From Rhodoferax saidenbachensis (GTDB lineage Bacteria > Pseudomonadota > Gammaproteobacteria > Burkholderiales > Burkholderiaceae_C): a stretch of DNA of 64,000 bases. A model generated the notes under the pieces. The model had not been told where the DNA came from. It searched no databases and was given only the letters and a program-made list of their open reading frames with translations. The stretch lies in contig NZ_CP019239.1 of NCBI RefSeq assembly GCF_001955715.1, forward strand, positions 3,534,001-3,598,000. The letters are read 5' to 3'. Below are positions 1 to 64,000 of this stretch, in pieces. The position numbers were made by a program, and so were the translations under genes. Within the stretch, counting starts at the first letter, position 1; each line of letters opens with the position of its first letter.

Positions 1-616
1 CGGCTTCAAGCGAGTAATTCATTTGCTTCAGTACATGTATCACACCCAAAGGTGAATCGCTAATAGCCAAGTCGCACCGGCCGTTTATCAACATTTTGTA
101 GATAGACGAACCTTTGGCTGCAGATGGGTTGAGGTTGGAAAACCCGGCCGCCACGAGACGGTCAAATACCAATCCAGCTTGTCGAGTGCAAATTGAGTGG
201 ACTTTCTTCGCATCCTCGAGCGTCGAAATTACCAGAGGATCGCCTTTCTTTTTATAGAAATATATCGAGCTATCAACCAGCGGGCCAACCCATTTGTACT
301 TTTCCTCACGTTCAGCGGTTCTCAGCATCGTGATCATCATGGTTCTTGGGTTGCCTTCCAGCATTAACTTCGCGCGCATGCTCGGAAAAATTTGAATTTC
401 GATGTCGGCCTTTAGATCTTTGGCGATCGCCCTGGCAATGTCTACCGAAAATCCCTTCAGAGAACCATTTTCACTATAGTTATACGGAGCCCACTCCTCC
501 GTGACGATGTTCAACTTCTCATCATCCGCCCAAGAGGATTCAACCAAGACGGACAAGAAGACGAATGCGATTACGCACCAAATCCGTCTTACTCTCCAAT
601 GAAAATTCACCGCCAT
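1..616 (-). CDS. Periplasmic solute-binding protein, family 3 (partial, C-terminus outside window)
   Basis: About 205 codons are visible, read on the minus strand from ATG at 616 and running off the window edge. Residues 13-30 form a hydrophobic signal peptide (IWCVIAFVFLSVLVESSWA). The mature part begins LNIVTEEWAPYNY followed by GFSVDIARAIAKDL, the usual opening of extracellular family 3 solute-binding proteins (PF00497 type), which bind amino acids or similar polar molecules in the periplasm. A later stretch, EREEKYKWVGPL, is also typical of this family. No transporter membrane subunit is visible beside it, so it may be a stand-alone binding protein. Ligand unknown. The gene is more AT-rich than its neighbours, which hints at recent acquisition. 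Confidence 0.8.
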   Translation of the reverse strand, partial: MAVNFHWRVRRIWCVIAFVFLSVLVESSWADDEKLNIVTEEWAPYNYSENGSLKGFSVDIARAIAKDLKADIEIQIFPSMRAKLMLEGNPRTMMITMLRTAEREEKYKWVGPLVDSSIYFYKKKGDPLVISTLEDAKKVHSICTRQAGLVFDRLVAAGFSNLNPSAAKGSSIYKMLINGRCDLAISDSPLGVIHVLKQMNYSLEA

Positions 617-954
617 AGTCGACCGCCCTTCTGCATACCCAAATCCATTTAGGCCAAGCGCCAATCAGTAATCCAACCAAGTTGGTATTGGACTGTACTC
701 CTGCAAACGCGGATGTATAGAGTCGACAGTGAATGGTGAGTTGTCGCAACTTATGGCTGTTGCCGCCACAAAGTGAACGTATGCGGAGAGTAGATCATCC
801 CGCCACAACGCTGACGAAATTTATCGACTGCAAACGCGGCCAACTTGACGTCTACGAATGCCCGTTGACTGGCACAAAGACTGACCTCCCGTAAACCGAC
901 GTTGACGTACGACTGCTTCCGCCGCAATTCTGACGGTCATCACTTGGCCTGCAT

Positions 955-972
955 ATCCCCCATACGGGTGAT
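955..972. promoter_or_regulatory. Operator-like palindrome, copy 1
   Basis: ATCCCCCATACGGGTGAT reads as an inverted repeat, ATCnCCCnnnnGGGnGAT. A near-identical 18-mer lies at 54792-54809, upstream of plsC, and the match extends to flanking bases (ATATCCCCC before, TGATTCTT after). This suggests a shared protein-binding site, but the regulator is unknown. Confidence 0.35.
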
Positions 973-1090
973 TCTTAAAGCATCTTCTTACACAGCAAGA
1001 TCGTCGATGGGTTGGCGGTGGATCGGGTGTCGCTTCGTCGGCACCGCCCACCCGCCGGCACGCAACACACTGCAAGCCGATCAACCCACT

Positions 1091-1143
1091 ATCAAAATAA
1101 TAGCTGCTCGCGCATATTCCAAAAGGGCTACAGGCCGATTTGA
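1091..1143 (+). repeat. Interspersed repeat A, copy 1
   Basis: Matches the window-wide pattern TAGCTGCTTGCGCA, then about 10-12 variable bases, then GGGCTAGAGGCC. Here it reads AATAGCTGCTCGCGCATATT and AAGGGCTACAGGCC. It lies directly beyond the terminator of the Bug-family gene. Confidence 0.7.
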
Positions 1144-1144
1144 C

Positions 1145-1170
1145 ATAAAAAAGCCACCCGAAGGTGGCTC
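1145..1170 (-). terminator. Intrinsic terminator of the Bug-family gene
   Basis: On the minus strand GCCACC-TTCG-GGTGGC forms a stem with a stable tetraloop followed by six T residues, 25 nt past the stop codon of the gene that starts at 2166. Confidence 0.85.
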
Positions 1171-1194
1171 TTGCATTCCGGTACCAACCGCCGA

Positions 1195-2166
1195 CTAATC
1201 CACGCGCGCGCCCGTGGCTTTCACCACAACTTCGTACTTGGCGCGCTCTGCCTTCATCAGGGCGTCAAACGCAGCCGGTGTGGTCGGTGTGGGCTCTGCC
1301 AGCAGATTGGCGAAGCGGGTTTTGGTTTCGGGTGACTGCAGCGCGGCCACAAAGGCGTGGTTCAACTCGGCAATACGCTCTTTGGGCGTACCGGCAGGTG
1401 CCACCAGTCCCCACCAGGTGTCGATAGAAAAGCCTTTGAGCGTTTCCGAGATGGCGGGGATGTCGGGCAACGCACTGCTGCGTTGTGCGGAGGTGACCGC
1501 TAGGGCCTTGAGTTTGCCGGAGCGGATGTTGGGCGCGGCCGTGGCCAGGTTGTCCAGGTTGTAGTCCACCTGCCCACTCAGCAAGGCCAGTTGCGCCGGG
1601 TTGCCACCGTTGTACGGGATGTGCAGCGCAAAGATGCCGGCTTCCTTCTTGAACATTTCGCCGGCCAGATGGCCTGCGCTGCCATTGCCGCCACTGCCGT
1701 AGTTGAGCTTGCTCGGGTTCGCCTTGGCGTACGCAATCAGATCGGCCAGCGTCTGGATATGCAGACGCTGCGCGGTCTCTGCATTCATGACCAGCACATT
1801 AGGCACACGCACCATTTGGGTAATGCCCGCAAAGTCGGTGGCGGCGTTGTAGGGCATCTTGGCAAACAGCCACGGATTCACCGCATGGGTCGCGGTGGCG
1901 GCAATGCCAATGGTGTAGCCATCGGGTGCGGCTTTGGCAACCGCATCGGCACCGATATTGCCGCCCGCACCGGCGCGGTTGTCCACCACCACCGTGCCCA
2001 GGCTGTCTTTGACCATCTCCGCCAAAACGCGCGCGGTGATATCCAGCGGGCCACCGGCCGGATAAGGAACGATCAGGCGAATCGGTTTGTTGGACGATTG
2101 CGCCCAGACACCCGACGCCGCCAACAACAGCGCAACGCCTGCGGAAAGAATTTTGGAAGCCAACAT
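1195..2166 (-). CDS. Bug-family tripartite tricarboxylate transporter substrate-binding protein
   Basis: 323 residues, normal for the family. The signal peptide (MLASKILSAGVALLLAASGVWAQ) is followed by KPIRLIVPYPAGGPLD, the hallmark opening of Bug/TctC periplasmic binding proteins. Later, VVVDNRAGAGGNIGADAVAKA and GYTIGI (about residues 75-105) line the ligand pocket in this family. These proteins bind carboxylates or other small organics in the periplasm; the ligand cannot be told from sequence. The start at 2166 is chosen because AGGAG lies 7 nt upstream and a signal peptide follows. The frame stays open for another 79 codons upstream, but that part overlaps purH in antisense-like composition and is not credible. 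It follows purH by 13 nt, so it may be read from the same transcript. No TctA/TctB genes are nearby, which is common for this expanded family. Confidence 0.9.
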   Translation of the reverse strand: MLASKILSAGVALLLAASGVWAQSSNKPIRLIVPYPAGGPLDITARVLAEMVKDSLGTVVVDNRAGAGGNIGADAVAKAAPDGYTIGIAATATHAVNPWLFAKMPYNAATDFAGITQMVRVPNVLVMNAETAQRLHIQTLADLIAYAKANPSKLNYGSGGNGSAGHLAGEMFKKEAGIFALHIPYNGGNPAQLALLSGQVDYNLDNLATAAPNIRSGKLKALAVTSAQRSSALPDIPAISETLKGFSIDTWWGLVAPAGTPKERIAELNHAFVAALQSPETKTRFANLLAEPTPTTPAAFDALMKAERAKYEVVVKATGARVD

Positions 2167-2179
2167 GGTTCTGCTCCTC

Positions 2180-3790
<1,611 letters not shown>

Positions 3791-3805
3791 GAAAGTTCAG
3801 TCCAA

Positions 3806-3835
3806 TGTAAAAAACGGGGGCACCAACAGGGCGCC
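3806..3835 (-). terminator. Possible weak terminator between fis and purH
   Basis: On the minus strand GGCGCC-CTGTT-GGTGCC (one G-T pair) is followed by CCCG and six T residues. It may separate fis from purH or only attenuate read-through. Confidence 0.4.
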
Positions 3836-3849
3836 GTGTGCGTGTCGGC

Positions 3850-4086
3850 TCAGCTGATCAGCTTGTGTTCGAGCAGCTTCTTGCGCAGGGTGTTGCGGTT
3901 CAGGCCCAGCCACTGGGCGGCTTTGGACTGGTTGTTTTCGGCGTGTTCCATCACCACTTCGAGCAGCGGTTTTTCAACGGCCCGCACAAACATCTCATGC
4001 ATGCCGTCGGGCTCGGTACCGCGCAGGTCCTTGAAGTAGCCCTCCAGGCTGGTGCGCACACATTCCTCGATGTGCTTCTTGCTCAT
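3850..4086 (-). CDS. fis: Fis family nucleoid-associated DNA-binding protein
   Basis: 78 residues, the usual size for betaproteobacterial Fis. The C-terminal half is a helix-turn-helix, QSKAAQWLGLNRNTLRKKL (about 53-71), nearly identical to E. coli Fis and to the DNA-binding end of NtrC-type regulators. Fis bends DNA and regulates rRNA promoters, recombination and growth-phase genes. Its ATG overlaps the stop codon of dusB (ATGA, 4083-4086), the classic dusB-fis operon, so the two are translationally coupled. Confidence 0.95.
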   Translation of the reverse strand: MSKKHIEECVRTSLEGYFKDLRGTEPDGMHEMFVRAVEKPLLEVVMEHAENNQSKAAQWLGLNRNTLRKKLLEHKLIS

Positions 4087-5135
4087 GTTGTCAGTTCCAT
4101 CATGTCCTGTCCCCTTGTATCGAACTCAGCAGGCCCAGCAGCGGGAATGCGGTCCATTTTTTCGTTCAAACCATCCATAAAACGTTCCACCGCAGCCACC
4201 TGGGCCACACTGTCTTCCAGCAAGTTCATCTGCAGGCGGAAGTCTTCCCCGCCGGGCAATTCACGTACATACCAGCCAATGTGTTTGCGTGCCGAACGCA
4301 CCCCAATGAACTCGTCGTACAGGCTGTAGTGGTCGTACAGATGCTCCACCAGCAGGCGTTTGACATCGCTCACCAGCGGTGGTGCAAGGTGCGTGCCAGT
4401 GGCCAGGAAGTGGGCGATCTCGCGGAAGATCCACGGCCTGCCCTGCGCCGCGCGGCCAATCATCACGGCATCGGCGCCGGTGGCGGCCAGCACATCACGC
4501 GCCTTTTCGGGCGTGGTGATGTCGCCATTGGCCACCACGGGCACACGCACGGCGGCTTTCACGGCGGCAATGGTGTCGTACTCGGCCTGGCCCTTGTAGC
4601 CCTGCTCGCGCGTGCGGCCGTGCACCGCAAACATCTGCACACCGGCATTCTCGAAAGCGCGTGCCAGCGTGACGGCATTCTTATGGGTCTGGCACCAGCC
4701 GGTGCGCATCTTGAGCGTGACCGGCACATGGCGCGGCGCGCAGGCCTGCACCACCGCCTCGACGATGGACAGCGCCAGCGCCTCGTCCTGCATCAGCGCA
4801 GAGCCAGCCCATTTGTTGCAGACCTTCTTGGCCGGGCAGCCCATGTTGATGTCGATGATCTGTGCACCGCGGTCGATGTTGTAGAGCGCGGCCTCGGCCA
4901 TCATGGCCGCCTCGGTGCCGGCAATCTGCACCGCAATGGGCCCGGGTTCACCGTCGTGGTTGGCGCGGCGCGAAGTCTTGAGCGTGTTCCACAAATCCTT
5001 GCGCGAGGTCACCATTTCGCTGACCGCATAGCCCGCACCCAGCTTTTTACAGAGCTGGCGAAACGGCCGGTCCGTCACCCCCGCCATGGGGGCGACCAGC
5101 AGTGAATTCGCCAAAGCGAAATGACCGATGTGCAT
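4083..5135 (-). CDS. dusB: tRNA-dihydrouridine synthase B
   Basis: 350 residues from ATG at 5135. DusB reduces uridine to dihydrouridine in the tRNA D-loop using FMN and NADPH. Visible family features are LLVAPMAGVTDRPFR near the N-terminus, the catalytic loop INMGCPAKKVCNKWAGSAL with its Cys, KMRTGW, and VVANGDITTPEKA plus GADAVMIGRAAQGRPWIF for FMN phosphate binding. The open frame extends 127 codons farther upstream, but the conserved core begins at residue 8 of the start chosen here. The C-terminus is somewhat longer than E. coli DusB. It is the first gene of the dusB-fis operon. Confidence 0.95.
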   Translation of the reverse strand: MHIGHFALANSLLVAPMAGVTDRPFRQLCKKLGAGYAVSEMVTSRKDLWNTLKTSRRANHDGEPGPIAVQIAGTEAAMMAEAALYNIDRGAQIIDINMGCPAKKVCNKWAGSALMQDEALALSIVEAVVQACAPRHVPVTLKMRTGWCQTHKNAVTLARAFENAGVQMFAVHGRTREQGYKGQAEYDTIAAVKAAVRVPVVANGDITTPEKARDVLAATGADAVMIGRAAQGRPWIFREIAHFLATGTHLAPPLVSDVKRLLVEHLYDHYSLYDEFIGVRSARKHIGWYVRELPGGEDFRLQMNLLEDSVAQVAAVERFMDGLNEKMDRIPAAGPAEFDTRGQDMMELTT

Positions 5136-5246
5136 GGAATTGCCGTAGAGCCAAGGGTGTGGAAAAAGGGGCGGGGTGCGCGCGAGGGGACCCATTCTAA
5201 CTGCCCAAAATTTCAGCAATTGAAATGCCGCGCCTACACTCGCCCC

Positions 5247-5720
5247 ATGCCTGCCTGGATGGACACCCTGCTCAATCTGCTCGCCCTGCCCCAATACAGC
5301 CTGGGCACGGTGTTTGTGGTGTCGTTCATTTCGGCCACGCTGCTGCCGCTGGGCTCGGAGCCTGTGGTGTTCGGGCTGGTGGAACTCAACCCCGAACTGT
5401 TCTGGCCCGTGGTGCTGGTCGCCACTGCGGGCAACACGCTGGGGGGCGCGGTGAGCTGGTGGATGGGCCTGGGCGCCCACCGGGCTGCGGACCATTACCG
5501 CCATTCCGCCACCCACAACCGGGCACTGGAGTGGTTACAGCGCCTGGGGCCCAAGGCCTGTTTATTGGCTTGGCTGCCGCTGGTGGGCGATCCATTGTGT
5601 GCAGTGGCCGGCTGGCTGCGCCTGCCCTTCTGGCCGTGTCTGGCCTACATGGCGATCGGAAAATTTGCGCGCTACGTGCTCATGACGGCAGCGTTGACGG
5701 GACTGCTGCGACTCTGGTGA
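5247..5720 (+). CDS. YqaA-like DedA/VTT-superfamily inner-membrane protein
   Basis: 157 residues with about four hydrophobic segments. The sequence has YSLGTVFVVSFISATLLPLGSEPVVFGL and AGNTLGGAVSWWMGLGA, a pattern of the small YqaA group within the SNARE-associated/DedA (VTT) superfamily, followed by LAWLPLVGDPLCAVAGWLRLP. Function is not established for this group; DedA relatives move lipids across the membrane. The ATG at 5247 is chosen because the hydrophobic core starts soon after and the upstream extension runs through the dusB promoter region. It is divergent from dusB. Confidence 0.8.
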   Translation: MPAWMDTLLNLLALPQYSLGTVFVVSFISATLLPLGSEPVVFGLVELNPELFWPVVLVATAGNTLGGAVSWWMGLGAHRAADHYRHSATHNRALEWLQRLGPKACLLAWLPLVGDPLCAVAGWLRLPFWPCLAYMAIGKFARYVLMTAALTGLLRLW

Positions 5721-5727
5721 GGCGCTT

Positions 5728-5774
5728 CATTTGCTATTGATTCAATAGCTGCTCACGCAATCTGGATGCGGGCC
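5728..5774 (+). repeat. Interspersed repeat A, copy 2 (abuts repeat B)
   Basis: GCTATTGATTCAATAGC is a perfect palindrome at the left end, followed by TGCTCACGCA and a degraded GGGCCAGG. Its right end runs directly into the 269-bp repeat B, so one element may have inserted at the edge of the other. Confidence 0.65.
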
Positions 5775-6043
5775 AGGTCCTATTCACACCAATTTCCCGA
5801 GTGCGAACGGGGTTAAAACAGCGCCAATCTAGGCGTGCGACGACGCCCAGACCGGGTGTCTGGGCTAGGAGTGCAACAACGGGTGGCGCTGTTTCAACCA
5901 CGTTCCCTTCGGGTTGCGGCCAAAAAGGCCATGCGCGGCGTTGCGAAGCCTTGCCGGGGGCCAACCCCGGCTGCGTTTCGCGCCTTGCGCATGGCCTTTT
6001 TGATCCGCAACGCATCTCGGGAAATTGGTGTGAATAGGCCCTA
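5775..6043 (-). repeat. Repeat B, copy 1: 269-bp three-way-junction element
   Basis: Terminal inverted repeats pair (TATTCACACCAATTTCCCGA near 5781 with its complement near 6018-6038). Inside are two long hairpins. One has AAACAGCGCCA/TGGCGCTGTTT and GCCCAGAC/GTCTGGGC arms (about 5807-5915). The other has AAAAAGGCCATGCGC/GCGCATGGCCTTTTT and GCCGGGG/CCCCGGC arms (about 5918-6015). A second copy lies at 51666-51934. The TAG stop of the transporter gene that begins at 6937 is the first three bases of this element. Confidence 0.85.
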
Positions 6044-6937
6044 ACGCACTAAAACAAGCACAGTTCCGAATACGGTCAAGCCCGCACCCAGCCAGGCACC
6101 TTGTGCCGGCGCGCGGCCCAGACGCCACCACAACAGCGGCAACACCAGCACCGGTGAGACGGAAGACAGGATGCCCACCATGCCCACATCCCCGTGCTGC
6201 AAGGCTAGCAAGATCAGGCTCATGCCCAGCCCCATGCCGATAAACCCACTCAGGGCCACCAGCGACAACACGCGGTGTGTCGGCGCCTGTTGCGCACGGG
6301 CCGGCGCAAAGCCCACCCACAGCAATACGAAGTGGGCCACGCTGGTCGCCGCCACGCGCAGCACGGTCGCGGCTACCGGGTCGACCCCTGTGACCATGAC
6401 GGGCTTGGCAATCAGCGAACCCAGCGCCTGACACAAAGCCGCCAGCAGGCCCAAAGCGACACCCAGCAGCCACGGGCCGCGCACAGTCTCCCAGGCGTGG
6501 GATTCATCCTTGTGGCTGCCCCAGGCCACTGCGGTCATCACACCACCGACCACCAACGCACCGCCCAGCATGGCTTGCGCGCCCATGCGTTCGTCGAGCA
6601 GTGCAAACCCCATGAGTGCACTGAACAGCGCATGGGTGGCGAACAACACGCCGGTGCGCCGTGGCCCCAGGCGATTCATGGCGGCAAACAGCGCCGTATC
6701 GCCTACAAAGATGCCGATCAGACCGCTGAATGCCAGCACCGCCGCCTGGGCCAGCGTCATGCTGTGCCAGCTGCCCGTGAACAGCACCACCGGCAGCAAC
6801 ATGCAAAACACCAGCAGCATGCGCCAGCGCGTGAACGCAATCGCGCCCAGATGGCGCGCCTGTGGCGCCGACAGCACGCTGGTCAGGGCCCAGCAGCTTG
6901 CGGCCCCCAGGGCCAGCCAGTCGTAGGACCAGGACAC
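6041..6937 (-). CDS. EamA/DMT-family inner-membrane transporter
   Basis: 298 residues made of two homologous halves of five predicted membrane helices each, the layout of the drug/metabolite transporter (EamA) family. The first half ends in FSALMGFALLDERMGAQAMLGGALVVGGV, and the second half repeats the pattern with VSPVLVLPLLWWRLGRAPAQGAWLGAGLTVFGTVLVLV. Members export amino acids, metabolites or drugs; the substrate is unknown here. The stop codon TAG is contributed by the end of repeat B. The gene lies downstream of ychF with a 19-nt gap on the same strand, so the two may be co-transcribed. Confidence 0.88.
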   Translation of the reverse strand: MSWSYDWLALGAASCWALTSVLSAPQARHLGAIAFTRWRMLLVFCMLLPVVLFTGSWHSMTLAQAAVLAFSGLIGIFVGDTALFAAMNRLGPRRTGVLFATHALFSALMGFALLDERMGAQAMLGGALVVGGVMTAVAWGSHKDESHAWETVRGPWLLGVALGLLAALCQALGSLIAKPVMVTGVDPVAATVLRVAATSVAHFVLLWVGFAPARAQQAPTHRVLSLVALSGFIGMGLGMSLILLALQHGDVGMVGILSSVSPVLVLPLLWWRLGRAPAQGAWLGAGLTVFGTVLVLVR

Positions 6938-6956
6938 AGATCGGAGGGATGGCGTT

Positions 6957-8048
6957 TTAAGAGCTGAACAGGAAGTTCATCACGTCGCCATCCTTGACGA
7001 CGTATTCCTTGCCTTCGGCGCGCATCTTGCCCGCGTCCTTGGCACCCTGCTCGCCCTTGAAGGCGATGAAGTCTTCAAACGCGATGGTCTGGGCGCGGAT
7101 GTAGCCCTTCTCGAAGTCGGTGTGGATCACGCCCGCGGCCTGCGGCCCGGTGTCGCCCACGTGGATGGTCCAGGCGCGCACTTCCTTCACACCGGCGGTG
7201 AAGTAGGTCTGCAGGCCCAAGAGCTTGAAGGCGGCGCGGATCAGGCGGTTCAGCCCGGGTTCGGTCTGGCCCAGTTCTTCCAGGAACATCTGGCGGTCTT
7301 CATCGCTCATCTCCGACATCTCGGCTTCCATCTTGGCGCAGATCGCCACGACAGGTGCCTTTTGCGCGTCGGCAAAGGCTGTCAGGCGGTCCAGCAGCGG
7401 ATTGTTCTCAAAGCCGTCTTCGGATACGTTGGCCACAAACATGGCGGGCTTGGCCGTGATCAGGAAAAACTGCTTCAAAAGCGGCAACTCTTCCTTGGTG
7501 AAGTCCAGCGTGCGCACGGGTTTGGCTTCGTTGAGTGCGGCCTGGCACTTCTCCAGAATCGCCACCAGCTTGGCGGATTCCTTGTCGCCCGAGCGGGCCA
7601 GCTTGGTCACGCGGTGCAGGGCTTTCTCCACCGCGGCCAGGTCGGCCAGGCACAGCTCGGTCTGGATCACTTCGATGTCAGCAATCGGGTCGACCTTGCC
7701 GGCCACGTGGATCACGTTGTCATCTTCAAAGCAGCGCACCACATTGATGGTGGCGTCGGTCTCGCGGATGTGCGAGAGGAACTTGTTGCCCAGACCTTCC
7801 CCCGTGCTGGCACCCGCCACCAGACCGGCGATGTCGACAAACTCGACGATGGCCGGCACGATGCGTTCGGGCGAGATGATCGCGGCAAGTTGCTGCAGCC
7901 GCGGATCGGGCAATTCCACGATGCCCACATTGGGCTCGATGGTGCAAAACGGGTAGTTCTCGGCGGCGATGCCGGCCTTGGTCAAGGCATTGAACAGGGT
8001 GGATTTCCCCACGTTGGGCAAGCCTACAATGCCACACTTCAAACTCAT
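6957..8048 (-). CDS. ychF: Redox-regulated ATPase YchF (OBG family)
   Basis: 363 residues, exactly the typical length. The start [22 protein letters not shown] gives the P-loop at residues 9-16. Other family marks are [31 protein letters not shown] (G3 region), and the C-terminal TGS-like domain with [16 protein letters not shown] and [15 protein letters not shown], ending MNFLFSS. YchF is an unusual OBG-family protein that prefers ATP, binds ribosomes and is linked to oxidative-stress control. The upstream open frame (250 more codons) is antisense to the neighbouring sensor gene and is rejected. It is divergent from the sensor gene starting at 8080, with only 31 nt between. Confidence 0.97.
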
Positions 8049-8079
8049 AAAAAACCTCTGAAAACGGGGAGACAAGTGT

Positions 8080-9837
8080 ATGCCATACCTGTTGGTGCGC
8101 GTGCTGCTGGCCCTTTTGTGCCTGGGATCGTCCCCGGTCTGGGCATGGGCACCGGTGCCTGCAGACACCATCGTGCTCGGTGATGGCAACACCTCGTTCG
8201 AGGTCACCTCCGACCTGGCGACCTGGCTGGACGGCGGTTCCAACACCAGCATCGCCACCGCTTCGAGCATGCCCCAGAAGTTTGAATCCGGCCCCGCCCT
8301 GAAGCGCCACCGCCTTGGCAACAACGTCACCCTGTGGGTACGCCTGCGTCTGGCACGGGCCTCCGGCGACAACGCCGCCTGGACACTGAATATCCCGCAA
8401 CCCTTTATCGACGCGGTCACGCTGTACCAGCCCGATGGTAAGGGTGGCTGGACCGAACAATCGGCGGGCGACACCCTGGCGCAAACTGCCTGGAACAGGC
8501 GGGGTCTGTACCCGGACTTCGATCTGCACCTTCCCGCCGGACCGCCCCAGGAGGTGTACCTCAAGGTGCGCAACTTCAAACACCTGAGCATGCCCATCCG
8601 GCTGGCCACGCTGGCGGAGCGCCAAACCGAACGGCTGACGGAGTGGCTGGCACTGGGCCTGATGCTGGGGGCCTTGCTGACGCTGTCGGTGTTGTCGCTG
8701 ATTCGCCTGATCGAACACCGCAATCTGTCCGACGGATGGGCCGCGCTGTATGGCCTGCTGGTCATGGCCACGGTCGCCCAGGTCAATGGGGTGCTCAACG
8801 CCGTCGTCTGGGTGCATCTGCCGGAATGGGCCGACTACGCCAACAGCGTGATGCCGGTGGTGGCCGTGGGATGCAGCTTGCTGCTCATGCGCAACCTCTA
8901 TACCCTGTCCACCCACTACCACCGCTACGACCGGTTCCTGGACAGCACGGCTTGGGCGGCGATTGCCTCGGTGCTGAGTTATGCCGTGCTGGACCGCGTG
9001 ACCGCCGACTGGGTGGGCGCCATCGTGCTGCTGTTTGTGACCACCGTGGGGCTGGTCGTCACGCTGCTGAGCTGGCGCGGTGGCTCCAGCATCTGGCGCT
9101 GGCTGATGCTGGCCTATCTGCCCCAGTTCCTGGGTCTGCTGCGGCTGGTGGCCGAGGCCGCCGGTCTGGTGCCCACGCTGTGGGAAATGCGCTACCTGAC
9201 CTCACTGGGTGTGGCTCTGTCGGTGCCGTCCATGGTCTATGCCCTGAGCCTGATCACCCATGACCGCAAGGAGCTGGTGGTGCGCGCCAAACACCTGCCC
9301 ACCCAGGATGCGCTGACGGGCCTGCTGACCACCGAAGCGTTCCAGAAACAACTGGACGACGCCTACGAACGGGTGCTGGACAGCCACGAGCCCGTGGCCC
9401 TGGTGCGGGTGCATATCGTCAACCACGACCACATCCGCGCCACGTATGGCGGCACCACGGCCGAACACTGCCTGCTGCGCGCGGTGGTCAAGCTGCAGCG
9501 CATCCTGCGCGATGTCGACCCGGCCGGGCGCGTGGGGGCCAACAGTTTTGCCATCCTCATGGAAGGCGTCACCACACGCGAGGCCGTGACCGAACGCATC
9601 GTCAAGCTGATTGCCTCGGGGCTGATCCCGCTGCCCGGGCTGGAGCCCGAGGTGACCCTGCAGTTCCAGGCCGCCTGTGTGCTGCTACAGACCAACCCTG
9701 TGCCGCCCGAGAGCGCACTGGCCGAACTCGAAGCGGTGCTGTTGGGCATGTCACCACGCACGCGGCGCCCTATCCGCTTCCTGGAGCCCGTCCCCACCCT
9801 TGCTGCTGCGCTGGACACAGCCTCCGTGCCGGCATGA
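8080..9837 (+). CDS. 7TM-DISM sensor with degenerate GGDEF domain (first of tandem pair)
   Basis: 585 residues. A signal peptide (1-22) is followed by a periplasmic beta-rich domain of the 7TMR-DISM type (about 30-180), with [27 protein letters not shown] and [15 protein letters not shown]. About seven membrane helices follow (about 190-390), then a cytoplasmic GGDEF-fold domain starting [10 protein letters not shown] (about 410-560). The GGDEF signature is replaced by GANSF (486-490), so diguanylate cyclase activity is unlikely. The inhibitory-site motif RxxD is kept as RDVD (477-480), five residues before it, as in c-di-GMP-binding GGDEF domains. I infer a membrane receptor for c-di-GMP or an outside ligand. 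Its stop overlaps the next paralogue's ATG (ATGA). Confidence 0.85.
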
Positions 9838-11651
9838 GCGCCGCCCGCTTCTGCGCCCACATGTGGCGATGTATCGGGCTGGCCGTGCTTTGGGGCATGT
9901 CGGTGTGCGCCACCGCGGGGACACCTGCGGCGCAAGGCGACCTACAGGTCTTGCAGGCCGGACAACCTGCATTTGAAATCCAGAGCGACATTCCCACCCT
10001 GCTGGAGATCGGGGCCAGCGCAGGCATCGATGCCATTGCCGGTGGCGCGCGGGGTGCCTTTGTGCCCCACCCCGCCAGCACCATCCAGCCCCTGGACGAC
10101 CACAGCACCCTGTGGATGCAACTGCGCCTGCACCGCAACGCCGACGCCCCCTCCCCGTGGACCCTGCACATTCCCCTGCCCCACCTGGACCAGGCGGTGC
10201 TGTACCAGCCGGATGGCAAGGGGGGGTGGCGGCGCCAGGAGGCCGGGGACACCGTGGCCGTCAACGACTGGGCACATCCCGGGCTGTACCCCGACTTTGA
10301 ACTGCAATTGCCTGCTGGGACAACGCAAACCGTTTACCTGCAGATCCGCAATTACAAACACAGCGGCATCCCGCTGCGCCTGGCCAGTGCCGAGGCCCGG
10401 CAGGCACAACGCAGCGTCGAATACGTGGCCATTGGCGCGATGGTCGGCACGCTGCTGATGCTGTTGGGCTCCTGCCTCATCCATTACGCCGTGACAGGGG
10501 ACAAGGCGCATGGCTGGTACGCCGCCTACACCGCCCTGATCGTGGTGGTGATTACCAGCGCTGCAGGGCTGTCAGGCCAGTGGCTGTGGCCCGACTCGCC
10601 GATCTGGTCCAACTACTCGTACATGGTGCTGCCGGTGCTGGGCGTGGGCGTGACAGTGCTGTTCGTACGCCATGTCTGCGGCTTGCGAAACCGCTTCCCG
10701 ATTCTCGAACGTTGCCTGGCCTGGTTTGGTTGGGCCTGCCTTCCGCTGGCGTGTCTGAGCTTCCTACCCGAACGGACCATGGCCGCCGACCTCCACGGCG
10801 CCTACCTTGCAATCGGTCCCCTGCTGGCGCTGGGCGCAGCCATTGCGACCTGGCGCCGCGGCAACACGATCGGGAAATGGCTGTTCCTGGCCTACCTGCC
10901 GCAAAGCCTGGCCGTGCTGTATCTGGCAGCACAGATGTACAGCCTTGTGCCCACGCTGTGGGAGGCGCGCTACGCCATGCTGGCCGGTGTGGCGTTCTCG
11001 GTGCCGCTGCTGCTGCAGGCCCTGAACATGCGCACGCGCGAGCGCCGTGAAGTGGAAGACCGCGCCAACGCGCTGCCCACCCAGGATGCCCTGACCGGCC
11101 TGCTCAACAAGGAACAGTTCATGGTGCAGGTAGAGGCCGCCCTGACCCGCGCAGTGGAAGACAAGGAGCCCGCCGCGATCGTGCTGGTCGAAGTGACCAA
11201 CCACGAGAACTTGCGCAAGGCCTTTGGCGATGCGCTGGCCGAGCAGTGCCTGCTGCGCGCGGTGGTCAAGCTGCACCGCGTGCTGCGCGATGTGGACCCG
11301 GCGGGCCGCGTGGATACGGCACGCTTTGGCCTGGTGCTGGAGGGCCTCTCCAGTCGCAACACCATCAACGAGCGCATGGTGCGCCTGATCGCTTCGGGCC
11401 TGATCCCGCTACCCGGCCTGCAGCCCGAAGTCACGCTGCATTTCCACGTAACCTGCGTGCTGCTCAACGAGATGATTCCCGACCCACGCACCATCCTCGA
11501 CCAGTTGGGCGCGTTGATGAGCGAAATGTCACCACGCACACGCCGCCCTATCCGCTTCCTGGAACCCGAAATGACCGTGCCTGCGGCGTTGCAGGCGGCT
11601 TCGGAATTTGGCCCCAACGACACGCAGAGCCTTGGCCTGCTGGGGCCCTGA
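9834..11651 (+). CDS. 7TM-DISM sensor with degenerate GGDEF domain (second of tandem pair)
   Basis: 605 residues, clearly a paralogue of the gene before it: signal peptide, periplasmic domain (LWMQLRLHRNADAPSPWTLHIPLPHLDQAVLYQPDG, written here as landmarks at about 90-130), about seven membrane helices, then [15 protein letters not shown] and a GGDEF-fold domain. The active-site motif is DTARF (494-498), with the catalytic acids lost in a different way from its sister. The RxxD motif remains as RDVD (485-488). Both copies end with the same [13 protein letters not shown] tail. The ATGA overlap at 9834-9837 implies coupled translation. The pair may act as a heterodimer. Whether it binds c-di-GMP is inference. 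Confidence 0.85.
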   Translation: MSAARFCAHMWRCIGLAVLWGMSVCATAGTPAAQGDLQVLQAGQPAFEIQSDIPTLLEIGASAGIDAIAGGARGAFVPHPASTIQPLDDHSTLWMQLRLHRNADAPSPWTLHIPLPHLDQAVLYQPDGKGGWRRQEAGDTVAVNDWAHPGLYPDFELQLPAGTTQTVYLQIRNYKHSGIPLRLASAEARQAQRSVEYVAIGAMVGTLLMLLGSCLIHYAVTGDKAHGWYAAYTALIVVVITSAAGLSGQWLWPDSPIWSNYSYMVLPVLGVGVTVLFVRHVCGLRNRFPILERCLAWFGWACLPLACLSFLPERTMAADLHGAYLAIGPLLALGAAIATWRRGNTIGKWLFLAYLPQSLAVLYLAAQMYSLVPTLWEARYAMLAGVAFSVPLLLQALNMRTRERREVEDRANALPTQDALTGLLNKEQFMVQVEAALTRAVEDKEPAAIVLVEVTNHENLRKAFGDALAEQCLLRAVVKLHRVLRDVDPAGRVDTARFGLVLEGLSSRNTINERMVRLIASGLIPLPGLQPEVTLHFHVTCVLLNEMIPDPRTILDQLGALMSEMSPRTRRPIRFLEPEMTVPAALQAASEFGPNDTQSLGLLGP

Positions 11652-11665
11652 GGCAGCGTTCAGCC

Positions 11666-12562
11666 TCAGTCCGCAAACGCGTAGCTGCCACCCACGGCCT
11701 GGCCGACACGCAGCACGGCACCGCTGCCCTGTACCACCATGGCATTCATGCCAAAGGTGATGGCACCGTTCAGACGCGCATCGCTGCGGTAGGTTTGCAG
11801 GGCATCACTGACCGCCGGGCTACTCTCGGCGGTGTGGGGGTCAATGTTCGGAATGGGGCAACGTGCGCAGGGTTTGACCAGACGCATTTCGGCCCCTAGC
11901 CCTTGCCCTGATTGCGCAGGCAGCTCCTGAAATGAGAGCAAATCGAGATGGTCTTCGTCATGCGCATCGAGCCCCGACAGCACCACATTCGGGCGAAAAC
12001 GCTCCACCCCCACCGGGCCCTGGTCCGCGTGCTGCAGGCGTGTGTTGAGTTCCTCCACGGCGGTTTCAGTGGTGACCAGCACGGCAAAGCCGTCGCTGAA
12101 CTGGTTGGGCGCGTCCACCCCTTGTGTCCATTTGGGGCTGGAGAGGCGGCGCACGGCCGGATCAAACCGCACCAGGCGCAAACCGGAGTACCGCAAAAAG
12201 TCGCTGAACCACAAGGCCGCGGCGTCGCCCATGTCCAGCGCCTGCACCGTGTCATCCCACACCTGAACGCTGCGCGGGTCGCCCTGCGCCTGCAAACCCA
12301 CGCCCAACTCCTGCATGCCGGGCGCACGCAGCACCAGTGCATCGGCCGTGATTTCGGGCTGCACCAGCACCATGCGGGCACATTCACGCTGTGACAGAAA
12401 CATCCCATCGGCGTCCACCACCATCCAGGCGCGGTCCCACTCCAGCCCGGTGCCCTGCAACACCGCCTGCTGCACCTGGATACCGGCGCAGGACTTCACC
12501 GGGTAAATAAACAGCCGCGACACCGTGGCCTGTACATCCATTGCCTCTACGTCTTGCGGCAT
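11666..12562 (-). CDS. MOSC-domain protein
   Basis: 298 residues. The N-terminal MOSC beta-barrel begins VSRLFIYPVKSCAGIQV, and the C-terminal MOSC domain contains RFRPNVVLSG and LVKPCARCPIPNIDP with conserved Cys residues thought to bind sulfur or molybdenum cofactor. Proteins of this type are related to YcbX and the molybdenum cofactor sulfurase C-terminus and reduce N-hydroxylated compounds or carry sulfur; the substrate is not evident. An alternative start is ATG at 12541. It is convergent with the sensor pair, 14 nt apart, and divergent from the monooxygenase gene. Confidence 0.88.
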   Translation of the reverse strand: MPQDVEAMDVQATVSRLFIYPVKSCAGIQVQQAVLQGTGLEWDRAWMVVDADGMFLSQRECARMVLVQPEITADALVLRAPGMQELGVGLQAQGDPRSVQVWDDTVQALDMGDAAALWFSDFLRYSGLRLVRFDPAVRRLSSPKWTQGVDAPNQFSDGFAVLVTTETAVEELNTRLQHADQGPVGVERFRPNVVLSGLDAHDEDHLDLLSFQELPAQSGQGLGAEMRLVKPCARCPIPNIDPHTAESSPAVSDALQTYRSDARLNGAITFGMNAMVVQGSGAVLRVGQAVGGSYAFAD

Positions 12563-12632
12563 CGTTCTATCCTTGTTACGGGGGCGGGATTGGCCCCACG
12601 CAGGATTGTGCCCCGCCTTCTACAATGGCCGC

Positions 12633-13793
12633 ATGGCAAGACCCTATGACATCTGTATCCGCGGCGCCGGCATTGTGGGCCGCACGCTGGCGCTGCATCT
12701 GGCGTCCAAACGTTTGCGCGTGGCACTGGTGAGCGCACCCGGTAATCCCGCCGGCCACTCCGATGTGCGGGCCTATGCGCTGAACCAGTCCTCCAAAACC
12801 TTGCTTGAAGCGGTGCGCTGCTGGCCCGACGCGCCGCACGCCACCGCCGTGGTGTCCATGCAGGTGCATGGTGACGAGGGCGGCGAGGTGGCGTTCTCCG
12901 CCACAGAGCAAGGTGTCGACGCGCTGAACTGGATCGTCGATGTGCCGGTGCTGGAGAAGCTGCTGACAGAGGCTGTGCGTTTCCAGCCGCTGATCGAGGT
13001 GGTGGAAACACCGCAGACCGCGGCGCTGACGGTGGTCTGCGAAGGCCGGGCCAGCCGCACGCGTGAAGAATTTGGCGTGGACTTTGATGTCACGCCCTAC
13101 GACCAGTGGGCTGTGGCGGCCCGTGTGCAGTGCGAACAACCACACGACCAGGTGGCACGCCAGTGGTTTTCGCAGGGCGAAGTGCTGGCTTTTTTGCCTT
13201 TGGACGGCGCTGCGGGGAACTTGTGCGCGCTGGTGTGGTCTGTCTCTGCAGAACGCGCACCCTTATTACAAGCCATGTCCCCCGATACTTTCTGCGAAAC
13301 CCTGCAAACCGCCAGCCATGGCGCGCTGGGTGCGCTCACGCTCGCCAGCGAACGCCACACCTGGCCGCTGCAGCAGGCCCAAGCCCGGCGCTGGAGCGGC
13401 ACGTCCGCCCAGGGCGCTTGGGTATTGGCGGGTGACGCCGCCCACACCGTGCATCCGCTGGCCGGCCAGGGCCTGAACCTGGGCCTGGCCGACGTGGCCG
13501 AGCTGGTGCGCCTGCTGGACGGCCGTGCCTATTGGCGCAGCGTGGGAGATACCCGCCTGCTGCGCCAGTACGAACGTGCCCGCAAGGCCGACTTGGCACT
13601 GGTGGGCAACACCGGCGACGCGCTGCAACAGCTCTTCGCCCATGCCCACCCCAGCCTGCAAACCCTGCGCAACTGGGGCATGAACCAGTTTGAACGCAGC
13701 GGGCTCATCAAACACTGGGTGGCGCGCCGTGCCATGGGCACCACCGCCAATCCGCCCCCCTCACCGAACCGCGAAGAAAGCACCGCTCCATGA
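12633..13793 (+). CDS. FAD-dependent monooxygenase of the UbiH/COQ6 family
   Basis: 386 residues from ATG at 12633, which is followed at once by the FAD-binding Rossmann motif DICIRGAGIVGRTLALHLA. The second FAD motif, GDAAHTVHPLAGQGLNLGLADV (about 267-288), is diagnostic of the UbiH/UbiF/VisC hydroxylases. These enzymes hydroxylate the ubiquinone ring in the inner membrane. Which ring carbon it acts on cannot be decided from sequence. The open frame extends upstream to 12525, but that part precedes the family's conserved N-terminus. Its stop overlaps the dsbC start (ATGA, 13790-13793). Confidence 0.88.
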   Translation: MARPYDICIRGAGIVGRTLALHLASKRLRVALVSAPGNPAGHSDVRAYALNQSSKTLLEAVRCWPDAPHATAVVSMQVHGDEGGEVAFSATEQGVDALNWIVDVPVLEKLLTEAVRFQPLIEVVETPQTAALTVVCEGRASRTREEFGVDFDVTPYDQWAVAARVQCEQPHDQVARQWFSQGEVLAFLPLDGAAGNLCALVWSVSAERAPLLQAMSPDTFCETLQTASHGALGALTLASERHTWPLQQAQARRWSGTSAQGAWVLAGDAAHTVHPLAGQGLNLGLADVAELVRLLDGRAYWRSVGDTRLLRQYERARKADLALVGNTGDALQQLFAHAHPSLQTLRNWGMNQFERSGLIKHWVARRAMGTTANPPPSPNREESTAP

Positions 13794-14512
13794 AATCAAT
13801 AGTCCGTACCCTGTTGGCCGCGACCCTGATGGCCACTTGCCTGGGCGCTTTTGCCCAGGAAGCCGTCATCCGCAAGAACATCGCCGAACGGCTGCCCCAG
13901 CTCAAGGCCATCGACCAGATCAGCAAGACCCCCATCGCCGGCATCTATGAGTTGCGCGTCAATGGCACCGAGATTTACTACACCGATGCGCAAGGCAACT
14001 ACCTGTTCCAGGGCAACCTGATCGACATCAAGCAGCGCCGCAACCTGACCGAAGAACGGGTGGACAAACTCACCGCCATCAAGTTCGATTCCCTGCCATT
14101 CAAGGACGCCTTCACCATCGTGCGCGGAAACGGCTCACGCAAGATCGCTGTGTTTGAAGACCCCAACTGCGGCTACTGCAAACGTTTTGAGCGCGACCTG
14201 CAAAAGGTCGACAACGTGACCATCTACATGTTCCTCTACCCCATTCTGGGGGCCGACTCGACCGAAAAATCCAAGGCCATCTGGTGCACCAAGGACAAGG
14301 GCCAGGCGTGGCAAGACTGGATGCTGCGCGACCAGGCCGCCCCGGCCGCTGCCGCCACCTGTGACACCGCAGCCCTCGCCCGCAATGTAGAGCTGGGCCG
14401 CACCTACAAGATCACGGGCACCCCCACCCTGCTGTTCGTCAACGGCAACCGTGTGCCCGGCGCGATTGACAGCACGCAGGTAGAGAAACACCTGGCCGAC
14501 GCCAAGTCATGA
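13790..14512 (+). CDS. dsbC: Periplasmic disulfide isomerase of the DsbC family
   Basis: 240 residues. A signal peptide (1-22, ending GAFAQ) is followed by the DsbC dimerisation domain (IAGIYELRVNGTEIYYTDAQG) and a thioredoxin fold with the active site CGYC at residues 127-130 in FEDPNCGYCKRFE. The cis-proline loop is GTPTLLF. A second Cys pair (TWC..., ATC...) is as in DsbC. The protein reshuffles wrong disulfides in the periplasm. It is translationally coupled to both neighbours by ATGA overlaps (13790 and 14509). Confidence 0.93.
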   Translation: MKSIVRTLLAATLMATCLGAFAQEAVIRKNIAERLPQLKAIDQISKTPIAGIYELRVNGTEIYYTDAQGNYLFQGNLIDIKQRRNLTEERVDKLTAIKFDSLPFKDAFTIVRGNGSRKIAVFEDPNCGYCKRFERDLQKVDNVTIYMFLYPILGADSTEKSKAIWCTKDKGQAWQDWMLRDQAAPAAAATCDTAALARNVELGRTYKITGTPTLLFVNGNRVPGAIDSTQVEKHLADAKS

Positions 14513-16347
14513 GTCGGGCCCCCGCAGCTTCAGCCGCGGTCCACTACCGGGTTGAAGTCGCCGACCTCCACGCCCACCTGTTCCGCATCACGCTGACACT
14601 GGCCAGCCCGGCGGCACAGCAGGAGCTGCGCCTGCCGGTGTGGATTCCGGGCAGCTACCTGGTGCGCGAGTTTTCCAAGAATCTGCAGAAACTGCAGTGC
14701 CACCAGGGCAAACGGTCGCTGGCTGCCCAGCAAACTGACAAGGCCACCTGGATGGTCGACTGCCAACCTGGGCAGGCGCTGCAAGTGCAGTACGAGGTCT
14801 ACGCGTTTGACAACTCGGTGCGCACCGCTTGGCTGGATGCCACGCGCGGTTTTTTCAACGGCACCAGTCTGTTCCTTCGCGCCATCGGTTGTGAGGCGCT
14901 GCCGCACCAGATGGAACTGCTGCCCGTGCTCAGTGCCAGCGACTGGAGCGTGGCCACGGGCCTGACGCCACTGCGAACCAATAGCAAAGGCTTTGGCAGC
15001 TACAGCGCCGACGACTACGACACGCTGGTGGACTGCCCGGTGGAAATGGGGCCGTTCTGGAGCGGCAGTTTTGAGGCCTATGGCATACCGCACCGCTTTG
15101 TCGTGGCGGGCGCGCCGCCCAGCTTCGACGGCGCACAACTGCTGGCCGACACCCAGGCCATCTGTGAAGCGGAAATCCGCTTCTGGCACGGCGACAGCAT
15201 CAAAAATGATAGCGGATTGCGCAAGCGGGACAAGGGCCAGAGCCCGATTCCATTCAAAAATTACGTCTTCATGCTCAACGCGGTGCACGACGGCTACGGC
15301 GGCCTGGAGCACCGCAACTCCACCGCGCTGATCTGTACGCGCAAGGACTTGCCGCGCCTTCCGCGCACCACGCTGGCCCCCACCGCGCACAAACAGCCCG
15401 AGGGCTACACCACGCTCCTGGGGCTGATCAGCCACGAATACTTCCACACCTGGAACGTCAAACGCCTGCGCCCAGCCGAGTTCGCGCGCTACGACTACAC
15501 CCAGGAGAACTACACCCAACTGTTGTGGTTCTTCGAGGGCTTTACCAGCTACTACGATGACCTGCTGTTGCGCCGCGCCAAACGCATAGACCACGCGACC
15601 TACCTCAAGCTCATCACCAAGACAATCAACCAGGTGCAACAGACACCGGGGCGGCTGGTGCAGACGGTCGCGCAGGCCAGTTTTGACGCCTGGGTCAAGT
15701 ACTACCGCCAGGACGAAAACACCGCCAACGCAACGGTCAGCTACTACACCAAGGGTTCGCTGGTGGCCATGTGCCTGGACCTCACGCTGCGCGCGGAAGG
15801 CAAAACCACGCTGGATGATGTAATGCGCGCGCTGTGGCAGCGCTGCGCAGGCGGCCCCATGGCCGAGGCCGACCTGCTGGCCGTGCTGCAGACCTTGGCC
15901 GGGCGCTCCTACGCCAAAGAACTGGCACGCTGGGTACACAGCACCGCCGAGCTGCCGCTGGCCGAACTGCTGGAGCAACACGGCCTGCAGGTGCACCGCG
16001 AGCCGGACCAGGTGGCGCAGCAATTGGGCCTGCGGGTCAAGGAAAGCGGCGGTGTCTTTGTTCAGCAGGTGCTGCGCGGTGGTGTGGCCGAGAAGGCCGG
16101 TTTTGCCAGCGGTGACGAGTGGATTGCGGTGGAGATGCCCAGTGGCACTGCCCGTGGCCCCTGGCGTCTGCAAACCCTGGACGAGCTCACGCTGTACAGC
16201 GGCAAGGCCAAGACGGTCAAAGCCATCGTGGTGCGGGACAAGCGGCTGCTCACGCTGAACCTTGCCATGCCCAAACCCTCCACTGCCGTGCGGTTGTCGG
16301 TGCGTGACGGTGTCGCGGCAGGCAAGTGGTTGGACGGTACCAACTAA
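14509..16347 (+). CDS. M61-family metallopeptidase with C-terminal PDZ domain
   Basis: 612 residues. An N-terminal beta domain (VHYRVEVADLHAHLFRI...) leads to the gluzincin core with the zinc motif HEYFH at 309-313, followed by TWNVKRLRPAEF and WFFEGFTSYYDDL containing the downstream Glu ligand. A PDZ-like domain occupies about 490-590 (GVFVQQVLRGGVAEKAGFASGDEW). The family prototype is glycyl aminopeptidase. No signal peptide is seen, so it is probably cytoplasmic. Residues about 230-255 (SIKNDSGLRKRDKGQSPIP) are encoded by a copy of repeat A read in frame, between a conserved catalytic-domain lead-in and KNYVFMLNAVHDGYGGLEH. It is the last gene of the monooxygenase-dsbC-M61 run. Confidence 0.92.
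   Translation: MSRAPAASAAVHYRVEVADLHAHLFRITLTLASPAAQQELRLPVWIPGSYLVREFSKNLQKLQCHQGKRSLAAQQTDKATWMVDCQPGQALQVQYEVYAFDNSVRTAWLDATRGFFNGTSLFLRAIGCEALPHQMELLPVLSASDWSVATGLTPLRTNSKGFGSYSADDYDTLVDCPVEMGPFWSGSFEAYGIPHRFVVAGAPPSFDGAQLLADTQAICEAEIRFWHGDSIKNDSGLRKRDKGQSPIPFKNYVFMLNAVHDGYGGLEHRNSTALICTRKDLPRLPRTTLAPTAHKQPEGYTTLLGLISHEYFHTWNVKRLRPAEFARYDYTQENYTQLLWFFEGFTSYYDDLLLRRAKRIDHATYLKLITKTINQVQQTPGRLVQTVAQASFDAWVKYYRQDENTANATVSYYTKGSLVAMCLDLTLRAEGKTTLDDVMRALWQRCAGGPMAEADLLAVLQTLAGRSYAKELARWVHSTAELPLAELLEQHGLQVHREPDQVAQQLGLRVKESGGVFVQQVLRGGVAEKAGFASGDEWIAVEMPSGTARGPWRLQTLDELTLYSGKAKTVKAIVVRDKRLLTLNLAMPKPSTAVRLSVRDGVAAGKWLDGTN
15198..15268 (+). repeat. Interspersed repeat A, copy 3 (inside M61 gene, in frame)
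   Basis: AAAAATGATAGCGGATTGCG, then GGGCCAGAGCCC and TTCAAAAATT match the repeat in the sense orientation of the host gene. It keeps the reading frame and encodes a polar Lys/Arg/Ser-rich loop. Confidence 0.65.
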
Positions 16348-16365
16348 GGCTTTACGGCTTCAGGC

Positions 16366-16416
16366 CGTTCGCGTTGGGCTTGGCCTGTCCTGAGCTTGTC
16401 GATGGGCGAAACGCAG
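16366..16416 (-). repeat. Interspersed repeat C, copy 1
   Basis: On the minus strand it reads ATCGACAAGCTCAGGACAGG followed by GCGAACGG, a variant of the CTTCGACAAGCTCAG...GAACGG repeat found also at 60127. It fills the gap between the convergent M61 and hydratase genes. Confidence 0.6.
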
Positions 16417-16429
16417 CCCTACCCATCCG

Positions 16430-17245
16430 TCAAGAGCCGGTGAACTTGGCGGGGCGTTTCTCGCGAAACGCCTGCACGCCTTCCACGTAGTCGTGCGTGC
16501 GGCCCATGGCCGACTGGGCATCGCGCTCGGCATCGAGTTGCTGGTTCAGTGGGCGGCTGGTCGCGTCGCGCAACAGATGGCGTGTAGCCACCAGGGCCTG
16601 CGTGGGCATGTCGGCCAGCCGGGTGGCCAGGGCCATCGCGGCGGCCACGCAGTCGTCGGCCACGTCCCAGATCATTCCCCACTCCTTGGCCTGCGGCGCC
16701 ATCAGTTTGTCACCGGTCATGGCCAGCGCCAGCGCGCGCGGCATGCCCAGACGCTGCGGCAAAAACCAGGTGCTGCCCGCATCGGGCACCAGGCCAATCT
16801 TGCTGAAGGCCTGGATAAAGCTGGCGCCCGGCGCTGCAATCGCAATGTCACAGGCCAGCACGAACGACATACCCGCCCCAGCAGCCACGCCGTTGACCGC
16901 AGCCACCGTGGGCATGCGCAGGTTTTGCAGGCGCCGCGTCGTGGGGTTGAAAGCCTGTTCGATGCTCACTTCGGGGTCGGGTCGGGCAGCCGGGTTGTCC
17001 TGCGGGCCAAGCTCGCCGGTGTTGAGGTCGGCACCCGCGCAAAAACCGCGCCCGGCGCCGGTGAGCACCACAGCGCGAATCGTGGCGTTGGCCTCGGCCC
17101 GATCCAGTGCAGCCCACAAGGCGTGGTGCATTTCACGGGTGAAGGCATTGAGCGCGGCCGGGCGGTTCAGCGTGAGCAGGGCCACGTTGCCGTGCTCCGC
17201 GTACAGGACCAAGGACTCGCCGCAGGATGGGGTGGGGTCAGCCAT
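16430..17245 (-). CDS. Enoyl-CoA hydratase/isomerase (PaaG-like)
   Basis: 271 residues from ATG at 17245 (a second ATG at 17251 would add two). The crotonase fold shows TLNRPAALNAFTREMH, VVLTGAGRGFCAGADLN (oxyanion hole), AAVNGVAAGAGMSFVLACDIAIAAPGASF and FSKIGLVPDAGSTWFLPQRLG, where Asp in PDAG is the residue used by PaaG-type isomerases. It probably isomerises or hydrates an unsaturated acyl-CoA in fatty-acid or phenylacetate breakdown, though no paa genes are nearby. It is divergent from the second hydratase gene with a 55-nt gap, and convergent with the M61 gene. Confidence 0.88.
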   Translation of the reverse strand: MADPTPSCGESLVLYAEHGNVALLTLNRPAALNAFTREMHHALWAALDRAEANATIRAVVLTGAGRGFCAGADLNTGELGPQDNPAARPDPEVSIEQAFNPTTRRLQNLRMPTVAAVNGVAAGAGMSFVLACDIAIAAPGASFIQAFSKIGLVPDAGSTWFLPQRLGMPRALALAMTGDKLMAPQAKEWGMIWDVADDCVAAAMALATRLADMPTQALVATRHLLRDATSRPLNQQLDAERDAQSAMGRTHDYVEGVQAFREKRPAKFTGS

Positions 17246-17300
17246 ATGCAATGCCTCTTCGCTATAGTGGGGTTTCCAAATTCAACGCCTCAAACGCATC

Positions 17301-18080
17301 ATGACTTACGAATGCATCACCACCCGTACCGAAGGCGACAAGGTCGCCATCATCACGCTCAACCGCCCCAAGGCGCTCAACGCGCTGAACGACCAGCTCA
17401 TGGACGAGCTGGGCGCCGCGCTCAAGGGCTTTGACGCCGACCCTGCGATTGGCTGCATCGTGCTGACCGGCAGCGAAAAGGCGTTTGCCGCAGGTGCCGA
17501 CATCACGGCCATGGCCAAGTTCACCTTTGCCGACGCCTACAAAGGCGACTTCATCACCCGTAACTGGGAAACCATTCGTAACATCCGCAAGCCAGTGATC
17601 GCCGCGGTCAGCGGTTTTGCCCTGGGCGGCGGCTGCGAGCTGGCGATGATGTGTGACTTCATCATCGCCGCCGACAACGCCAAATTCGGCCAGCCCGAGA
17701 TCAAGCTGGGCATCATTCCCGGCGCAGGCGGCACACAGCGCCTGCCGCGTGCCGTGGGCAAGTCCAAAGCCATGGACATGGCCCTGACCGGCCGCATGAT
17801 GGACGCCACCGAGGCCGAACGCGCCGGGCTCGTGAGCCGTGTCGTGCCGCTGGACAAGCTGCAGGAAGAAACACTGGGCGCCGCGCTGCAAATCTGCGCG
17901 TTCTCCCAGGTCGCCGTGATGGCAGCCAAGGAATCGGTCAACCGCGCCTTTGAAGGCACGCTGGCCGACGGCATCGTTTTCGAACGCCGCCTGTTCCACG
18001 CCTTGTTTGCCACGGCCGACCAGAAAGAGGGCATGGACGCCTTCGTCAACAAGCGCCCGGCTGAATTCCAGCACCGTTGA
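17301..18080 (+). CDS. Enoyl-CoA hydratase, short-chain crotonase type
   Basis: 259 residues. Conserved crotonase segments are [51 protein letters not shown] with the first catalytic Glu, and [25 protein letters not shown] with the second Glu (PEI) and GAGG loop. Both catalytic Glu are present, so this is a true hydratase of trans-2-enoyl-CoA for beta-oxidation. The C-terminus (AEFQHR) matches the family. Its stop codon lies inside the -35 element of the downstream tRNA-Met promoter. Confidence 0.93.
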
Positions 18081-18105
18081 AGACCACCTCCAAAATGGCT
18101 ATAAT
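18077..18105 (+). promoter_or_regulatory. Sigma-70 promoter of tRNA-Met
   Basis: TTGAAG (18077-18082), 17-nt spacer, TATAAT (18100-18105), 11 nt before the mature tRNA 5' end. The TGA stop of the hydratase gene is within the -35 box. Confidence 0.8.
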
Positions 18106-18116
18106 CTTGGTCTTTC

Positions 18117-18193
18117 GGTCGTATAGCTCAGTTGGTTAGAGCGCAGCATTCATAATGCTGATGTCGGTGGTTCAAATCCACCTACGACCACCA
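18117..18193 (+). tRNA. tRNA-Met (anticodon CAT, elongator)
   Basis: 77 nt with encoded CCA. The acceptor stem GGTCGTA/TACGACC, D-arm GCTCAGTTGGTTAGAGC, anticodon stem-loop GCATTCATAATGC and T-arm with GGTTCAAATCC are all intact. The first base pair is G-C, unlike initiator tRNA, so it is the elongator form. Confidence 0.97.
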
Positions 18194-18202
18194 AAACCCG
18201 TC

Positions 18203-18240
18203 AAAACCCGCACCAGCTCTCGCTGTTGCGGGTTTTGCAT
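18203..18240 (+). terminator. Intrinsic terminator after tRNA-Met
   Basis: AAAACCCGC (18203-18211) pairs with GCGGGTTTT (18228-18236), nine base pairs with a 16-nt loop ending in TTTT. Confidence 0.75.
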
Positions 18241-18300
18241 TTAGGTGGCCCGGTGCTAGCATGGGCCACCCCACCACCGTCAAGCCTCTGGATACACACC

Positions 18301-18663
18301 ATGAACCGCTTTACTTTTGACTCCCGCCAACTGGCCCTGGCCGCGGCCGTTTTGGGCCTGGCGCTACCGGCCTTTGCACAGGACGCCCCTGTGCGCCCCT
18401 TCCCGCCCAAGGCCGAGCGCGGTGCCATGGTCATCACCAACCCGCCCGATCTGGTCCTGAATGGGAAAACTGCGCGCCTGTCGCCCGGCGCGCGCATTCG
18501 CGGCGCCAACAACATGCTGGTCATGTCGGGCGCCCTGGTGGGGCAAAACCTGCTGGTGAACTACGTGCTGGAACCCAACGGCCTGGTGCATGAGGTCTGG
18601 ATACTGACCGAGGCGGAAGCCAAACTCGTGCGGCCCACTGGCGGCATCACCCTGGTCAAGTAA
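18301..18663 (+). CDS. Small exported protein of unknown function
   Basis: 120 residues from ATG at 18301. An N-terminal signal peptide (about 1-26, LALAAAVLGLALPAFAQ with cleavage after AFA) precedes a mature domain of about 94 residues: MVITNPPDLVLNGKTARLSPGARIRG, then LLVNYVLEPNGLVHEVWILTEAEA. This looks like a small beta-rich periplasmic domain. I do not recognise a named family. Similar proteins often sit upstream of miaB in related bacteria as far as I recall. The upstream extension to 18226 runs through the tRNA terminator and is not used. Confidence 0.75.
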   Translation: MNRFTFDSRQLALAAAVLGLALPAFAQDAPVRPFPPKAERGAMVITNPPDLVLNGKTARLSPGARIRGANNMLVMSGALVGQNLLVNYVLEPNGLVHEVWILTEAEAKLVRPTGGITLVK

Positions 18664-18707
18664 GACCGGCGCCGCCGTCCACGTACGGGCATCCGGCCGC
18701 AGCACAG

Positions 18708-18780
18708 AATACAAGCCAAATAGGCCTCCAGCACTTGCCAAATAAGCGCAAGCAGCTACCAAAACAATAGCATTTTCGAG
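18708..18780 (-). repeat. Interspersed repeat A, copy 4 (before miaB)
   Basis: On the minus strand GCTATTGTTTTGGTAGCTGC, TTGCGCTTATTTGG and TGCTGGAGGCCTATTTGGCT. It is among the longest copies and ends 6 nt before the miaB ATG. Confidence 0.75.
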
Positions 18781-18786
18781 AACGCC

Positions 18787-20127
18787 ATGAGCAAAAAAGT
18801 CTTTATCAAAACCTTCGGCTGCCAGATGAACGAGTACGACTCGGACAAGATGGTCGATGTGCTGGGCGCAGCCCAAGGCTATGAGCCCACACAAAACGTG
18901 GAAGAAGCCGACCTGATCCTCTTCAACACCTGCTCGGTGCGTGAAAAGGCACAGGAAAAAGTGTTTTCCGATCTGGGCCGCATCAAACACCTGAAGAAAA
19001 AAGGCGTGCAGATTGGCGTGGGCGGCTGCGTGGCCAGCCAGGAAGGCGCAGAGATCATCAAGCGCGCACCCTATGTGGACGTGGTGTTCGGACCGCAAAC
19101 CCTGCACCGCCTGCCCGAGATGCTGAACCAGCGCGCACTCCAAAACAAGCCGCAGGTGGACATCAGCTTCCCCGAGATCGAAAAATTCGACCACCTGCCG
19201 CCTGCCAAGGTGGAAGGTGCCTCGGCGTTCGTGAGCATCATGGAAGGCTGCAACAAGTACTGCAGCTACTGCGTTGTGCCCTACACACGCGGCACCGAGA
19301 TCAACCGCCCGTTTGAAGACGTGCTGGTCGAAGTGGCCGGTCTGGCCGACCAGGGCGTGAAAGAGATCACGCTGCTGGGCCAGAACGTGAATGCCTGGCG
19401 CCACACGATGGGCGACACGACCGAGATGGCCGACTTTGCGACGCTGCTGGAATACGTGTCCGACATTCCCGGCATCGAACGCATCCGTTACACCACTAGC
19501 CATCCCAACGAGTTCACGCCCAGCCTGATTGCCGCCTACGACAAGCTGCCCAAACTCGTGAGCCACCTGCACCTGCCCGTGCAGCACGGTAGCGACAAAA
19601 TTCTGATGGCGATGAAGCGCGGCTACACCGCCATGGAATACAAAAGCACCGTGCGCAAGCTGCGCGCCATCCGCCCGGACATGGCGATGAGTTCGGACTT
19701 CATCGTCGGCTTCCCCGGCGAGACCGAGGAAGACTTTGGCAAAATGATGAAGCTGATCGATGACGTAGGCTTTGACAACAGTTTCAGCTTCATCTTCAGC
19801 CCCCGCCCCGGTACGCCTGCAGCCAATCTGCATGACGACACGCCACACGACGTGAAGCTGGCGCGCCTGCAGCACCTGCAAGCCGCGATCAACACCAACA
19901 TTGCCCGCATCAGCGACAGCCGCGTGGGCACGGTACAGCGCATTCTGGTGGAAGGGATGTCCAAGCGCGATGGCGGCGAACTGATGGGCCGCACCGAGTG
20001 CAACCGCGTGGTCAACTTTGCCGGCCAGCAGCGCCTGGTGGGCCAACTGGTGGACGTTCGGATCACCGAGACGCGCACCTACACCCTGCGCGGCGAGGTG
20101 CTCACTAACGAACTGGTAACAGCCTGA
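18787..20127 (+). CDS. miaB: tRNA-2-methylthio-N6-dimethylallyladenosine synthase
   Basis: 446 residues. This radical-SAM methylthiotransferase adds a 2-methylthio group to isopentenyladenosine-37 in tRNA. The N-terminal UPF0004 domain has three Cys for the auxiliary cluster: [20 protein letters not shown] and VGGCVASQ. The radical-SAM motif is [15 protein letters not shown] (CxxxCxxC, about 155-162), and a TRAM domain ends the protein ([12 protein letters not shown] to LRGEVLTNE). The product is full length. A repeat A copy lies on each side of the gene (18708-18780 and 20142-20208), in inverted orientation to each other. Confidence 0.97.
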
Positions 20128-20141
20128 GTAGACGCGCAGAC

Positions 20142-20208
20142 ACTATGAAATTCATAGCTGCTTGCGCACTATCTATAAAGGCTAGAGGCCTTTTTTATTC
20201 AAATTTCG
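20142..20208 (+). repeat. Interspersed repeat A, copy 5, doubling as miaB terminator
   Basis: TTCATAGCTGCTTGCGCA and GGCTAGAGGCC match the repeat. AAAGGC-TAGAG-GCCTTT at 20177-20193 continues into TTT, so this copy should work as an intrinsic terminator 50 nt after miaB. Confidence 0.75.
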
Positions 20209-20209
20209 A

Positions 20210-20485
20210 ATGAAGCGCATCCGTAGCTCCGTGCGCCAGATCGTGATCAGCCTGCTGCTGGTGTACCTGAGCGCACTGATGCTGGCCACCGACGGCTGCA
20301 CCCGCACCGCACGTGCTGCGTGGCCATCCACCTACGGAGCCGTCGCGTTGAATTGGGCTACTGCGCCCTGGCTGGCAGCCGAGGACAGCGCGCAGTTGCG
20401 GCACTGGCAGGCCGTAGGTGACGGTGAATTCCATGGGTTGCTGCGCGATCCGCGGTGGGGCGAGGTATTCCGATGCGCGCGATGA
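20210..20485 (+). CDS. Small hypothetical protein with N-terminal hydrophobic segment
   Basis: 91 residues. MKRIRSSVRQIVISLLLVYLSALMLATDGC resembles a signal peptide or anchor, and the remainder is rich in Trp, Ala and charged residues with no recognised motif. It starts right after repeat A and overlaps the next gene by 13 nt. No family is recognised. It could be spurious, but the basic N-terminus plus hydrophobic core is a typical export signal. Confidence 0.45.
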   Translation: MKRIRSSVRQIVISLLLVYLSALMLATDGCTRTARAAWPSTYGAVALNWATAPWLAAEDSAQLRHWQAVGDGEFHGLLRDPRWGEVFRCAR

Positions 20486-20979
20486 TGCGAAAAATGGGAC
20501 AGAACAAGCTGAGCCAGGCAACGCGTCCCGCCCTTAGACAAGTGGTCCTCCCCTTCTTTCGCGCTGTGTACCGCAGCCTCATTCGCCCGGTCTGGCGTTT
20601 TATCTACTGGTGCGTTGCGAAGTTTTTCGCCGAGTTATCGTTCCTGGCCCGCGTGGTGGCGGTGCTGGCGCCGGATTTTTTTCTGCTCTACCAGGGCGAC
20701 GTTCTGGCGCCGACCTCGGTGTCGCCGGAGTTTCAGGCGCTGCGGGTGCTGATGGCCATCACGATGTCATTTTTCTTCGCCATCTACTTCTTCTGGGATG
20801 CGGTGGTGGTCGCAGGCCATATCCCCAAAAAATATGCCCACCTGTCGGGTGACGAATGGGACCGCGCCAAGGCCGCCATGGACGATGCCGACCCCAGCAT
20901 GATGGGCACGACCGCCTGGATGAAAGAGCGGGCCCGCAAGATCAAGGCTGGCGAGCTGCCCGGGGCCGGACCACGTTAA
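20473..20979 (+). CDS. Membrane protein of unknown function
   Basis: 168 residues from ATG at 20473 (an in-frame upstream start at 20455 is possible). A basic N-terminus is followed by hydrophobic stretches around 45-75 (FIYWCVAKFFAELSFLARVVAVLAPDFFLLYQG) and 92-112 (LRVLMAITMSFFFAIYFFWDAVVVAG), then a polar tail with GDEWDRAKAAMDDADPSMMG. No known family is recognised. The 3' end overlaps the convergent transporter gene by 38 nt, an unusual arrangement that leaves no room for a terminator between them. Confidence 0.6.
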   Translation: MRAMMRKMGQNKLSQATRPALRQVVLPFFRAVYRSLIRPVWRFIYWCVAKFFAELSFLARVVAVLAPDFFLLYQGDVLAPTSVSPEFQALRVLMAITMSFFFAIYFFWDAVVVAGHIPKKYAHLSGDEWDRAKAAMDDADPSMMGTTAWMKERARKIKAGELPGAGPR

Positions 20980-21790
20980 CCAGGTTGCCGATCAGCATGA
21001 GCGAGGCCCCCAGCACCAGCATGGGGTTGAACGCCTCACCGTAGAGCACGACCCCCACAGCCGCAATCAGCGGCAGGCGCAGGAAGTCCAGCGTGACCAC
21101 CACGCTGACTTCGCTGCTTCGCATGGCGTGGGTGATGCAGAAATGCGCACTCAACGCCGTCAGGCCAATCAGCGTCAGCCAGACCCATTGCAGGGGACCG
21201 GGCCACACAAAACTGCCAGCGCCCATCAACAAGCCGATGGGCAACTGGATGGCACACATGTAAAACAGCACCGTGAGCGGATCATCGGTCGCCGACAGTG
21301 CCTTGGTGGCCACGTGCGACAAGGAATAAAAAACGGCCGCTGCGATGACATACAACGCCGCCGGGCTCACGATCTCCCCGCCCGGGTTCAGTATCAGGTA
21401 GACGCCCACAAACCCCAACACAAGTGCGACCACTTTTTTGAGCGTCAACGCCTCTTTGAGGAACAGGCAGGCAATGATCAACGTCCACAGCGGTGTGGTG
21501 AACTCCAGCGCAAAGACCTGTGCCAGCGGCAGCAGGCCAATGCCGACAAACCAGCCGTACTGGCCGCAAAAGTGGAAGAGATTCCGCCCCAGGTGCAGGG
21601 AAAACCGCTGGGTCTTGAAAAGTGCGGTGCGGCGGGTTTGCAGGATGACCAGCGTGACCACCACCAGGCCAATCACGCTGCGGGAAAACAGGATCTGAAA
21701 CGTGCTGATGGCGCCCGCCAGTTCACGTGCCCCCACCGCCATCAGGCAAAACGACAGCAAGGCACCCGACATCCACAGAAAAGCCCGCAT
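20942..21790 (-). CDS. EamA/DMT-family inner-membrane transporter
   Basis: 282 residues in ten predicted membrane helices in two repeats. The first EamA repeat ends LEFTTPLWTLIIACLFLKEALTLKKVVALVLGFVGVYLILNPGG, and the second ends TLDFLRLPLIAAVGVVLYGEAFNPMLVLGASLMLIGNLVNV, both standard for DMT carriers of the RarD/YdcZ-like type. Substrate unknown. The gene lies 18 nt downstream of ffh on the same strand and may be co-transcribed. Its end overlaps a convergent hypothetical gene. Confidence 0.88.
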   Translation of the reverse strand: MRAFLWMSGALLSFCLMAVGARELAGAISTFQILFSRSVIGLVVVTLVILQTRRTALFKTQRFSLHLGRNLFHFCGQYGWFVGIGLLPLAQVFALEFTTPLWTLIIACLFLKEALTLKKVVALVLGFVGVYLILNPGGEIVSPAALYVIAAAVFYSLSHVATKALSATDDPLTVLFYMCAIQLPIGLLMGAGSFVWPGPLQWVWLTLIGLTALSAHFCITHAMRSSEVSVVVTLDFLRLPLIAAVGVVLYGEAFNPMLVLGASLMLIGNLVNVVRPRAARQP

Positions 21791-21808
21791 GCGATGGTTG
21801 CCGCAGGT

Positions 21809-23173
21809 TTAGAACGGCATCTTGGGCATGCCCTTCATGCCTCCCATGCGTTTCATCATCTTCATCATGCCGCCGCCACTCATCTTCTTCATCATGGTCT
21901 GCATCTGCTCGAATTCCTTGAGCATGCGGTTGACGTCCTGCACCTGCACGCCGGCACCGGCGGCGATGCGGCGCTTGCGGGTCGCCTTGATCAAATCTGG
22001 CTTGCGTCGCTCCAGCGGCGTCATGCTGTGGATGATGCCTTCCTTGCGTTTGATGTCTTTCTCGGCCTTATCCATATCGACCTGACCAGCCTTGGCCGCC
22101 ATCTCGGCAGGCAGCTTGTCCATGAGGCTGGAGAGGCCCCCCATTTGTTTCATCTGCTGAATCTGGGCCAGGAAGTCGTTGAGGTCAAACCCTGCACCGC
22201 TCTTGACCTTGGCCGCGAGTTTTTGCGCCGCTTCTATATTGACGCCGGCCGTGACCTGCTCCACCAGCGCCAGAATGTCGCCCATGCCCAGAATGCGCCC
22301 GGCGTGGCGTTCGGCGTCGAACACCTCCAGGCCGTCGAGCTTTTCGCTGGTACCGGCAAACTTGATCGGCGCGCCAGTCACCTGGCGCACGGACAGGGCC
22401 GCGCCACCGCGCGAGTCGCCATCGGTCTTGGTCAGGATGATGCCGGTCAGTGGCAGCGCTTCCTTGAAGGCTTTGGCCGTGTTCACCGCATCCTGGCCCT
22501 GCATGGCATCGACCACAAACAGGGTCTCCACAGGATTCAGCGCGGCGTGCAGTTGCTTGATTTCCAGCATCAGCGCCTCGTCAATCGCCAGACGGCCTGC
22601 GGTATCGACCAGCAACACGTCAAAGAAATGTTTCTTGGCGTAATCCAGCGCGGCGCGACCAATGTCGACCGGTTTTTGGTCGGGCGTGGACGGGAACCAC
22701 TCGGCACCGGCCTGGGCCGTCACCGTCTTGAGCTGCTCGATGGCCGCGGGGCGGTACACGTCACCCGACACGGTAAGCACTTTTTTCTTGCGCTTCTCAA
22801 TCAGGTGTTTGGCCAGTTTGCCGGTGGTCGTGGTTTTACCCGCGCCTTGCAAACCCGCCATCAGGATGACGGCCGGGGGTTGTGCCGCGAGGTTGATGTC
22901 GCTCACCCCCTCGCCCATGGTGGCAGCAAGTTCCTTGTTGACGATGCTCACCAGCACCTGCCCCGGCTGCAGCGAACCCAGCACTTCCTGGCCCAGCGCT
23001 TTTTCTTTCACGCGGGCAATGAAGTCACGCACCACGGGCAGCGCCACGTCGGCTTCCAGTAGGGCCATGCGCACTTCGCGCAGCATATCGGCCACGTTGG
23101 TTTCGGTGATGCGGGACTGTCCCCGCAAATCCTTGACGAGGCGTGAGAGTTTGTCGGAAAGAGCGGAGGCCAT
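21809..23173 (-). CDS. ffh: Signal recognition particle protein
   Basis: 454 residues from ATG at 23173. Ffh binds 4.5S RNA and signal sequences of nascent membrane proteins and docks with FtsY. The N domain begins MASALSDKLSRLVKDLRGQ. The G domain has the P-loop GLQGAGKTTTTGKLAKHL, DVYRPAAIEQL, LLVDTAGRLAIDEALM and TKTDGDSRGGAALS. The Met-rich M domain ends with MMKKMSGGGMMKMMKRMGG. The 20 extra N-terminal codons available upstream do not match the family. It is divergent from the ccsA-like gene; only 80 nt separate ffh from the 5' end of the group II intron. Confidence 0.97.
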   Translation of the reverse strand: MASALSDKLSRLVKDLRGQSRITETNVADMLREVRMALLEADVALPVVRDFIARVKEKALGQEVLGSLQPGQVLVSIVNKELAATMGEGVSDINLAAQPPAVILMAGLQGAGKTTTTGKLAKHLIEKRKKKVLTVSGDVYRPAAIEQLKTVTAQAGAEWFPSTPDQKPVDIGRAALDYAKKHFFDVLLVDTAGRLAIDEALMLEIKQLHAALNPVETLFVVDAMQGQDAVNTAKAFKEALPLTGIILTKTDGDSRGGAALSVRQVTGAPIKFAGTSEKLDGLEVFDAERHAGRILGMGDILALVEQVTAGVNIEAAQKLAAKVKSGAGFDLNDFLAQIQQMKQMGGLSSLMDKLPAEMAAKAGQVDMDKAEKDIKRKEGIIHSMTPLERRKPDLIKATRKRRIAAGAGVQVQDVNRMLKEFEQMQTMMKKMSGGGMMKMMKRMGGMKGMPKMPF

Positions 23174-24187
23174 AGAAAGTATTCCGTGCAACGGAACCTG
23201 TAGTGGAGCCAGCAAGAGGCTGGCAGGGAGCAAAACGCTAAACTGTACCCATGGTGCGACTCGATGTCGCTTCTGTAGCTGAACTAATCAGCCTTTCAAA
23301 GCGCAGTCTCCCTCTGGGAAACTGTAGTTTACTCCCTCGGGAGTAATCATCAGAAGATCGCTATTTGCCTGCAAATAGTGATCGTGGATTTGCCCGGGAG
23401 GGCGAATCCTCAACGCGGAAACCATCCTTGGATGGGGTTTTCGTTGTCAATATGCCACATTGAAACGTAAAAGTTTGTAAATGTGGGGCCGCTACTTTGG
23501 CGGCAAAACAGAGCGTTACCGCTCTCTGTGTCTTGTTTCCTAAGAAACCACGTCTGGAACGGCGTGACCTCGACTGCACGTGCATCTGGAGTAATTCGGG
23601 TGTGCGGAGCTACGGATAAACGAACTGTGCGCAAGCACATAAGGCTGACGCGAGTCAGTCCCAATCCCACGAGCAAGAAGTGGGTAGGTCGCCGAGGTAT
23701 AGGGTATGGGAAATGTAATGTGAACTCTCGTCTGAACCGTCGTTAACAGTAAATAGCTAACGCTTGTTTCCCTCGCATGGGGGGAGCTATGGCCAAAAGG
23801 CACGAAGTCTGGATGCTCCTGTCATTGGCTGAGCATCGTTCCCTATACGACTTCCGGCGGATAGAGAGTCCCTAACCCCATCTTCTGGCTTGCCAGCCAG
23901 ATGGGCACAGAGGGAAACGAGGTAAGCCCCACTCACCGCCAGCCCGCAAGGGTTGGCAACCTGCGAGTAATCAAAGGCCATGGTGGCGGGGGTAGAGGAT
24001 TGAGCAAAAAACGAATGGCCGTCTGTAATGGACGGTATAGGGGCTCTGCCCCGCAGTGAAAGCTGGCTGACTTGCTCAGGGTGCGACAGCGTAAAGCCGT
24101 TGCGACTTTTAACTATGACCCAGAGGGTATCTGACCCTCTGGGTCAGTGCCTTCTTCAAATGGGTTGTTACCTAACTGGAGAATGGT

Positions 24188-25942
24188 ATGGAACACATCG
24201 GCAACGATGCTGCGTCTCCGGACGAATCAAGTGAATGGCACTCCATCGATTGGAAGGCCGTCATGCAGTTCGTAGGAAAGGCGCAGATGCGCATTGCGCA
24301 GGCAGAAACGGAGAAGGATTTCCGACGGGTCGCAAGACTCACACGGAGCCTGATCCGATCCTGGCAAGCAAGGGCACTTGCTGTCAGGAAAGTAACGGAA
24401 AACCAAGGGAAGCGAACGAGTGGCATCGATTGCGTCCTATTGGATACGCCAACGAAGAAATGGAATGCGATAAGTTGTCTTGTCAGTAGAGGATACCGAG
24501 CGAAACCCTTGCGGCGAGTTTGGATTCCGAAACCAAATGGAAAGGAAAGGCCATTGGGCATACCGACCATGAAGGACCGCGCGATGCAAGCGCTTTTTCT
24601 GCTTGCACTGGAACCTGCTGTGGAATGTGCGTCCGACCCGAATAGCTACGGCTTTAGGAAGGGGCGATCAACACATGACGCACGGAGCCAGTTGTTCGTA
24701 TCTCTATCCCAGAAGGCCTCGGCCTCTTGGGTGCTGGATGCGGATATCTCTGGGTTCTTTGACAACATCAACCATGACTGGCTGCTGAACCACGTCCACA
24801 TGGACAAGGTGACGTTGCGAAAGTGGCTGAAATCTGGAGTGATTGACGCGGGTCAACTCCAGCGCACGGATGAAGGCACGCCGCAGGGCGGCATCATCTC
24901 GCCGACGTTAGCGAACATCACGCTCAACGGTCTCGAAACTGGTTTGATGCGATTCCTCCGGGGAAAGTTGAAAGCCAAAGGGGTCGCAGCGGGTAAGGTG
25001 AACTTGGTCAGGTATGCAGATGACTTCGTGGTGACGGGCAGCTCGAAAGAGTTGCTTGAAACTGTGGTTCGACCTTGGATTGTGGAATTCCTGCGCGAGC
25101 GGGGACTGACGCTGTCCGAGGAAAAGACGCGCATCGTGCATATCGATCAGGGATTTGATTTTCTAGGGTGGAACTTCCGTAAATACGGGGGCAAGCTGCT
25201 CATCAAGCCGAACCAGAAAAACGTGAAAGCGTTCTACGGCAAGGTGAAGGAAATCATCGCCACTTCGGTGTCGGTTCCAACAGAAACGCTGATAAAGCGC
25301 CTGAGCCCAATCTTCAAAGGTTGGGCTCAGTACCACAGGGGAACGGTTGCAAAGCAAACCTTCAACAAAATTGATTCTCTGATTTATTGGAGGTTGATGC
25401 GTTGGGGTCTGCGAAGGCACCCCCGCAAGACTTCGGGCTGGGTGTACGAGCACTACTGGAAACAGTGTGGTTCACGCAAACAGTTCGCAGGATTGCAAGA
25501 TGACCCGTTCGGGGGTGTGGAGAGGATACCGCTACCGCTGTATCGCCTCTCGGATATGAAAATTGTCCGACACACCAAGGTCAAGGGGGATTACAACCCC
25601 TTTCACCCGGATTGGGTTGCCTATGGCGAGAAACTGCGTGTGCAACGGATGGGTGAAACCATCTGGAGCGCGCAAAGGGCCTCGCTGTGGTTCGACCAAG
25701 GTGGTAAGTGCGCTCTCTGTGAGCAAAACATAGACATGGCTGATGAAAACATGGACGACCACCATATCGTCTATCGGCAGCTAGGCGGGAGTGATGCTCT
25801 CTCCAATCGGGTGCTGTTACATCCGATCTGTCACAGGCGTGTCCACGCCCTAGGTTTGAAGGTTATCAAGCCGGTCCCCAGTACGGGGGACTTTAATCTG
25901 GCGAAGCAGTCGAAGGTTGTGCAACCTGATGACGCTGTGTAG
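24188..25942 (+). CDS. ltrA: Group II intron reverse transcriptase/maturase with HNH endonuclease
   Basis: 584 residues, full length. The RT domain includes KPNGKERPLGIPTMKDRAMQ, SYGFRKGRSTHDA, GTPQGGIISPTLANI and the catalytic YADDFVV (276-282). The thumb/maturase X domain follows with IFKGWAQYHRG. The C-terminal HNH nuclease has CALC (508-511), DDHHIV and HPICHRRVH. The domain set suggests the chloroplast-like (CL) class. The protein helps the intron RNA fold and splice and copies it into DNA during homing. The ribosome site CTGGAGAATGG is just upstream of the ATG. No frameshift or missing catalytic residue is seen. Confidence 0.96.
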   Translation: MEHIGNDAASPDESSEWHSIDWKAVMQFVGKAQMRIAQAETEKDFRRVARLTRSLIRSWQARALAVRKVTENQGKRTSGIDCVLLDTPTKKWNAISCLVSRGYRAKPLRRVWIPKPNGKERPLGIPTMKDRAMQALFLLALEPAVECASDPNSYGFRKGRSTHDARSQLFVSLSQKASASWVLDADISGFFDNINHDWLLNHVHMDKVTLRKWLKSGVIDAGQLQRTDEGTPQGGIISPTLANITLNGLETGLMRFLRGKLKAKGVAAGKVNLVRYADDFVVTGSSKELLETVVRPWIVEFLRERGLTLSEEKTRIVHIDQGFDFLGWNFRKYGGKLLIKPNQKNVKAFYGKVKEIIATSVSVPTETLIKRLSPIFKGWAQYHRGTVAKQTFNKIDSLIYWRLMRWGLRRHPRKTSGWVYEHYWKQCGSRKQFAGLQDDPFGGVERIPLPLYRLSDMKIVRHTKVKGDYNPFHPDWVAYGEKLRVQRMGETIWSAQRASLWFDQGGKCALCEQNIDMADENMDDHHIVYRQLGGSDALSNRVLLHPICHRRVHALGLKVIKPVPSTGDFNLAKQSKVVQPDDAV

Positions 25943-25957
25943 CCAGTGGTCGTGCGT

Positions 25958-25991
25958 GAGCCGTGTGCGGTGAAAGTCGCAAGCACGGTTC
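25958..25991 (+). ncRNA. Group II intron domain V
   Basis: 34-nt hairpin GAGCCGTGTGCGGTGAAAGT followed by CGCAAGCACGGTTC, with the catalytic AGC triad at 25959-25961, a GAAA tetraloop and the two-base bulge. It is the most conserved part of the ribozyme and confirms the intron. Confidence 0.93.
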
Positions 25992-26014
25992 TTAGGGGGG
26001 GATATCATCGAAAG

Positions 26015-26833
26015 ATGGAATCCCTACCCTCCATTTTAGCCAGTGCGCCCCCTGTTCAGCTGATCCTGTCGGTTTTGGCCGCCATTGCCTATGCCTGGCC
26101 GGCGCTACGGGCCCAGCACTTGAGCATGCGCACCGCCAAGGCCTGGGTGGGCGTAGCGTGGCTGTTACACGGAACGGTGCTGGTCTGGAGCCTGTGGGGC
26201 GCGTCAGCCCGTTTTGGTTTTGCGCCCGCCCTGTCCATGACCACTTGGCTGGTAGCGGCGGTGTACGGGGTGGAGAGCCAGTTCTTCCCGCAACTGCCCA
26301 CCCGCTGGGCGCTGAGCGCCATTGGCGCGGCCGCGGTGATGCTGGCTTTCATATTCCCGGGCAATGCCATGCCCAACACCGCCTCCGTCTGGTTGCCGAT
26401 GCATCTGGCTTTTGGCGTAGCCTGTTACGGCCTGTTTGGTACGGCAGTGGTGCACGCCTGGTTCATGACCCGGGCCGAAAAACACATTCGCCACGCCGAA
26501 GACCCGCACAGTGGCCTTCCCTTGCTGACATTGGAGCGCCTGACTTACCGATTCGTAGCGGGCGGTTTCGTCTTGCTAAGCCTGACGCTGGCGCTCGGCT
26601 TTGGTTATGGCGATGTGTTGTACGGCCTTGACCACGCATGGCACTGGGACCACAAGACCGTCTTCTCGGTGCTGGCCTGGCTGACCTTCGCCACGCTACT
26701 GGTAGGTCGCGCGGGCTTTGGCTGGCGCGGCAAGCGGGCTGTGGGTGTCCTCTATACCGGATCGGCCTTCCTGCTGCTGGCCTATGTAGGCTCGCGCTTT
26801 GTGATGGAGATTGTCTTGGGGCGCACGTTGTGA
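26015..26833 (+). CDS. CcsA/HemX-like cytochrome c assembly protein (interrupted by intron at its start)
   Basis: 272 residues if read from the ATG at 26015 that lies inside intron domain VI. About eight membrane helices are present. The family motif WHWDHKTVFSVLAWLTFATLL (about 206-226, shown as landmark) matches the WxWDxKxxxSLxxW region of CcsA/YpjD-type proteins, which handle heme at the membrane. The native start is probably the ATG at 23251-23253, next to the intron's 5' end: joining it to sequence after 26032 or 26035 gives M-I-L-A-S or M-L-A-S in frame. Splicing would therefore restore the gene, while the unspliced RNA could still be translated from 26015. It heads the run ccsA-PP0621-pilS-pilR-ampD. 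Confidence 0.82.
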   Translation: MESLPSILASAPPVQLILSVLAAIAYAWPALRAQHLSMRTAKAWVGVAWLLHGTVLVWSLWGASARFGFAPALSMTTWLVAAVYGVESQFFPQLPTRWALSAIGAAAVMLAFIFPGNAMPNTASVWLPMHLAFGVACYGLFGTAVVHAWFMTRAEKHIRHAEDPHSGLPLLTLERLTYRFVAGGFVLLSLTLALGFGYGDVLYGLDHAWHWDHKTVFSVLAWLTFATLLVGRAGFGWRGKRAVGVLYTGSAFLLLAYVGSRFVMEIVLGRTL

Positions 26834-27060
26834 AATACCTGTTGGTTTTTGCGGTGGTCTTTCTGGTCGCCTGGCGCTGGCGCAGCGCGCGCACGGGGCA
26901 ACAGTTGAAAAAGGCGCAAAAGAAAGCCGCCGCCCAAACCGCTCCCATGGATATGCTGGCTTGCGGCCAATGCGGATTGCATATCCCCGCCCAGGATGCT
27001 TTTGCCGGCACGCGTGGTAGCTACTGCAGCGCGGCCCATCTGAAAATAGCGGAGCACTGA
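26830..27060 (+). CDS. PP0621-family small protein with Cys-rich C-terminus
   Basis: 76 residues starting at GTG 26830, overlapping the ccsA-like stop (GTGA). A single N-terminal membrane helix (KYLLVFAVVFLVAWRW) is followed by a basic linker and a small zinc-finger-like tail, MLACGQCGLHIPAQDAF...GSYCSAAHLKIA, with Cys residues in a CxxC...C arrangement. This is the PP0621 family layout seen next to pilS in pseudomonads and Burkholderiales. Function unknown; membrane location is inferred. Confidence 0.82.
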   Translation: MKYLLVFAVVFLVAWRWRSARTGQQLKKAQKKAAAQTAPMDMLACGQCGLHIPAQDAFAGTRGSYCSAAHLKIAEH

Positions 27061-28806
27061 ATGCGGGAGGACGCGCCCGCGCACTCCTGGTTTGGCCCCA
27101 CCCTGCTGGACACCTCACCAGACCCAACCGAAGACCCCCGCGAATTAACACGCCTGTGGCGCGGCTTCATGACGGCCCGCCTCACGCTGGGCCTGGTCTT
27201 GGTGATGCTGCAGCTGGCGCTCTACATCACGGGGACGGCCCACAACCAATGGCTGATCGCTGTCAGTGCGGCTTATTTTGCCGGCACGGTAGCCACCCGC
27301 TTACTGACCAGTCCCAAGCCGCTGGGCAGTGCATTCAACCGCAACTGGCTGATGCTGGTAGGGCTGGACGTTTTGACCTTTGCTTCACTGCAGTGGATGC
27401 AGGGCAGTAACCTCAATTACACGCCGCTGTTTGCCTTGCCCATTTTGCTGGCGGCCGTGCTGGGTTCGCTGCGCATGGCACTGGGCACCGCCGCCAGCGT
27501 CACGATGCTGCTGCTGGGCGGCACTTTGTGGACGTATCTGGGCAGCCCGATGGACGCCACACCGTATTTTGTTCAGGCAGCGCTCAGCGGCGTAGGTTAC
27601 TTTGCCATCGCCCTGCTGGCCAACCAGTTGTCTGCCCGATTGGCCGATGAGGGACAGCGCGCGCGACGCAGCCAGGTGGCGGCACGCATCCAGCGACAGG
27701 TCAATGAGTTGGTGATTGAGTCCCTGCCCGATGGCGTGCTGATTGTGGACACCGCCGGGAGCGTGCGGGCGGCCAACCCGGCGGCCCGCCAGTTACTGGG
27801 ATCACGGCGGGCCCAGCAGTCGACGGGATTTGGCCTGCGTGATGAGCCGGGATGGAGGCCTTTGCTGGACCTCACCCGCATGAGCGTGGGCACCGGGCAC
27901 AACCAGGAAGCCGATGTATCCATACGGCACGAAGGCCATGGCCCGCGCCGGCTGCGTGCACGCACCCGTCTCGCCGCCCCCCAAGGCACGGATGGCGAAA
28001 GTCTGTGCGTGCTTTTTCTGCAGGACCTGCGCGAGCTGGAAGCGCGCATGCGCACCGAAAAACTGGCCAGCATGGGCCGCATGTCTACCGCCGTCGCCCA
28101 TGAGATTCGCAATCCCTTGGCCGCGATTGCACAAGCCAATGCGCTTCTGGACGAAGACCTCAGTGACCCTCGGCTCAAAAGGCTCACCGGCATGGTCAGC
28201 CAGAATGCCAAACGGTTGGAGAAAATTGTCGAGGACATCCTCAATGTGTCACGCGTACAGCCGCTGGAAGACATACACGCGGCGCCCTTGGTGCATATCA
28301 ATGAATCGGTGCACCGCATCTGCCACGACTGGGCAATGCAAAACAATGCCCAACAGCAACTGGCCACCCAGTTGCCTGACACAGAGTCAGCCGTGCCGTT
28401 CGACGCTGACCATTTGCGCCGGGTACTGATCAACCTGCTGGACAACGCGCGGCGCTATGCGAGTTCCCAGCCGGACGCGATACAAGTTGGCGTCCGCACC
28501 ACGGAGTCGCAGCAGGCCCGCCTGACGATCTGGAGCGACGGCGCCCCGATGGACCGCTCCGTGGAGCGCCACTTGTTTGAGCCCTTCTTCTCGTCCGAGA
28601 GCCGCTCCAGTGGACTGGGCCTGTATATTTGCAGGGAATTGTGTGAAAGCCATGGCGCCACCATCCTCTACCAGCGCAATGTCCGCCCGACCCGCGGACA
28701 GGTCGTGGAGGGCAATGAATTTGTCATAGGCTTTGCGAACACACCATCCAACGACACCCAGCCAGCCAACCTCAACACCACCCCATGGCAAACCACGCTG
28801 TACTGA
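27061..28806 (+). CDS. pilS: Sensor histidine kinase, PilS type
   Basis: 581 residues. About six membrane helices (40-200) are followed by a PAS-like region (VIESLPDGVLIVDTAGSVRAANPAA) and the kinase core. The phospho-acceptor His is 347 in AVAHEIRNPLAAI, the N box is LINLLDNARRYA, and the G box includes SSGLGLYICRELCESHGA. PilS senses pilin in the membrane and phosphorylates PilR to control type IV pilus genes. It begins directly after the PP0621 stop and overlaps pilR by 22 nt, which means coupled expression. No pilin genes are in this window. Confidence 0.9.
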   Translation: MREDAPAHSWFGPTLLDTSPDPTEDPRELTRLWRGFMTARLTLGLVLVMLQLALYITGTAHNQWLIAVSAAYFAGTVATRLLTSPKPLGSAFNRNWLMLVGLDVLTFASLQWMQGSNLNYTPLFALPILLAAVLGSLRMALGTAASVTMLLLGGTLWTYLGSPMDATPYFVQAALSGVGYFAIALLANQLSARLADEGQRARRSQVAARIQRQVNELVIESLPDGVLIVDTAGSVRAANPAARQLLGSRRAQQSTGFGLRDEPGWRPLLDLTRMSVGTGHNQEADVSIRHEGHGPRRLRARTRLAAPQGTDGESLCVLFLQDLRELEARMRTEKLASMGRMSTAVAHEIRNPLAAIAQANALLDEDLSDPRLKRLTGMVSQNAKRLEKIVEDILNVSRVQPLEDIHAAPLVHINESVHRICHDWAMQNNAQQQLATQLPDTESAVPFDADHLRRVLINLLDNARRYASSQPDAIQVGVRTTESQQARLTIWSDGAPMDRSVERHLFEPFFSSESRSSGLGLYICRELCESHGATILYQRNVRPTRGQVVEGNEFVIGFANTPSNDTQPANLNTTPWQTTLY

Positions 28807-30257
28807 GCAACGCCCAGGTCCTGGTCATCGACGATGAGCCGGATCTGCGCACGCTTTATGAGCTCACCCTGCTGCGGGAAGGCTACCGTGTGGAAACAGC
28901 TGGCTGCGTACAGGAGGCCCGGCAACTGCTGGCCTCCCATAGTTTTGACGTGGTGATCACCGACATGCGCCTGCCCGACGGTATGGGCACCGACATCCTG
29001 CAGGATCTGAAGACCCAGCAGCGCACTGAGCGCTGTATCGTGATCACGGCCTACGGTTCGGCCGAGAACGCGGTGGAATCCCTCAAGGCGGGCGCTTTTG
29101 ACTACCAGACCAAACCGGTGGATTTGAAACAATTTCGCACTGTGGTGGCATCCGCGGTACAGGATGTCTCACCGCGCCATGCCCCCCAAAAGACTGCGGC
29201 CGGCTCACGTCCGCCCGAAACGGCAACACGCTCACTCAGCGGAGCCGCAGCGCTGGCACGTCTGGCCGGTGATTCCGCCAGCATGCGCAACGTCAAGGAA
29301 CGCATCGCCAAAGTAGCGCGCAGCATGGCCCCGGTCATGATCCGCGGTGAATCCGGCACCGGCAAGGAGCTGGTCGCCGGCGCTCTGCATGCCAACAGCC
29401 ACCGCGCCAGCGGCCCTTGGGTGGCCGTGAATTGCAGCGCCATCCCGGAAAACCTGCTGGAAGCCGAGTTTTTTGGCTCCAAAAAAGGCGCCTACACCGG
29501 ATCTACCCAGGACCGGCCAGGGTTCTTTCAGAGCGCCAGCGGTGGCACGCTGTTTCTCGACGAAATCGGCGATCTGCCACTGGCCATGCAATCCAAGCTT
29601 TTGCGCGCCATCCAGGAGCGCTGTGTGCGCGCGATTGGCGCCGCCCAGGAAGAGCAGGTGGATGTGCGCATCATCAGCGCCACCCACAAAGACCTGCCTG
29701 CCGAAGTCAGCACCGGGAAATTCCGCCAGGACCTGTATTACAGGCTCAATGTGATCGATATTTTCGTGCCGCCCTTGCGGGAGCGCCGCGAAGACCTGCC
29801 CGTACTCTGCGAAGCCCTGTTGGCCCGGATTGCAGAGGAATCCGGCATGCCCGTACCCGACCTGTCCGAACAAGCACTGCAGCAACTGTCTACGCAACTC
29901 TTGCCCGGCAATGTGCGGGAGTTGGAGAACCTGCTGCACCGTGCCGTGGCCCTATCTGACGGTGAGGTACTGCAGTTCGACGACTTGCAGCCTTCCAATA
30001 CCAGTCCCGCCCCTCTCGAATACACGCCCCCCCCCACAGTCCGCCCCTTCTCTACGGAAATTTCACTGCCAACCGATTTGCAAAGCCATCTGGACCAGCA
30101 GGAGCGCGACATTCTGGTTCAAACGCTCAAGGAAACCGGATTCAACCGGACAGTGGCGGCCCAGCGTCTGGGCCTAAGCCTGCGCCAGATCCGCTACCGC
30201 ATTGCGCGGTTGAAGATAGATGCCCCCCTTTCCCCTGGCGAAAGCCCCGATGCCTGA
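28785..30257 (+). CDS. pilR: Sigma-54-dependent response regulator, PilR type
   Basis: 490 residues. The receiver domain (1-125) has the phospho-accepting Asp60 in VVITDMRLPDG and Lys in YQTKPVD. The AAA+ domain shows Walker A GESGTGKELVAG, the sigma-54 loop GAYTGSTQDRPGFF (GAFTGA variant: GAYTGS) and Walker B GGTLFLDEIGDLP. The C-terminal Fis-type HTH is FNRTVAAQRLGLSLRQIRYRI. It activates sigma-54 promoters such as pilA. The GAYTGS variant of the GAFTGA loop is less common, though Tyr is tolerated in known activators. Confidence 0.92.
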   Translation: MANHAVLSNAQVLVIDDEPDLRTLYELTLLREGYRVETAGCVQEARQLLASHSFDVVITDMRLPDGMGTDILQDLKTQQRTERCIVITAYGSAENAVESLKAGAFDYQTKPVDLKQFRTVVASAVQDVSPRHAPQKTAAGSRPPETATRSLSGAAALARLAGDSASMRNVKERIAKVARSMAPVMIRGESGTGKELVAGALHANSHRASGPWVAVNCSAIPENLLEAEFFGSKKGAYTGSTQDRPGFFQSASGGTLFLDEIGDLPLAMQSKLLRAIQERCVRAIGAAQEEQVDVRIISATHKDLPAEVSTGKFRQDLYYRLNVIDIFVPPLRERREDLPVLCEALLARIAEESGMPVPDLSEQALQQLSTQLLPGNVRELENLLHRAVALSDGEVLQFDDLQPSNTSPAPLEYTPPPTVRPFSTEISLPTDLQSHLDQQERDILVQTLKETGFNRTVAAQRLGLSLRQIRYRIARLKIDAPLSPGESPDA

Positions 30258-30852
30258 ACTGCGTGAAACCAACGCCACCAGTTGGCAAAAGGGCTGGTAC
30301 CGTTTTGCACGCCACCTGCCCTCCCCCAACTTCGGCGCACGTCCGGCAGACGCGCAGATCGACCTGGTCGTGCTGCATTCCATCAGCTTGCCTCCTGGTG
30401 TGTATGGAGGAACGCAAGTACAAGAGCTGTTTACCAACCAGCTCGATTGGTCACAGCACCCCTACTTCAAAAGCATCGAGGGTTTGCAGGTGTCTGCGCA
30501 TTTCTATATCCAGCGCGGTGGTGAAATCTGGCAATTTGTCAGTTGTGATGACCGCGCCTGGCATGCAGGCACCTCCCACTACCGGGGCAGAGATAACTGC
30601 AATGACGACTCCATCGGCATAGAGCTGGAGGGCTTGGAGGGCGACACGTTTACCCCTGCACAGTACGAGGCGCTGCAGGCCCTGTGCCCAGCGCTGGTGC
30701 AGCACTACCCCATCGCCCACCTGGCGGGCCACGAGCACATCGCGCCCGGACGCAAGGCGGACCCCGGACCAGGGCTGGATTGGGCACTTTTGCAACACAC
30801 CCTGGGGCTTGCCCCTCAGTGTTTCCCCGATAGCGTAAAAAAAATCTGCTGA
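30250..30852 (+). CDS. ampD: 1,6-anhydro-N-acetylmuramyl-L-alanine amidase
   Basis: 200 residues from ATG at 30250, overlapping pilR by 8 nt. AmpD is a cytoplasmic zinc amidase that cuts the peptide from anhydro-muropeptides during cell-wall recycling. The family pattern is intact: LVVLHSISLPPG with the first zinc His, VSAHFYIQRGGEIWQFV, RAWHAGTSHYRGRDNCNDDSIGIELEG, and LAGHEHIAPGRKADPGPGLDW with the second His and the Asp ligand. An in-frame start at 30220 is possible but lies inside pilR. It is the last gene of the ccsA-pilSR run. Confidence 0.95.
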   Translation: MPELRETNATSWQKGWYRFARHLPSPNFGARPADAQIDLVVLHSISLPPGVYGGTQVQELFTNQLDWSQHPYFKSIEGLQVSAHFYIQRGGEIWQFVSCDDRAWHAGTSHYRGRDNCNDDSIGIELEGLEGDTFTPAQYEALQALCPALVQHYPIAHLAGHEHIAPGRKADPGPGLDWALLQHTLGLAPQCFPDSVKKIC

Positions 30853-31111
30853 ATTGATTTGCGCTTTTTCGCATCACCCTCGGCCTGCCAGTCGGCGGTC
30901 CTTCCGATCTGATTTCCGCTAAACCCTGATGGCATGCGGCCATGCTGGGCAAATGGGCTGGAATGCAGCGCCAGTACTGCGCCAGCCCGTTGGAATGCGC
31001 AAACCACAAGGCTTGCGCGACAACGGAAGCCGTCGTCGCAGGCATCGGCAAAACAGTCTCGCCTATGCAAATTCAGGGGGCGAATTCATTCCAGGGTCAT
31101 TTTCAGCAGAT

Positions 31112-31127
31112 ACACTACCTGTAGTGG
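31112..31127 (+). promoter_or_regulatory. NrdR box 1 (upstream of -35)
   Basis: ACACTACCTGTAGTGG matches 12 of 16 positions of the NrdR consensus ACACWATATATWGTGT. It sits immediately before the -35 element. Confidence 0.7.
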
Positions 31128-31128
31128 C

Positions 31129-31157
31129 TTGTAAGCTATCCAGACCCCAGATATAGT
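31129..31157 (+). promoter_or_regulatory. nrdAB promoter
   Basis: TTGTAA (31129-31134), 17-nt spacer, TATAGT (31152-31157). The -10 element is inside NrdR box 2, which suits repression. Confidence 0.7.
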
Positions 31158-31159
31158 GT
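31144..31159 (+). promoter_or_regulatory. NrdR box 2 (over -10)
   Basis: ACCCCAGATATAGTGT matches 13 of 16 consensus positions. Its start is 32 bp from that of box 1, three helical turns, the spacing expected for cooperative NrdR binding. Confidence 0.75.
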
Positions 31160-31256
31160 GTGCTGCCCATAACGAAAGAAGCCCAAGAAATGCTCTTTCT
31201 GATCACGCACCAGTTCTGCCCAAGCCATAAAAAATACTGATTTAGACGAGGAAATC

Positions 31257-34181
31257 ATGCAATCTGTTTCAAACGTATCCAGCCCCGTCGCCACGGGAGT
31301 CCTGACGGCCCATAGCGTCCCAGACGTGGACCACAGCGCAACCAGCGCGTTGGCCCACTACCAGATCATTCGCCGCAACGGCGCAGTGGTCCCGTTCGAG
31401 CCCAACAAGATCGCCGTGGCCTTGATGAAGGCCTTTCTGGCGGTGCACGGCACCCAGGGCGCAGCGTCCGCCAGCGTGCGCGAAACCGTAGATGGCCTGA
31501 CGCAACAGGTCATCCGTGCTCTCATGCGCTCACGCCCCGGTGGCGGCACCTTCCATATAGAAGACGTGCAGGATCACGTAGAACTGGGTCTGATGCGTGG
31601 CGGCCACCATGAGATCGCCCGTGCTTATGTGCTGTACCGCGAACGCCGTACGCAAGAGCGCGCCAAACAGGTTGCACAGGAAGCGCCTCCCACGCCCGCA
31701 CTGCACGTACTGGAAGGTGGCCAACGCGTAGCCCTGGACCTGAACCAGTTGCGTCTGAAAATCGAAACCGCCTGCGCTGGACTCGGCGCTGACGTCAAGG
31801 CCGAGCCCATTTTGGCCGAAACCATGCGCAATTTGTATGACGGCGTCCCGATGGACGAAGTCTACAAAGCGTCCATCCTGGCCGCACGTACCCTGATTGA
31901 AAAGGACCCGGACTACACGTACGCCACCGCGCGTCTGCTGTTCCATACCATCTCGCGCGAAGTGCTGGGCCGCGACGTGGCACAAGCCGACATGCAGGAA
32001 GCCTATGTGGACTACTTCCCCGGCTTTATCAAGCGCGGCGTGGACGCAGAATTGCTGGATGAAAAACTGCAACAGTTTGACCTGAAACGTCTGGGCGCTG
32101 CACTCAAGGCCGACCGCGACCTGAAGTTTGATTATCTGGGTCTGCAAACGCTGTATGACCGCTACTTCTTGCACGAAGGCAAAACCCGCATCGAATTGCC
32201 CCAGGCGTTCTTCATGCGTGTGGCCATGGGCTTGTCGCTGAATGAAATTGACCGCGAAGCGCGTGCCATCGAGTTCTACGAGGTGTTGTCCTCGTTTGAC
32301 TTCATGTCCAGCACACCCACACTGTTCAACAGCGGCACGCTGCGTTCACAGCTGTCGAGCTGCTACCTGACCACGGTCCCTGACGACCTGGATGGCATTT
32401 ACGAATCCATCAAGGAAAACGCATTGCTGTCCAAGTTCGCCGGCGGTCTGGGCAACGACTGGACACGCGTGCGCGCCCTGGGCTCCCATATCAAGGGAAC
32501 CAACGGCGAATCGCAAGGGGTGGTGCCCTTCCTGAAGGTAGTCAATGACACGGCAGTAGCCGTGAACCAGGGCGGCAAGCGCAAAGGTGCAGTCTGCACC
32601 TACCTGGAATCTTGGCACCTGGATATCGAAGAGTTCCTGGAGTTGCGCAAGAACACCGGCGATGACCGCCGCCGCACCCATGACATGAACACCGCCAACT
32701 GGATTCCTGATCTGTTCATGCGCCGCGTGATGGAAAAAGGGACCTGGACCCTGTTCTCGCCTTCCAACGTGCCCGATTTGCACGACCTGTTCGGCGCTGA
32801 CTTCGAAAAGGCCTATGTCGCCTACGAAGCGAAAGCCGCACGCGGCGAGATCAAGCCTGCACGCACGCTGCAAGCTGCAGACCTGTGGCGCAAGATGCTG
32901 ACCATGCTGTTTGAAACCGGTCACCCCTGGATCACGTTCAAGGATGCCTGCAATGTGCGCTCGCCTCAGCAGCACGCTGGCGTGGTGCATTCCAGCAACC
33001 TGTGCACCGAAATCACACTCAACACGTCAGACACCGAAACCGCGGTGTGCAACCTGGGTTCGGTCAACCTGCTGCAGCATCTGAAAGACGGTGCCGTCGA
33101 CCACGACAAGCTCAAGCGCACCATCACCACGGCCATGCGCATGCTGGACAACGTGATTGACATCAACTACTACGCCGTCAAGAAGGCACGCGACTCCAAT
33201 CTGCGCCACCGTCCGGTTGGCCTGGGTGTCATGGCCTTCCAGGACAGCCTGTACGAATTGCGCATCCCCTACGCCTCCAATGCGGCTGTGCAGTTTGCCG
33301 ACGAGTCCATGGAAGCCATCAGCTACTACGCTTACTGGGCATCCACCGAATTGGCCCGTGAGCGTGGCAAGTATTCCTCGTTCCGTGGCTCGCTGTGGGA
33401 CAAGGGTGTCCTGCCTCTGGACACCTTGGACATGCTCGCCAGCGCACGCGGTGGTTATGTGGAAGTGGATCGCTCCTCCACCCTGGATTGGGATGCGCTG
33501 CGCAAGAAGATTGCCACGGACGGCATGCGCAATTCCAACTGTGTCGCGATTGCACCCACCGCCACCATCTCCAACATCATTGGCGTGGACGCCTCCATTG
33601 AGCCTTGCTTTGGCAATCTGTCGGTCAAGTCCAACCTGTCGGGTGAGTTCACCGTCATCAACAGCTACCTGGTGCGTGATCTGAAACGCCTGGGTCTGTG
33701 GGACGACGTCATGGTCATGGACCTGAAGCACTTCGACGGATCGCTGAGCCCGATCGACCGCGTGCCGCAAGAGATCAAGCAACTCTACGCCACGGCATTT
33801 GAAGTGGAAACCCAGTGGCTGGTGGAAGCTGCCGCCCGTCGCCAGAAGTGGATTGACCAGGCCCAGTCCCTGAACATCTACATGGCAGGCGCCTCCGGCA
33901 AGAAGCTTGATGAGACTTACAAGCTCGCGTGGTTGCGTGGCCTCAAAACCACCTACTACCTGCGCACCATGTCTGCCACCCACGCAGAGAAGTCCACGGT
34001 GATGGCCGGTCGCATGAATGCAGTGTCGTCAGGCAATGACGCCCAAGGCTCCACACGCACATCGAGCGCACTGGAAGCGGCTGCCGCAGCGGCACAAGCA
34101 CAGATGGAATTGGCCACCAACGCTGCAACAGACATCAAGTTCTGCGGTGTGGATGACCCCACGTGCGAGTCCTGTCAGTAA
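31257..34181 (+). CDS. nrdA: Class Ia ribonucleotide reductase, alpha subunit (two ATP-cones)
   Basis: 974 residues, longer than E. coli NrdA because two ATP-cone domains are present: one at about 34-135 (YQIIRRNGAVVPFEPNKIA) and one at about 150-235, the latter matching the single E. coli cone. This resembles the Pseudomonas aeruginosa type. Catalytic residues are visible: the SSCYL Cys, NLCTEI with the thiyl-radical Cys and Asn/Glu neighbours, AVCNLGSVNL with the partner Cys, and a C-terminal redox pair CESC. It reduces ribonucleotides to deoxyribonucleotides with NrdB. It is controlled by an NrdR-type promoter. Confidence 0.97.
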   Translation: MQSVSNVSSPVATGVLTAHSVPDVDHSATSALAHYQIIRRNGAVVPFEPNKIAVALMKAFLAVHGTQGAASASVRETVDGLTQQVIRALMRSRPGGGTFHIEDVQDHVELGLMRGGHHEIARAYVLYRERRTQERAKQVAQEAPPTPALHVLEGGQRVALDLNQLRLKIETACAGLGADVKAEPILAETMRNLYDGVPMDEVYKASILAARTLIEKDPDYTYATARLLFHTISREVLGRDVAQADMQEAYVDYFPGFIKRGVDAELLDEKLQQFDLKRLGAALKADRDLKFDYLGLQTLYDRYFLHEGKTRIELPQAFFMRVAMGLSLNEIDREARAIEFYEVLSSFDFMSSTPTLFNSGTLRSQLSSCYLTTVPDDLDGIYESIKENALLSKFAGGLGNDWTRVRALGSHIKGTNGESQGVVPFLKVVNDTAVAVNQGGKRKGAVCTYLESWHLDIEEFLELRKNTGDDRRRTHDMNTANWIPDLFMRRVMEKGTWTLFSPSNVPDLHDLFGADFEKAYVAYEAKAARGEIKPARTLQAADLWRKMLTMLFETGHPWITFKDACNVRSPQQHAGVVHSSNLCTEITLNTSDTETAVCNLGSVNLLQHLKDGAVDHDKLKRTITTAMRMLDNVIDINYYAVKKARDSNLRHRPVGLGVMAFQDSLYELRIPYASNAAVQFADESMEAISYYAYWASTELARERGKYSSFRGSLWDKGVLPLDTLDMLASARGGYVEVDRSSTLDWDALRKKIATDGMRNSNCVAIAPTATISNIIGVDASIEPCFGNLSVKSNLSGEFTVINSYLVRDLKRLGLWDDVMVMDLKHFDGSLSPIDRVPQEIKQLYATAFEVETQWLVEAAARRQKWIDQAQSLNIYMAGASGKKLDETYKLAWLRGLKTTYYLRTMSATHAEKSTVMAGRMNAVSSGNDAQGSTRTSSALEAAAAAAQAQMELATNAATDIKFCGVDDPTCESCQ

Positions 34182-34301
34182 ATGCAGCGCCGTGATGCCA
34201 ACGCATTGCGATGCAATTGAACAACACAAATTAGCGGCGAAATGCATGATTACTTTTCATTTCATTTCGCTGCTCTCATAATCCGCTGATTGGAACCATC
34301 T

Positions 34302-35492
34302 ATGTTGACCTGGGACGAAGAAGTCAAGCCCTCATCGCCGTCTAATTTTTTGCGCAAACCGTCCGACGAACTTTCGGTTGCGCAGGTGCCAATGACTCCC
34401 GGTTTAAGCACACTCCCTGCAGCGGATGCCCCGACGGCCAGTGCACACGCTGCACCTTCAGCGTCCGGCGCACCCCGCCGCGTACGTGCCGATGACAAGC
34501 GCATCATCAACGGCCAAACCGATGTGAACCAGCTGGTTCCCTTCAAATACAAATGGGCGTGGGAAAAGTACCTGGCCACCTGCGCCAACCACTGGATGCC
34601 GCAAGAGGTCAATATGTCCCGGGACATCGCCTTGTGGAAAGACCCCAATGGCCTGACTGAAGATGAGCGCCGTATCGTCAAGCGCAATCTGGGTTTCTTT
34701 GTGACCGCAGATTCACTGGCAGCCAACAACATTGTGCTGGGCACCTATCGCCACATCACGGCGCCCGAATGCCGCCAGTTTTTACTGCGCCAGGCTTTTG
34801 AAGAAGCCATTCACACGCACGCGTACCAGTACATCGTGGAGTCGCTGGGACTGGACGAGAGCGAAATTTTCAACGCCTACAACGAAGTGGCATCGATCCG
34901 CGAGAAGGACCAGTTCCTGATTCCGTTCATCGACGCCATCAGCGACCCCAACTTCAAGACTGGCACGCACGAGACCGACCAGACACTTTTGAAGTCACTG
35001 ATCGTTTTTGCCTGCCTGATGGAAGGCCTGTTCTTCTACGTCGGCTTCACGCAAATTCTGGCACTCGGTCGCCAGAACAAGATGACGGGTGCTGCCGAGC
35101 AATACCAGTACATCCTGCGCGATGAGTCCATGCACTGCAATTTCGGCATCGACCTGATCAACCAGCTCAAGCTCGAAAACCCCAACCTGTGGACACCTGA
35201 GTTCAAGGCGGAAATCAAGGGTCTGTTCGAGAAAGCAGTGGAGCTCGAATACAAATATGCCGAAGACACCATGCCACGTGGCGTGCTCGGTATGAACGCA
35301 TCAATGTTCAAAGGCTACTTGCGCTACATCGCCAACCGCCGCGCCCAACAGATCGGCCTGGAAGCTCTTTTCCCCAATGAGGAAAACCCCTTCCCCTGGA
35401 TGAGCGAAATGATTGACCTGAAGAAAGAGCGCAACTTCTTCGAAACCCGGGTGATTGAATACCAATCGGGTGGCGCTCTTTCCTGGGACTGA
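34302..35492 (+). CDS. nrdB: Class Ia ribonucleotide reductase, beta (radical) subunit
   Basis: 396 residues from ATG at 34302; a TTG at 34290 is an alternative. NrdB houses the di-iron centre and tyrosyl radical. Ligands are visible in [11 protein letters not shown] (Asp), [10 protein letters not shown] (Glu, His), [10 protein letters not shown] (Glu) and [12 protein letters not shown] (Glu, His). The radical Tyr lies four residues after the His in IHTHAY, as in E. coli Tyr122. A low-complexity N-terminal ~55 residues (rich in Ala, Pro, Ser) precede the conserved core starting [20 protein letters not shown]. It follows nrdA by 120 nt. Confidence 0.95.
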
Positions 35493-35605
35493 AACATCAC
35501 AATGTATTCTGAAATTTCACGCACTCACACACGCCCCGCAGAGGGTGGTATGGATGCGTGTCACCAAGTTCATGCTGCTGGGATACTGCCCAACACCATG
35601 AATCG

Positions 35606-35631
35606 CTTCTTGCACTCCAACTCGCAAGAAG
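35606..35631 (+). promoter_or_regulatory. 5' leader hairpin of histone H1-like gene
   Basis: CTTCTTGC (35606-35613) pairs with GCAAGAAG (35624-35631), eight perfect base pairs with a 10-nt loop, 31 nt before the ATG. It lacks a T-run, so it may affect mRNA stability or translation rather than end transcription. Confidence 0.4.
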
Positions 35632-35662
35632 TGCTCTTTGTAAATTGATCAAGGAGAAAATT

Positions 35663-36157
35663 ATGGCAACTGCAAAAAAACCGGCCGCAAAAAAGGCCGC
35701 TCCCGCTAAGAAAGCTGCTCCCGCTAAGAAGCCAGCAGCGAAAAAAGTAGCAGCTAAGAAAGCTGCGCCGGCCAAGAAGGCGGCACCTGCTAAGAAACCA
35801 GCAGCGAAAAAAGTAGCGGCCAAAAAGCCGGCTGCGAAAAAAGTAGCTGCTAAGAAACCAGCAGCGAAAAAAGTAGCGGCCAAAAAGCCGGCTGCGAAAA
35901 AAGTAGCAGCGAAGAAACCAGCGGCCAAGAAAGCTCCAGCTAAAAAAGCTGCAGCCAAAAAGGCTCCTGCCAAGAAAGCTGCTGCGGCCAAGAAGCCCGC
36001 CGCCAAGAAGCCCGCAGCTAAAAAGGCAGCCAAAAAGCCGGCTGCGAAGAAAGCCGCGAAAGCACCCGCTGCCAAAGCAGCCCCTGCTGCCCCTGCTGCT
36101 CAGACCACTCTGAACCCGCAGGCAGCCTGGCCGTTTCCTACGTCCAGCAAGCCTTAA
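35663..36157 (+). CDS. Histone H1-like DNA-binding protein (Lys/Ala/Pro repeats)
   Basis: 164 residues, almost entirely AKKPAAKKAA-type repeats, like the C-terminal tail of eukaryotic H1 and the bacterial HC1/HC2/AlgP group. About 140 residues are repeat; a short non-repetitive tail ends LNPQAAWPFPTSSKP. The start has AAGGAG 9 nt upstream. DNA repeats are near-identical: the block coding PAAKKVAAKK recurs several times (35730-35910), which favours slippage and length change between strains. It probably condenses DNA without sequence specificity. It is followed by a strong terminator. Confidence 0.92.
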   Translation: MATAKKPAAKKAAPAKKAAPAKKPAAKKVAAKKAAPAKKAAPAKKPAAKKVAAKKPAAKKVAAKKPAAKKVAAKKPAAKKVAAKKPAAKKAPAKKAAAKKAPAKKAAAAKKPAAKKPAAKKAAKKPAAKKAAKAPAAKAAPAAPAAQTTLNPQAAWPFPTSSKP

Positions 36158-36177
36158 TCAGTTCACTGATGGGCCTC

Positions 36178-36212
36178 AAAGCCCGGCACCACTTGTGGTG
36201 CCGGGCTTTTTT
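36178..36212 (+). terminator. Intrinsic terminator of histone H1-like gene
   Basis: GCCCGGCACCAC-TT-GTGGTGCCGGGC is a perfect 12-bp stem (36181-36206) followed by six T residues. It ends just before the convergent DUF3426 gene. Confidence 0.95.
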
Positions 36213-36214
36213 AT

Positions 36215-37249
36215 TCAGGGGTAAAAAGCCAGGAGCCGGTATCCGGCAATCCGTTCACTGCCCGTGGGAAGCTTCACACTCACCGGCAAGGCAACCGGCA
36301 ACTCCGTGCCCGCTGCCATAGCACCTTGTTGCGACCCGAAATCACTGGATGGAAACACCCGCCTGACAACCGCTTGGTCCTGCGCATCCGTCAGGGTCAA
36401 CTCCACTGCAGGTGTGGCGACGCCGATTGGTGCAGCGTTTTTCAACGTAAAACTCAAACGGTATACATCCGTCCGCACTTTGGTGAAAGCAGAACTGTCG
36501 ATGACCACAGACTCAATCTGGCGCAAAGGTTCCAGCTTGCAATGCAGTGCCGCACACAGTGAAGCAAGTGCAGGTGCGAGCCCTGGTTCTGAGGCTGCGA
36601 GACGATCACGCTCCTGCATCACCACCTGTAATGCCAGCCCCCCCGTCAGTACAAGGCAAAACAGCACCATGGCACTTCGTACCCATGGACTGCTGCGGCT
36701 GGATGTCTTTTTGTGGGTATGCAAAAAAGAGAGCTTTGCATCCCCTTCCAGGGCTTGGACTGAAACCGTTGATTGTTGATAGCGGGGTTGCGAGGCAACA
36801 TGTGACGCGGCAGCCAATTCAGCGTCGAAGTGCGAAGGCGCGATGGCCTCAGAATCTTGCGCGACCGGAGCTCCATGGAACTGTGAAAGCTCCTGCGGAC
36901 TTTTCTCCAAAAATGGATCCGCAAAAGCTGCCTCTTCTTGAGAAGGCCAATCCGCCGGGATCTTGAAGGACTCATCCGGCAGAGGCTCATCGTCGGGCAA
37001 CTGCAGGTCATAGGTTTGTGCAGACAGCGCTTCTGGTGCCGCCAGGGGCTCACTCGGTGCAACAACGTCACTTGCAGCAATCGCTGGGGGCTCGATAACA
37101 GACGGAGGCTGGCCTGACTGCAGCTGGGCATTGGCGTCGAACACCTCATCACATTGACCACAACGCACCCAGCCATCCGAAATACGGAGCTGGTCCGGCA
37201 CGACCTTGAACATCGTGGTACAGGCAGGGCATCGGGTGATCAGGCTCAT
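36215..37249 (-). CDS. Zinc-ribbon and DUF3426 membrane protein
   Basis: 344 residues. The N-terminal zinc ribbon MSLITRCPACTTMFKVVPDQL...GWVRCGQCDEVFDA has two CxxC pairs (MJ0042-type). An acidic, low-complexity linker spans about 45-195, then one membrane helix (MVLFCLVLTGGLALQVVM, about 204-222) and a C-terminal DUF3426 domain. The domain layout is typical of betaproteobacterial genes placed downstream of prmA. Function is unknown; a membrane-bound regulator is possible. It is the last gene of the accB-accC-prmA-DUF3426 series on the minus strand. Confidence 0.9.
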   Translation of the reverse strand: MSLITRCPACTTMFKVVPDQLRISDGWVRCGQCDEVFDANAQLQSGQPPSVIEPPAIAASDVVAPSEPLAAPEALSAQTYDLQLPDDEPLPDESFKIPADWPSQEEAAFADPFLEKSPQELSQFHGAPVAQDSEAIAPSHFDAELAAASHVASQPRYQQSTVSVQALEGDAKLSFLHTHKKTSSRSSPWVRSAMVLFCLVLTGGLALQVVMQERDRLAASEPGLAPALASLCAALHCKLEPLRQIESVVIDSSAFTKVRTDVYRLSFTLKNAAPIGVATPAVELTLTDAQDQAVVRRVFPSSDFGSQQGAMAAGTELPVALPVSVKLPTGSERIAGYRLLAFYP

Positions 37250-37281
37250 CGCGTCACATTGTAGGGCCCGTACCCGTAGAC

Positions 37282-38160
37282 TCAGAGGGCAGCTGTCATC
37301 AGAATCCAGCCGTCTTCGCGGTCTGCAACAGACAGCTTGCAGTACGGCGCATAAGCAGCCTTCAACTCATCTTCCTGGCGCTCCAGAATACCGGCAAGCA
37401 CCAGCTTTCCGCCGGGCTGAACATGGGCGCACAGCAACGGTGCCAATACCTTCAAGGGCGTTGCCAGGATATTGGCCAGCACCAGGTCGTGCGCTCCCAC
37501 CGCCATTTCAGGCAAACCCGCCTGCAGATGCACGCCATTCGCCTCGGCATTCAGGCGTGTGGACTGCACGGCCGCATCGTCAATATCGACGGCGACAACG
37601 TCCTTGGCACCAAACTTGGCAGCGCCAATGGCCAAAATACCGGACCCACAACCGTAGTCCAGCACACGTGTCTGGGCGGGATGGTGCGCGATCCAGCGCA
37701 GGCACATGCGGGTCGTGGGATGGGTTCCCGTGCCAAAGGCCAGCCCGGGGTCCAAACGGATCACCTGCTTGGCCTGCTCGGGCGGCTCATGCCAGGTGGG
37801 AACAATCCAGAACTCGGGCGTGATCTCGACGGGCGCAAACTGGGACTGCGTCAAACGCACCCAGTCCTGGTCTGCCACCGCGGCGATGCCCAATACCTGG
37901 CAACCGTCAAAGAAATCTTGCGCCTGCAGCAGTTGCGCGGCTTCGGTCGCCAGCGTTTCATCAGCAAACAGGGCAATAACCCGGGAGCGCTGCCAGCCTT
38001 CCTTGGGAGGCGGCATGCCGGGCTCGCCAAACAGGGCCTGCTCGGCATCGGTCTGGGCGTCGGCGTCTTCCACACTGACGCTCAACGCGTCCAGTGCATC
38101 CAGTGCATCGCTGAGGCTTTCGACCCGGTCCTCGGGACACATCAAACGCAATTCAAACAT
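37282..38160 (-). CDS. prmA: Ribosomal protein L11 methyltransferase
   Basis: 292 residues. PrmA trimethylates several amino groups of ribosomal protein L11 using SAM. The N-terminal substrate-recognition domain (about 1-90) starts MFELRLMCPEDRVESL. The methyltransferase fold contains LAFGTGTHPTTRMCL, VLDYGCGSGILAIGAAKFGA (SAM motif I), AVDIDDAAV and LVLANILATPLKVLAPLL (motif with NxLA). It lies 8 nt downstream of accC on the same strand, so it is probably in the acc operon. Confidence 0.95.
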   Translation of the reverse strand: MFELRLMCPEDRVESLSDALDALDALSVSVEDADAQTDAEQALFGEPGMPPPKEGWQRSRVIALFADETLATEAAQLLQAQDFFDGCQVLGIAAVADQDWVRLTQSQFAPVEITPEFWIVPTWHEPPEQAKQVIRLDPGLAFGTGTHPTTRMCLRWIAHHPAQTRVLDYGCGSGILAIGAAKFGAKDVVAVDIDDAAVQSTRLNAEANGVHLQAGLPEMAVGAHDLVLANILATPLKVLAPLLCAHVQPGGKLVLAGILERQEDELKAAYAPYCKLSVADREDGWILMTAAL

Positions 38161-38168
38161 GCCAAGCC

Positions 38169-39518
38169 CTAGCGTTTGTGCTGTTCCAGCCAGTGCTCGA
38201 GGTAGTGGATATTCGTCCCACCATCCATGAACTTGGCGTCCACCATCAACTCGCGGTGCAGCGGGATGTTGGTACTGATTCCCTCCACCACGGTCTCGGC
38301 CAACGCGGTACGCATGCGCGCCATGGCCTGCTCACGGGTGTCGCCATGCACAATGATTTTGCCGACCATGGAGTCGTAGTTCGGCGGCACAAAGTAGTTG
38401 GTGTACACATGCGAATCCACACGCACGCCCGGCCCGCCCGGGGCATGCCACATGGTCACGCGGCCAGGGGATGGGGTGAATTTATACGGGTCTTCGGCAT
38501 TCACACGGCACTCGATGGCATGGCCACGGATCTCAATCTGGCGCTGCGTGAAAGGCAATTTCTCACCCGCAGCCACCATGATCTGGGTTTTGACAATGTC
38601 AATGCCCGTCACCATCTCGGTCACTGGGTGCTCCACCTGCACACGGGTGTTCATTTCAATGAAATAAAACTCCCCATCTTCATAGAGGAATTCGAAAGTG
38701 CCCGCACCGCGGTAACCAATCTTCTTGCAGGCAGCCACACAGCGCTCACCGATGCGTTCGATCAACTTGCGATTGATGCCGGGTGCTGGCGACTCTTCCA
38801 ACACCTTTTGGTGGCGGCGCTGCATGGAGCAGTCCCGCTCGCCCAGATAAACGGCATTCTTGTGCTTGTCCGCCAGGATCTGAATCTCGATATGGCGTGG
38901 GTTCTGGAGAAACTTCTCCATATACACCGCAGGGTTGCCAAATGCCGCACCGGCTTCGGCCTTGGTCATGGCCACCGCATTCACCAGCGCTGCTTCGGTG
39001 TGCACCACACGCATGCCCCGACCACCGCCACCGCCCGCCGCCTTGATAATGACGGGGTACCCAATGGACTTGGCAATGCGGCGAATCTGCACCGGGTCGT
39101 CAGGCAACTCACCCTCTGAGCCCGGAACACAGGGCACACCAGCCTTGATCATGGATTGCTTGGCCGACACCTTGTCACCCATGATGCGGATGGACTCGGG
39201 TGTTGGCCCAATGAACTGGAAGCCACTTTTCTCAACCCGTTCGGCAAAGTCGGCGTTTTCACTCAGGAATCCGTAGCCCGGGTGAATGGCCTCAGCGTCC
39301 GTCACTTCAGCCGCCGAGATGATGGCCGGCATGTTCAGGTAACTCTGTGCCGACGGGGCGGGCCCAATACAAACCGCTTCCTCGGCCAGCTTGACATACT
39401 TGGCCTCACGGTCGGCCTCGGAATAGACCATCACCGCTTTGATGCCCATTTCACGGCAAGCCCGCTGGATGCGCAGGGCGATCTCGCCGCGGTTGGCAAT
39501 CAGGATTTTCTTGAACAT
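38169..39518 (-). CDS. accC: Acetyl-CoA carboxylase, biotin carboxylase subunit
   Basis: 449 residues, full length. AccC carboxylates the biotin on AccB with ATP and bicarbonate, the first step of fatty-acid synthesis. It opens [17 protein letters not shown]. The ATP-grasp domain has the glycine-rich loop [15 protein letters not shown], the active-site stretch [46 protein letters not shown] with catalytic Arg, and [13 protein letters not shown]. It is directly downstream of accB with an 18-nt gap, the standard operon. Confidence 0.98.
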
Positions 39519-39536
39519 GGATGTGCGTGCGACTGC

Positions 39537-39983
39537 TTATTCGATGATGAAAAGAGGTTGACCGTATTCGACCGCCTGCCCGTTATCGCTCAGGATCTTG
39601 GTGACGGTTCCGGACTTGTCAGCTTCAATTTCGTTGAGGATTTTCATGGCCTCGATAATGCAGATCGTCTCTCCGGCCTTGATGCTGTCGCCGATCTCCA
39701 CAAATGGCTTTGCACCAGGAGAGGAGGAACGGTAGAAAGTGCCAACCATGGGTGATTTGACTGCATGACCTGCAGCAGCCTCTTCAACCACTGGCGCGGC
39801 GGCGGCGGGTGCCTGAGCAGGAGCCGCTACTGGCTGGGCCACTGGGGCAGGCGCATAGGTTTGAATAACTGCGGTGCCACCCTTCACGATGCGGACTTTG
39901 CCTTCCGCTTCGGTGATTTCCAGTTCCGAGACGTTGGAATCGGACACCAGATCGATCAGTGTCTTGAGTTTGCGTAAATCCAT
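39537..39983 (-). CDS. accB: Acetyl-CoA carboxylase, biotin carboxyl carrier protein
   Basis: 148 residues from ATG at 39983. The N-terminal segment [25 protein letters not shown] is typical. A flexible Ala/Pro-rich linker (about 55-75) joins it to the biotinyl domain, where biotin attaches to the Lys in [12 protein letters not shown] (about 113-116). The upstream extension to 40037 lacks family similarity. It is the first gene of the accB-accC-prmA run, preceded by an unusually AT-rich 160-nt region that likely holds the promoter. Confidence 0.96.
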
Positions 39984-40142
39984 GAATACTCCAATATCCG
40001 TCTTTGAATAAAACGGCGAATTTACCGCAAAAATCAATAACGTCTTTTAATTTTATTTATTTATCGACAATTTTCAATAAATTGCCAGACCAAACCTTGT
40101 TGGACTTCCTCTTCAACAAGAGGAGTCAACCGAGGCAGGCGC

Positions 40143-40724
40143 TCATTTTACCTGAGCCCAACTATCCAGGTCCGTTTGCAGCAAGCGCCCTATCTTGCGT
40201 TGCGCCACAACTCCATCACTGCCAAGGAAAATCGAAAAAGGCAAGCCGCCGCCCAGATTTCCCAGATTACGCGCCAACTCACTCCCCGCCAAAGCGGCAA
40301 TTCCGATAGGGAAATCCAGCGGCATTCTTTGCAGGAAGGACTGCACCGACGCAGGCTTGTCCACGGCCAATGCAAGAACTTGCATGCCGTTGCGATGATT
40401 TTGCCGGTAGAAGGCGTTGATCATCGGCAGCTCATCCACACAAGGAGGGCACCAGGTCGCCCAAAAGTTCAGCAGCAGTGGTTTGCCATGAAATTTCCGC
40501 ATTTTGACCAAACCGCCTTGTGGCGAGTCCCACTGCAAAGACCAGAAACCGTCCACTGGCTCTGCAACGGATGGAGAAATCGCCGCCGGGTCTTGCGCAT
40601 GCCACCAGGCCAAGCCCGCCCCGGAAACGGCCGCCAGACTTGCTGCGGCGACCAACAAACCGCGCCGGGAATGGGCAGGGGCAACATCCTGGGCTGCAGA
40701 AGGAGTGGGGTCAATTGCTGTCAT
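40143..40724 (-). CDS. TlpA-like thioredoxin-fold protein, Tat-type signal
   Basis: 193 residues. A twin-arginine-like N-terminus (SRRGLLVAAASLAAVSGAGLAWW) suggests export by Tat or anchoring in the membrane. The redoxin domain has LLLNFWATWCPPCVDELPMIN with the WCPPC active site and the cis-Pro region GGLPFSIFLGSDGVVAQRKIGR. Such proteins act as periplasmic thiol reductases, often for cytochrome c maturation or protection. It overlaps the upstream gene by 4 nt (ATGA at 40721-40724). Confidence 0.88.
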   Translation of the reverse strand: MTAIDPTPSAAQDVAPAHSRRGLLVAAASLAAVSGAGLAWWHAQDPAAISPSVAEPVDGFWSLQWDSPQGGLVKMRKFHGKPLLLNFWATWCPPCVDELPMINAFYRQNHRNGMQVLALAVDKPASVQSFLQRMPLDFPIGIAALAGSELARNLGNLGGGLPFSIFLGSDGVVAQRKIGRLLQTDLDSWAQVK

Positions 40725-41314
40725 GGCTGCGCATCATGCAACAAACGGCGCAAGGCTGCCGTATCACCCCGCGGTTTCCGCCCACGGGCGTCCGGTTTAA
40801 GGGCACCCCGCAAATCGTCCAGGTCATAAATGAGCAGGTGAAGCCCAATGTGCTCGCCCAATTCCCGACACAGAACATGAACACTCAAGGCATCTACCGG
40901 CTCGCCCTGGAAGCCGGTGACCGAACGCGGCTCAAAGCGGACACCCAGATCAATCAGGCCAATTTCCGCGGATTTGGGGTCTTCACAAAACAATTGCAGG
41001 TAAATATCGGACTTGCGCGTGGCCGTTCCATGCCAGACCGATCCGCCCACATGGGGTCGAAAACGCTCCAGGCGCTCCATCCAGGACAGCGCCAAGGCCC
41101 GCAAGGCACGCAACTCCACAGGCTGGGTATCCGCGCAAAAAATGGCGATGTACTCCTCCACGGCCAGCTCCAGGGTGCTGTTGTCAGGCAGATCCCCGCG
41201 CCCGGACAGCCCCATCTGCTTGACCGCACGGCGCTTGGCAGCGCCGTATTCCAGCCCCTCTTCCACCACCATGCGCGCGGCGGTCGCGGCGATTTCTTCT
41301 TTCAAGTCGTCCAT
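40721..41314 (-). CDS. Nucleotidyltransferase-like protein of unknown function
   Basis: 197 residues from ATG at 41314. An N-terminal helical region (MDDLKEEIAATAARMVVEEGLEYGAAKRRAVKQMGL) precedes GGSVWHGTATRKSDIYLQLFCED (about 100-122), which resembles the GS-x-ARGTA-x-x-SDID-L motif of the nucleotidyltransferase superfamily, although the second catalytic Asp position is Tyr (SDIY). It may therefore be inactive or use another acid. No closer family is recognised. It is coupled to the TlpA-like gene by an ATGA overlap and is divergent from mpl. Confidence 0.65.
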   Translation of the reverse strand: MDDLKEEIAATAARMVVEEGLEYGAAKRRAVKQMGLSGRGDLPDNSTLELAVEEYIAIFCADTQPVELRALRALALSWMERLERFRPHVGGSVWHGTATRKSDIYLQLFCEDPKSAEIGLIDLGVRFEPRSVTGFQGEPVDALSVHVLCRELGEHIGLHLLIYDLDDLRGALKPDARGRKPRGDTAALRRLLHDAQP

Positions 41315-41359
41315 GGCGCCATTGTGCCGCGCGCCCTGTAACCCTGATAAAGCACCGTG

Positions 41360-41429
41360 ATTGCTGCACTTTTGATAGCTGCTTGCGCATATTGCATGGG
41401 GGCTAGAGGCATAAAAGGCTTCAAAAATT
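41360..41429 (+). repeat. Interspersed repeat A, copy 6 (before mpl)
   Basis: ATTGCTGCACTTTTGATAGC, TGCTTGCGCATATTGCATGG and GGGCTAGAGGCATAAAAGGC form one of the best-preserved copies, 29 nt before the mpl ATG, in the divergent promoter region. Confidence 0.8.
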
Positions 41430-41458
41430 GCTTCACCACTGGCACGTAAAATAAGCCC

Positions 41459-42925
41459 ATGCATATTCATATCCTTGGTATTTGTGGCACTTTCATGGGC
41501 GGCCTAGCCGCCCTGGCCCGTGAGGCCGGCCACCGCGTCACCGGTTGCGACGCTGGCGTCTACCCCCCCATGAGCGACCAGTTACGCGCCCTTGGTATTG
41601 AACTGATCGAAGGCTTTGGTGCCGACCAGATGGCCTTGAAGCCCGATATGTTTGTTATCGGCAATGTCGTGAGCCGTGTGCACCTGGCCGACGGCACGCC
41701 CAAGTTTCCGCTGATGGAAGCGATTCTGGATGCCGGCGCGCCCTACACCAGCGGCCCGCAGTGGCTGGCAGAACACGTGCTGCAAGGCCGCCACGTGTTG
41801 GCCGTGGCTGGCACCCACGGAAAAACCACCACCACCGCCATGCTGAGCTGGATTCTGGAAAGCGCGGGGCTGCAGCCCGGCTTCCTGGTCGGCGGCGTGC
41901 CGATGAACTTTGGTGTCTCGGCGCGACTTGGAACCCCCAGGCTCCCCACTGCGCGTGGTTCGCTGCCCCCCGAGGGGGCTGTTCCGCCTTGGGGCGGCCC
42001 GGCGACGGAACGGGCTGGCGTCTTTGTGATTGAAGCCGACGAGTACGACACAGCCTTCTTCGACAAACGCAGCAAGTTTGTGCACTACCGCCCGCGCACG
42101 GCCGTGCTGAACAACCTGGAGTTCGACCACGCAGACATCTTTGACGACCTGGCTGCCATCGAGCGCCAGTTCCACCACCTGGTGCGCACGGTGCCCAGTA
42201 CTGGGCGCGTGGTGGTCAACGGCGTGGAAGAAAGCCTGACGCGTGTGTTGCACCAGGGCTGCTGGAGCGAAGTGCGAAGCTTTGGCGCCACGGTGAGTGA
42301 CTTCACGGTTGTGGGTGAACCGCATGACTTTGCGGTGCACTACCAGGGTAAACCGGTGGCCCACGTGCAGTGGAGCTTGGGCGGCGTGCACAACCAGCTC
42401 AACGCACTGGCCGCCATTGCAGCCGCCGAACACGTGGGCGTGAGCCCCGCAGTGGCTGCACAAGCGCTGGGCACTTTCGAGAACGTGAAACGCCGCATGG
42501 AAGTGCGGGGTCAGGTCACCCTGCGCAGTGGCGGCGCACCCGTCACCGTGTACGACGACTTTGCCCACCACCCCACGGCCATCCACACCACCGTCAACGG
42601 CCTGCGCCGCAAGGTGGGTACGGCACGCATCCTTGCGGTGTTTGAGCCCCGCTCCAACACCATGAAGCTGGGCGCCATGAAAGCCCAATTGCCCTGGAGC
42701 CTGGAAGAAACCGACCTGGCGTTTTGCCACAGCGGTGGCCTCGGCTGGGACGCGGTGGAAGCTTTGGCGCCCATGGGAAACAAGGCGGTAGTGGCAGACT
42801 CCATCGCAGCTTTGGTTGACCAGGTGATCGCGCAGGTACAGCCTGGGGACCATCTTTTGTGCATGAGCAACGGCGGCTTCGGCGGTATCCACGCACAACT
42901 CCTGCAGCGCCTGCAAGGTCTTTGA
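41459..42925 (+). CDS. mpl: UDP-MurNAc:L-Ala-gamma-D-Glu-meso-DAP ligase
   Basis: 488 residues. Mpl joins recycled murein tripeptide to UDP-MurNAc in the cytoplasm, linking with AmpD in cell-wall recycling. It shows MHIHILGICGTFMGGLAALA, the ATP loop VAGTHGKTTTTAMLSW, VIEADEYDTAFFDKRSKFVHYRPR, NNLEFDHADIFDDL and VYDDFAHHPTAI. Compared with E. coli Mpl, about 25 extra residues (roughly 158-183, LGTPRLPTARGSLPPEGAVP and on) sit between VSARL and the EADEYD segment. They are encoded by an in-frame copy of repeat D. The rest is intact, so the enzyme may still fold with an exposed loop. Confidence 0.95.
   Translation: MHIHILGICGTFMGGLAALAREAGHRVTGCDAGVYPPMSDQLRALGIELIEGFGADQMALKPDMFVIGNVVSRVHLADGTPKFPLMEAILDAGAPYTSGPQWLAEHVLQGRHVLAVAGTHGKTTTTAMLSWILESAGLQPGFLVGGVPMNFGVSARLGTPRLPTARGSLPPEGAVPPWGGPATERAGVFVIEADEYDTAFFDKRSKFVHYRPRTAVLNNLEFDHADIFDDLAAIERQFHHLVRTVPSTGRVVVNGVEESLTRVLHQGCWSEVRSFGATVSDFTVVGEPHDFAVHYQGKPVAHVQWSLGGVHNQLNALAAIAAAEHVGVSPAVAAQALGTFENVKRRMEVRGQVTLRSGGAPVTVYDDFAHHPTAIHTTVNGLRRKVGTARILAVFEPRSNTMKLGAMKAQLPWSLEETDLAFCHSGGLGWDAVEALAPMGNKAVVADSIAALVDQVIAQVQPGDHLLCMSNGGFGGIHAQLLQRLQGL
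41930..42008 (-). repeat. Repeat D, copy 1 (in-frame inside mpl)
   Basis: The minus strand reads CCGGGCCGCCCCAAGGCG, AGCCCCCTCGGGGGGCAGCG and GGGGAGCCTGGGGG, aligning with 57816-57893. The inner CCCCC-x-GGGGG part is palindromic. It lies antisense in mpl but keeps the frame open. Confidence 0.8.
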
Positions 42926-43015
42926 TTCGCACTGGGCTGCTGCGTCGCAACAAAAAGGCGGCCAGCAGCCCGCTAAGATGCGCCGAGAAGACCTCCGCTT
43001 TTTCTGCACGCACCC

Positions 43016-43486
43016 ATGCCCCACAACACGCCACCCAAGAGCAGTACGACCAAGGTCAAAACCTCTCAGTTCACTCCACATGGCGTGGTGGACCTCTGGA
43101 TGGAAGGCCGCCTGATGCACTACCAGGCCACGGGGCCGTTCAATACGGAACTGGTGGATTGCTTGGCCATTGCCCAGCGTGACTACCTGCTCGCCACCCA
43201 GCCTACAGGCGCCTGGGCCAGCGTATGTACCGTGATTGGCAACGCCATGAGCAGCCCGGAAGGCATAGCCCGCTACGCAGAAATCATGTCCGCGCCCAAA
43301 CCTGCGAACATGATTCCGGTAGCGACGGCATTTGTGATTGCCCCTGGCGTGGAAGGCGGGCGCATCATGGCGCCGCTGTTTACCAAAGTCTTCGCGGACA
43401 TTGGCCGCCCGTTCAAGATTTTCGAAACCATGGCCGATGCCCAGCGCTGGGCACAGACCATGCTCGACGAGGCCGGCGCGAAGTAA
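43016..43486 (+). CDS. Conserved-looking protein, possible SpoIIAA/STAS-like fold
   Basis: 156 residues. After a polar N-terminus, VVDLWMEGRLMHYQATGPFNTELVDCLAIAQRDYL resembles the opening of SpoIIAA-like (STAS/SEC14-type) domains, and the protein ends FKIFETMADAQRWAQTMLDEA, as single-domain proteins of that kind often do. I cannot assign it firmly. It begins 90 nt after mpl on the same strand, with no obvious terminator, so it may be co-transcribed. Function unknown. Confidence 0.65.
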   Translation: MPHNTPPKSSTTKVKTSQFTPHGVVDLWMEGRLMHYQATGPFNTELVDCLAIAQRDYLLATQPTGAWASVCTVIGNAMSSPEGIARYAEIMSAPKPANMIPVATAFVIAPGVEGGRIMAPLFTKVFADIGRPFKIFETMADAQRWAQTMLDEAGAK

Positions 43487-43512
43487 TTCACGCAGCCCCG
43501 TACCCAGCGCCC

Positions 43513-44652
43513 CTACTTGCGGGCGCGGCGCGCCAGGACGGCCGCCGACAGCACATCCAGTGACTCCAGAGAATCGTCCCAGCCCAAGCAGGCGTCCGTG
43601 ATGCTCTTGCCATATTCCAGGCCCGCCGCATCGTCTTTGCCGGGCGTGAACTTCTGTGCTCCGGCCTGCAAGTGGCTTTCCACCATCACGCCAAACACGC
43701 TGCGTGAGCCACCGCTGATCTGTGCCGCGATATCGCGCGCCACGTCCAACTGCTTTTCATGCTGCTTGCTGCTGTTGGCGTGGCTGCAATCCACCATCAG
43801 GGTCTGCGGCAACTTGGCCTTGGCCAGATCAGCGCAGGCGGCAGCCACATTGGCAGCGTCGTAGTTTGGCGTCTTGCCGCCACGCAAGATCACGTGGCAG
43901 TCCGGGTTGCCATTGGTTTGCACAATCGCCACCTGGCCATTCTTGTGCACTGACAGAAAGTGGTGCCCACCGGCCGCCGCCTGGATCGCATCGGTGGCGA
44001 TCTTGATATTGCCATCGGTGCCGTTCTTGAAACCAATCGGTGCGGAAAGGCCCGAAGCCAACTCGCGGTGCACCTGGCTCTCTGTCGTACGCGCACCAAT
44101 GGCGCCCCAGGCGATCAGGTCGCCCAGGTACTGCGGCGAAATGACGTCCAGGAATTCGCTGCCCGCGGGCAGACCCAGGCGGTTGATTTCGATCAGCAAC
44201 TGGCGCGCAATGCGCAGGCCTTCGTCGATGCGAAAGCTCTCGTCCAGGTAGGGGTCGTTGATCAGCCCCTTCCAGCCCACGGTGGTGCGGGGTTTCTCGA
44301 AATACACACGCATCACGATTTCCAGCGTGTCCTTGTACTTCTCGCGCTGGGCTTTCAGGCGGCGCGCGTAGTCCAGCGCGGCAGCGGGATCGTGGATGGA
44401 ACAGGGGCCAATGATGACCAGCAGGCGGTCGTCCTTGCCGGCCATGATGTTGTGGATGCGGTGGCGGGTATCAGTGATCAGCGCTTCCACGCTGGTGCCC
44501 AGGATCGGGAAAAAGCGGATCAGATGTTCTGGAGGAGGCAGCACAGTGATGTCCTTGATGCGTTCGTCGTCGGTCTTGCCGGTACGGTCGGCGCTCGGGT
44601 GGGCGTGTTGTCCGTACCAGGATTCGGCGGACGCTGCAGTTTTCGCTGTCAT
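43513..44652 (-). CDS. aroG: 3-deoxy-7-phosphoheptulonate (DAHP) synthase, type I alpha
   Basis: 379 residues. AroG condenses PEP and erythrose-4-phosphate, the first step of the shikimate pathway to Phe, Tyr and Trp. Features are RHRIHNIMAGKDDRLLVIIGPCSIHDPAAALDYA, MRVYFEKPRTTVGWKGLINDP, GLPAGSEFLDVISPQYLGDLIAWGAIGARTTESQ, KNGTDGN and MVDCSHANSSKQ with a metal-binding His. The length and sequence match the feedback-regulated AroF/AroG/AroH group. It is preceded by a Phe/Tyr-rich leader peptide and terminator, evidence for transcription attenuation. AGGAG lies 8 nt before the ATG. Confidence 0.96.
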   Translation of the reverse strand: MTAKTAASAESWYGQHAHPSADRTGKTDDERIKDITVLPPPEHLIRFFPILGTSVEALITDTRHRIHNIMAGKDDRLLVIIGPCSIHDPAAALDYARRLKAQREKYKDTLEIVMRVYFEKPRTTVGWKGLINDPYLDESFRIDEGLRIARQLLIEINRLGLPAGSEFLDVISPQYLGDLIAWGAIGARTTESQVHRELASGLSAPIGFKNGTDGNIKIATDAIQAAAGGHHFLSVHKNGQVAIVQTNGNPDCHVILRGGKTPNYDAANVAAACADLAKAKLPQTLMVDCSHANSSKQHEKQLDVARDIAAQISGGSRSVFGVMVESHLQAGAQKFTPGKDDAAGLEYGKSITDACLGWDDSLESLDVLSAAVLARRARK

Positions 44653-44708
44653 GTGTTGGCTCCTAGGTCAAAAATCTGCCGGAAATTCCGGTGAAAGGTT
44701 CAAAAGGC

Positions 44709-44739
44709 AAAAAAAAACCGCCGGGGGCGCCGGCGGTTT
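44709..44739 (-). terminator. Attenuator terminator in aroG leader
   Basis: On the minus strand AAACCGCCGG (44739-44730) pairs with CCGGCGGTTT (44724-44715) followed by nine T residues, about 60 nt before aroG. Its 5' arm CCGCCG could instead pair with CGGCGG (44792-44787) inside the leader-peptide coding region, giving an antiterminator. Confidence 0.85.
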
Positions 44740-44772
44740 GGGGAGGATTCAGGACGTTTGTGTCAGGTACGT

Positions 44773-44841
44773 TCAGAACTCTCTACCGCCGAAGGCGCAG
44801 GAGAACCAAAAATAGCTAAAGTAAAAACGGCCGAAATTCAT
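44773..44841 (-). CDS. aroG leader peptide (Phe/Tyr-rich)
   Basis: A 22-codon frame reads MNFGRFYFSYFWFSCAFG and then GREF: seven Phe, two Tyr and one Trp. It ends at TGA 44773, 34 nt before the terminator stem. A ribosome stalled at Phe or Tyr codons for lack of charged tRNA would favour the antiterminator pairing and allow aroG expression, as for pheA and trp leaders. Its ATG overlaps the stop of the gene upstream (ATGA, 44838-44841), so it could be translated by coupling. It is too short for routine gene callers. No prior description is known to me. Confidence 0.8.
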   Translation of the reverse strand: MNFGRFYFSYFWFSCAFGGREF

Positions 44842-45413
44842 GGGCCCCAATGTAGCACAGTCAAAAAACGACGCCACGCCCGGCGCAGGCGCCACACAAA
44901 CGGCGACCTGCTCGCCGCCGCATCCTGCGCACGTTGGGCCGACTGTTCGTACACATCCAGCAGCAAGGCGCCGGCACCCAAGACACGCCAGGCCGCCAGC
45001 TCAAACTCGCTCAGTACAGGTAAACGCTGGTGGGACTCGGCAGCCTCGCGTGCCCACAGGGCCACCCGCGTGCGGAAATGGGCCAGCGTTTTGGCATGGG
45101 CGTTGAATTCGTAGAAACGGTGCCAATCGCCGCCCAGCGCCTGCACAAGGGCACCGTGCTGGCGCGCGACTTCCATCAAACCCAGCAAATGCTGTGCAAC
45201 GGCGTTAGCGTCGGGATCGGGCTGGCGCAGCAAGCCCACCAGTGTCTCGATGGGAGCGGCCATGCCTTGCAGGCTTTCGCCGAGTTGCAGCGACTCTTCG
45301 TCGGCCACTGCAGCACGCAAGAACTGGCTGTACTGGTCAAACGTCTGCAATGCGCGCGAAGACGTGGCTGTAGACCCCGGGAGGTGTGAAGCTTCAGCAG
45401 GGTCCGTTGCCAT
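44838..45413 (-). CDS. Hypothetical helical protein upstream of aroG leader
   Basis: 191 residues from ATG at 45413 (GTG at 45419 is an alternative). It is predicted to be mostly alpha-helical: TFDQYSQFLRAAVADEESLQLGESLQG and HAKTLAHFRTRVALWAREAAESHQRL, with a basic, Trp-rich C-terminus (RLRRAWRRFLTVLHW). No family is recognised. It lies between tldD and aroG on the same strand, 25 nt downstream of tldD. Its stop codon is shared with the ATG of the aroG leader peptide. Confidence 0.65.
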   Translation of the reverse strand: MATDPAEASHLPGSTATSSRALQTFDQYSQFLRAAVADEESLQLGESLQGMAAPIETLVGLLRQPDPDANAVAQHLLGLMEVARQHGALVQALGGDWHRFYEFNAHAKTLAHFRTRVALWAREAAESHQRLPVLSEFELAAWRVLGAGALLLDVYEQSAQRAQDAAASRSPFVWRLRRAWRRFLTVLHWGP

Positions 45414-45438
45414 GACCACCGCTCCGGGTGTCTGTGCT

Positions 45439-46899
45439 CTAGGCTGTGCCGCCTACGGTCAGGCCATCAATGCGCAGGGTGGGTTGGCCCACGCCCACAG
45501 GCACGCTCTGGCCTTCCTTGCCGCAGGTGCCTACGCCGCTGTCGAGCTTCATGTCGTTGCCGATCATGGAAACGCGCTTCAGGCATTCCGGGCCACTCCC
45601 CACAATGGTGGCGCCTTTGACGGGGTACAAAATCTTGCCGTTTTCCACCCAGTAGGCTTCAGAGGCCGAGAAGACGAACTTGCCGCTGGTGATGTCAACC
45701 TGGCCACCACCAAAGTTGGTCGCGTACAGCCCCTTCTTGATGCTCTTGACGATTTCTTCGGGTTCTTTGTCGCCACCCAGCATGTAGGTGTTGGTCATGC
45801 GCGGCATGGGCACGTGGGCGTAACTTTCGCGACGGCCATTACCAGTGGGCGCCACGCCCATCAGGCGTGCGTTCATGCTGTCCTGGATGTAGCCCTTGAG
45901 GATGCCGTCTTCGATCAGCACATTGCGCTGGCTGGCGTTGCCTTCGTCGTCCACATTGAGCGAACCGCGGCGGTCGGCAATCGTGCCGTCGTCCAGCACG
46001 GTGACGCCCTTGGCGGCCACGCGTTGGCCAATGCGGCCGCTAAAAGCGCTGCTGCCCTTGCGGTTGAAGTCACCTTCCAGCCCGTGGCCAATAGCTTCGT
46101 GCAGCAGGATGCCAGGCCAGCCCGAACCCAGCACCACAGTCATCTCGCCAGCCGGTGCAGGGCGTGCGTCCAGGTTGGTGAGTGCCGCATGCACGGCTTC
46201 GTTCACATACTTTTCAATCTGCGCGTCGTCAAAGTAGGCCAGGCCAAAACGCCCACCGCCGCCCGCGGAACCCACCTCGCGGCGGCCCTTTTGTTCGGCA
46301 ATCACGGTCACGCTCAGGCGCACCAGCGGGCGCACATCGGCGGCCAAGGTGCCATCGGCACGCGCCACCATCACCACGTCGTATTCACTGGCCAGGCCAG
46401 CCATCACCTGGATGACGCGCGGGTCCTTGGCACGCGCCAGTTTTTCCACCTTGCCCAGCAGCGCCACCTTGGTGGTGCTATCGAGTGTGGAGATCGGGTC
46501 CACACCGGGGTAGAGCTTGCGGCTGTTGGCAATCTTGGTGCTCGGGGTCTTGGTCCGTTTGGACTGGGCCGCGCTGGAGATGGTGCGCACGGTGCGTGCC
46601 GCGTCCAGCAAAGAGGCTTCGGAAATGTCGTCGGAGTAGGCAAAGGCGGTTTTCTCGCCGCTGACCGCACGCACACCCACGCCTTGGTCGATGCTGAAGG
46701 AACCGGTTTTCACTATGCCCTCTTCCAGGCTCCAACCCTCGGAACGGGTGTACTGGAAGTAGAGGTCCGCGTCGTCCACCTGGTGTGCCTTGATTTCGTT
46801 CAGCGCCTTGATGAGATGGCTCTCATCCAGCCCAAACGGGGTCAGCAGCAGGGACTTGGCGGTGGCCAAGCGTTCGATGGTGGGTTCGCGGGTGATCAT
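45439..46899 (-). CDS. tldD: Metalloprotease TldD
   Basis: 486 residues. TldD, usually with TldE/PmbA, degrades unfolded peptides and matures some modified peptides in the cytoplasm. Features are QYTRSEGWSLEEGIVKTGSFSIDQGVGVRAV near the N-terminus, and the zinc motif HEAIGHGLEGD (HExxxH, about 262-267) in LGSGWPGILLHEAIGHG. GSAGGGGRFG and GTCGKEGQSVPVGVGQPTLRI near the end are also conserved. It overlaps the upstream dehydrogenase gene by 4 nt (ATGA, 46896-46899), so it belongs to the rodA-dehydrogenase-tldD series. Confidence 0.95.
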   Translation of the reverse strand: MITREPTIERLATAKSLLLTPFGLDESHLIKALNEIKAHQVDDADLYFQYTRSEGWSLEEGIVKTGSFSIDQGVGVRAVSGEKTAFAYSDDISEASLLDAARTVRTISSAAQSKRTKTPSTKIANSRKLYPGVDPISTLDSTTKVALLGKVEKLARAKDPRVIQVMAGLASEYDVVMVARADGTLAADVRPLVRLSVTVIAEQKGRREVGSAGGGGRFGLAYFDDAQIEKYVNEAVHAALTNLDARPAPAGEMTVVLGSGWPGILLHEAIGHGLEGDFNRKGSSAFSGRIGQRVAAKGVTVLDDGTIADRRGSLNVDDEGNASQRNVLIEDGILKGYIQDSMNARLMGVAPTGNGRRESYAHVPMPRMTNTYMLGGDKEPEEIVKSIKKGLYATNFGGGQVDITSGKFVFSASEAYWVENGKILYPVKGATIVGSGPECLKRVSMIGNDMKLDSGVGTCGKEGQSVPVGVGQPTLRIDGLTVGGTA

Positions 46900-47774
46900 T
46901 CGGCCATTTTAGGCCGCTGCAAGAACTCCAGCAGGGCGCCGTCATCCAGCCCTTCCAGCCCTGCGGCTACTGCCGCGGCAAACACCGCACTGGCTGGGGC
47001 GCCCAAGGGGCCAGTGAAGCCCGCATGCGCTGCGGCCTCTTGCGCCAGCCGTGTGTCCTTGGCCAGCAACGTCATGTGGGCGCGCGGCGCCAGATCGCCC
47101 GCAATGGCGCGGCGCATGCGGTCGCTGCCAATCCAGCTCTGGCCGCTGGACTGCTCCACCACGTCCAGCGTACGGTTCAAATCCAGCCCCATGCGACTGT
47201 CCAACGCCATGACCTCGGCCGCGCCCACGAGGTTGATGCCGGCCAGCAGGTTGTTGACCAGCTTGGTGCGCGCGCCGTCGCCCACGCGCTGGCTAATGCG
47301 AAACACCTTGTCAGAGAGCGCATCGAGCAGCGGCTGCACGCGCGCCACGGCGGCGTCCTCGCCCGCCACCATGAGGCTCATGCTGCCGTCCCGCGCGCGC
47401 GCCGGGCCGCCGGACATGGGCGCATCGATGGTGTGGATGCCGCGCTCGGCCAACTGGGCGGCAATAGATTCGACGTCTTGCGGGGCGATAGTGGGGCACA
47501 GCAGCACCACATGGCCAGCGGGCAGGTGCGGCGCCAAGCCATGGGGGCCGAACAGCACATCACGGGTCTGCGCAGCGTCCACCACACAGACGATGATTGC
47601 TATGGATTCAGTAGCTGCCTGCGCAATATCGACGGGGGCTAGAGCACCAAAAGGCACTAAATTGCGCACCTTGACAGTATCCACATCGTGCACCCACGGT
47701 GCCCAGCCCAGGCTGCACAGACGCTGCGCCATGGCCCCGCCCATATTGCCAACGCCAACTATTCCAACTTTCAC
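46896..47774 (-). CDS. NAD(P)-dependent beta-hydroxyacid dehydrogenase
   Basis: 292 residues. The Rossmann motif MKVGIVGVGNMGGAMAQRL opens the protein, and APMSGGPARARDGSMSLMVAG plus KLVNNLLAGINLVGAAEVMAL with the catalytic Lys are typical of 3-hydroxyisobutyrate and tartronate-semialdehyde type reductases. The substrate is unknown. Residues about 36-61 (VRNLVPFGALAPVDIAQAAT...) come from a repeat A copy lying antisense and in frame, in the second strand-helix of the Rossmann fold. It is coupled by 4-nt overlaps to rodA (47771-47774) and tldD. Confidence 0.9.
   Translation of the reverse strand: MKVGIVGVGNMGGAMAQRLCSLGWAPWVHDVDTVKVRNLVPFGALAPVDIAQAATESIAIIVCVVDAAQTRDVLFGPHGLAPHLPAGHVVLLCPTIAPQDVESIAAQLAERGIHTIDAPMSGGPARARDGSMSLMVAGEDAAVARVQPLLDALSDKVFRISQRVGDGARTKLVNNLLAGINLVGAAEVMALDSRMGLDLNRTLDVVEQSSGQSWIGSDRMRRAIAGDLAPRAHMTLLAKDTRLAQEAAAHAGFTGPLGAPASAVFAAAVAAGLEGLDDGALLEFLQRPKMAE
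47595..47663 (+). repeat. Interspersed repeat A, copy 7 (inside dehydrogenase gene, in frame)
   Basis: GATTGCTATGGATTCAGTAG, CTGCCTGCGCAATATCGACG and GGGGCTAGAGCACC align with the repeat over ~68 nt. It is antisense to its host gene and introduces no stop. Confidence 0.75.
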
Positions 47775-48925
47775 GACTGAACCAGGCGTTTGGAGTTCGA
47801 GATCGACATCAGAATGCCTAAAGCGAGCCCCAGCGTCACCATGGCGGTGCCGCCGTAGCTGATAAACGGCAACGGCACACCCACCACGGGCAGGATGCCG
47901 CTGACCATGCCCATGTTCACAAAGGCGTAGGTGAAGAAGATCATGGTCACGGCCCCGGCCAGCAGGCGTGAGAACAGCGTGGGGGCCTCCAGGGCAATGG
48001 TCAGCCCGCGCAAGACCAGGAAGATAAAGGCGCCAATCAGGAACAGGTTGCCCAGCAGGCCAAACTCTTCGGAATAGGCGGCAAAGATAAAGTCGGTGGT
48101 GCGCTCGGGGATGAACTCCAGATGCGTTTGTGTGCCCTGCATGAAACCCATGCCAAACACGCCGCCCGAACCGATGGCGATCATGCCCTGGATGATGTGA
48201 AACCCCTTGCCCAACGGGTCACGCGACGGGTCCAGCAGGGTGCAGATGCGCTGCTGCTGGTAATCATGCAGCACGACCCAGCGCATGCCGTCGGCACACA
48301 GCTTGGGCTCCAGCACCACCAGCAGAGCGACGCCCACCAGCCCGATGACCACGGGCGGAATCACCAGTTTCCAACTCATGCCCGCAAAGAAAATGACCGC
48401 GATCCCCGCGGCCAGCACCAGCAAAGAGGTGCCCAGATCGGGCTGTTTCATGATCAGCCCCACGGGTACGGCCAGCAGCACCCCGGCCACCACAAAGTCC
48501 AGCGGGCGCAACTGCCCTTCCCGCTTCTGGAACCACCAGGCCAGCATCAGCGGCATGGCGATTTTGAGAATTTCGCTGGGTTGCAGGGTGATGCCAATGT
48601 TGATCCAGCGCTGGGCGCCTTTTTTGGTGATGCCAAACAAGGCAACGGCAATCAACAGGGTCACACCGACCACATACAGCGGCACGGCCAGTGCCATCAG
48701 CCGCTGCGGCGGCACCTGGGCCACCACAAACATGATGGTGGCGGCAATCAGCATGTTGCGGCCATGGTCCTCAAAGCGGGTGCCGTGGTCATAACCCGAG
48801 GAATACATGGTGAGCAGCCCGGCGCAGGCCAGCATGAAGACCGCAAACGCCAGCGGACCGTCAAAACCCGCAAACCAGGGCGCGACCCGGTTGCGCAGCG
48901 AAACTTTTCCAAATTGAGATGCCAT
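47771..48925 (-). CDS. rodA: Rod shape-determining peptidoglycan polymerase
   Basis: 384 residues with about ten membrane helices (SEDS family). RodA polymerises glycan strands for cell elongation with PBP2. Family marks are AQRWINIGITLQPSEILKIAMPLMLAWW, LIMKQPDLGTSLLVLAAG, and GSGGVFGMGFMQGTQTHLEFIPERTTDFIFAAYSEEFG, followed by NMGMVSGILPVVGVPLPFISYGGTAMV near the end. The catalytic Asp region is in place. It is divergent from the esterase gene starting at 48960. PBP2 (mrdA) should lie nearby in the genome but is not in this window. Confidence 0.96.
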   Translation of the reverse strand: MASQFGKVSLRNRVAPWFAGFDGPLAFAVFMLACAGLLTMYSSGYDHGTRFEDHGRNMLIAATIMFVVAQVPPQRLMALAVPLYVVGVTLLIAVALFGITKKGAQRWINIGITLQPSEILKIAMPLMLAWWFQKREGQLRPLDFVVAGVLLAVPVGLIMKQPDLGTSLLVLAAGIAVIFFAGMSWKLVIPPVVIGLVGVALLVVLEPKLCADGMRWVVLHDYQQQRICTLLDPSRDPLGKGFHIIQGMIAIGSGGVFGMGFMQGTQTHLEFIPERTTDFIFAAYSEEFGLLGNLFLIGAFIFLVLRGLTIALEAPTLFSRLLAGAVTMIFFTYAFVNMGMVSGILPVVGVPLPFISYGGTAMVTLGLALGILMSISNSKRLVQS

Positions 48926-48959
48926 GGAGGGGGATTATCCTGCCAACTATCATGCGGCC

Positions 48960-49565
48960 ATGACTGCCAGCCCCATGAAAACGCCGATTACCCACCTGCT
49001 TTACCTGCACGGCTTTCGCTCCTCGCCCCAATCGGCCAAGGCGCGCCAGATGGCGGCCCATATGGCCACCCACCACCCCGACGTGCAATGGTGGTGCCCG
49101 CAGTTGCCGCCCTCGCCACGCGCCGCCATGGACTTGCTGTTGCAAGGCATCGCCGGTTGGCCCCAGGCCAGCATGGCCGTGGTGGGCTCGTCGCTGGGCG
49201 GCTTTTATGCCACCCATGTGGCCGAGCGCACCGCTTGCCGTGCCGTACTGATCAACCCGGCCGTAGACCCGGCGCGGGACCTGGCCAAGTACATCGGGGA
49301 ACAAACCAGTTGGCATGACCCGGCAGAGCGCTTCTACTTTCTGCCGGAGTACGTGGGTGAATTGCACACACTGGCGTGCGGCACCCTGACCCAGCCCGCG
49401 CGTTATCTGCCCATCATCGCCAAGGGGGACGAGGTGCTGGACTGGCGCGAAATGCACGCCCGTTATGCGGCATCCCAGCCCCTGCTGCTCGAAGGCGGGG
49501 ACCACGCGCTGAGCGACTTTGAGGTGCACTTGCCGCGCATTCTGGCCTTTCTGGGTCTGGTCTGA
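48960..49565 (+). CDS. YqiA-like alpha/beta-fold esterase
   Basis: 201 residues from ATG at 48960; ATG at 48975 is an alternative start nearer the conserved opening THLLYLHGFRSSPQSAKA. The nucleophile elbow is VVGSSLGGFYA with the catalytic Ser, and HALSDFE near the C-terminus provides the His. The layout matches the YqiA/YcfP esterase family, which hydrolyses short acyl esters. It is divergent from rodA by about 34 nt and precedes the RNB gene with 48 nt between. Confidence 0.85.
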   Translation: MTASPMKTPITHLLYLHGFRSSPQSAKARQMAAHMATHHPDVQWWCPQLPPSPRAAMDLLLQGIAGWPQASMAVVGSSLGGFYATHVAERTACRAVLINPAVDPARDLAKYIGEQTSWHDPAERFYFLPEYVGELHTLACGTLTQPARYLPIIAKGDEVLDWREMHARYAASQPLLLEGGDHALSDFEVHLPRILAFLGLV

Positions 49566-49613
49566 ACCCGATCCGGCAGACAGTGCCCCATTTGCAGGGA
49601 CAATCGACCCCCT

Positions 49614-51668
49614 ATGTTTGTACTGTTTGAAGAAGCCGGAAAGTTCATGGCCGGTCGTGTGCTGTCGGAGGCGGAAGCCTCTGCACAGGTGGAGCTGGAT
49701 TCCGGCAAGCGCGTCAAGGTCAAGAGCGCCAATATCCTCATCAAATTCGAGAAGCCCGCCCCGGCGGAGCTGATCGCGGCCGCCCAGGCCCAGGCCCAGG
49801 CCATTGAGCTGGAGATGGCCTATGAGTTTTCGCCGGACGAAGAATTTGGTTTTGCCGACCTGGCCCGCGACTATTTTTCGGCCCAAGCCACGCTGACCGA
49901 GCAGGCCGGCATGTTGTTCAAGCTGTTCGACACGCCGCACTACTTCCGCCGCGCGGGCAAGGGCCGTTTCAAAAAGGCCCCCGCCGACATCATTGCGCAG
50001 GCGTTGGCCGCGATTGAGAAGAAACGCGTGATTGCCGAGCAGATCACCCAGTGGGCGGCCGAACTGGGCGCAGGCACCTGCCCAGACGCCATCAAGGAAC
50101 AGCTCTACAAGATACTGTTCAAGCCCGACAAAAACGCGCCCGAATACAAGGCCGTGGTCGAGGCCAGCCGCGCCACCCACACCGCACCGCTGGAACTGCT
50201 GCAAAAGGCCGGCGCCATTGCCTCGCCCTACCTGTTCCACTGGAAGCGCTTTTTGCTGGAGAACTTCCCCAAAGGCACAGGCTTCCCCGCCATCACCGCG
50301 CCGGCCATTGCGGACGAGTTGCCACTGGCACCGGTGCAGGCCTATTCGATTGACGATTCACAGACCACCGAGATTGACGACGCGCTGAGCCTGCAGGGCC
50401 TGGGCAGCGGCACGGTCACCATCGGTATCCACATTGCGGCACCCGGCCTGGCCGTCCAGCCCGGCAGCCCCATCGACGTGCTGGGCCGCGCGCGCCTGTC
50501 CACGGTCTACATGCCGGGCTACAAGGTGACCATGCTGCCCGACGACGTGGTGCAAACCTACACGCTGCAGGAAGGACGTGACTGCCCGGCCCTGTCGCTG
50601 TACGTGACGCTGGACGAAGCGACGCTGGAGATCAAGGGCAGCGAGACCAAGCTGGAGCGCGTGCCGATTGCGCACAACCTGCGCCACGACCAGTTGGACG
50701 CCGTGGTCACCGAGCCCTGGCTGCTGGACCCCGCGTTTGAGCATCAAATGACGCCTCAGCCCTTACCTACATTGCGTGAGCAGCTATCATTTTTATACCG
50801 CCTGGCGCGTGACCTGAAAGCCAAACGCGAGGTCGTGCGCGGCAAACCCGAGACCTTTAACCGGCCGGACTACAACTTCCGCCTGGTGCGTGAGGCCGGT
50901 GCACAAGGCACCGAACCGCAAGGCCATGAAGAAGTGCAGATCAGCATCCGCCAACGCGGCGCGCCGCTGGACCTGATCGTGGCCGAGGCCATGATCCTGG
51001 CCAACAGCACCTGGGGCAATCTGATGGCCGAGATGGGCGTACCCGCCATCTACCGCAGTCAGGCCAGCCTGGCACCCGGCGTCAAGGTGCGCATGGGCAC
51101 CAAGGCGCTGCCGCACGCGGGCATTGGCGTTAAAAGCTACGCTTGGGCGACTTCGCCGCTGCGCCGCTACACCGACCTGGTGAACCAGTGGCAAATCATG
51201 GCCTGCGCCCGCCACGGCAAGACCGCCGCACTGGTGGCACCGTTCAAGCCCAAGGATGCCGAACTGTTCGCCATCATCTCGGCCTTTGACACGGCCTACA
51301 GCGCCTACAACGGCTACCAGGGTGCGATGGAGCGCTTCTGGACCATGCGTTACGTGCAGCAACACGGCATCACCGAGCTGGTGGCCACGGTGTTCAAGGA
51401 GAACATGGTGCGTGCCGACGATATTCCGCTGGTGCTGCCCGTCATGGGCGCGCAAGGCCTGCCACGCAACGCCAAGGTGCGTATCAAGCTGGGCGAGATG
51501 GACCTGATCACGCTGGACGTGAATGGTACGGTGATCGAGCGTCTGGACGCACCGGCCCAGACCGAAGCAGCGACGGAAGAAGAGGCGGACGATGAAGACG
51601 ATGTGGCCGGCCCGATTGCGATTGCCGTGGATGTGAGCGAAAGCCCCGAAGCGACCAGCGATAATTAG
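49614..51668 (+). CDS. RNase II/R-family (RNB) exoribonuclease
   Basis: 684 residues. An N-terminal region (about 1-235) differs from typical RNase R, with no clear cold-shock domain. The RNB catalytic core begins AYSIDDSQTTEIDDALSLQ (about 243-261), which carries the metal-binding Asp cluster, followed by TVYMPGYKVTMLPDDVV, RGAPLDLIVAEAMILANSTWG and SYAWATSPLRRYTDLVNQWQI. It degrades RNA 3' to 5'. Residues about 377-395 (QMTPQPLPTLREQLSFLYR) come from an antisense repeat A copy. The acidic tail (EEEADDEDDV) is of low complexity. Its stop TAG is the first three bases of repeat B copy 2. Confidence 0.92.
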   Translation: MFVLFEEAGKFMAGRVLSEAEASAQVELDSGKRVKVKSANILIKFEKPAPAELIAAAQAQAQAIELEMAYEFSPDEEFGFADLARDYFSAQATLTEQAGMLFKLFDTPHYFRRAGKGRFKKAPADIIAQALAAIEKKRVIAEQITQWAAELGAGTCPDAIKEQLYKILFKPDKNAPEYKAVVEASRATHTAPLELLQKAGAIASPYLFHWKRFLLENFPKGTGFPAITAPAIADELPLAPVQAYSIDDSQTTEIDDALSLQGLGSGTVTIGIHIAAPGLAVQPGSPIDVLGRARLSTVYMPGYKVTMLPDDVVQTYTLQEGRDCPALSLYVTLDEATLEIKGSETKLERVPIAHNLRHDQLDAVVTEPWLLDPAFEHQMTPQPLPTLREQLSFLYRLARDLKAKREVVRGKPETFNRPDYNFRLVREAGAQGTEPQGHEEVQISIRQRGAPLDLIVAEAMILANSTWGNLMAEMGVPAIYRSQASLAPGVKVRMGTKALPHAGIGVKSYAWATSPLRRYTDLVNQWQIMACARHGKTAALVAPFKPKDAELFAIISAFDTAYSAYNGYQGAMERFWTMRYVQQHGITELVATVFKENMVRADDIPLVLPVMGAQGLPRNAKVRIKLGEMDLITLDVNGTVIERLDAPAQTEAATEEEADDEDDVAGPIAIAVDVSESPEATSDN
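50741..50800 (-). repeat. Interspersed repeat A, copy 8 (inside RNB gene, in frame)
   Basis: The minus strand reads AAAAATGATAGCTGCTCACG, CAATGTAGGTAAGGGCTGAG and GCGTCATTTG. It keeps the host reading frame. Confidence 0.7.
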
Positions 51669-51934
51669 GGCCTGCTCACACTATTTTTACAAGATGCGTT
51701 GCGGATCAAAAAGGCCATGCGCAAGGCGCGAAACGCAGTCGGGGTATACCCCCGGCAAGGCTTCGCAACGCCGCGCATGGCTTTTTAGGCCGCAACCCGA
51801 AGGGAACGGGGTGAAAACGGCGCCACTCGTTGTTGCACTCCTAGCCCAGACGGCCAGTCTGGGCGTCGTCGCGCGCCTAGATTGGCGCCGTTTTCACCTC
51901 GTTCGCACTTGTAAAAATAGTGTGAACAGGCCCT
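51666..51934 (+). repeat. Repeat B, copy 2: 269-bp three-way-junction element
   Basis: Exactly as long as copy 1. End stems CTCACACTATTTTTACAAG (51673-51691) and CTTGTAAAAATAGTGTGAA pair with each other but differ from those of copy 1. The AAACGGCGCC/GGCGCCGTTT arm also replaces AAACAGCGCC/GGCGCTGTTT on both sides. The remaining core is nearly identical. It fills the whole gap between the RNB stop (TAG included) and the TonB-like start at 51939. Confidence 0.88.
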
Positions 51935-51938
51935 TCCT

Positions 51939-52799
51939 GTGAACCTGCGGTCCTTCAGCACTCTCCAGTTGGCCCTTGGTGCATCCATTGCGGTGCACGC
52001 GGTGCTGATCACCGTGCGTTTTGTCGACCCGGAGTCGTTCAACCGCGTGTTTGAGGACACGCCACTCGAAGTGATCTTGGTCAACGCCAAGAGCAACGAA
52101 AAACCCGAGAAGGCCAAGGCCATCGCCCAGGCCTCGCTGGCTGGTGGTGGTGACGCCGAAAAGGGCCGTGCCACCAGCCCGCTGCCCCCCTCCCTATTGA
52201 CTGAAACCGGCGACACGCAGGAGCAGGAAACCGCCCGCAAACTGCAAAACCTGCAGGAGCAGCAAAACCTGCTGCTGGCCCAGGTGAAAAACCAGTTGGC
52301 CGCCCTGCCCCCACCCGACCCGAGCAAAAACGCCAACAAGGTCGAACAGTCCGAGCAGGAAGAAAAGCGCCGCCAGTTGGTCAAGGTCTTGGCCGAGATT
52401 GAGCGGCGCATCAACATGGAAAACGCGCGGCCCAAGAAACGCTACATCAGCCCCGCTGCGCGTGAAGAGGTGTACGCCGTTTATTACGACGCGCTGCGCC
52501 AGGCCATTGAAGACCGCGGCACGGAAAACTTCCCCACGTCGAGCGGCAAGAAACTGTATGGCGAGCTGACGATGATCGTCACCGTGAACCACGACGGCCG
52601 CGTGCTGGAAACCGAGGTGGTGGAAAGCTCTGGCAACCCCACGCTGGACCGCCGGGCCGCCGCCATTGCCCGCACAGCAGGCCCCTTTGGCAAATTCAAC
52701 AAAGCCATGCGCCGCCAGGCGGACCAGATTCTGGTCGTCTCGCGTTTCAAGTTCACCCGGGATGAAACCCTGGAAGCCAAGGTGTCCAGCGGACCATGA
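51939..52799 (+). CDS. TonB/TolA C-terminal-domain protein
   Basis: 286 residues from GTG 51939, only 4 nt past repeat B. A single N-terminal membrane anchor (LALGASIAVHAVLITVRFV) is followed by a charged, partly coiled-coil periplasmic linker (QEQETARKLQNLQEQQNLLLAQV, about 94-116) and a TonB-type C-terminal domain with LYGELTMIVTVNHDGRVLETEVVESSGNPTLDRRA. It likely transmits energy or structural force across the periplasm. In related bacteria this gene precedes aroE and mtgA; here aroE is absent and mtgA follows after 58 nt. Confidence 0.88.
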   Translation: MNLRSFSTLQLALGASIAVHAVLITVRFVDPESFNRVFEDTPLEVILVNAKSNEKPEKAKAIAQASLAGGGDAEKGRATSPLPPSLLTETGDTQEQETARKLQNLQEQQNLLLAQVKNQLAALPPPDPSKNANKVEQSEQEEKRRQLVKVLAEIERRINMENARPKKRYISPAAREEVYAVYYDALRQAIEDRGTENFPTSSGKKLYGELTMIVTVNHDGRVLETEVVESSGNPTLDRRAAAIARTAGPFGKFNKAMRRQADQILVVSRFKFTRDETLEAKVSSGP

Positions 52800-52857
52800 G
52801 CGTCGCACGGCCGCCCGAAGACGCTAGCGCCGCAGCCGATAGGGCGGAGGCTTTTCT

Positions 52858-53601
52858 GTGAAGTCTTTTGCGCGTTGGTTGGGCTTGTGTGTGCTGGCCT
52901 TCTTGGCACTGCAACTGTTTTTTGTCGGCCGCATCGCCAGCATGGCGGTGCTGGCGCCCCAATCCACCGCGTTCCAGCGGGCCGAGGCCTGGCGCATCGT
53001 CAACGAAAAAGGGCGCCTGCCCTGGAGCCAGGAGTGGGTGAACTACAGCCAGATATCGGACCATCTCAAACGCGCCGTGATTGCTTCGGAAGACGACGGT
53101 TTTTCCAACCACGATGGCGTGGACTGGGACGCGCTGGAAAAAGCCTGGGCCAAAAACGCCAAGGCCGAGGAACGCGCCGAGAAACGCAAGCCCCCCGCCA
53201 ACGCACCTGCTGCAGCCACCGTGCGCCCACCCAAAGTGGTGGGCGGCTCCACCATCACCCAGCAACTGGCCAAGAACCTGTTCCTCTCTGGTGAGCGCAC
53301 ACTCCTGCGCAAAGGCCAAGAATTTGTGCTGACGCTCTTGCTGGAAACTTTTCTGAACAAGCAACGCATCCTGGAGATTTACCTCAATAGCGTGGAATGG
53401 GGTGACGGTGTGTTTGGCGCCGAGGCCGCAGCACAGCACTATTTCCGCAAACCCGCCAGCAAGCTCAGCGCCTACGAGGCAGCCCGGCTGGCCGTGATGT
53501 TGCCGCGGCCCAAGTTCTTTGAAAAGGTGCCGAACTCGGCCTATCTGTCGGGGCGTTCCGGAGTGATTGTGGGACGCATGCCAGACGCACAGTTGCCTTG
53601 A
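52858..53601 (+). CDS. mtgA: Monofunctional peptidoglycan glycosyltransferase
   Basis: 247 residues from GTG 52858. One N-terminal membrane helix (WLGLCVLAFLALQLFFVG) anchors a GT51 transglycosylase domain. The catalytic motif is AVIASEDDGFSNHDGVDWDAL with Glu, then GGSTITQQLAKNLFLSGERTLLRK, QRILEIYLNSVEWGDGVFGAEAAA and AARLAVMLPRPKFF. A stretch of about 30 residues rich in Lys, Ala and Pro (AKAEERAEKRKPPANAPAAAT) is inserted between the first two motifs and is longer than in E. coli. It polymerises lipid II into glycan strands. Confidence 0.95.
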   Translation: MKSFARWLGLCVLAFLALQLFFVGRIASMAVLAPQSTAFQRAEAWRIVNEKGRLPWSQEWVNYSQISDHLKRAVIASEDDGFSNHDGVDWDALEKAWAKNAKAEERAEKRKPPANAPAAATVRPPKVVGGSTITQQLAKNLFLSGERTLLRKGQEFVLTLLLETFLNKQRILEIYLNSVEWGDGVFGAEAAAQHYFRKPASKLSAYEAARLAVMLPRPKFFEKVPNSAYLSGRSGVIVGRMPDAQLP

Positions 53602-53699
53602 ATCAATAACGTCGCGAATAACGCGCGGGGTTTAGTGGGAAACAGGCGGCAGCTGCAGACTGAGAGCGGTCTTTTACTGCGCTCCAAAGCAGTCGTCGA

Positions 53700-54623
53700 T
53701 CAAAGATACGATGCCACTACTTTGAGGTTCTCATCAAAGACGCCATTGCCGTGTAATCCTCTTGAGGTTCGATCTAGCATCACTTCATACGAGTGCGCCC
53801 AAGCTAACGCACCATCCGCTTCGACCGTCGCCGTGTTATGTGATGTCAAGCGCAGCAAGTTTGCCTTTGTGTCAAAAGTCATCGAGTACAGCTCAACTGC
53901 TGAAATCTCGAAACACTCATCGAATGTGTTGGGGTGCATCGCTACGTTATAGGTCGCAACGTTGGTGTACAACGGAGCCTTGACGCTCGGATACGTAATA
54001 GCTAACCGTTGATGGCCAACATACGGAACTAGCCCCTGCTCCCCTTTAATCACCAGTTCTTTGGTGAAGAGGTGCCGACCAATGGCAATGGTCCCCGAGT
54101 ATCCATGTTCTGACCCTGGGCGACTTAGCTCATCCATGAGGAATTGGTTGACCATCCTGTGGTGCGGCGATTGCTTCTCCAAGGGAATTTCCTGCTGCAA
54201 GTCATCATTGTTGGCGTGCCGAAACCTAATAATTTGGGGAACCGGAGCGCCAACTTTCTGCTGGACTACTGCAATTGCATAGATCAGCTCTAGCTTCGGA
54301 TCAAGCTCTACCAGTGTGCCCAGCTCCGTGTTCGAGCAATAGAAGATACTTTCACCAACTTCATTGAACCGCCCCCGACTTCGTACCCTTTCCGCTGGTG
54401 CGTATTTCAGCTGATTGACATGATCGAAGAGGGCGCCCTTTTCATGGATGCGGCAGCGATAAAGCTGAACTCCCGTCCCCAAAGTCATCGCTACTTTCGG
54501 TACGCCGTGCAGGATCTGACCGAAAAGATCGTAAATCACGGTAGTCGGGCTACCTTTCTTGACGTGCTCCTGAAACTTCTTGATTGCGGCGCGGACGGTC
54601 AAGTACTTGGAAATTGCACTCAT
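53700..54623 (-). CDS. RES-domain protein (possible NAD+-phosphorylase toxin or defence factor)
   Basis: 307 residues. The RES domain core is seen as LYRCRIHEKG (Arg56), RGRFNEVGESIFYCSNTELGTLVE (GRFN 84-87, Glu106) and later Ser-containing stretches. RES toxins cleave NAD+ with phosphate and normally measure about 150-230 residues beside an Xre/DUF2384 antitoxin. This one is longer, with extra N-terminal (~50) and C-terminal (~100) parts, and has no antitoxin gene next to it. The DNA here is clearly more AT-rich than the flanking mtgA and plsC genes, suggesting transfer. Its role could be an orphan toxin, part of a defence system, or domesticated. Confidence 0.75.
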   Translation of the reverse strand: MSAISKYLTVRAAIKKFQEHVKKGSPTTVIYDLFGQILHGVPKVAMTLGTGVQLYRCRIHEKGALFDHVNQLKYAPAERVRSRGRFNEVGESIFYCSNTELGTLVELDPKLELIYAIAVVQQKVGAPVPQIIRFRHANNDDLQQEIPLEKQSPHHRMVNQFLMDELSRPGSEHGYSGTIAIGRHLFTKELVIKGEQGLVPYVGHQRLAITYPSVKAPLYTNVATYNVAMHPNTFDECFEISAVELYSMTFDTKANLLRLTSHNTATVEADGALAWAHSYEVMLDRTSRGLHGNGVFDENLKVVASYL

Positions 54624-54791
54624 GACGTGATACGGTGTTTGCCTTCAACAGACGACGAGCATAAATTTATACAGAGAATTTTCCGTAATGCCTAAAAGGC
54701 GCGAAATGGAATCCCGACACACCCCGCTGGTATTGAGAAGTGGAACGAGTCTAAGGTCGCAAGATTTTCGCTTCAGGTACGCGCTTTGGAT

Positions 54792-54809
54792 ATCCCCCAA
54801 ACGGATGAT
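54792..54809. promoter_or_regulatory. Operator-like palindrome, copy 2
   Basis: ATCCCCCAAACGGATGAT, differing from the copy at 955-972 in two bases, with matching flanks. It is about 95 nt before the plsC start. Confidence 0.35.
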
Positions 54810-54902
54810 TCTTTGAATATCGGCTTCGCCCGGTATTTACCCCTACGCACACTGGGCTGGCGAATCGCTGAAACGTCATCCCCCGTCTGTATCATCCCCG
54901 CC

Positions 54903-55514
54903 ATGCTAGCCAAGTTGATGAGTTTCTTTTTGCTCGGTCTGATCCGGGTGCTGACCGGTGCACAAGCGCGCTGGCACGGCTGCCCGCCGAAGGCGGAGCA
55001 GCGCATTTATTTTGCCAACCACCAGAGCCACGCCGACCTCGTGATGATCTGGGCCGCGCTGCCCAAGGAGTTGCGCAGCGTGACCCGTGCCATTGCTGCC
55101 AAGGACTACTGGACCAAAAGCCCCTTCAAGCAGTGGTTGACCTCCAAGGTGTTCAACGTGATCTACGTCTCACGCGACCGCACGTCTGACGAAGACCCGC
55201 TGGAGCCGCTGCTGGACGCGCTGGAGAATGGTGATTCCATTATTCTGTTTCCAGAGGGCACACGCGGCCACTTTGAAGAGCCCCAGGCCTTCAAGGCCGG
55301 GCTGTACAACCTGGCACTGAAGTGCCCCAAGGCGGTGCTGGTGCCCGCCTGGATCAACAACGTGCAACACGTGTTGCCCAAAGGCGAGGTCGTGCCAGTA
55401 CCGGTGCTGTGCTCCGTGACATTCGGTGCCCCGATCCAGGTGCAGGACGGCGAGGAGTGCAAGCCGTTTCTGGCACGCGCGCGCAGCGCTGTCATGGCAT
55501 TGCGCGAAGTCTGA
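54903..55514 (+). CDS. plsC: 1-acyl-glycerol-3-phosphate acyltransferase family protein
   Basis: 203 residues from ATG at 54903; the frame stays open to 54786 but the family-like hydrophobic N-terminus (KLMSFFLLGLIRVLTGAQ) starts here. The acyltransferase HX4D motif is NHQSHADLVMIW, followed by YVSRDRTSDEDP, LFPEGTRGHFEEPQAFKAGLYNLA and VPAWINNV. It makes phosphatidic acid at the inner membrane. It is followed after 9 nt by cdsA, which uses the product, so the two form a phospholipid operon. Confidence 0.9.
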   Translation: MLAKLMSFFLLGLIRVLTGAQARWHGCPPKAEQRIYFANHQSHADLVMIWAALPKELRSVTRAIAAKDYWTKSPFKQWLTSKVFNVIYVSRDRTSDEDPLEPLLDALENGDSIILFPEGTRGHFEEPQAFKAGLYNLALKCPKAVLVPAWINNVQHVLPKGEVVPVPVLCSVTFGAPIQVQDGEECKPFLARARSAVMALREV

Positions 55515-55523
55515 GGGCGTAGC

Positions 55524-56513
55524 ATGTACCACTACCTCAAGAACCTGACTCCCACGCAGCAGATCGGTGCGCTGTTCATCATTGTTTTCGGCCTGTTGCT
55601 GCTGGCCAGCGTGATCGCCTTTGTACTGTCCATCCGCGACCATGGTGATGACGAGCGTGCCGAACAGTGGCGCACCGAACTCAAAAGTGTGGACGGCATC
55701 ATCCGCACCAGTTGGCTGATGGTGTTTGTCTTCTGGATCGGCTGGGTCACTGGCGACTGGGTTTCGCTGACCCTGTTTGGGCTGGTCTCTTTCTTTGCAC
55801 TGCGCGAGTTCCTGACCCTGTCACCCACACGCCGGGGTGACCACCGCAGCCTGGTGCTGGCCTTCTTTGTGGTGCTGCCGCTGCAGTACTGGCTGGTGGG
55901 CAGCGAACATTTCGACATGTTTGCGGTGTTCATTCCGGTCTATGTGTTTTTGGCCCTGCCATTGACCAGTGCGCTGTCCAACGACCCGGTGCGTTTTCTG
56001 GAACGCAACGCCAAGCTGCAGTGGGGCATCATGGTGTGCATCTACGGCATGAGCCATGTGCCTGCGCTCTTGATGCTGGACTTCCCCGGCTACGACAATA
56101 AAAACGCCTTTCTCGTGTTCTTTCTGGTGATGGTGGTGCAGGTCTGTACGGTGGTGCAACACCTGGCCTCGCGCAAATGGCAACACGCGCCCGTGGCGCC
56201 CGCCATCAGCCAGAGTTTCAACTGGCGCAGTTGGTGGACCGGCATCCTGACGGCCAGCGTGTTTGGTGCGCTGCTGGCTGGTATCACGCCATGGGTACCG
56301 GGCACCGCGTTCGCGTTTTCGTTCATCGCCTGTCTGGCCGGCTCCATGGGGCACTTTGTCATGAAGGCCTTGAAACGCGACCGCGGCATTCCCAGCTGGG
56401 GCACCCAGGGTCGCTCGGTCACTGGCGCGGGGGGCCTGCTGGACCGGGTGGATGCGCTGTGTTTTGCGGCACCGGTGTTCTTCCACTCCGCCAAGTGGTA
56501 TTTCGGCATCTAG
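55524..56513 (+). CDS. cdsA: Phosphatidate cytidylyltransferase
   Basis: 329 residues with about eight membrane helices. CdsA makes CDP-diacylglycerol from phosphatidic acid and CTP. The C-terminal signature VTGAGGLLDRVDALCFAAPVFFH corresponds to the conserved S-x8-K-R-x4-K-D-x5-GHGGxxDRxD region. In front, KALKRDRGIPSWGT supplies the basic residues. It is longer than E. coli CdsA by an N-terminal segment of about 45 residues (LTPTQQIGALFIIVFGLLLL). Its TAG stop is provided by repeat A copy 9. Confidence 0.93.
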   Translation: MYHYLKNLTPTQQIGALFIIVFGLLLLASVIAFVLSIRDHGDDERAEQWRTELKSVDGIIRTSWLMVFVFWIGWVTGDWVSLTLFGLVSFFALREFLTLSPTRRGDHRSLVLAFFVVLPLQYWLVGSEHFDMFAVFIPVYVFLALPLTSALSNDPVRFLERNAKLQWGIMVCIYGMSHVPALLMLDFPGYDNKNAFLVFFLVMVVQVCTVVQHLASRKWQHAPVAPAISQSFNWRSWWTGILTASVFGALLAGITPWVPGTAFAFSFIACLAGSMGHFVMKALKRDRGIPSWGTQGRSVTGAGGLLDRVDALCFAAPVFFHSAKWYFGI

Positions 56514-56557
56514 CCCGCATCTCCATTGCGCGAGCAGCTCCTGAAACCATAGCATGC
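56507..56557 (-). repeat. Interspersed repeat A, copy 9 (spans cdsA stop and ruvC start)
   Basis: The minus strand reads GCTATGGTTTCAGGAGCTGC, TCGCGCAATGGAGATGCGGG and CTAGATGCC. The cdsA stop TAG lies in its CTAG box and the ruvC ATG in its terminal GCATGC, so the repeat forms the whole intergenic junction. Confidence 0.7.
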
Positions 56558-57105
56558 GAATACTGGGTATTGATCCTGGCCTGCGCACCACCGGCTTTGG
56601 TGTGGTGGATGTGCAGGGCGCCGCACTGGCCTATGTGGCCAGCGGCACCATCAGCACGCAGCACCTTGATACCCGCGCCTTGCCGGAGCGACTCAAGGTC
56701 TTGTTCGATGGCATTGGCGAGGTCGTCCAACGCTACCAGCCCACTTGCGCGTCGATTGAAATCGTTTTCGTGAACGTCAACCCGCAGTCCACGCTGCTAC
56801 TGGGCCAGGCACGTGGCGCACTCATCACCGCACTCGTTACCGCCAACCTACCGGTGGCCGAATACACCGCGCTGCAAATGAAGCAGGCCGTGGCCGGCCA
56901 CGGCCGCGCGCAGAAAGAACAGATCCAGGAAATGGTGAAACGCCTGCTGACCTTGCCCGGCTTGCCAGGGCCGGATGCCGCTGACGCACTGGGCCTGGCC
57001 ATCACCCACGCACACGCCGGCAAGGCCATGGCACGCCTGGCTGCAGCCGAGAGCCTGGGTGGCACAACCACCACCGCGTCTTACCGCGCAGGGCGCAGCC
57101 GCTGA
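56554..57105 (+). CDS. ruvC: Holliday junction resolvase
   Basis: 183 residues. RuvC cuts four-way DNA junctions made by RuvAB. The catalytic acids are visible: Asp7 in [15 protein letters not shown], Glu in [23 protein letters not shown], and the Asp pair in [17 protein letters not shown]. The length is normal. The start overlaps repeat A copy 9. ruvAB is not in the window. The gene that follows, at 57156, is unrelated. Confidence 0.97.
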
Positions 57106-57155
57106 CCTCAAACGCCGAATAGATTACGCCCCTTCCTACCCCACGGAGTATTGCC

Positions 57156-57599
57156 ATGTCTCTGGAGAAAACCTTGAACCCCGCTGTTGCCGCCACATTG
57201 GCGCAGTGGCACACCATGATTGCCCAGAAGGATTTGCGAGGACTGCCCGCCCTGCTGCACCCGGACGCGGTCTTTCGTTCGCCCATGGCCCATTCGCCGT
57301 ATGCCAGCGCCCAAGCCGTGGCGCTGATCCTCAACACGGTCATCCAAGTGTTCAATGACTTCACCTACCACCGCCAGCTGGCCAGCGACGACGGCCTGAG
57401 TGTGGTGCTGGAATTCAGCGCAACCGTCAGCGGCAAAGCCCTCAAGGGCATTGACCTGATCCAGTTCAATGCAGAAGGACAGATCGTTGATTTTGAGGTG
57501 ATGGTGCGCCCCATGAGTGGCCTGCAGGCGCTGGGCGCTGAGATGGGTGCGCGGCTGCAAGCGCTGTTGCCTGCATTCAAAGCGCCTAGCGCTGGCTAG
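57156..57599 (+). CDS. NTF2/SnoaL-like domain protein
   Basis: 147 residues. Helical opening (PAVAATLAQWHTMIAQKDLRGLPALLHPDAVFRSPMA) and beta-sheet part (VVLEFSATVSGKALKGIDLIQFNAEGQIVDFEVMVRPMSG) match the NTF2-like fold, found in ketosteroid isomerases and small ligand-binding proteins. No catalytic acid can be assigned with confidence and the ligand is unknown. It stands alone downstream of ruvC with a 50-nt gap, and is convergent with a small membrane protein gene. Confidence 0.85.
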   Translation: MSLEKTLNPAVAATLAQWHTMIAQKDLRGLPALLHPDAVFRSPMAHSPYASAQAVALILNTVIQVFNDFTYHRQLASDDGLSVVLEFSATVSGKALKGIDLIQFNAEGQIVDFEVMVRPMSGLQALGAEMGARLQALLPAFKAPSAG

Positions 57600-57612
57600 T
57601 GCTTTTTCAGCG

Positions 57613-57786
57613 CTAGATCCGCTCGAGGATCAGCACCGTGAAGAAACAGAAGGCGGCCAGCAGCGTCCACTTCAATATCTTCCAGCCCCAGTTCTTGAAA
57701 CGCGGCTGGCCTGTGCCCACGTAAAACGCAAACGACGCGGCCGCACCCAGCAAGCAAAGCAGAATCAGGAAGCGAAAGACCAGCAT
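57613..57786 (-). CDS. Small membrane protein
   Basis: 57 residues from ATG at 57786. Two hydrophobic helices (LVFRFLILLCLLGAAASFAFYVG and ILKWTLLAAFCFFTVLILERI) are joined by a short basic loop (GQPRFKNWGWK). Similar small proteins are common in Burkholderiales genomes, but the role is unknown. It is downstream of lpxC on the same strand, with repeat D between, so it may be read from the lpxC transcript. Confidence 0.7.
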   Translation of the reverse strand: MLVFRFLILLCLLGAAASFAFYVGTGQPRFKNWGWKILKWTLLAAFCFFTVLILERI

Positions 57787-57815
57787 GGGTTCAGGCGGTG
57801 AAAACCGGAACAACT

Positions 57816-57893
57816 CGCCGCCGGGCCGCCCCAAGGCGAGTTAGCCCCCTTGGGGGGCAGCGACCCGTGCAACGGCGGAGCGTGGGGGCCATA
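57816..57893 (+). repeat. Repeat D, copy 2 (after lpxC)
   Basis: GCCGCCGGGCCGCCCCAAGG, GAGTTAGCCCCCTTGGGGGG and CAGCGACCCGTGCAACGG end directly at the lpxC stop codon. The CCCCCTTGGGGGG core is a palindrome. It aligns with 41930-42008. Confidence 0.8.
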
Positions 57894-58817
57894 TCACCAG
57901 GCCCGCGCGGGTTGTGCGAAGCCTGCGGGCGCCTGTTTGGCGTCTTCAAAGCTGACCAGTTCCCACGCGTCTTTTTGCACCAGCAACTCACGCAACAGTT
58001 TGTTGTTGAGCGCATGGCCGGAGCGGCGCGCGCTGTAGGCGGCCAGCAGGGGCTTGCCCACGATGTAGAGGTCACCCATCGCGTCGAGTATCTTGTGTTT
58101 GACGAACTCATCGTCGTAGCGCAGCCCATCGGCATTGAGCACCTTGTAGTCGTCCATCACGATGGCGTTGTCCAGACCACCGCCCAGTGCCAAACCATTG
58201 GCGCGCATCATTTCCACATCCTTGGTGAAACCAAAGGTGCGCGCACGCGCAATGTCACGCGAGTAGGAGCCGGTGCTCAGGTCGAACTCCACGCGCTGGC
58301 CCGTGGAGTCCACGGCGGGGTGGTTGAAATCGATCTCGAAGCTGAGCTTGAAACCGTGGTACGGGTCCAGGCGTGCCCATTTCTCGTTGGCGCCTGAGCC
58401 TTCGCGCACTTCCACGGGTTTGAGCAGGCGGATAAATCGGCGCGGTGCGTTCTGCATCTCGATGCCCGCGCTTTGCAGCAGAAACACGAAAGAAGCGGCC
58501 GAGCCGTCCAGAATCGGTATCTCTTCGGCGGTGATGTCCACGTACAGGTTGTCCACCCCAAGACCGGCGCAGGCCGACATCAGGTGTTCCACGGTGTGCA
58601 CTTTGGCATTGCCGCTGGACAGCGTGGAGGCCAGACGCGTATCGGTCACGGCGGTGGCCGACACCGGAATGTCGATGGCCTGCGGCAGGTCCACGCGGCG
58701 AAACACGATGCCGGTGTCGGGCGCTGCGGGGCGCAGGGTGATTTCCACCCGCTGCCCGCTGTGCAGGCCCACGCCCACGGCGCGGGTCAGGGATTTCAGG
58801 GTTCTTTGTTTGAGCAC
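57894..58817 (-). CDS. lpxC: UDP-3-O-acyl-N-acetylglucosamine deacetylase
   Basis: 307 residues. LpxC carries out the first committed step of lipid A synthesis with a zinc ion. It opens [21 protein letters not shown]. Zinc ligands are in [19 protein letters not shown] (His) and [19 protein letters not shown] (His and Asp), and [21 protein letters not shown] is another conserved block. Full length. In this lineage it usually follows the ddl-ftsQAZ cluster; here a BASS transporter and a repeat-rich region intervene between ftsZ and lpxC. Confidence 0.97.
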
Positions 58818-58936
58818 AACCCTATTTTACTTTCTCGGACCGCACGGCGCTGAGGGGTGCGCCTACTGATAAACCCCCTATGGAATCCGGCCCAACGGCG
58901 GCACACTGCAAGTACTTCCTTCACTACAAAACCACC

Positions 58937-59842
58937 ATGCAAGGCGACATACTTTCCACCATCGTGCTCCCTCTGGGGTTGGCGTTCATCATGTTCACGC
59001 TGGGCGCGGGCCTCACGCTCACGGACTTCAAACGCGTCTTCCTGCACCCCAAGGCCTTTGCCGTGGGTGTGTTGTGCCATTTCATCCTGTTGCCGCTGGT
59101 GGCCTATGCCATCGTGCAGGCCTTCGGCGTCACCGGCGCCATGGCCGTGGGCTTCATGATCATTGCGGCCTGCCCCACGGGCACCACCTCGAATCTGCTG
59201 ACCTACCATGCCCGTGCGGACGTGGCACTGGCACTGTCCTTCACCGCCGTGGCCGGTGTGGTGGCGGTCTTCACCATCCCGATGATCCTGGACTGGTCCA
59301 TCAACCACTTCATGGGTGCGCAGCAGAAAATCAACTTCCCCTATGGCTTGGTCATGGGCCAGATTGCCCTGCTGCTGGGCGTGCCCGTGGCCCTGGGCAT
59401 GGCGCTGCGCAAATTTGCGCCGGAGTTCACACGCCGCTTTCACGGCACCATGGGGCTAATCGCCACCGTTCTGTTCGTGCTGATCGTGCTCGGCGCAATT
59501 GCCAAGAACTGGGGCTTGCTGAAGGAACATGCACCCTCGCTCGCCCCTATGGTGCTGGCCATCAACGTGGTGATGCTGCTGCTGGGTCTGGGCCTGTCCC
59601 TGCTGACCCGCGTGCCCATGCGTCAGGCCGTCACCGTGGCCATCGAATCCTCCGTGCAAAACAGCACGCTGGCCATCGTGATTTCCTCCACCATCCTGAT
59701 GAACGACACCATGATGCTTCCTGCGGCGGTGTACGGCATCCTGATGTATTTCACGGGCATCCTCTTCGTGTTCGTGGCGCGCCGTTTTTTGCCTCCCTTG
59801 ACGACGGAAGAACAGGTGGCGGCTGCGGCGGCCATGCATTGA
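58937..59842 (+). CDS. Bile acid:sodium symporter (BASS) family transporter
   Basis: 301 residues from ATG at 58937, with about nine membrane helices. Family marks are STIVLPLGLAFIMFTLGAGLTLTDFKRV at the start and GFMIIAACPTGTTSNLLTYHARADVALA, the sodium/substrate crossover region. The second half has IESSVQNSTLAIVISSTILMNDTMMLPAAVYG. BASS carriers import bile acids, keto-acids or other organic anions with sodium; the substrate is unknown. An upstream ATG at 58880 would add 19 residues with no family match. It is divergent from lpxC and inserted into the usual ftsZ-lpxC order. Confidence 0.88.
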   Translation: MQGDILSTIVLPLGLAFIMFTLGAGLTLTDFKRVFLHPKAFAVGVLCHFILLPLVAYAIVQAFGVTGAMAVGFMIIAACPTGTTSNLLTYHARADVALALSFTAVAGVVAVFTIPMILDWSINHFMGAQQKINFPYGLVMGQIALLLGVPVALGMALRKFAPEFTRRFHGTMGLIATVLFVLIVLGAIAKNWGLLKEHAPSLAPMVLAINVVMLLLGLGLSLLTRVPMRQAVTVAIESSVQNSTLAIVISSTILMNDTMMLPAAVYGILMYFTGILFVFVARRFLPPLTTEEQVAAAAAMH

Positions 59843-60437
59843 ATTCGTTGTTTTAGGTTTTCGCTTCGCGGCTGACCGCCAAGCGGTTCAGACCTCTGCG
59901 AGGCACCTCACTTTCCCCCCTATCCCCCCGCCCTTTCCACCCCGCCGGGCGGAAAGGGGGCCTTAACAGCCGATTTGTTGTTGGGTCGCCGGATATGGAA
60001 TTACGGGGATAGGTTGCCACCGGTATTTCTCGCCACGGCCAGTGCATCCGGTCGTAGTTACATCTGATGGGTGGGCGCGGAGCGGCTGGCGGCTGCGCCT
60101 GCCAGTGACGAGGCATGAAAGACAGGGCTTCGACAAGCTCAGCCTGAACGGGATAGGGTATGTAATGCCGCAGCCAACCTCTGACTCGCCCCTGGCAGGC
60201 GCAGCCGCCAGCGGTGCCGCACAGATTACTTAGAGGCAACTACAACCGCATGCACTGGCAGTGGCGCACCGTAACGGTCGCAACCTTCGCACGTAGCCCC
60301 TTATCTGGCGCGAGGTAAGCAAATCGGCTGTTAGGCTCCCCCTCGCCCGGCGGGGCGAGGGGGTTGGGGGGAGGGGGAAAGCGAGGTGCTACGCAGGGAA
60401 GAACTCAACTACCCCGCAAACACCTGAACCGAGAAGC
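59843..60437. repeat. Large imperfect inverted repeat between BASS gene and ftsZ
   Basis: No gene is seen in ~595 nt. GCACCTCACTTTCCCCCC at 59903 pairs with the complement of GGAAAGCGAGGTGC ending 60389. Further inward AACAGCCGATTTG (59967) matches CAAATCGGCTGTT (about 60324), and GCCAGTGCATCCGGT with CGTAGTTA (about 60040) matches ACTACAACCGCATGCACTGGC (about 60240). CTGGCGGCTGCGCCTGCCAG (about 60089) matches its complement near 60190. The arms are nested around a ~75-nt centre that carries repeat C. The outer arms also contain their own small GGCGG/CCGCC hairpins. Confidence 0.75.
60127..60152 (+). repeat. Interspersed repeat C, copy 2 (centre of large inverted repeat)
   Basis: GGCTTCGACAAGCTCAGCCT followed by GAACGGG, related to 16366-16416 in inverted orientation. 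It is at the tip of the 59903-60389 inverted repeat. Confidence 0.65.
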
Positions 60438-61670
60438 TTAGTCCGCCTGCTTGCGCAAGAAAGCAGGAATCTCGTAGTCGTCCATCCCACCCGAAGACAA
60501 CGCATCCACCCGGGCTGCGGCTTGCGTACGGTTGGTACGCCATACGCTAGGAGTCGCCATGCTGCCGTAGTCGGGCTGTGCCATGGTGCCACCCAGGCTG
60601 GCCGCTGCACCGGCAGGTGCGGCGATGGTGTTGAGCGTAGGCACCTGGAACGGCACGTTGTCGGTACCGGTGCGCAGCACCTGCAGCGGAGGGGCCGTAC
60701 GGCGCATACCCTGGCGAGAGAGGCCGGTGGCTACCACGGTCACGCGGATTTCGTCGAGCAGGCTGTCGTCGTAGGCCGTGCCATAGATCACATGCGCATC
60801 GGGCGATGCGTAGGCACGGATGGTGTTCATCGCCAGCTTGGACTCGGACAGCTTCAGGCTGCCCTTGGCCGCGGTGATCAGCACCAGCACACCCTTGGCG
60901 CCGGACAGGTCGATGCCTTCGAGCAGCGGGCAGGCCACAGCCTGCTCGGCCGCGATGCGTGCGCGGTCCGGGCCGCTGGCCAGGGCGGTACCCATCATGG
61001 CCTTGCCGGGTTCACCCATCACGGTGCGCACGTCTTCAAAGTCGACGTTCACATGGCCGGGCACGTTGATGATTTCGGCAATGCCACCCACGGCGTTTTT
61101 CAGCACGTCGTTGGCGTGGGCAAATGCCTGGTCCTGGCTCACGTCGTCGCCCAGCACTTCCAGCAGCTTCTCGTTGAGCACCACGATCAGCGAGTCCACA
61201 TTGGCTTCGAGTTCGGTCAGGCCCGCATCGGCATTGCTCATGCGGCGGCCACCTTCAAAGTCAAACGGCTTGGTCACCACGCCCACGGTCAGGATGCCCA
61301 TGTCCTTGGCGATGCGCGCAATCACGGGAGCAGCACCGGTACCGGTACCGCCGCCCATACCCGCGGTGATGAACAACATGTGTGCGCCTTCGATGGCCGC
61401 ACGGATGTCGTCTTCTGCACCGGCGGCGGCTTCGCGGCCCTTGTCGGGCTTGCTGCCGGCACCCAGACCGCTGGCACCCAACTGGATGGTCTTGTGTGCG
61501 GCGCTGCGGCTCAGGGCCTGGGCGTCGGTGTTGGCGCAGATGAATTCCACGCCGCCCACTGCGGTCTGGATCATGTGTTCGACCGCGTTGCCGCCGCCGC
61601 CGCCCACGCCGATCACCTTGATCTGCGTGCCCTGGTTGAACATCTCTTCTTCAATCATTTCGATGGCCAT
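60438..61670 (-). CDS. ftsZ: Cell-division GTPase FtsZ
   Basis: 410 residues. FtsZ polymerises into the division ring. It contains KVIGVGGGGGNAVEHMI, FICANTDAQAL, the tubulin GTP signature GMGGGTGTGAAPVIA (about 106-120), VVTKPFDFEGGRR and NVDFEDVRTVMGEPGKAMMG. A low-complexity linker leads to the conserved C-terminal peptide DDYEIPAFLRKQAD, which binds FtsA and ZipA. It follows ftsA on the same strand with a 140-nt gap, likely with its own promoter in the AT-richer part (61680-61720). Confidence 0.98.
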   Translation of the reverse strand: MAIEMIEEEMFNQGTQIKVIGVGGGGGNAVEHMIQTAVGGVEFICANTDAQALSRSAAHKTIQLGASGLGAGSKPDKGREAAAGAEDDIRAAIEGAHMLFITAGMGGGTGTGAAPVIARIAKDMGILTVGVVTKPFDFEGGRRMSNADAGLTELEANVDSLIVVLNEKLLEVLGDDVSQDQAFAHANDVLKNAVGGIAEIINVPGHVNVDFEDVRTVMGEPGKAMMGTALASGPDRARIAAEQAVACPLLEGIDLSGAKGVLVLITAAKGSLKLSESKLAMNTIRAYASPDAHVIYGTAYDDSLLDEIRVTVVATGLSRQGMRRTAPPLQVLRTGTDNVPFQVPTLNTIAAPAGAAASLGGTMAQPDYGSMATPSVWRTNRTQAAARVDALSSGGMDDYEIPAFLRKQAD

Positions 61671-61810
61671 TTTTAACTCCTGATTTTCATTAATACGTGT
61701 TGGTTTTTAAATTCGCAGTTGCCTGAGGGGTGGGCTCTATGAGGGTGGCCCTATCCCCCGCCATCGCCAATGTGGACTTCCCCGTGCCAGCCAGAGTTGG
61801 ATGTACATGG

Positions 61811-63040
61811 TCAAAAGTTCCCGACAAACCAGTCTTTGATGCCGCCCAAAGCCGTCTTCACCGAGCCGGCCTTTTGCGCCACCTTGTAACCGCGCATGCG
61901 CGCCAGGCGGGCTTCTTCGAGCAGGCCCATGACGGTGGCGGCACGCGGCTGCGCCACCATGTCGGACAGCGCGCTGGAATATTTGGGAATACCACGGCGC
62001 ACGGGCTTGAGGAAGATGTCTTCGCCCAGCTCCACCATGCCGGGCATGATGCAACTGCCGCCCGTCAGCACAATGCCGCTGGACAACACTTCTTCGTAAC
62101 CCGATTCGCGCATCACCTGGTTCACCAGGCTGAAAATTTCTTCAATGCGTGGCTCGATCACGCCGGCCAGCGCCTGGCGGCTCAGCATGCGTGGACCCCG
62201 GTCACCCAAGCCTGGCACTTCCACCTGCGTCTCGGGATCCACCAGCAGTTGCTTGGCGTGGCCGCTTTCGACCTTGATGTCTTCCGCGTCCTTGGTGGGG
62301 GTGCGCAGCGCCATGGCGATGTCGCTGGTGATCAGGTCGCCAGCAATCGGGATCACAGCTGTGTGGCGGATCGCCCCATTGGTGAAGATCGCCACGTCGG
62401 TGGTGCCCGCGCCAATGTCCACCAGGCAGACGCCCAGTTCGCGCTCATCGGCGGTCAGCACGGACAGGCTGCTGGCCAGCGGGTTGAGCATGAGCTGCTC
62501 CACTTCCAGACCGCAACGGCGCACACACTTGATGATGTTCTCAGCCGCACTTTGCGCGCCCGTGACGATGTGCACCTTGGCTTCCAGGCGGATGCCGCTC
62601 ATACCGATGGGCTCGCGCACGTCCTGGCCATCGATGATGAATTCCTGCGGCTCCACCAGCAGCAGGCGCTGGTCGGTCGAGATGTTGATGGCCTTGGCCG
62701 TTTCCACCACACGTGCCACGTCAGCCTGGGTGACCTCGCGGTCTTTCACCGCCACCATGCCACTGGAGTTGAGTCCGCGGATGTGGCTGCCGGTGATGCC
62801 GGTGTAGACCCGCGTGATCTTGCAGTCGGCCATCAGCTCGGCCTCTTTCAAGGCCTGCTGGATGCTCTGCACCGTGGCATCGATGTTGACCACGACGCCG
62901 CGCTTCAGGCCATTGCTCGGCGCAATGCCCAGACCGGCCAGCTTGAGCTCGCCGTTGGGCATGATCTCGGCCACCACCGCCATCACCTTGGCGGTGCCGA
63001 TGTCCAGTCCTACGACCAGGTCTTTGTACTCTTTTGCCAT
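61811..63040 (-). CDS. ftsA: Cell-division actin-like protein FtsA
   Basis: 409 residues. FtsA anchors FtsZ to the membrane. The actin-fold phosphate loops appear as DLVVGLDIGTAKVMAVV and CLVDIGAGTTDVAIFTNG, with ITGSHIRGLNSSGMVAVKDREVT in the 1C domain and GIVLTGGSCIMPGMVELGEDIF in the adenosine site. The C-terminal amphipathic membrane helix is GGIKDWFVGNF. It sits 21 nt downstream of ftsQ, in the dcw cluster order ddl-ftsQ-ftsA-ftsZ. Confidence 0.97.
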   Translation of the reverse strand: MAKEYKDLVVGLDIGTAKVMAVVAEIMPNGELKLAGLGIAPSNGLKRGVVVNIDATVQSIQQALKEAELMADCKITRVYTGITGSHIRGLNSSGMVAVKDREVTQADVARVVETAKAINISTDQRLLLVEPQEFIIDGQDVREPIGMSGIRLEAKVHIVTGAQSAAENIIKCVRRCGLEVEQLMLNPLASSLSVLTADERELGVCLVDIGAGTTDVAIFTNGAIRHTAVIPIAGDLITSDIAMALRTPTKDAEDIKVESGHAKQLLVDPETQVEVPGLGDRGPRMLSRQALAGVIEPRIEEIFSLVNQVMRESGYEEVLSSGIVLTGGSCIMPGMVELGEDIFLKPVRRGIPKYSSALSDMVAQPRAATVMGLLEEARLARMRGYKVAQKAGSVKTALGGIKDWFVGNF

Positions 63041-63061
63041 ATGGGTCCTGCTACTGATTCA

Positions 63062-63847
63062 CTATCGCTTGGGGCTCTCCGGCACCAGCGTGCTCACGCC
63101 GCGCAGCCGAATTGCATATCCGTTGTCATGCCGCAAGTCCGCGGACTCGATGGCACTGGCGTGCCGACCGTAGCGCGAGGTCACCTGCGTGAGGGTCTTC
63201 AAAAATCGCTGCAAACGGGGCACCACGTCATCCACGCTGCCACGCCCCAGTTCAATCACGGCGCCCGAGTCCAGCCGCACACGCCAGCCGCCACGGCCGG
63301 ACAGCTCCAACTGCTCCACCGGCAGCTCCATGCCAGTGAACAGCGGCGCTACGGCGCGGTACATGGCCAGCACCTCTGCACCCTGGTCCTCGGGTCCGTT
63401 GAGGCGCGGCAGGGTGTCCTGGTCGACCTCGTCCACATTGGCTTCAAACACCTCGCCAAAACTGTTGATCAGGCGCAACTCACCCTCTGCACCCCAGTAC
63501 GCCACGGCCTGGTGCTCCTGCAGCGTGACACGCAGGCGGTTCGGAAAATCGCGGTGCACCACCGCGTGGCGCACCCAGGGCACGGCCTCGAAGGCGGCGC
63601 GCACCCGGGCCAGGTCCACCGTGAAAAACGTACCTGCCATGCGCGGCGCCACATTGGCGCGCAAGGTGAGTGTGTTGTTGTGGTTGACGTCACCCGTCAC
63701 CGCAATGCCCTGGATGGCAAACACCGGCAGGCGTGACAACCAGCGTGCCGCAGCCAGCCCGCCCAGGACGACAAACACCACGAACAGGACGGTAGCCGCC
63801 ATGTTCATGAGCTTGACGTCCAGCGGATTAGCCACGGCAGGTGTCAT
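63062..63847 (-). CDS. ftsQ: Cell-division protein FtsQ
   Basis: 261 residues from ATG at 63847, which overlaps the ddl stop (ATGA). A short cytoplasmic tail, one membrane helix ([22 protein letters not shown]) and a POTRA domain ([24 protein letters not shown]) are followed by the FtsQ beta domain with [31 protein letters not shown]. It links early and late division proteins in the periplasm. The open frame reaches 63898, but this part overlaps ddl and is not used. Confidence 0.95.
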
Positions 63848-64000
63848 GCTGTTATCGCCCCCGCATCCAGTGCCGTGTTTTGCAACAGGCGCACACACAG
63901 GTCTTCGTAGCTGATGCCTGCCGCTTTGGCAGACATGGGCACCAGCGAGTGGCCGGTCATACCGGGTGAGGTGTTGATCTCCAGCAAGTAGGGCGTGCGC
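63844..64000 (-). CDS. ddl: D-alanine--D-alanine ligase (C-terminal end only)
   Basis: The last 51 codons are visible, running in from the window's right edge. [20 protein letters not shown] is the conserved metal-binding and substrate end of the ATP-grasp ligase (EINTxPGMT motif). This is followed by [17 protein letters not shown], the usual C-terminal helix. Ddl joins two D-Ala residues for peptidoglycan. Its stop overlaps the ftsQ ATG, the common dcw-cluster arrangement. Confidence 0.93.

Follow-up and report, generated by a model that had tools for sequence, protein, structure and literature searches.

The locus and the element

The window (the whole 64,000-nucleotide stretch of Rhodoferax saidenbachensis DNA that was analysed) contains a gene for an RNB-domain protein, which is followed by a repeat and by a gene for a TonB-like protein. 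Another copy of the repeat meets the 3' end of an EamA-family transporter gene. An earlier note on this DNA had reported two copies of the same length, and both were found where it had placed them, in mutually inverted orientation (Table 1). Loci outside the window are given below by their L numbers.

Table 1. Coordinates of the two element copies, their parts and the genes next to them in the window, and a second class of hairpin elements elsewhere in the genome
Feature	Position	Strand	Remark
RNB-domain protein gene, upstream of copy 1	49614..51668	+	684 aa
TAG stop of the RNB-domain gene	51666..51668	+	TA plus the element's first G
Element copy 1, left TA included	51666..51934	+	269 bp; 51668 is the first base past the TA
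Terminal stem, left arm	51667..51693	+	Outer ~16-18 bp match the ends of an IS5-family IS
Terminal stem, right arm	51908..51934	+	
Arm 1, long covarying hairpin	51699..51795	+	Alignment columns 34-130
Arm 1 tip, conserved ~50-nt motif	51723..51773	+	Columns 58-108; occurs also on elements with other ends
Central mini-hairpin CCC-GAA-GGG	51796..51804	+	Loop inverted in other copies
Arm 2, long covarying hairpin	51807..51901	+	Columns 142-236
Arm 2 tip, conserved sequence	51828..51882	+	Columns 163-217; inverted, weak similarity to the arm 1 tip
TonB-like protein gene, downstream of copy 1	51939..52799	+	GTG start
Element copy 2	5775..6043	-	269 bp; orientation opposite to copy 1
EamA-family transporter gene	6041..6937	-	3' end meets copy 2
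TAG stop of the EamA gene	6041..6043	-	Made by the end of copy 2
Hairpin elements with GAGCCTGTTCA ends, own genome			L015, L016, L018, L019, L020, L024, L025, L030, L078

There are 11 full-length copies in the organism's own genome (4.26 Mb, one contig), as well as one truncated copy and a number of end fragments. Among the copies from all loci, some full ones (L007, L009, L102, L112, and L114) are 281-300 bp long and carry 12-31 extra bases. The copy at L127:2017-2285 appears, by eye, to break a reading frame rather than to lie between genes, and L224:2088-2209 is a form of about 122 bp in which one hairpin arm is flanked by the usual ends. Short forms made up of ends only, namely a hairpin of about 36 bp in L026, a fragment in L021, and C1:1293846-1293888 in the organism's own genome, are probably deletion remnants.

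Folding and covariation

Folded as single-stranded DNA, the two window copies reach -98.4 and -105.1 kcal/mol (z -11.8 and -12.7), and none of 200 shuffled sequences folded as well. In the fold, a terminal stem carries two long arms, with a small CCC-NNN-GGG hairpin at the centre. A three-way junction of the end stem and two arms had been described previously; these three parts are present, and the central hairpin, which had been left out, adds a branch, so the junction is four-way. The end stems are as the earlier note wrote them and each copy is self-complementary, with 27-nt end arms that are 96% complementary in both copies. Two types of end stem exist in the organism's own genome, one TATTTTTRCAAG-like and one YAATTTCCCGAG-like. 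Both arms are of the same type in the 10 copies compared and in L009, with some single mismatches.

A total of 119 elements were collected. The 114 with a length of 260-285 were aligned without structure information, and five were dropped for their length. Pairwise identity in the alignment has a mean of 0.72 and a minimum of 0.45 (2000 sampled pairs). Nine positions of the end stem are variable, and in the left arm two elements differ at 4.6 of these on average. Unpaired end stems, the outcome that had been named as speaking against a maintained fold, were not encountered: the nine variable pairs are free of mismatches in 59 of the 114 aligned elements, contain one mismatch in 39, and contain two to six in 16.

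Covariation was scored by mutual information with an average-product correction, which is blind to structure. The consensus structure has 95 pairs, and 38 of the 40 top-scoring column pairs and 51 of the top 60 fall within it, where chance would give about 0.3%. In 40 diverse elements, 81 of 102 predicted pairs had changed on both sides with pairing kept; for the inner arms, both-side changes were counted in 18 of 23 and 23 of 24 pairs. The cells of these pairs can pair in 96.4% of cases, compared with 77.7% in shuffled and at most 41.1% in slid controls, a comparison biased towards the structure, because this alignment was also its source. The covariation score was 0.503, compared with 0.146 (shuffled) and at most 0.093 (slid). 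The covariation that the earlier note had expected in copies from related genomes is thus present, and the folded shape is maintained, as it had proposed.

A mobile element with IS5-family ends

The repeat belongs to a known kind of mobile element: it is a non-autonomous MITE with IS5-family terminal repeats. It exists as short, non-coding, dispersed copies, it has terminal inverted repeats in common with an IS, and its site is empty in relatives. For copy 1, the one copy examined in this respect, the element is missing from the locus in all 14 aligned orthologues. Of 99 elements whose flanks were compared, 92 have A at position -1 and 92 have T at +1, while 94 have C or T at -3 and 85 have G or A at +3, which gives YTA-element-TAR. 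TA stands on both flanks in 53 of the 99, a number that random exchange of flanks among the elements also reaches.

The element ends, TAGGGCCTGTT(C/A)ACACTA, nearly match the ends of an IS of about 830 bp that encodes a DUF4096 + DDE_Tnp_1 transposase, and the outer ~16-18 bp are common to both. In NCBIfam this transposase belongs to the IS5 family, ORFB being above the curated cut-off and ORFA alone just below it. Matching ends were found at one DUF4096 transposase locus, L251, and relatives of its ORFA are present in 43 of 399 genomes of the family (E 1e-20). IS ends that match TAGGGC(C/G)TGTTAACAC at two mismatches or fewer, 799-827 bp apart, were found in 27 of the 31 loci scanned, L251 and L280 being one place. 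TA lies on both sides of the IS in 24 of these 27 rows; the search pattern itself began with TA.

The genome of Rhodoferax saidenbachensis contains neither this IS nor any DUF4096 match. IS and MITE occur together in five genomes, fewer than the approximately 10 expected from 43 and 92 of 399. Both findings weigh against the explanation favoured below. Other candidate partners were rejected. The eight DDE_Tnp_1 loci of the organism's own genome have different ends, and no matching ends surround the DDE_3 (IS630-type) transposase at 23 loci in 22 element-bearing genomes. Nine partial end matches did not yield an autonomous IS, and some of them are shortened forms of the element. At the DDE_3 locus L259, two matching end sequences lie 168 bp apart and off the transposase; this is probably a shortened element as well. 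An IS5-type transposase would act in trans on the element and insert it at TA with a 2-bp duplication.

Elements at stop codons

Each of the window copies ends its neighbor gene, the RNB-domain gene or the EamA gene, in TAG. Most of the 14 RNB gene orthologues read on through the insertion point; one, L234, has a TAG there. Stop codons were counted with a trained codon model in the 90 of 119 elements with callable flanks; elements with short flanks or without a recognised end motif were dropped, and copy 2 of the window (L008) was one of these. The stop codon of the neighboring gene is the element's own terminal TAG in 41 of the 90. Gene 3' ends were counted up to 300 nt away: 43 of 80, at the 41 elements, coincide with this TAG, and any other offset between -30 and +90 was seen three times at most. 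As a background, 39 of 246 non-coding YTAR sites are stop codons (469 kb window plus flanking DNA, with a cruder gene call). The crude calls can read antisense frames as genes, and they conflict for L007 and, at copy 2, with the convergent genes of the window itself. Copies of the IS also lie at stop codons, in 9 of 26 gene ends by the crude call.

The element begins with G, so that an insertion into the TA of a TAA or TAG stop yields TAG. The element's G would thereby rebuild the stop, the gene would be spared, and the copy could survive. A target preference and the loss of insertions that do harm may suffice to explain the stop-codon sites. A stop codon that is rebuilt on insertion would be a simple and testable route to a harmless mobile element.

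Occurrence in other genomes

Within the genus, matches were found in three of 41 genomes: the organism's own and two others with matches of 24-29 bp only. In the family, 92 of 399 genomes, in 56 of 141 genera, had matches, many of them full length (about 265-270 bp) and with a minimum full-length identity of 66% among the matches listed. A search of the order with a diverged copy as query gave matches in 30 of 300 genomes, and in 19 of these 30 the listed matches are in the tip segment only. The pattern of the arm 1 tip was found in 56 stretches of public genomes, including Polaromonas, Hydrogenophaga, Curvibacter, Rhodoferax, Variovorax, Hylemonella, Ideonella, and others. Plasmid and phage records matched neither the element nor the tip, and the tip was absent from viral contigs, searched with an exact pattern, and from the E. 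coli genomes searched.

How the stems stay paired

In structured RNAs, G.U pairs are favoured on the functional strand. Mismatches in the three long stems were compared by type, without five column pairs that each had a single mismatch type in more than 10% of rows. After this exclusion there were 118 G.U and 114 A.C mismatches (p = 0.84); before it, there were 33+128+48 = 209 G.U and 44+47+47 = 138 A.C, a lead that comes almost entirely from arm 1 (128 vs 47). Sense copies alone gave 39 G.U and 46 A.C in the long stems. The tips were counted as well, with 21 G.U and 3 A.C in the arm 1 tip and 7 and 9 in the arm 2 tip. The excess in the arm 1 tip and the long-stem lead before exclusion indicate that part of the structure may be read single-stranded.

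Changes on both sides of a pair are common even between close copies. At less than 3% distance there were 47 double and 68 single changes, and at 3-6% distance 412 and 419, the pairs of copies being non-independent in both counts. Spacers are inverted in three of 119 elements (arm 1 of L011, arm 2 of L112 and L213). The central loop was readable in 107 elements and occurs in both orientations as GAA (59) and TTC (14) and as GCA (8) and TGC (3); the loops GGA (16, TCC 0) and GTA (3, TAC 0) had no inverted counterpart.

Template switching between inverted repeats has been reported to leave arm homogenisation and spacer inversion as signatures (accessible part of PMC8604942), and it has been proposed as a source of compensatory change in RNA genes (accessible part of PMC8794818). 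The long hairpins of the element, single-stranded or extruded, would allow one arm to template the other, through template switching or arm-to-arm conversion. Such copying would turn one-sided mutations into paired ones and at times invert the spacer, so that the stems drift and yet stay paired. Since G.U equals A.C outside the few fixed-mismatch columns, double changes are common in close copies, and spacers sometimes invert, stem pairing seems to be kept on the DNA by arm copying, as template switching predicts. The earlier note had allowed two causes, selection for the folded shape and copying that maintains it. For the stems, copying on DNA is favoured; selection is retained for the arm tips and the orientation bias.

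It could be argued that the element is, or carries, a putative functional structured RNA, that selection on RNA pairing alone produces the compensatory changes, and that mobility is incidental. In agreement with this, the tips are conserved, G.U outnumbers A.C in the arm 1 tip and at a few fixed stem columns, and the sense orientation prevails between co-directional genes (45 vs 11). It is nevertheless unlikely, because the long stems outside the fixed columns have balanced mismatches, also in sense copies, some spacers are inverted, and no Rfam family reaches its threshold on the element. A transposase that needs matching ends could likewise keep the end arms identical by selection on transposition alone, the inner structure being unimportant, and the outer ~16-18 bp in common with the IS are conserved as this would require. 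The end stem varies most in columns 19-27, past these common ends, and the inner arms covary as strongly, which makes this explanation improbable.

Apparent covariation could also come from the exchange of cores, by gene conversion, between copies with different end stems rather than from arm copying. Stem type in the organism's own genome is indeed untied from the core tree: L002, of type T, has L004, of type C, as its sister (support 98/85), and a similar clash occurs at L007/L008 (93/86). Core exchange may therefore explain part of the mismatch between stem and core. As the whole explanation it is slightly more improbable still, as it shuttles existing matched stems and creates none, new matched stems differ in most genomes, and it leaves the covariation inside the arms and the inverted spacers unexplained. 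The best explanation overall, to which we give a probability of about 0.6, is a MITE with IS5-type ends that inserts at TA and rebuilds stop codons, whose stems are kept paired by arm copying and whose tips are under selection.

Conserved tips and orientation bias

In the 40 diverse elements, both arm tips are conserved and the stems beneath them are variable. A representative fold of the arm 1 tip is GGC-GCAAACC-[GCA]-GCCGGGT-loop-ACCCGGC-[GA]-GG-[A]-TTTGC-[AAC]-GCC. Similarity of one arm to the other was above every shuffle in five of 12 copies, which is only suggestive of the two arms being inverted duplicates.

Six loci with tip-only matches (L313-L318) were inspected. At L313, L314, L317, and L318 the tip sits on hairpin elements of 189-225 bp with the ends CTAGTGYAGTGCTTCG and (C)TAGTGTCCTGAGT, and the latter resemble, by eye, the ends CTAGTGTCGTGAGTTAGAAG of the DDE_3 locus L277. 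L315 (around 1498-1551) carries the tip on an element with yet other apparent ends, GGGCTGATTGCA / TGCAATCAGCCC, as judged by eye, and L316 belongs to a second end class, GAGCCTGTTCA. Hairpin elements of this class carry the same arm 1 tip and are present in at least nine copies in the organism's own genome. Their ends resemble those of a second DUF4096 IS (L252-L256), GAGCCTGTCTACGATCT, with TNA-like flanks. The tip thus goes with several end classes.

Between co-directional genes, 45 elements are in sense and 11 in antisense orientation (p = 5e-6). As the two ends are almost symmetric, the source of the bias must be the core or a confounder, for example replication direction. These counts are not what a strand-symmetric process acting on DNA alone would predict, and they weigh against the explanation given above. 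A scan of the element found no terminators and one weak promoter-like match at the right end. Together with the G.U excess in the arm 1 tip, the orientation bias hints that a tip acts on one strand, perhaps as RNA, and this is the weakest and the most interesting part of the case. We infer, with less certainty than for the stems, that selection falls on the conserved tips and that these function on one strand, perhaps within a transcript reading through from the upstream gene.

A further, tentative possibility is that the tip of about 50 nt is a portable module, carried throughout the order on MITEs whose transposon families are unrelated (two classes of IS5-type ends and others, one of which is IS630-like by eye). 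It would be read in sense transcripts of elements that sit exactly in stop codons and have a putative benefit for element or host, for example protection of the upstream mRNA or recruitment of a host factor, the stems being kept paired by DNA copying and not by RNA selection. If a tip common to elements with unrelated ends is real, a factor other than the transposase would recognise or preserve these elements.

Comparison with known systems

No Rfam 15 family reached its gathering threshold on the element; the best match in a relaxed search, mir-337, scored 17.9 bits where the threshold is 80 (E = 0.33) and was rejected. The earlier note had not recognised a named element, which holds for Rfam; the general kind is known, being that of a MITE with IS5-family ends. 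The IS5-family IS (NCBIfam NF033580) is alike in its outer ~16-18 bp, in the TA of its YTAR target, and in having some copies at stop codons; it differs in being about 830 bp long and in encoding a transposase, which the MITE, with its double-hairpin interior, lacks.

REP/REPIN elements, which are moved by RAYT transposases, are dispersed, intergenic, and made of two hairpins. The element is similar in these respects; it differs in that its arms are much longer, its terminal repeats are of the IS5 type, and its flanks are TA. The Correia/NEMIS, RUP, and ERIC MITEs, as far as the accessible parts of PMC10969869 and PMC2229807 describe them, are also short, non-coding, and intergenic, with terminal inverted repeats and a stable fold, and MITE transcripts are stated in one of these reviews to form stable stem-loops. 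Compared with what is described there, the element is longer, has other ends, lies at stop codons, keeps its length and fold across 66-94% identity, and has a tip that occurs also with other ends. A MITE has been cited for Polaromonas JS666, and it may or may not be the same element. The constant length and fold at great sequence distance, the stop-codon sites, and the tip with other ends are unusual for a MITE. No earlier description of the family was found by title or abstract opening in a search whose scope left the subscription literature largely outside.

The inverted repeats attributed to template switching (accessible parts of PMC8794818 and PMC8604942) resemble the element in multi-base compensatory change, arm homogenisation, and inversion of the loop or spacer. 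Those cases come from RNA genes and from coding DNA of yeast; the present one is a family of mobile elements with very many paired changes. Compensatory change is commonly read as proof of a functional RNA. This family is a natural system in which the mismatch pattern and the spacer inversions point to copying of DNA, and by these two features selection on RNA can be told apart from DNA copying.

Other sequences in the window

A short, palindrome-like sequence, TTTGCTATTGATTCAATAGCTGCTCACGCA, adjoins copy 2 (window 5728-5760); similar repeats presumably occur in related bacteria. Group II intron signatures, RF02012 and RF00029, are present on the + strand at 23548-26032, around an ORF at 24188-25942.
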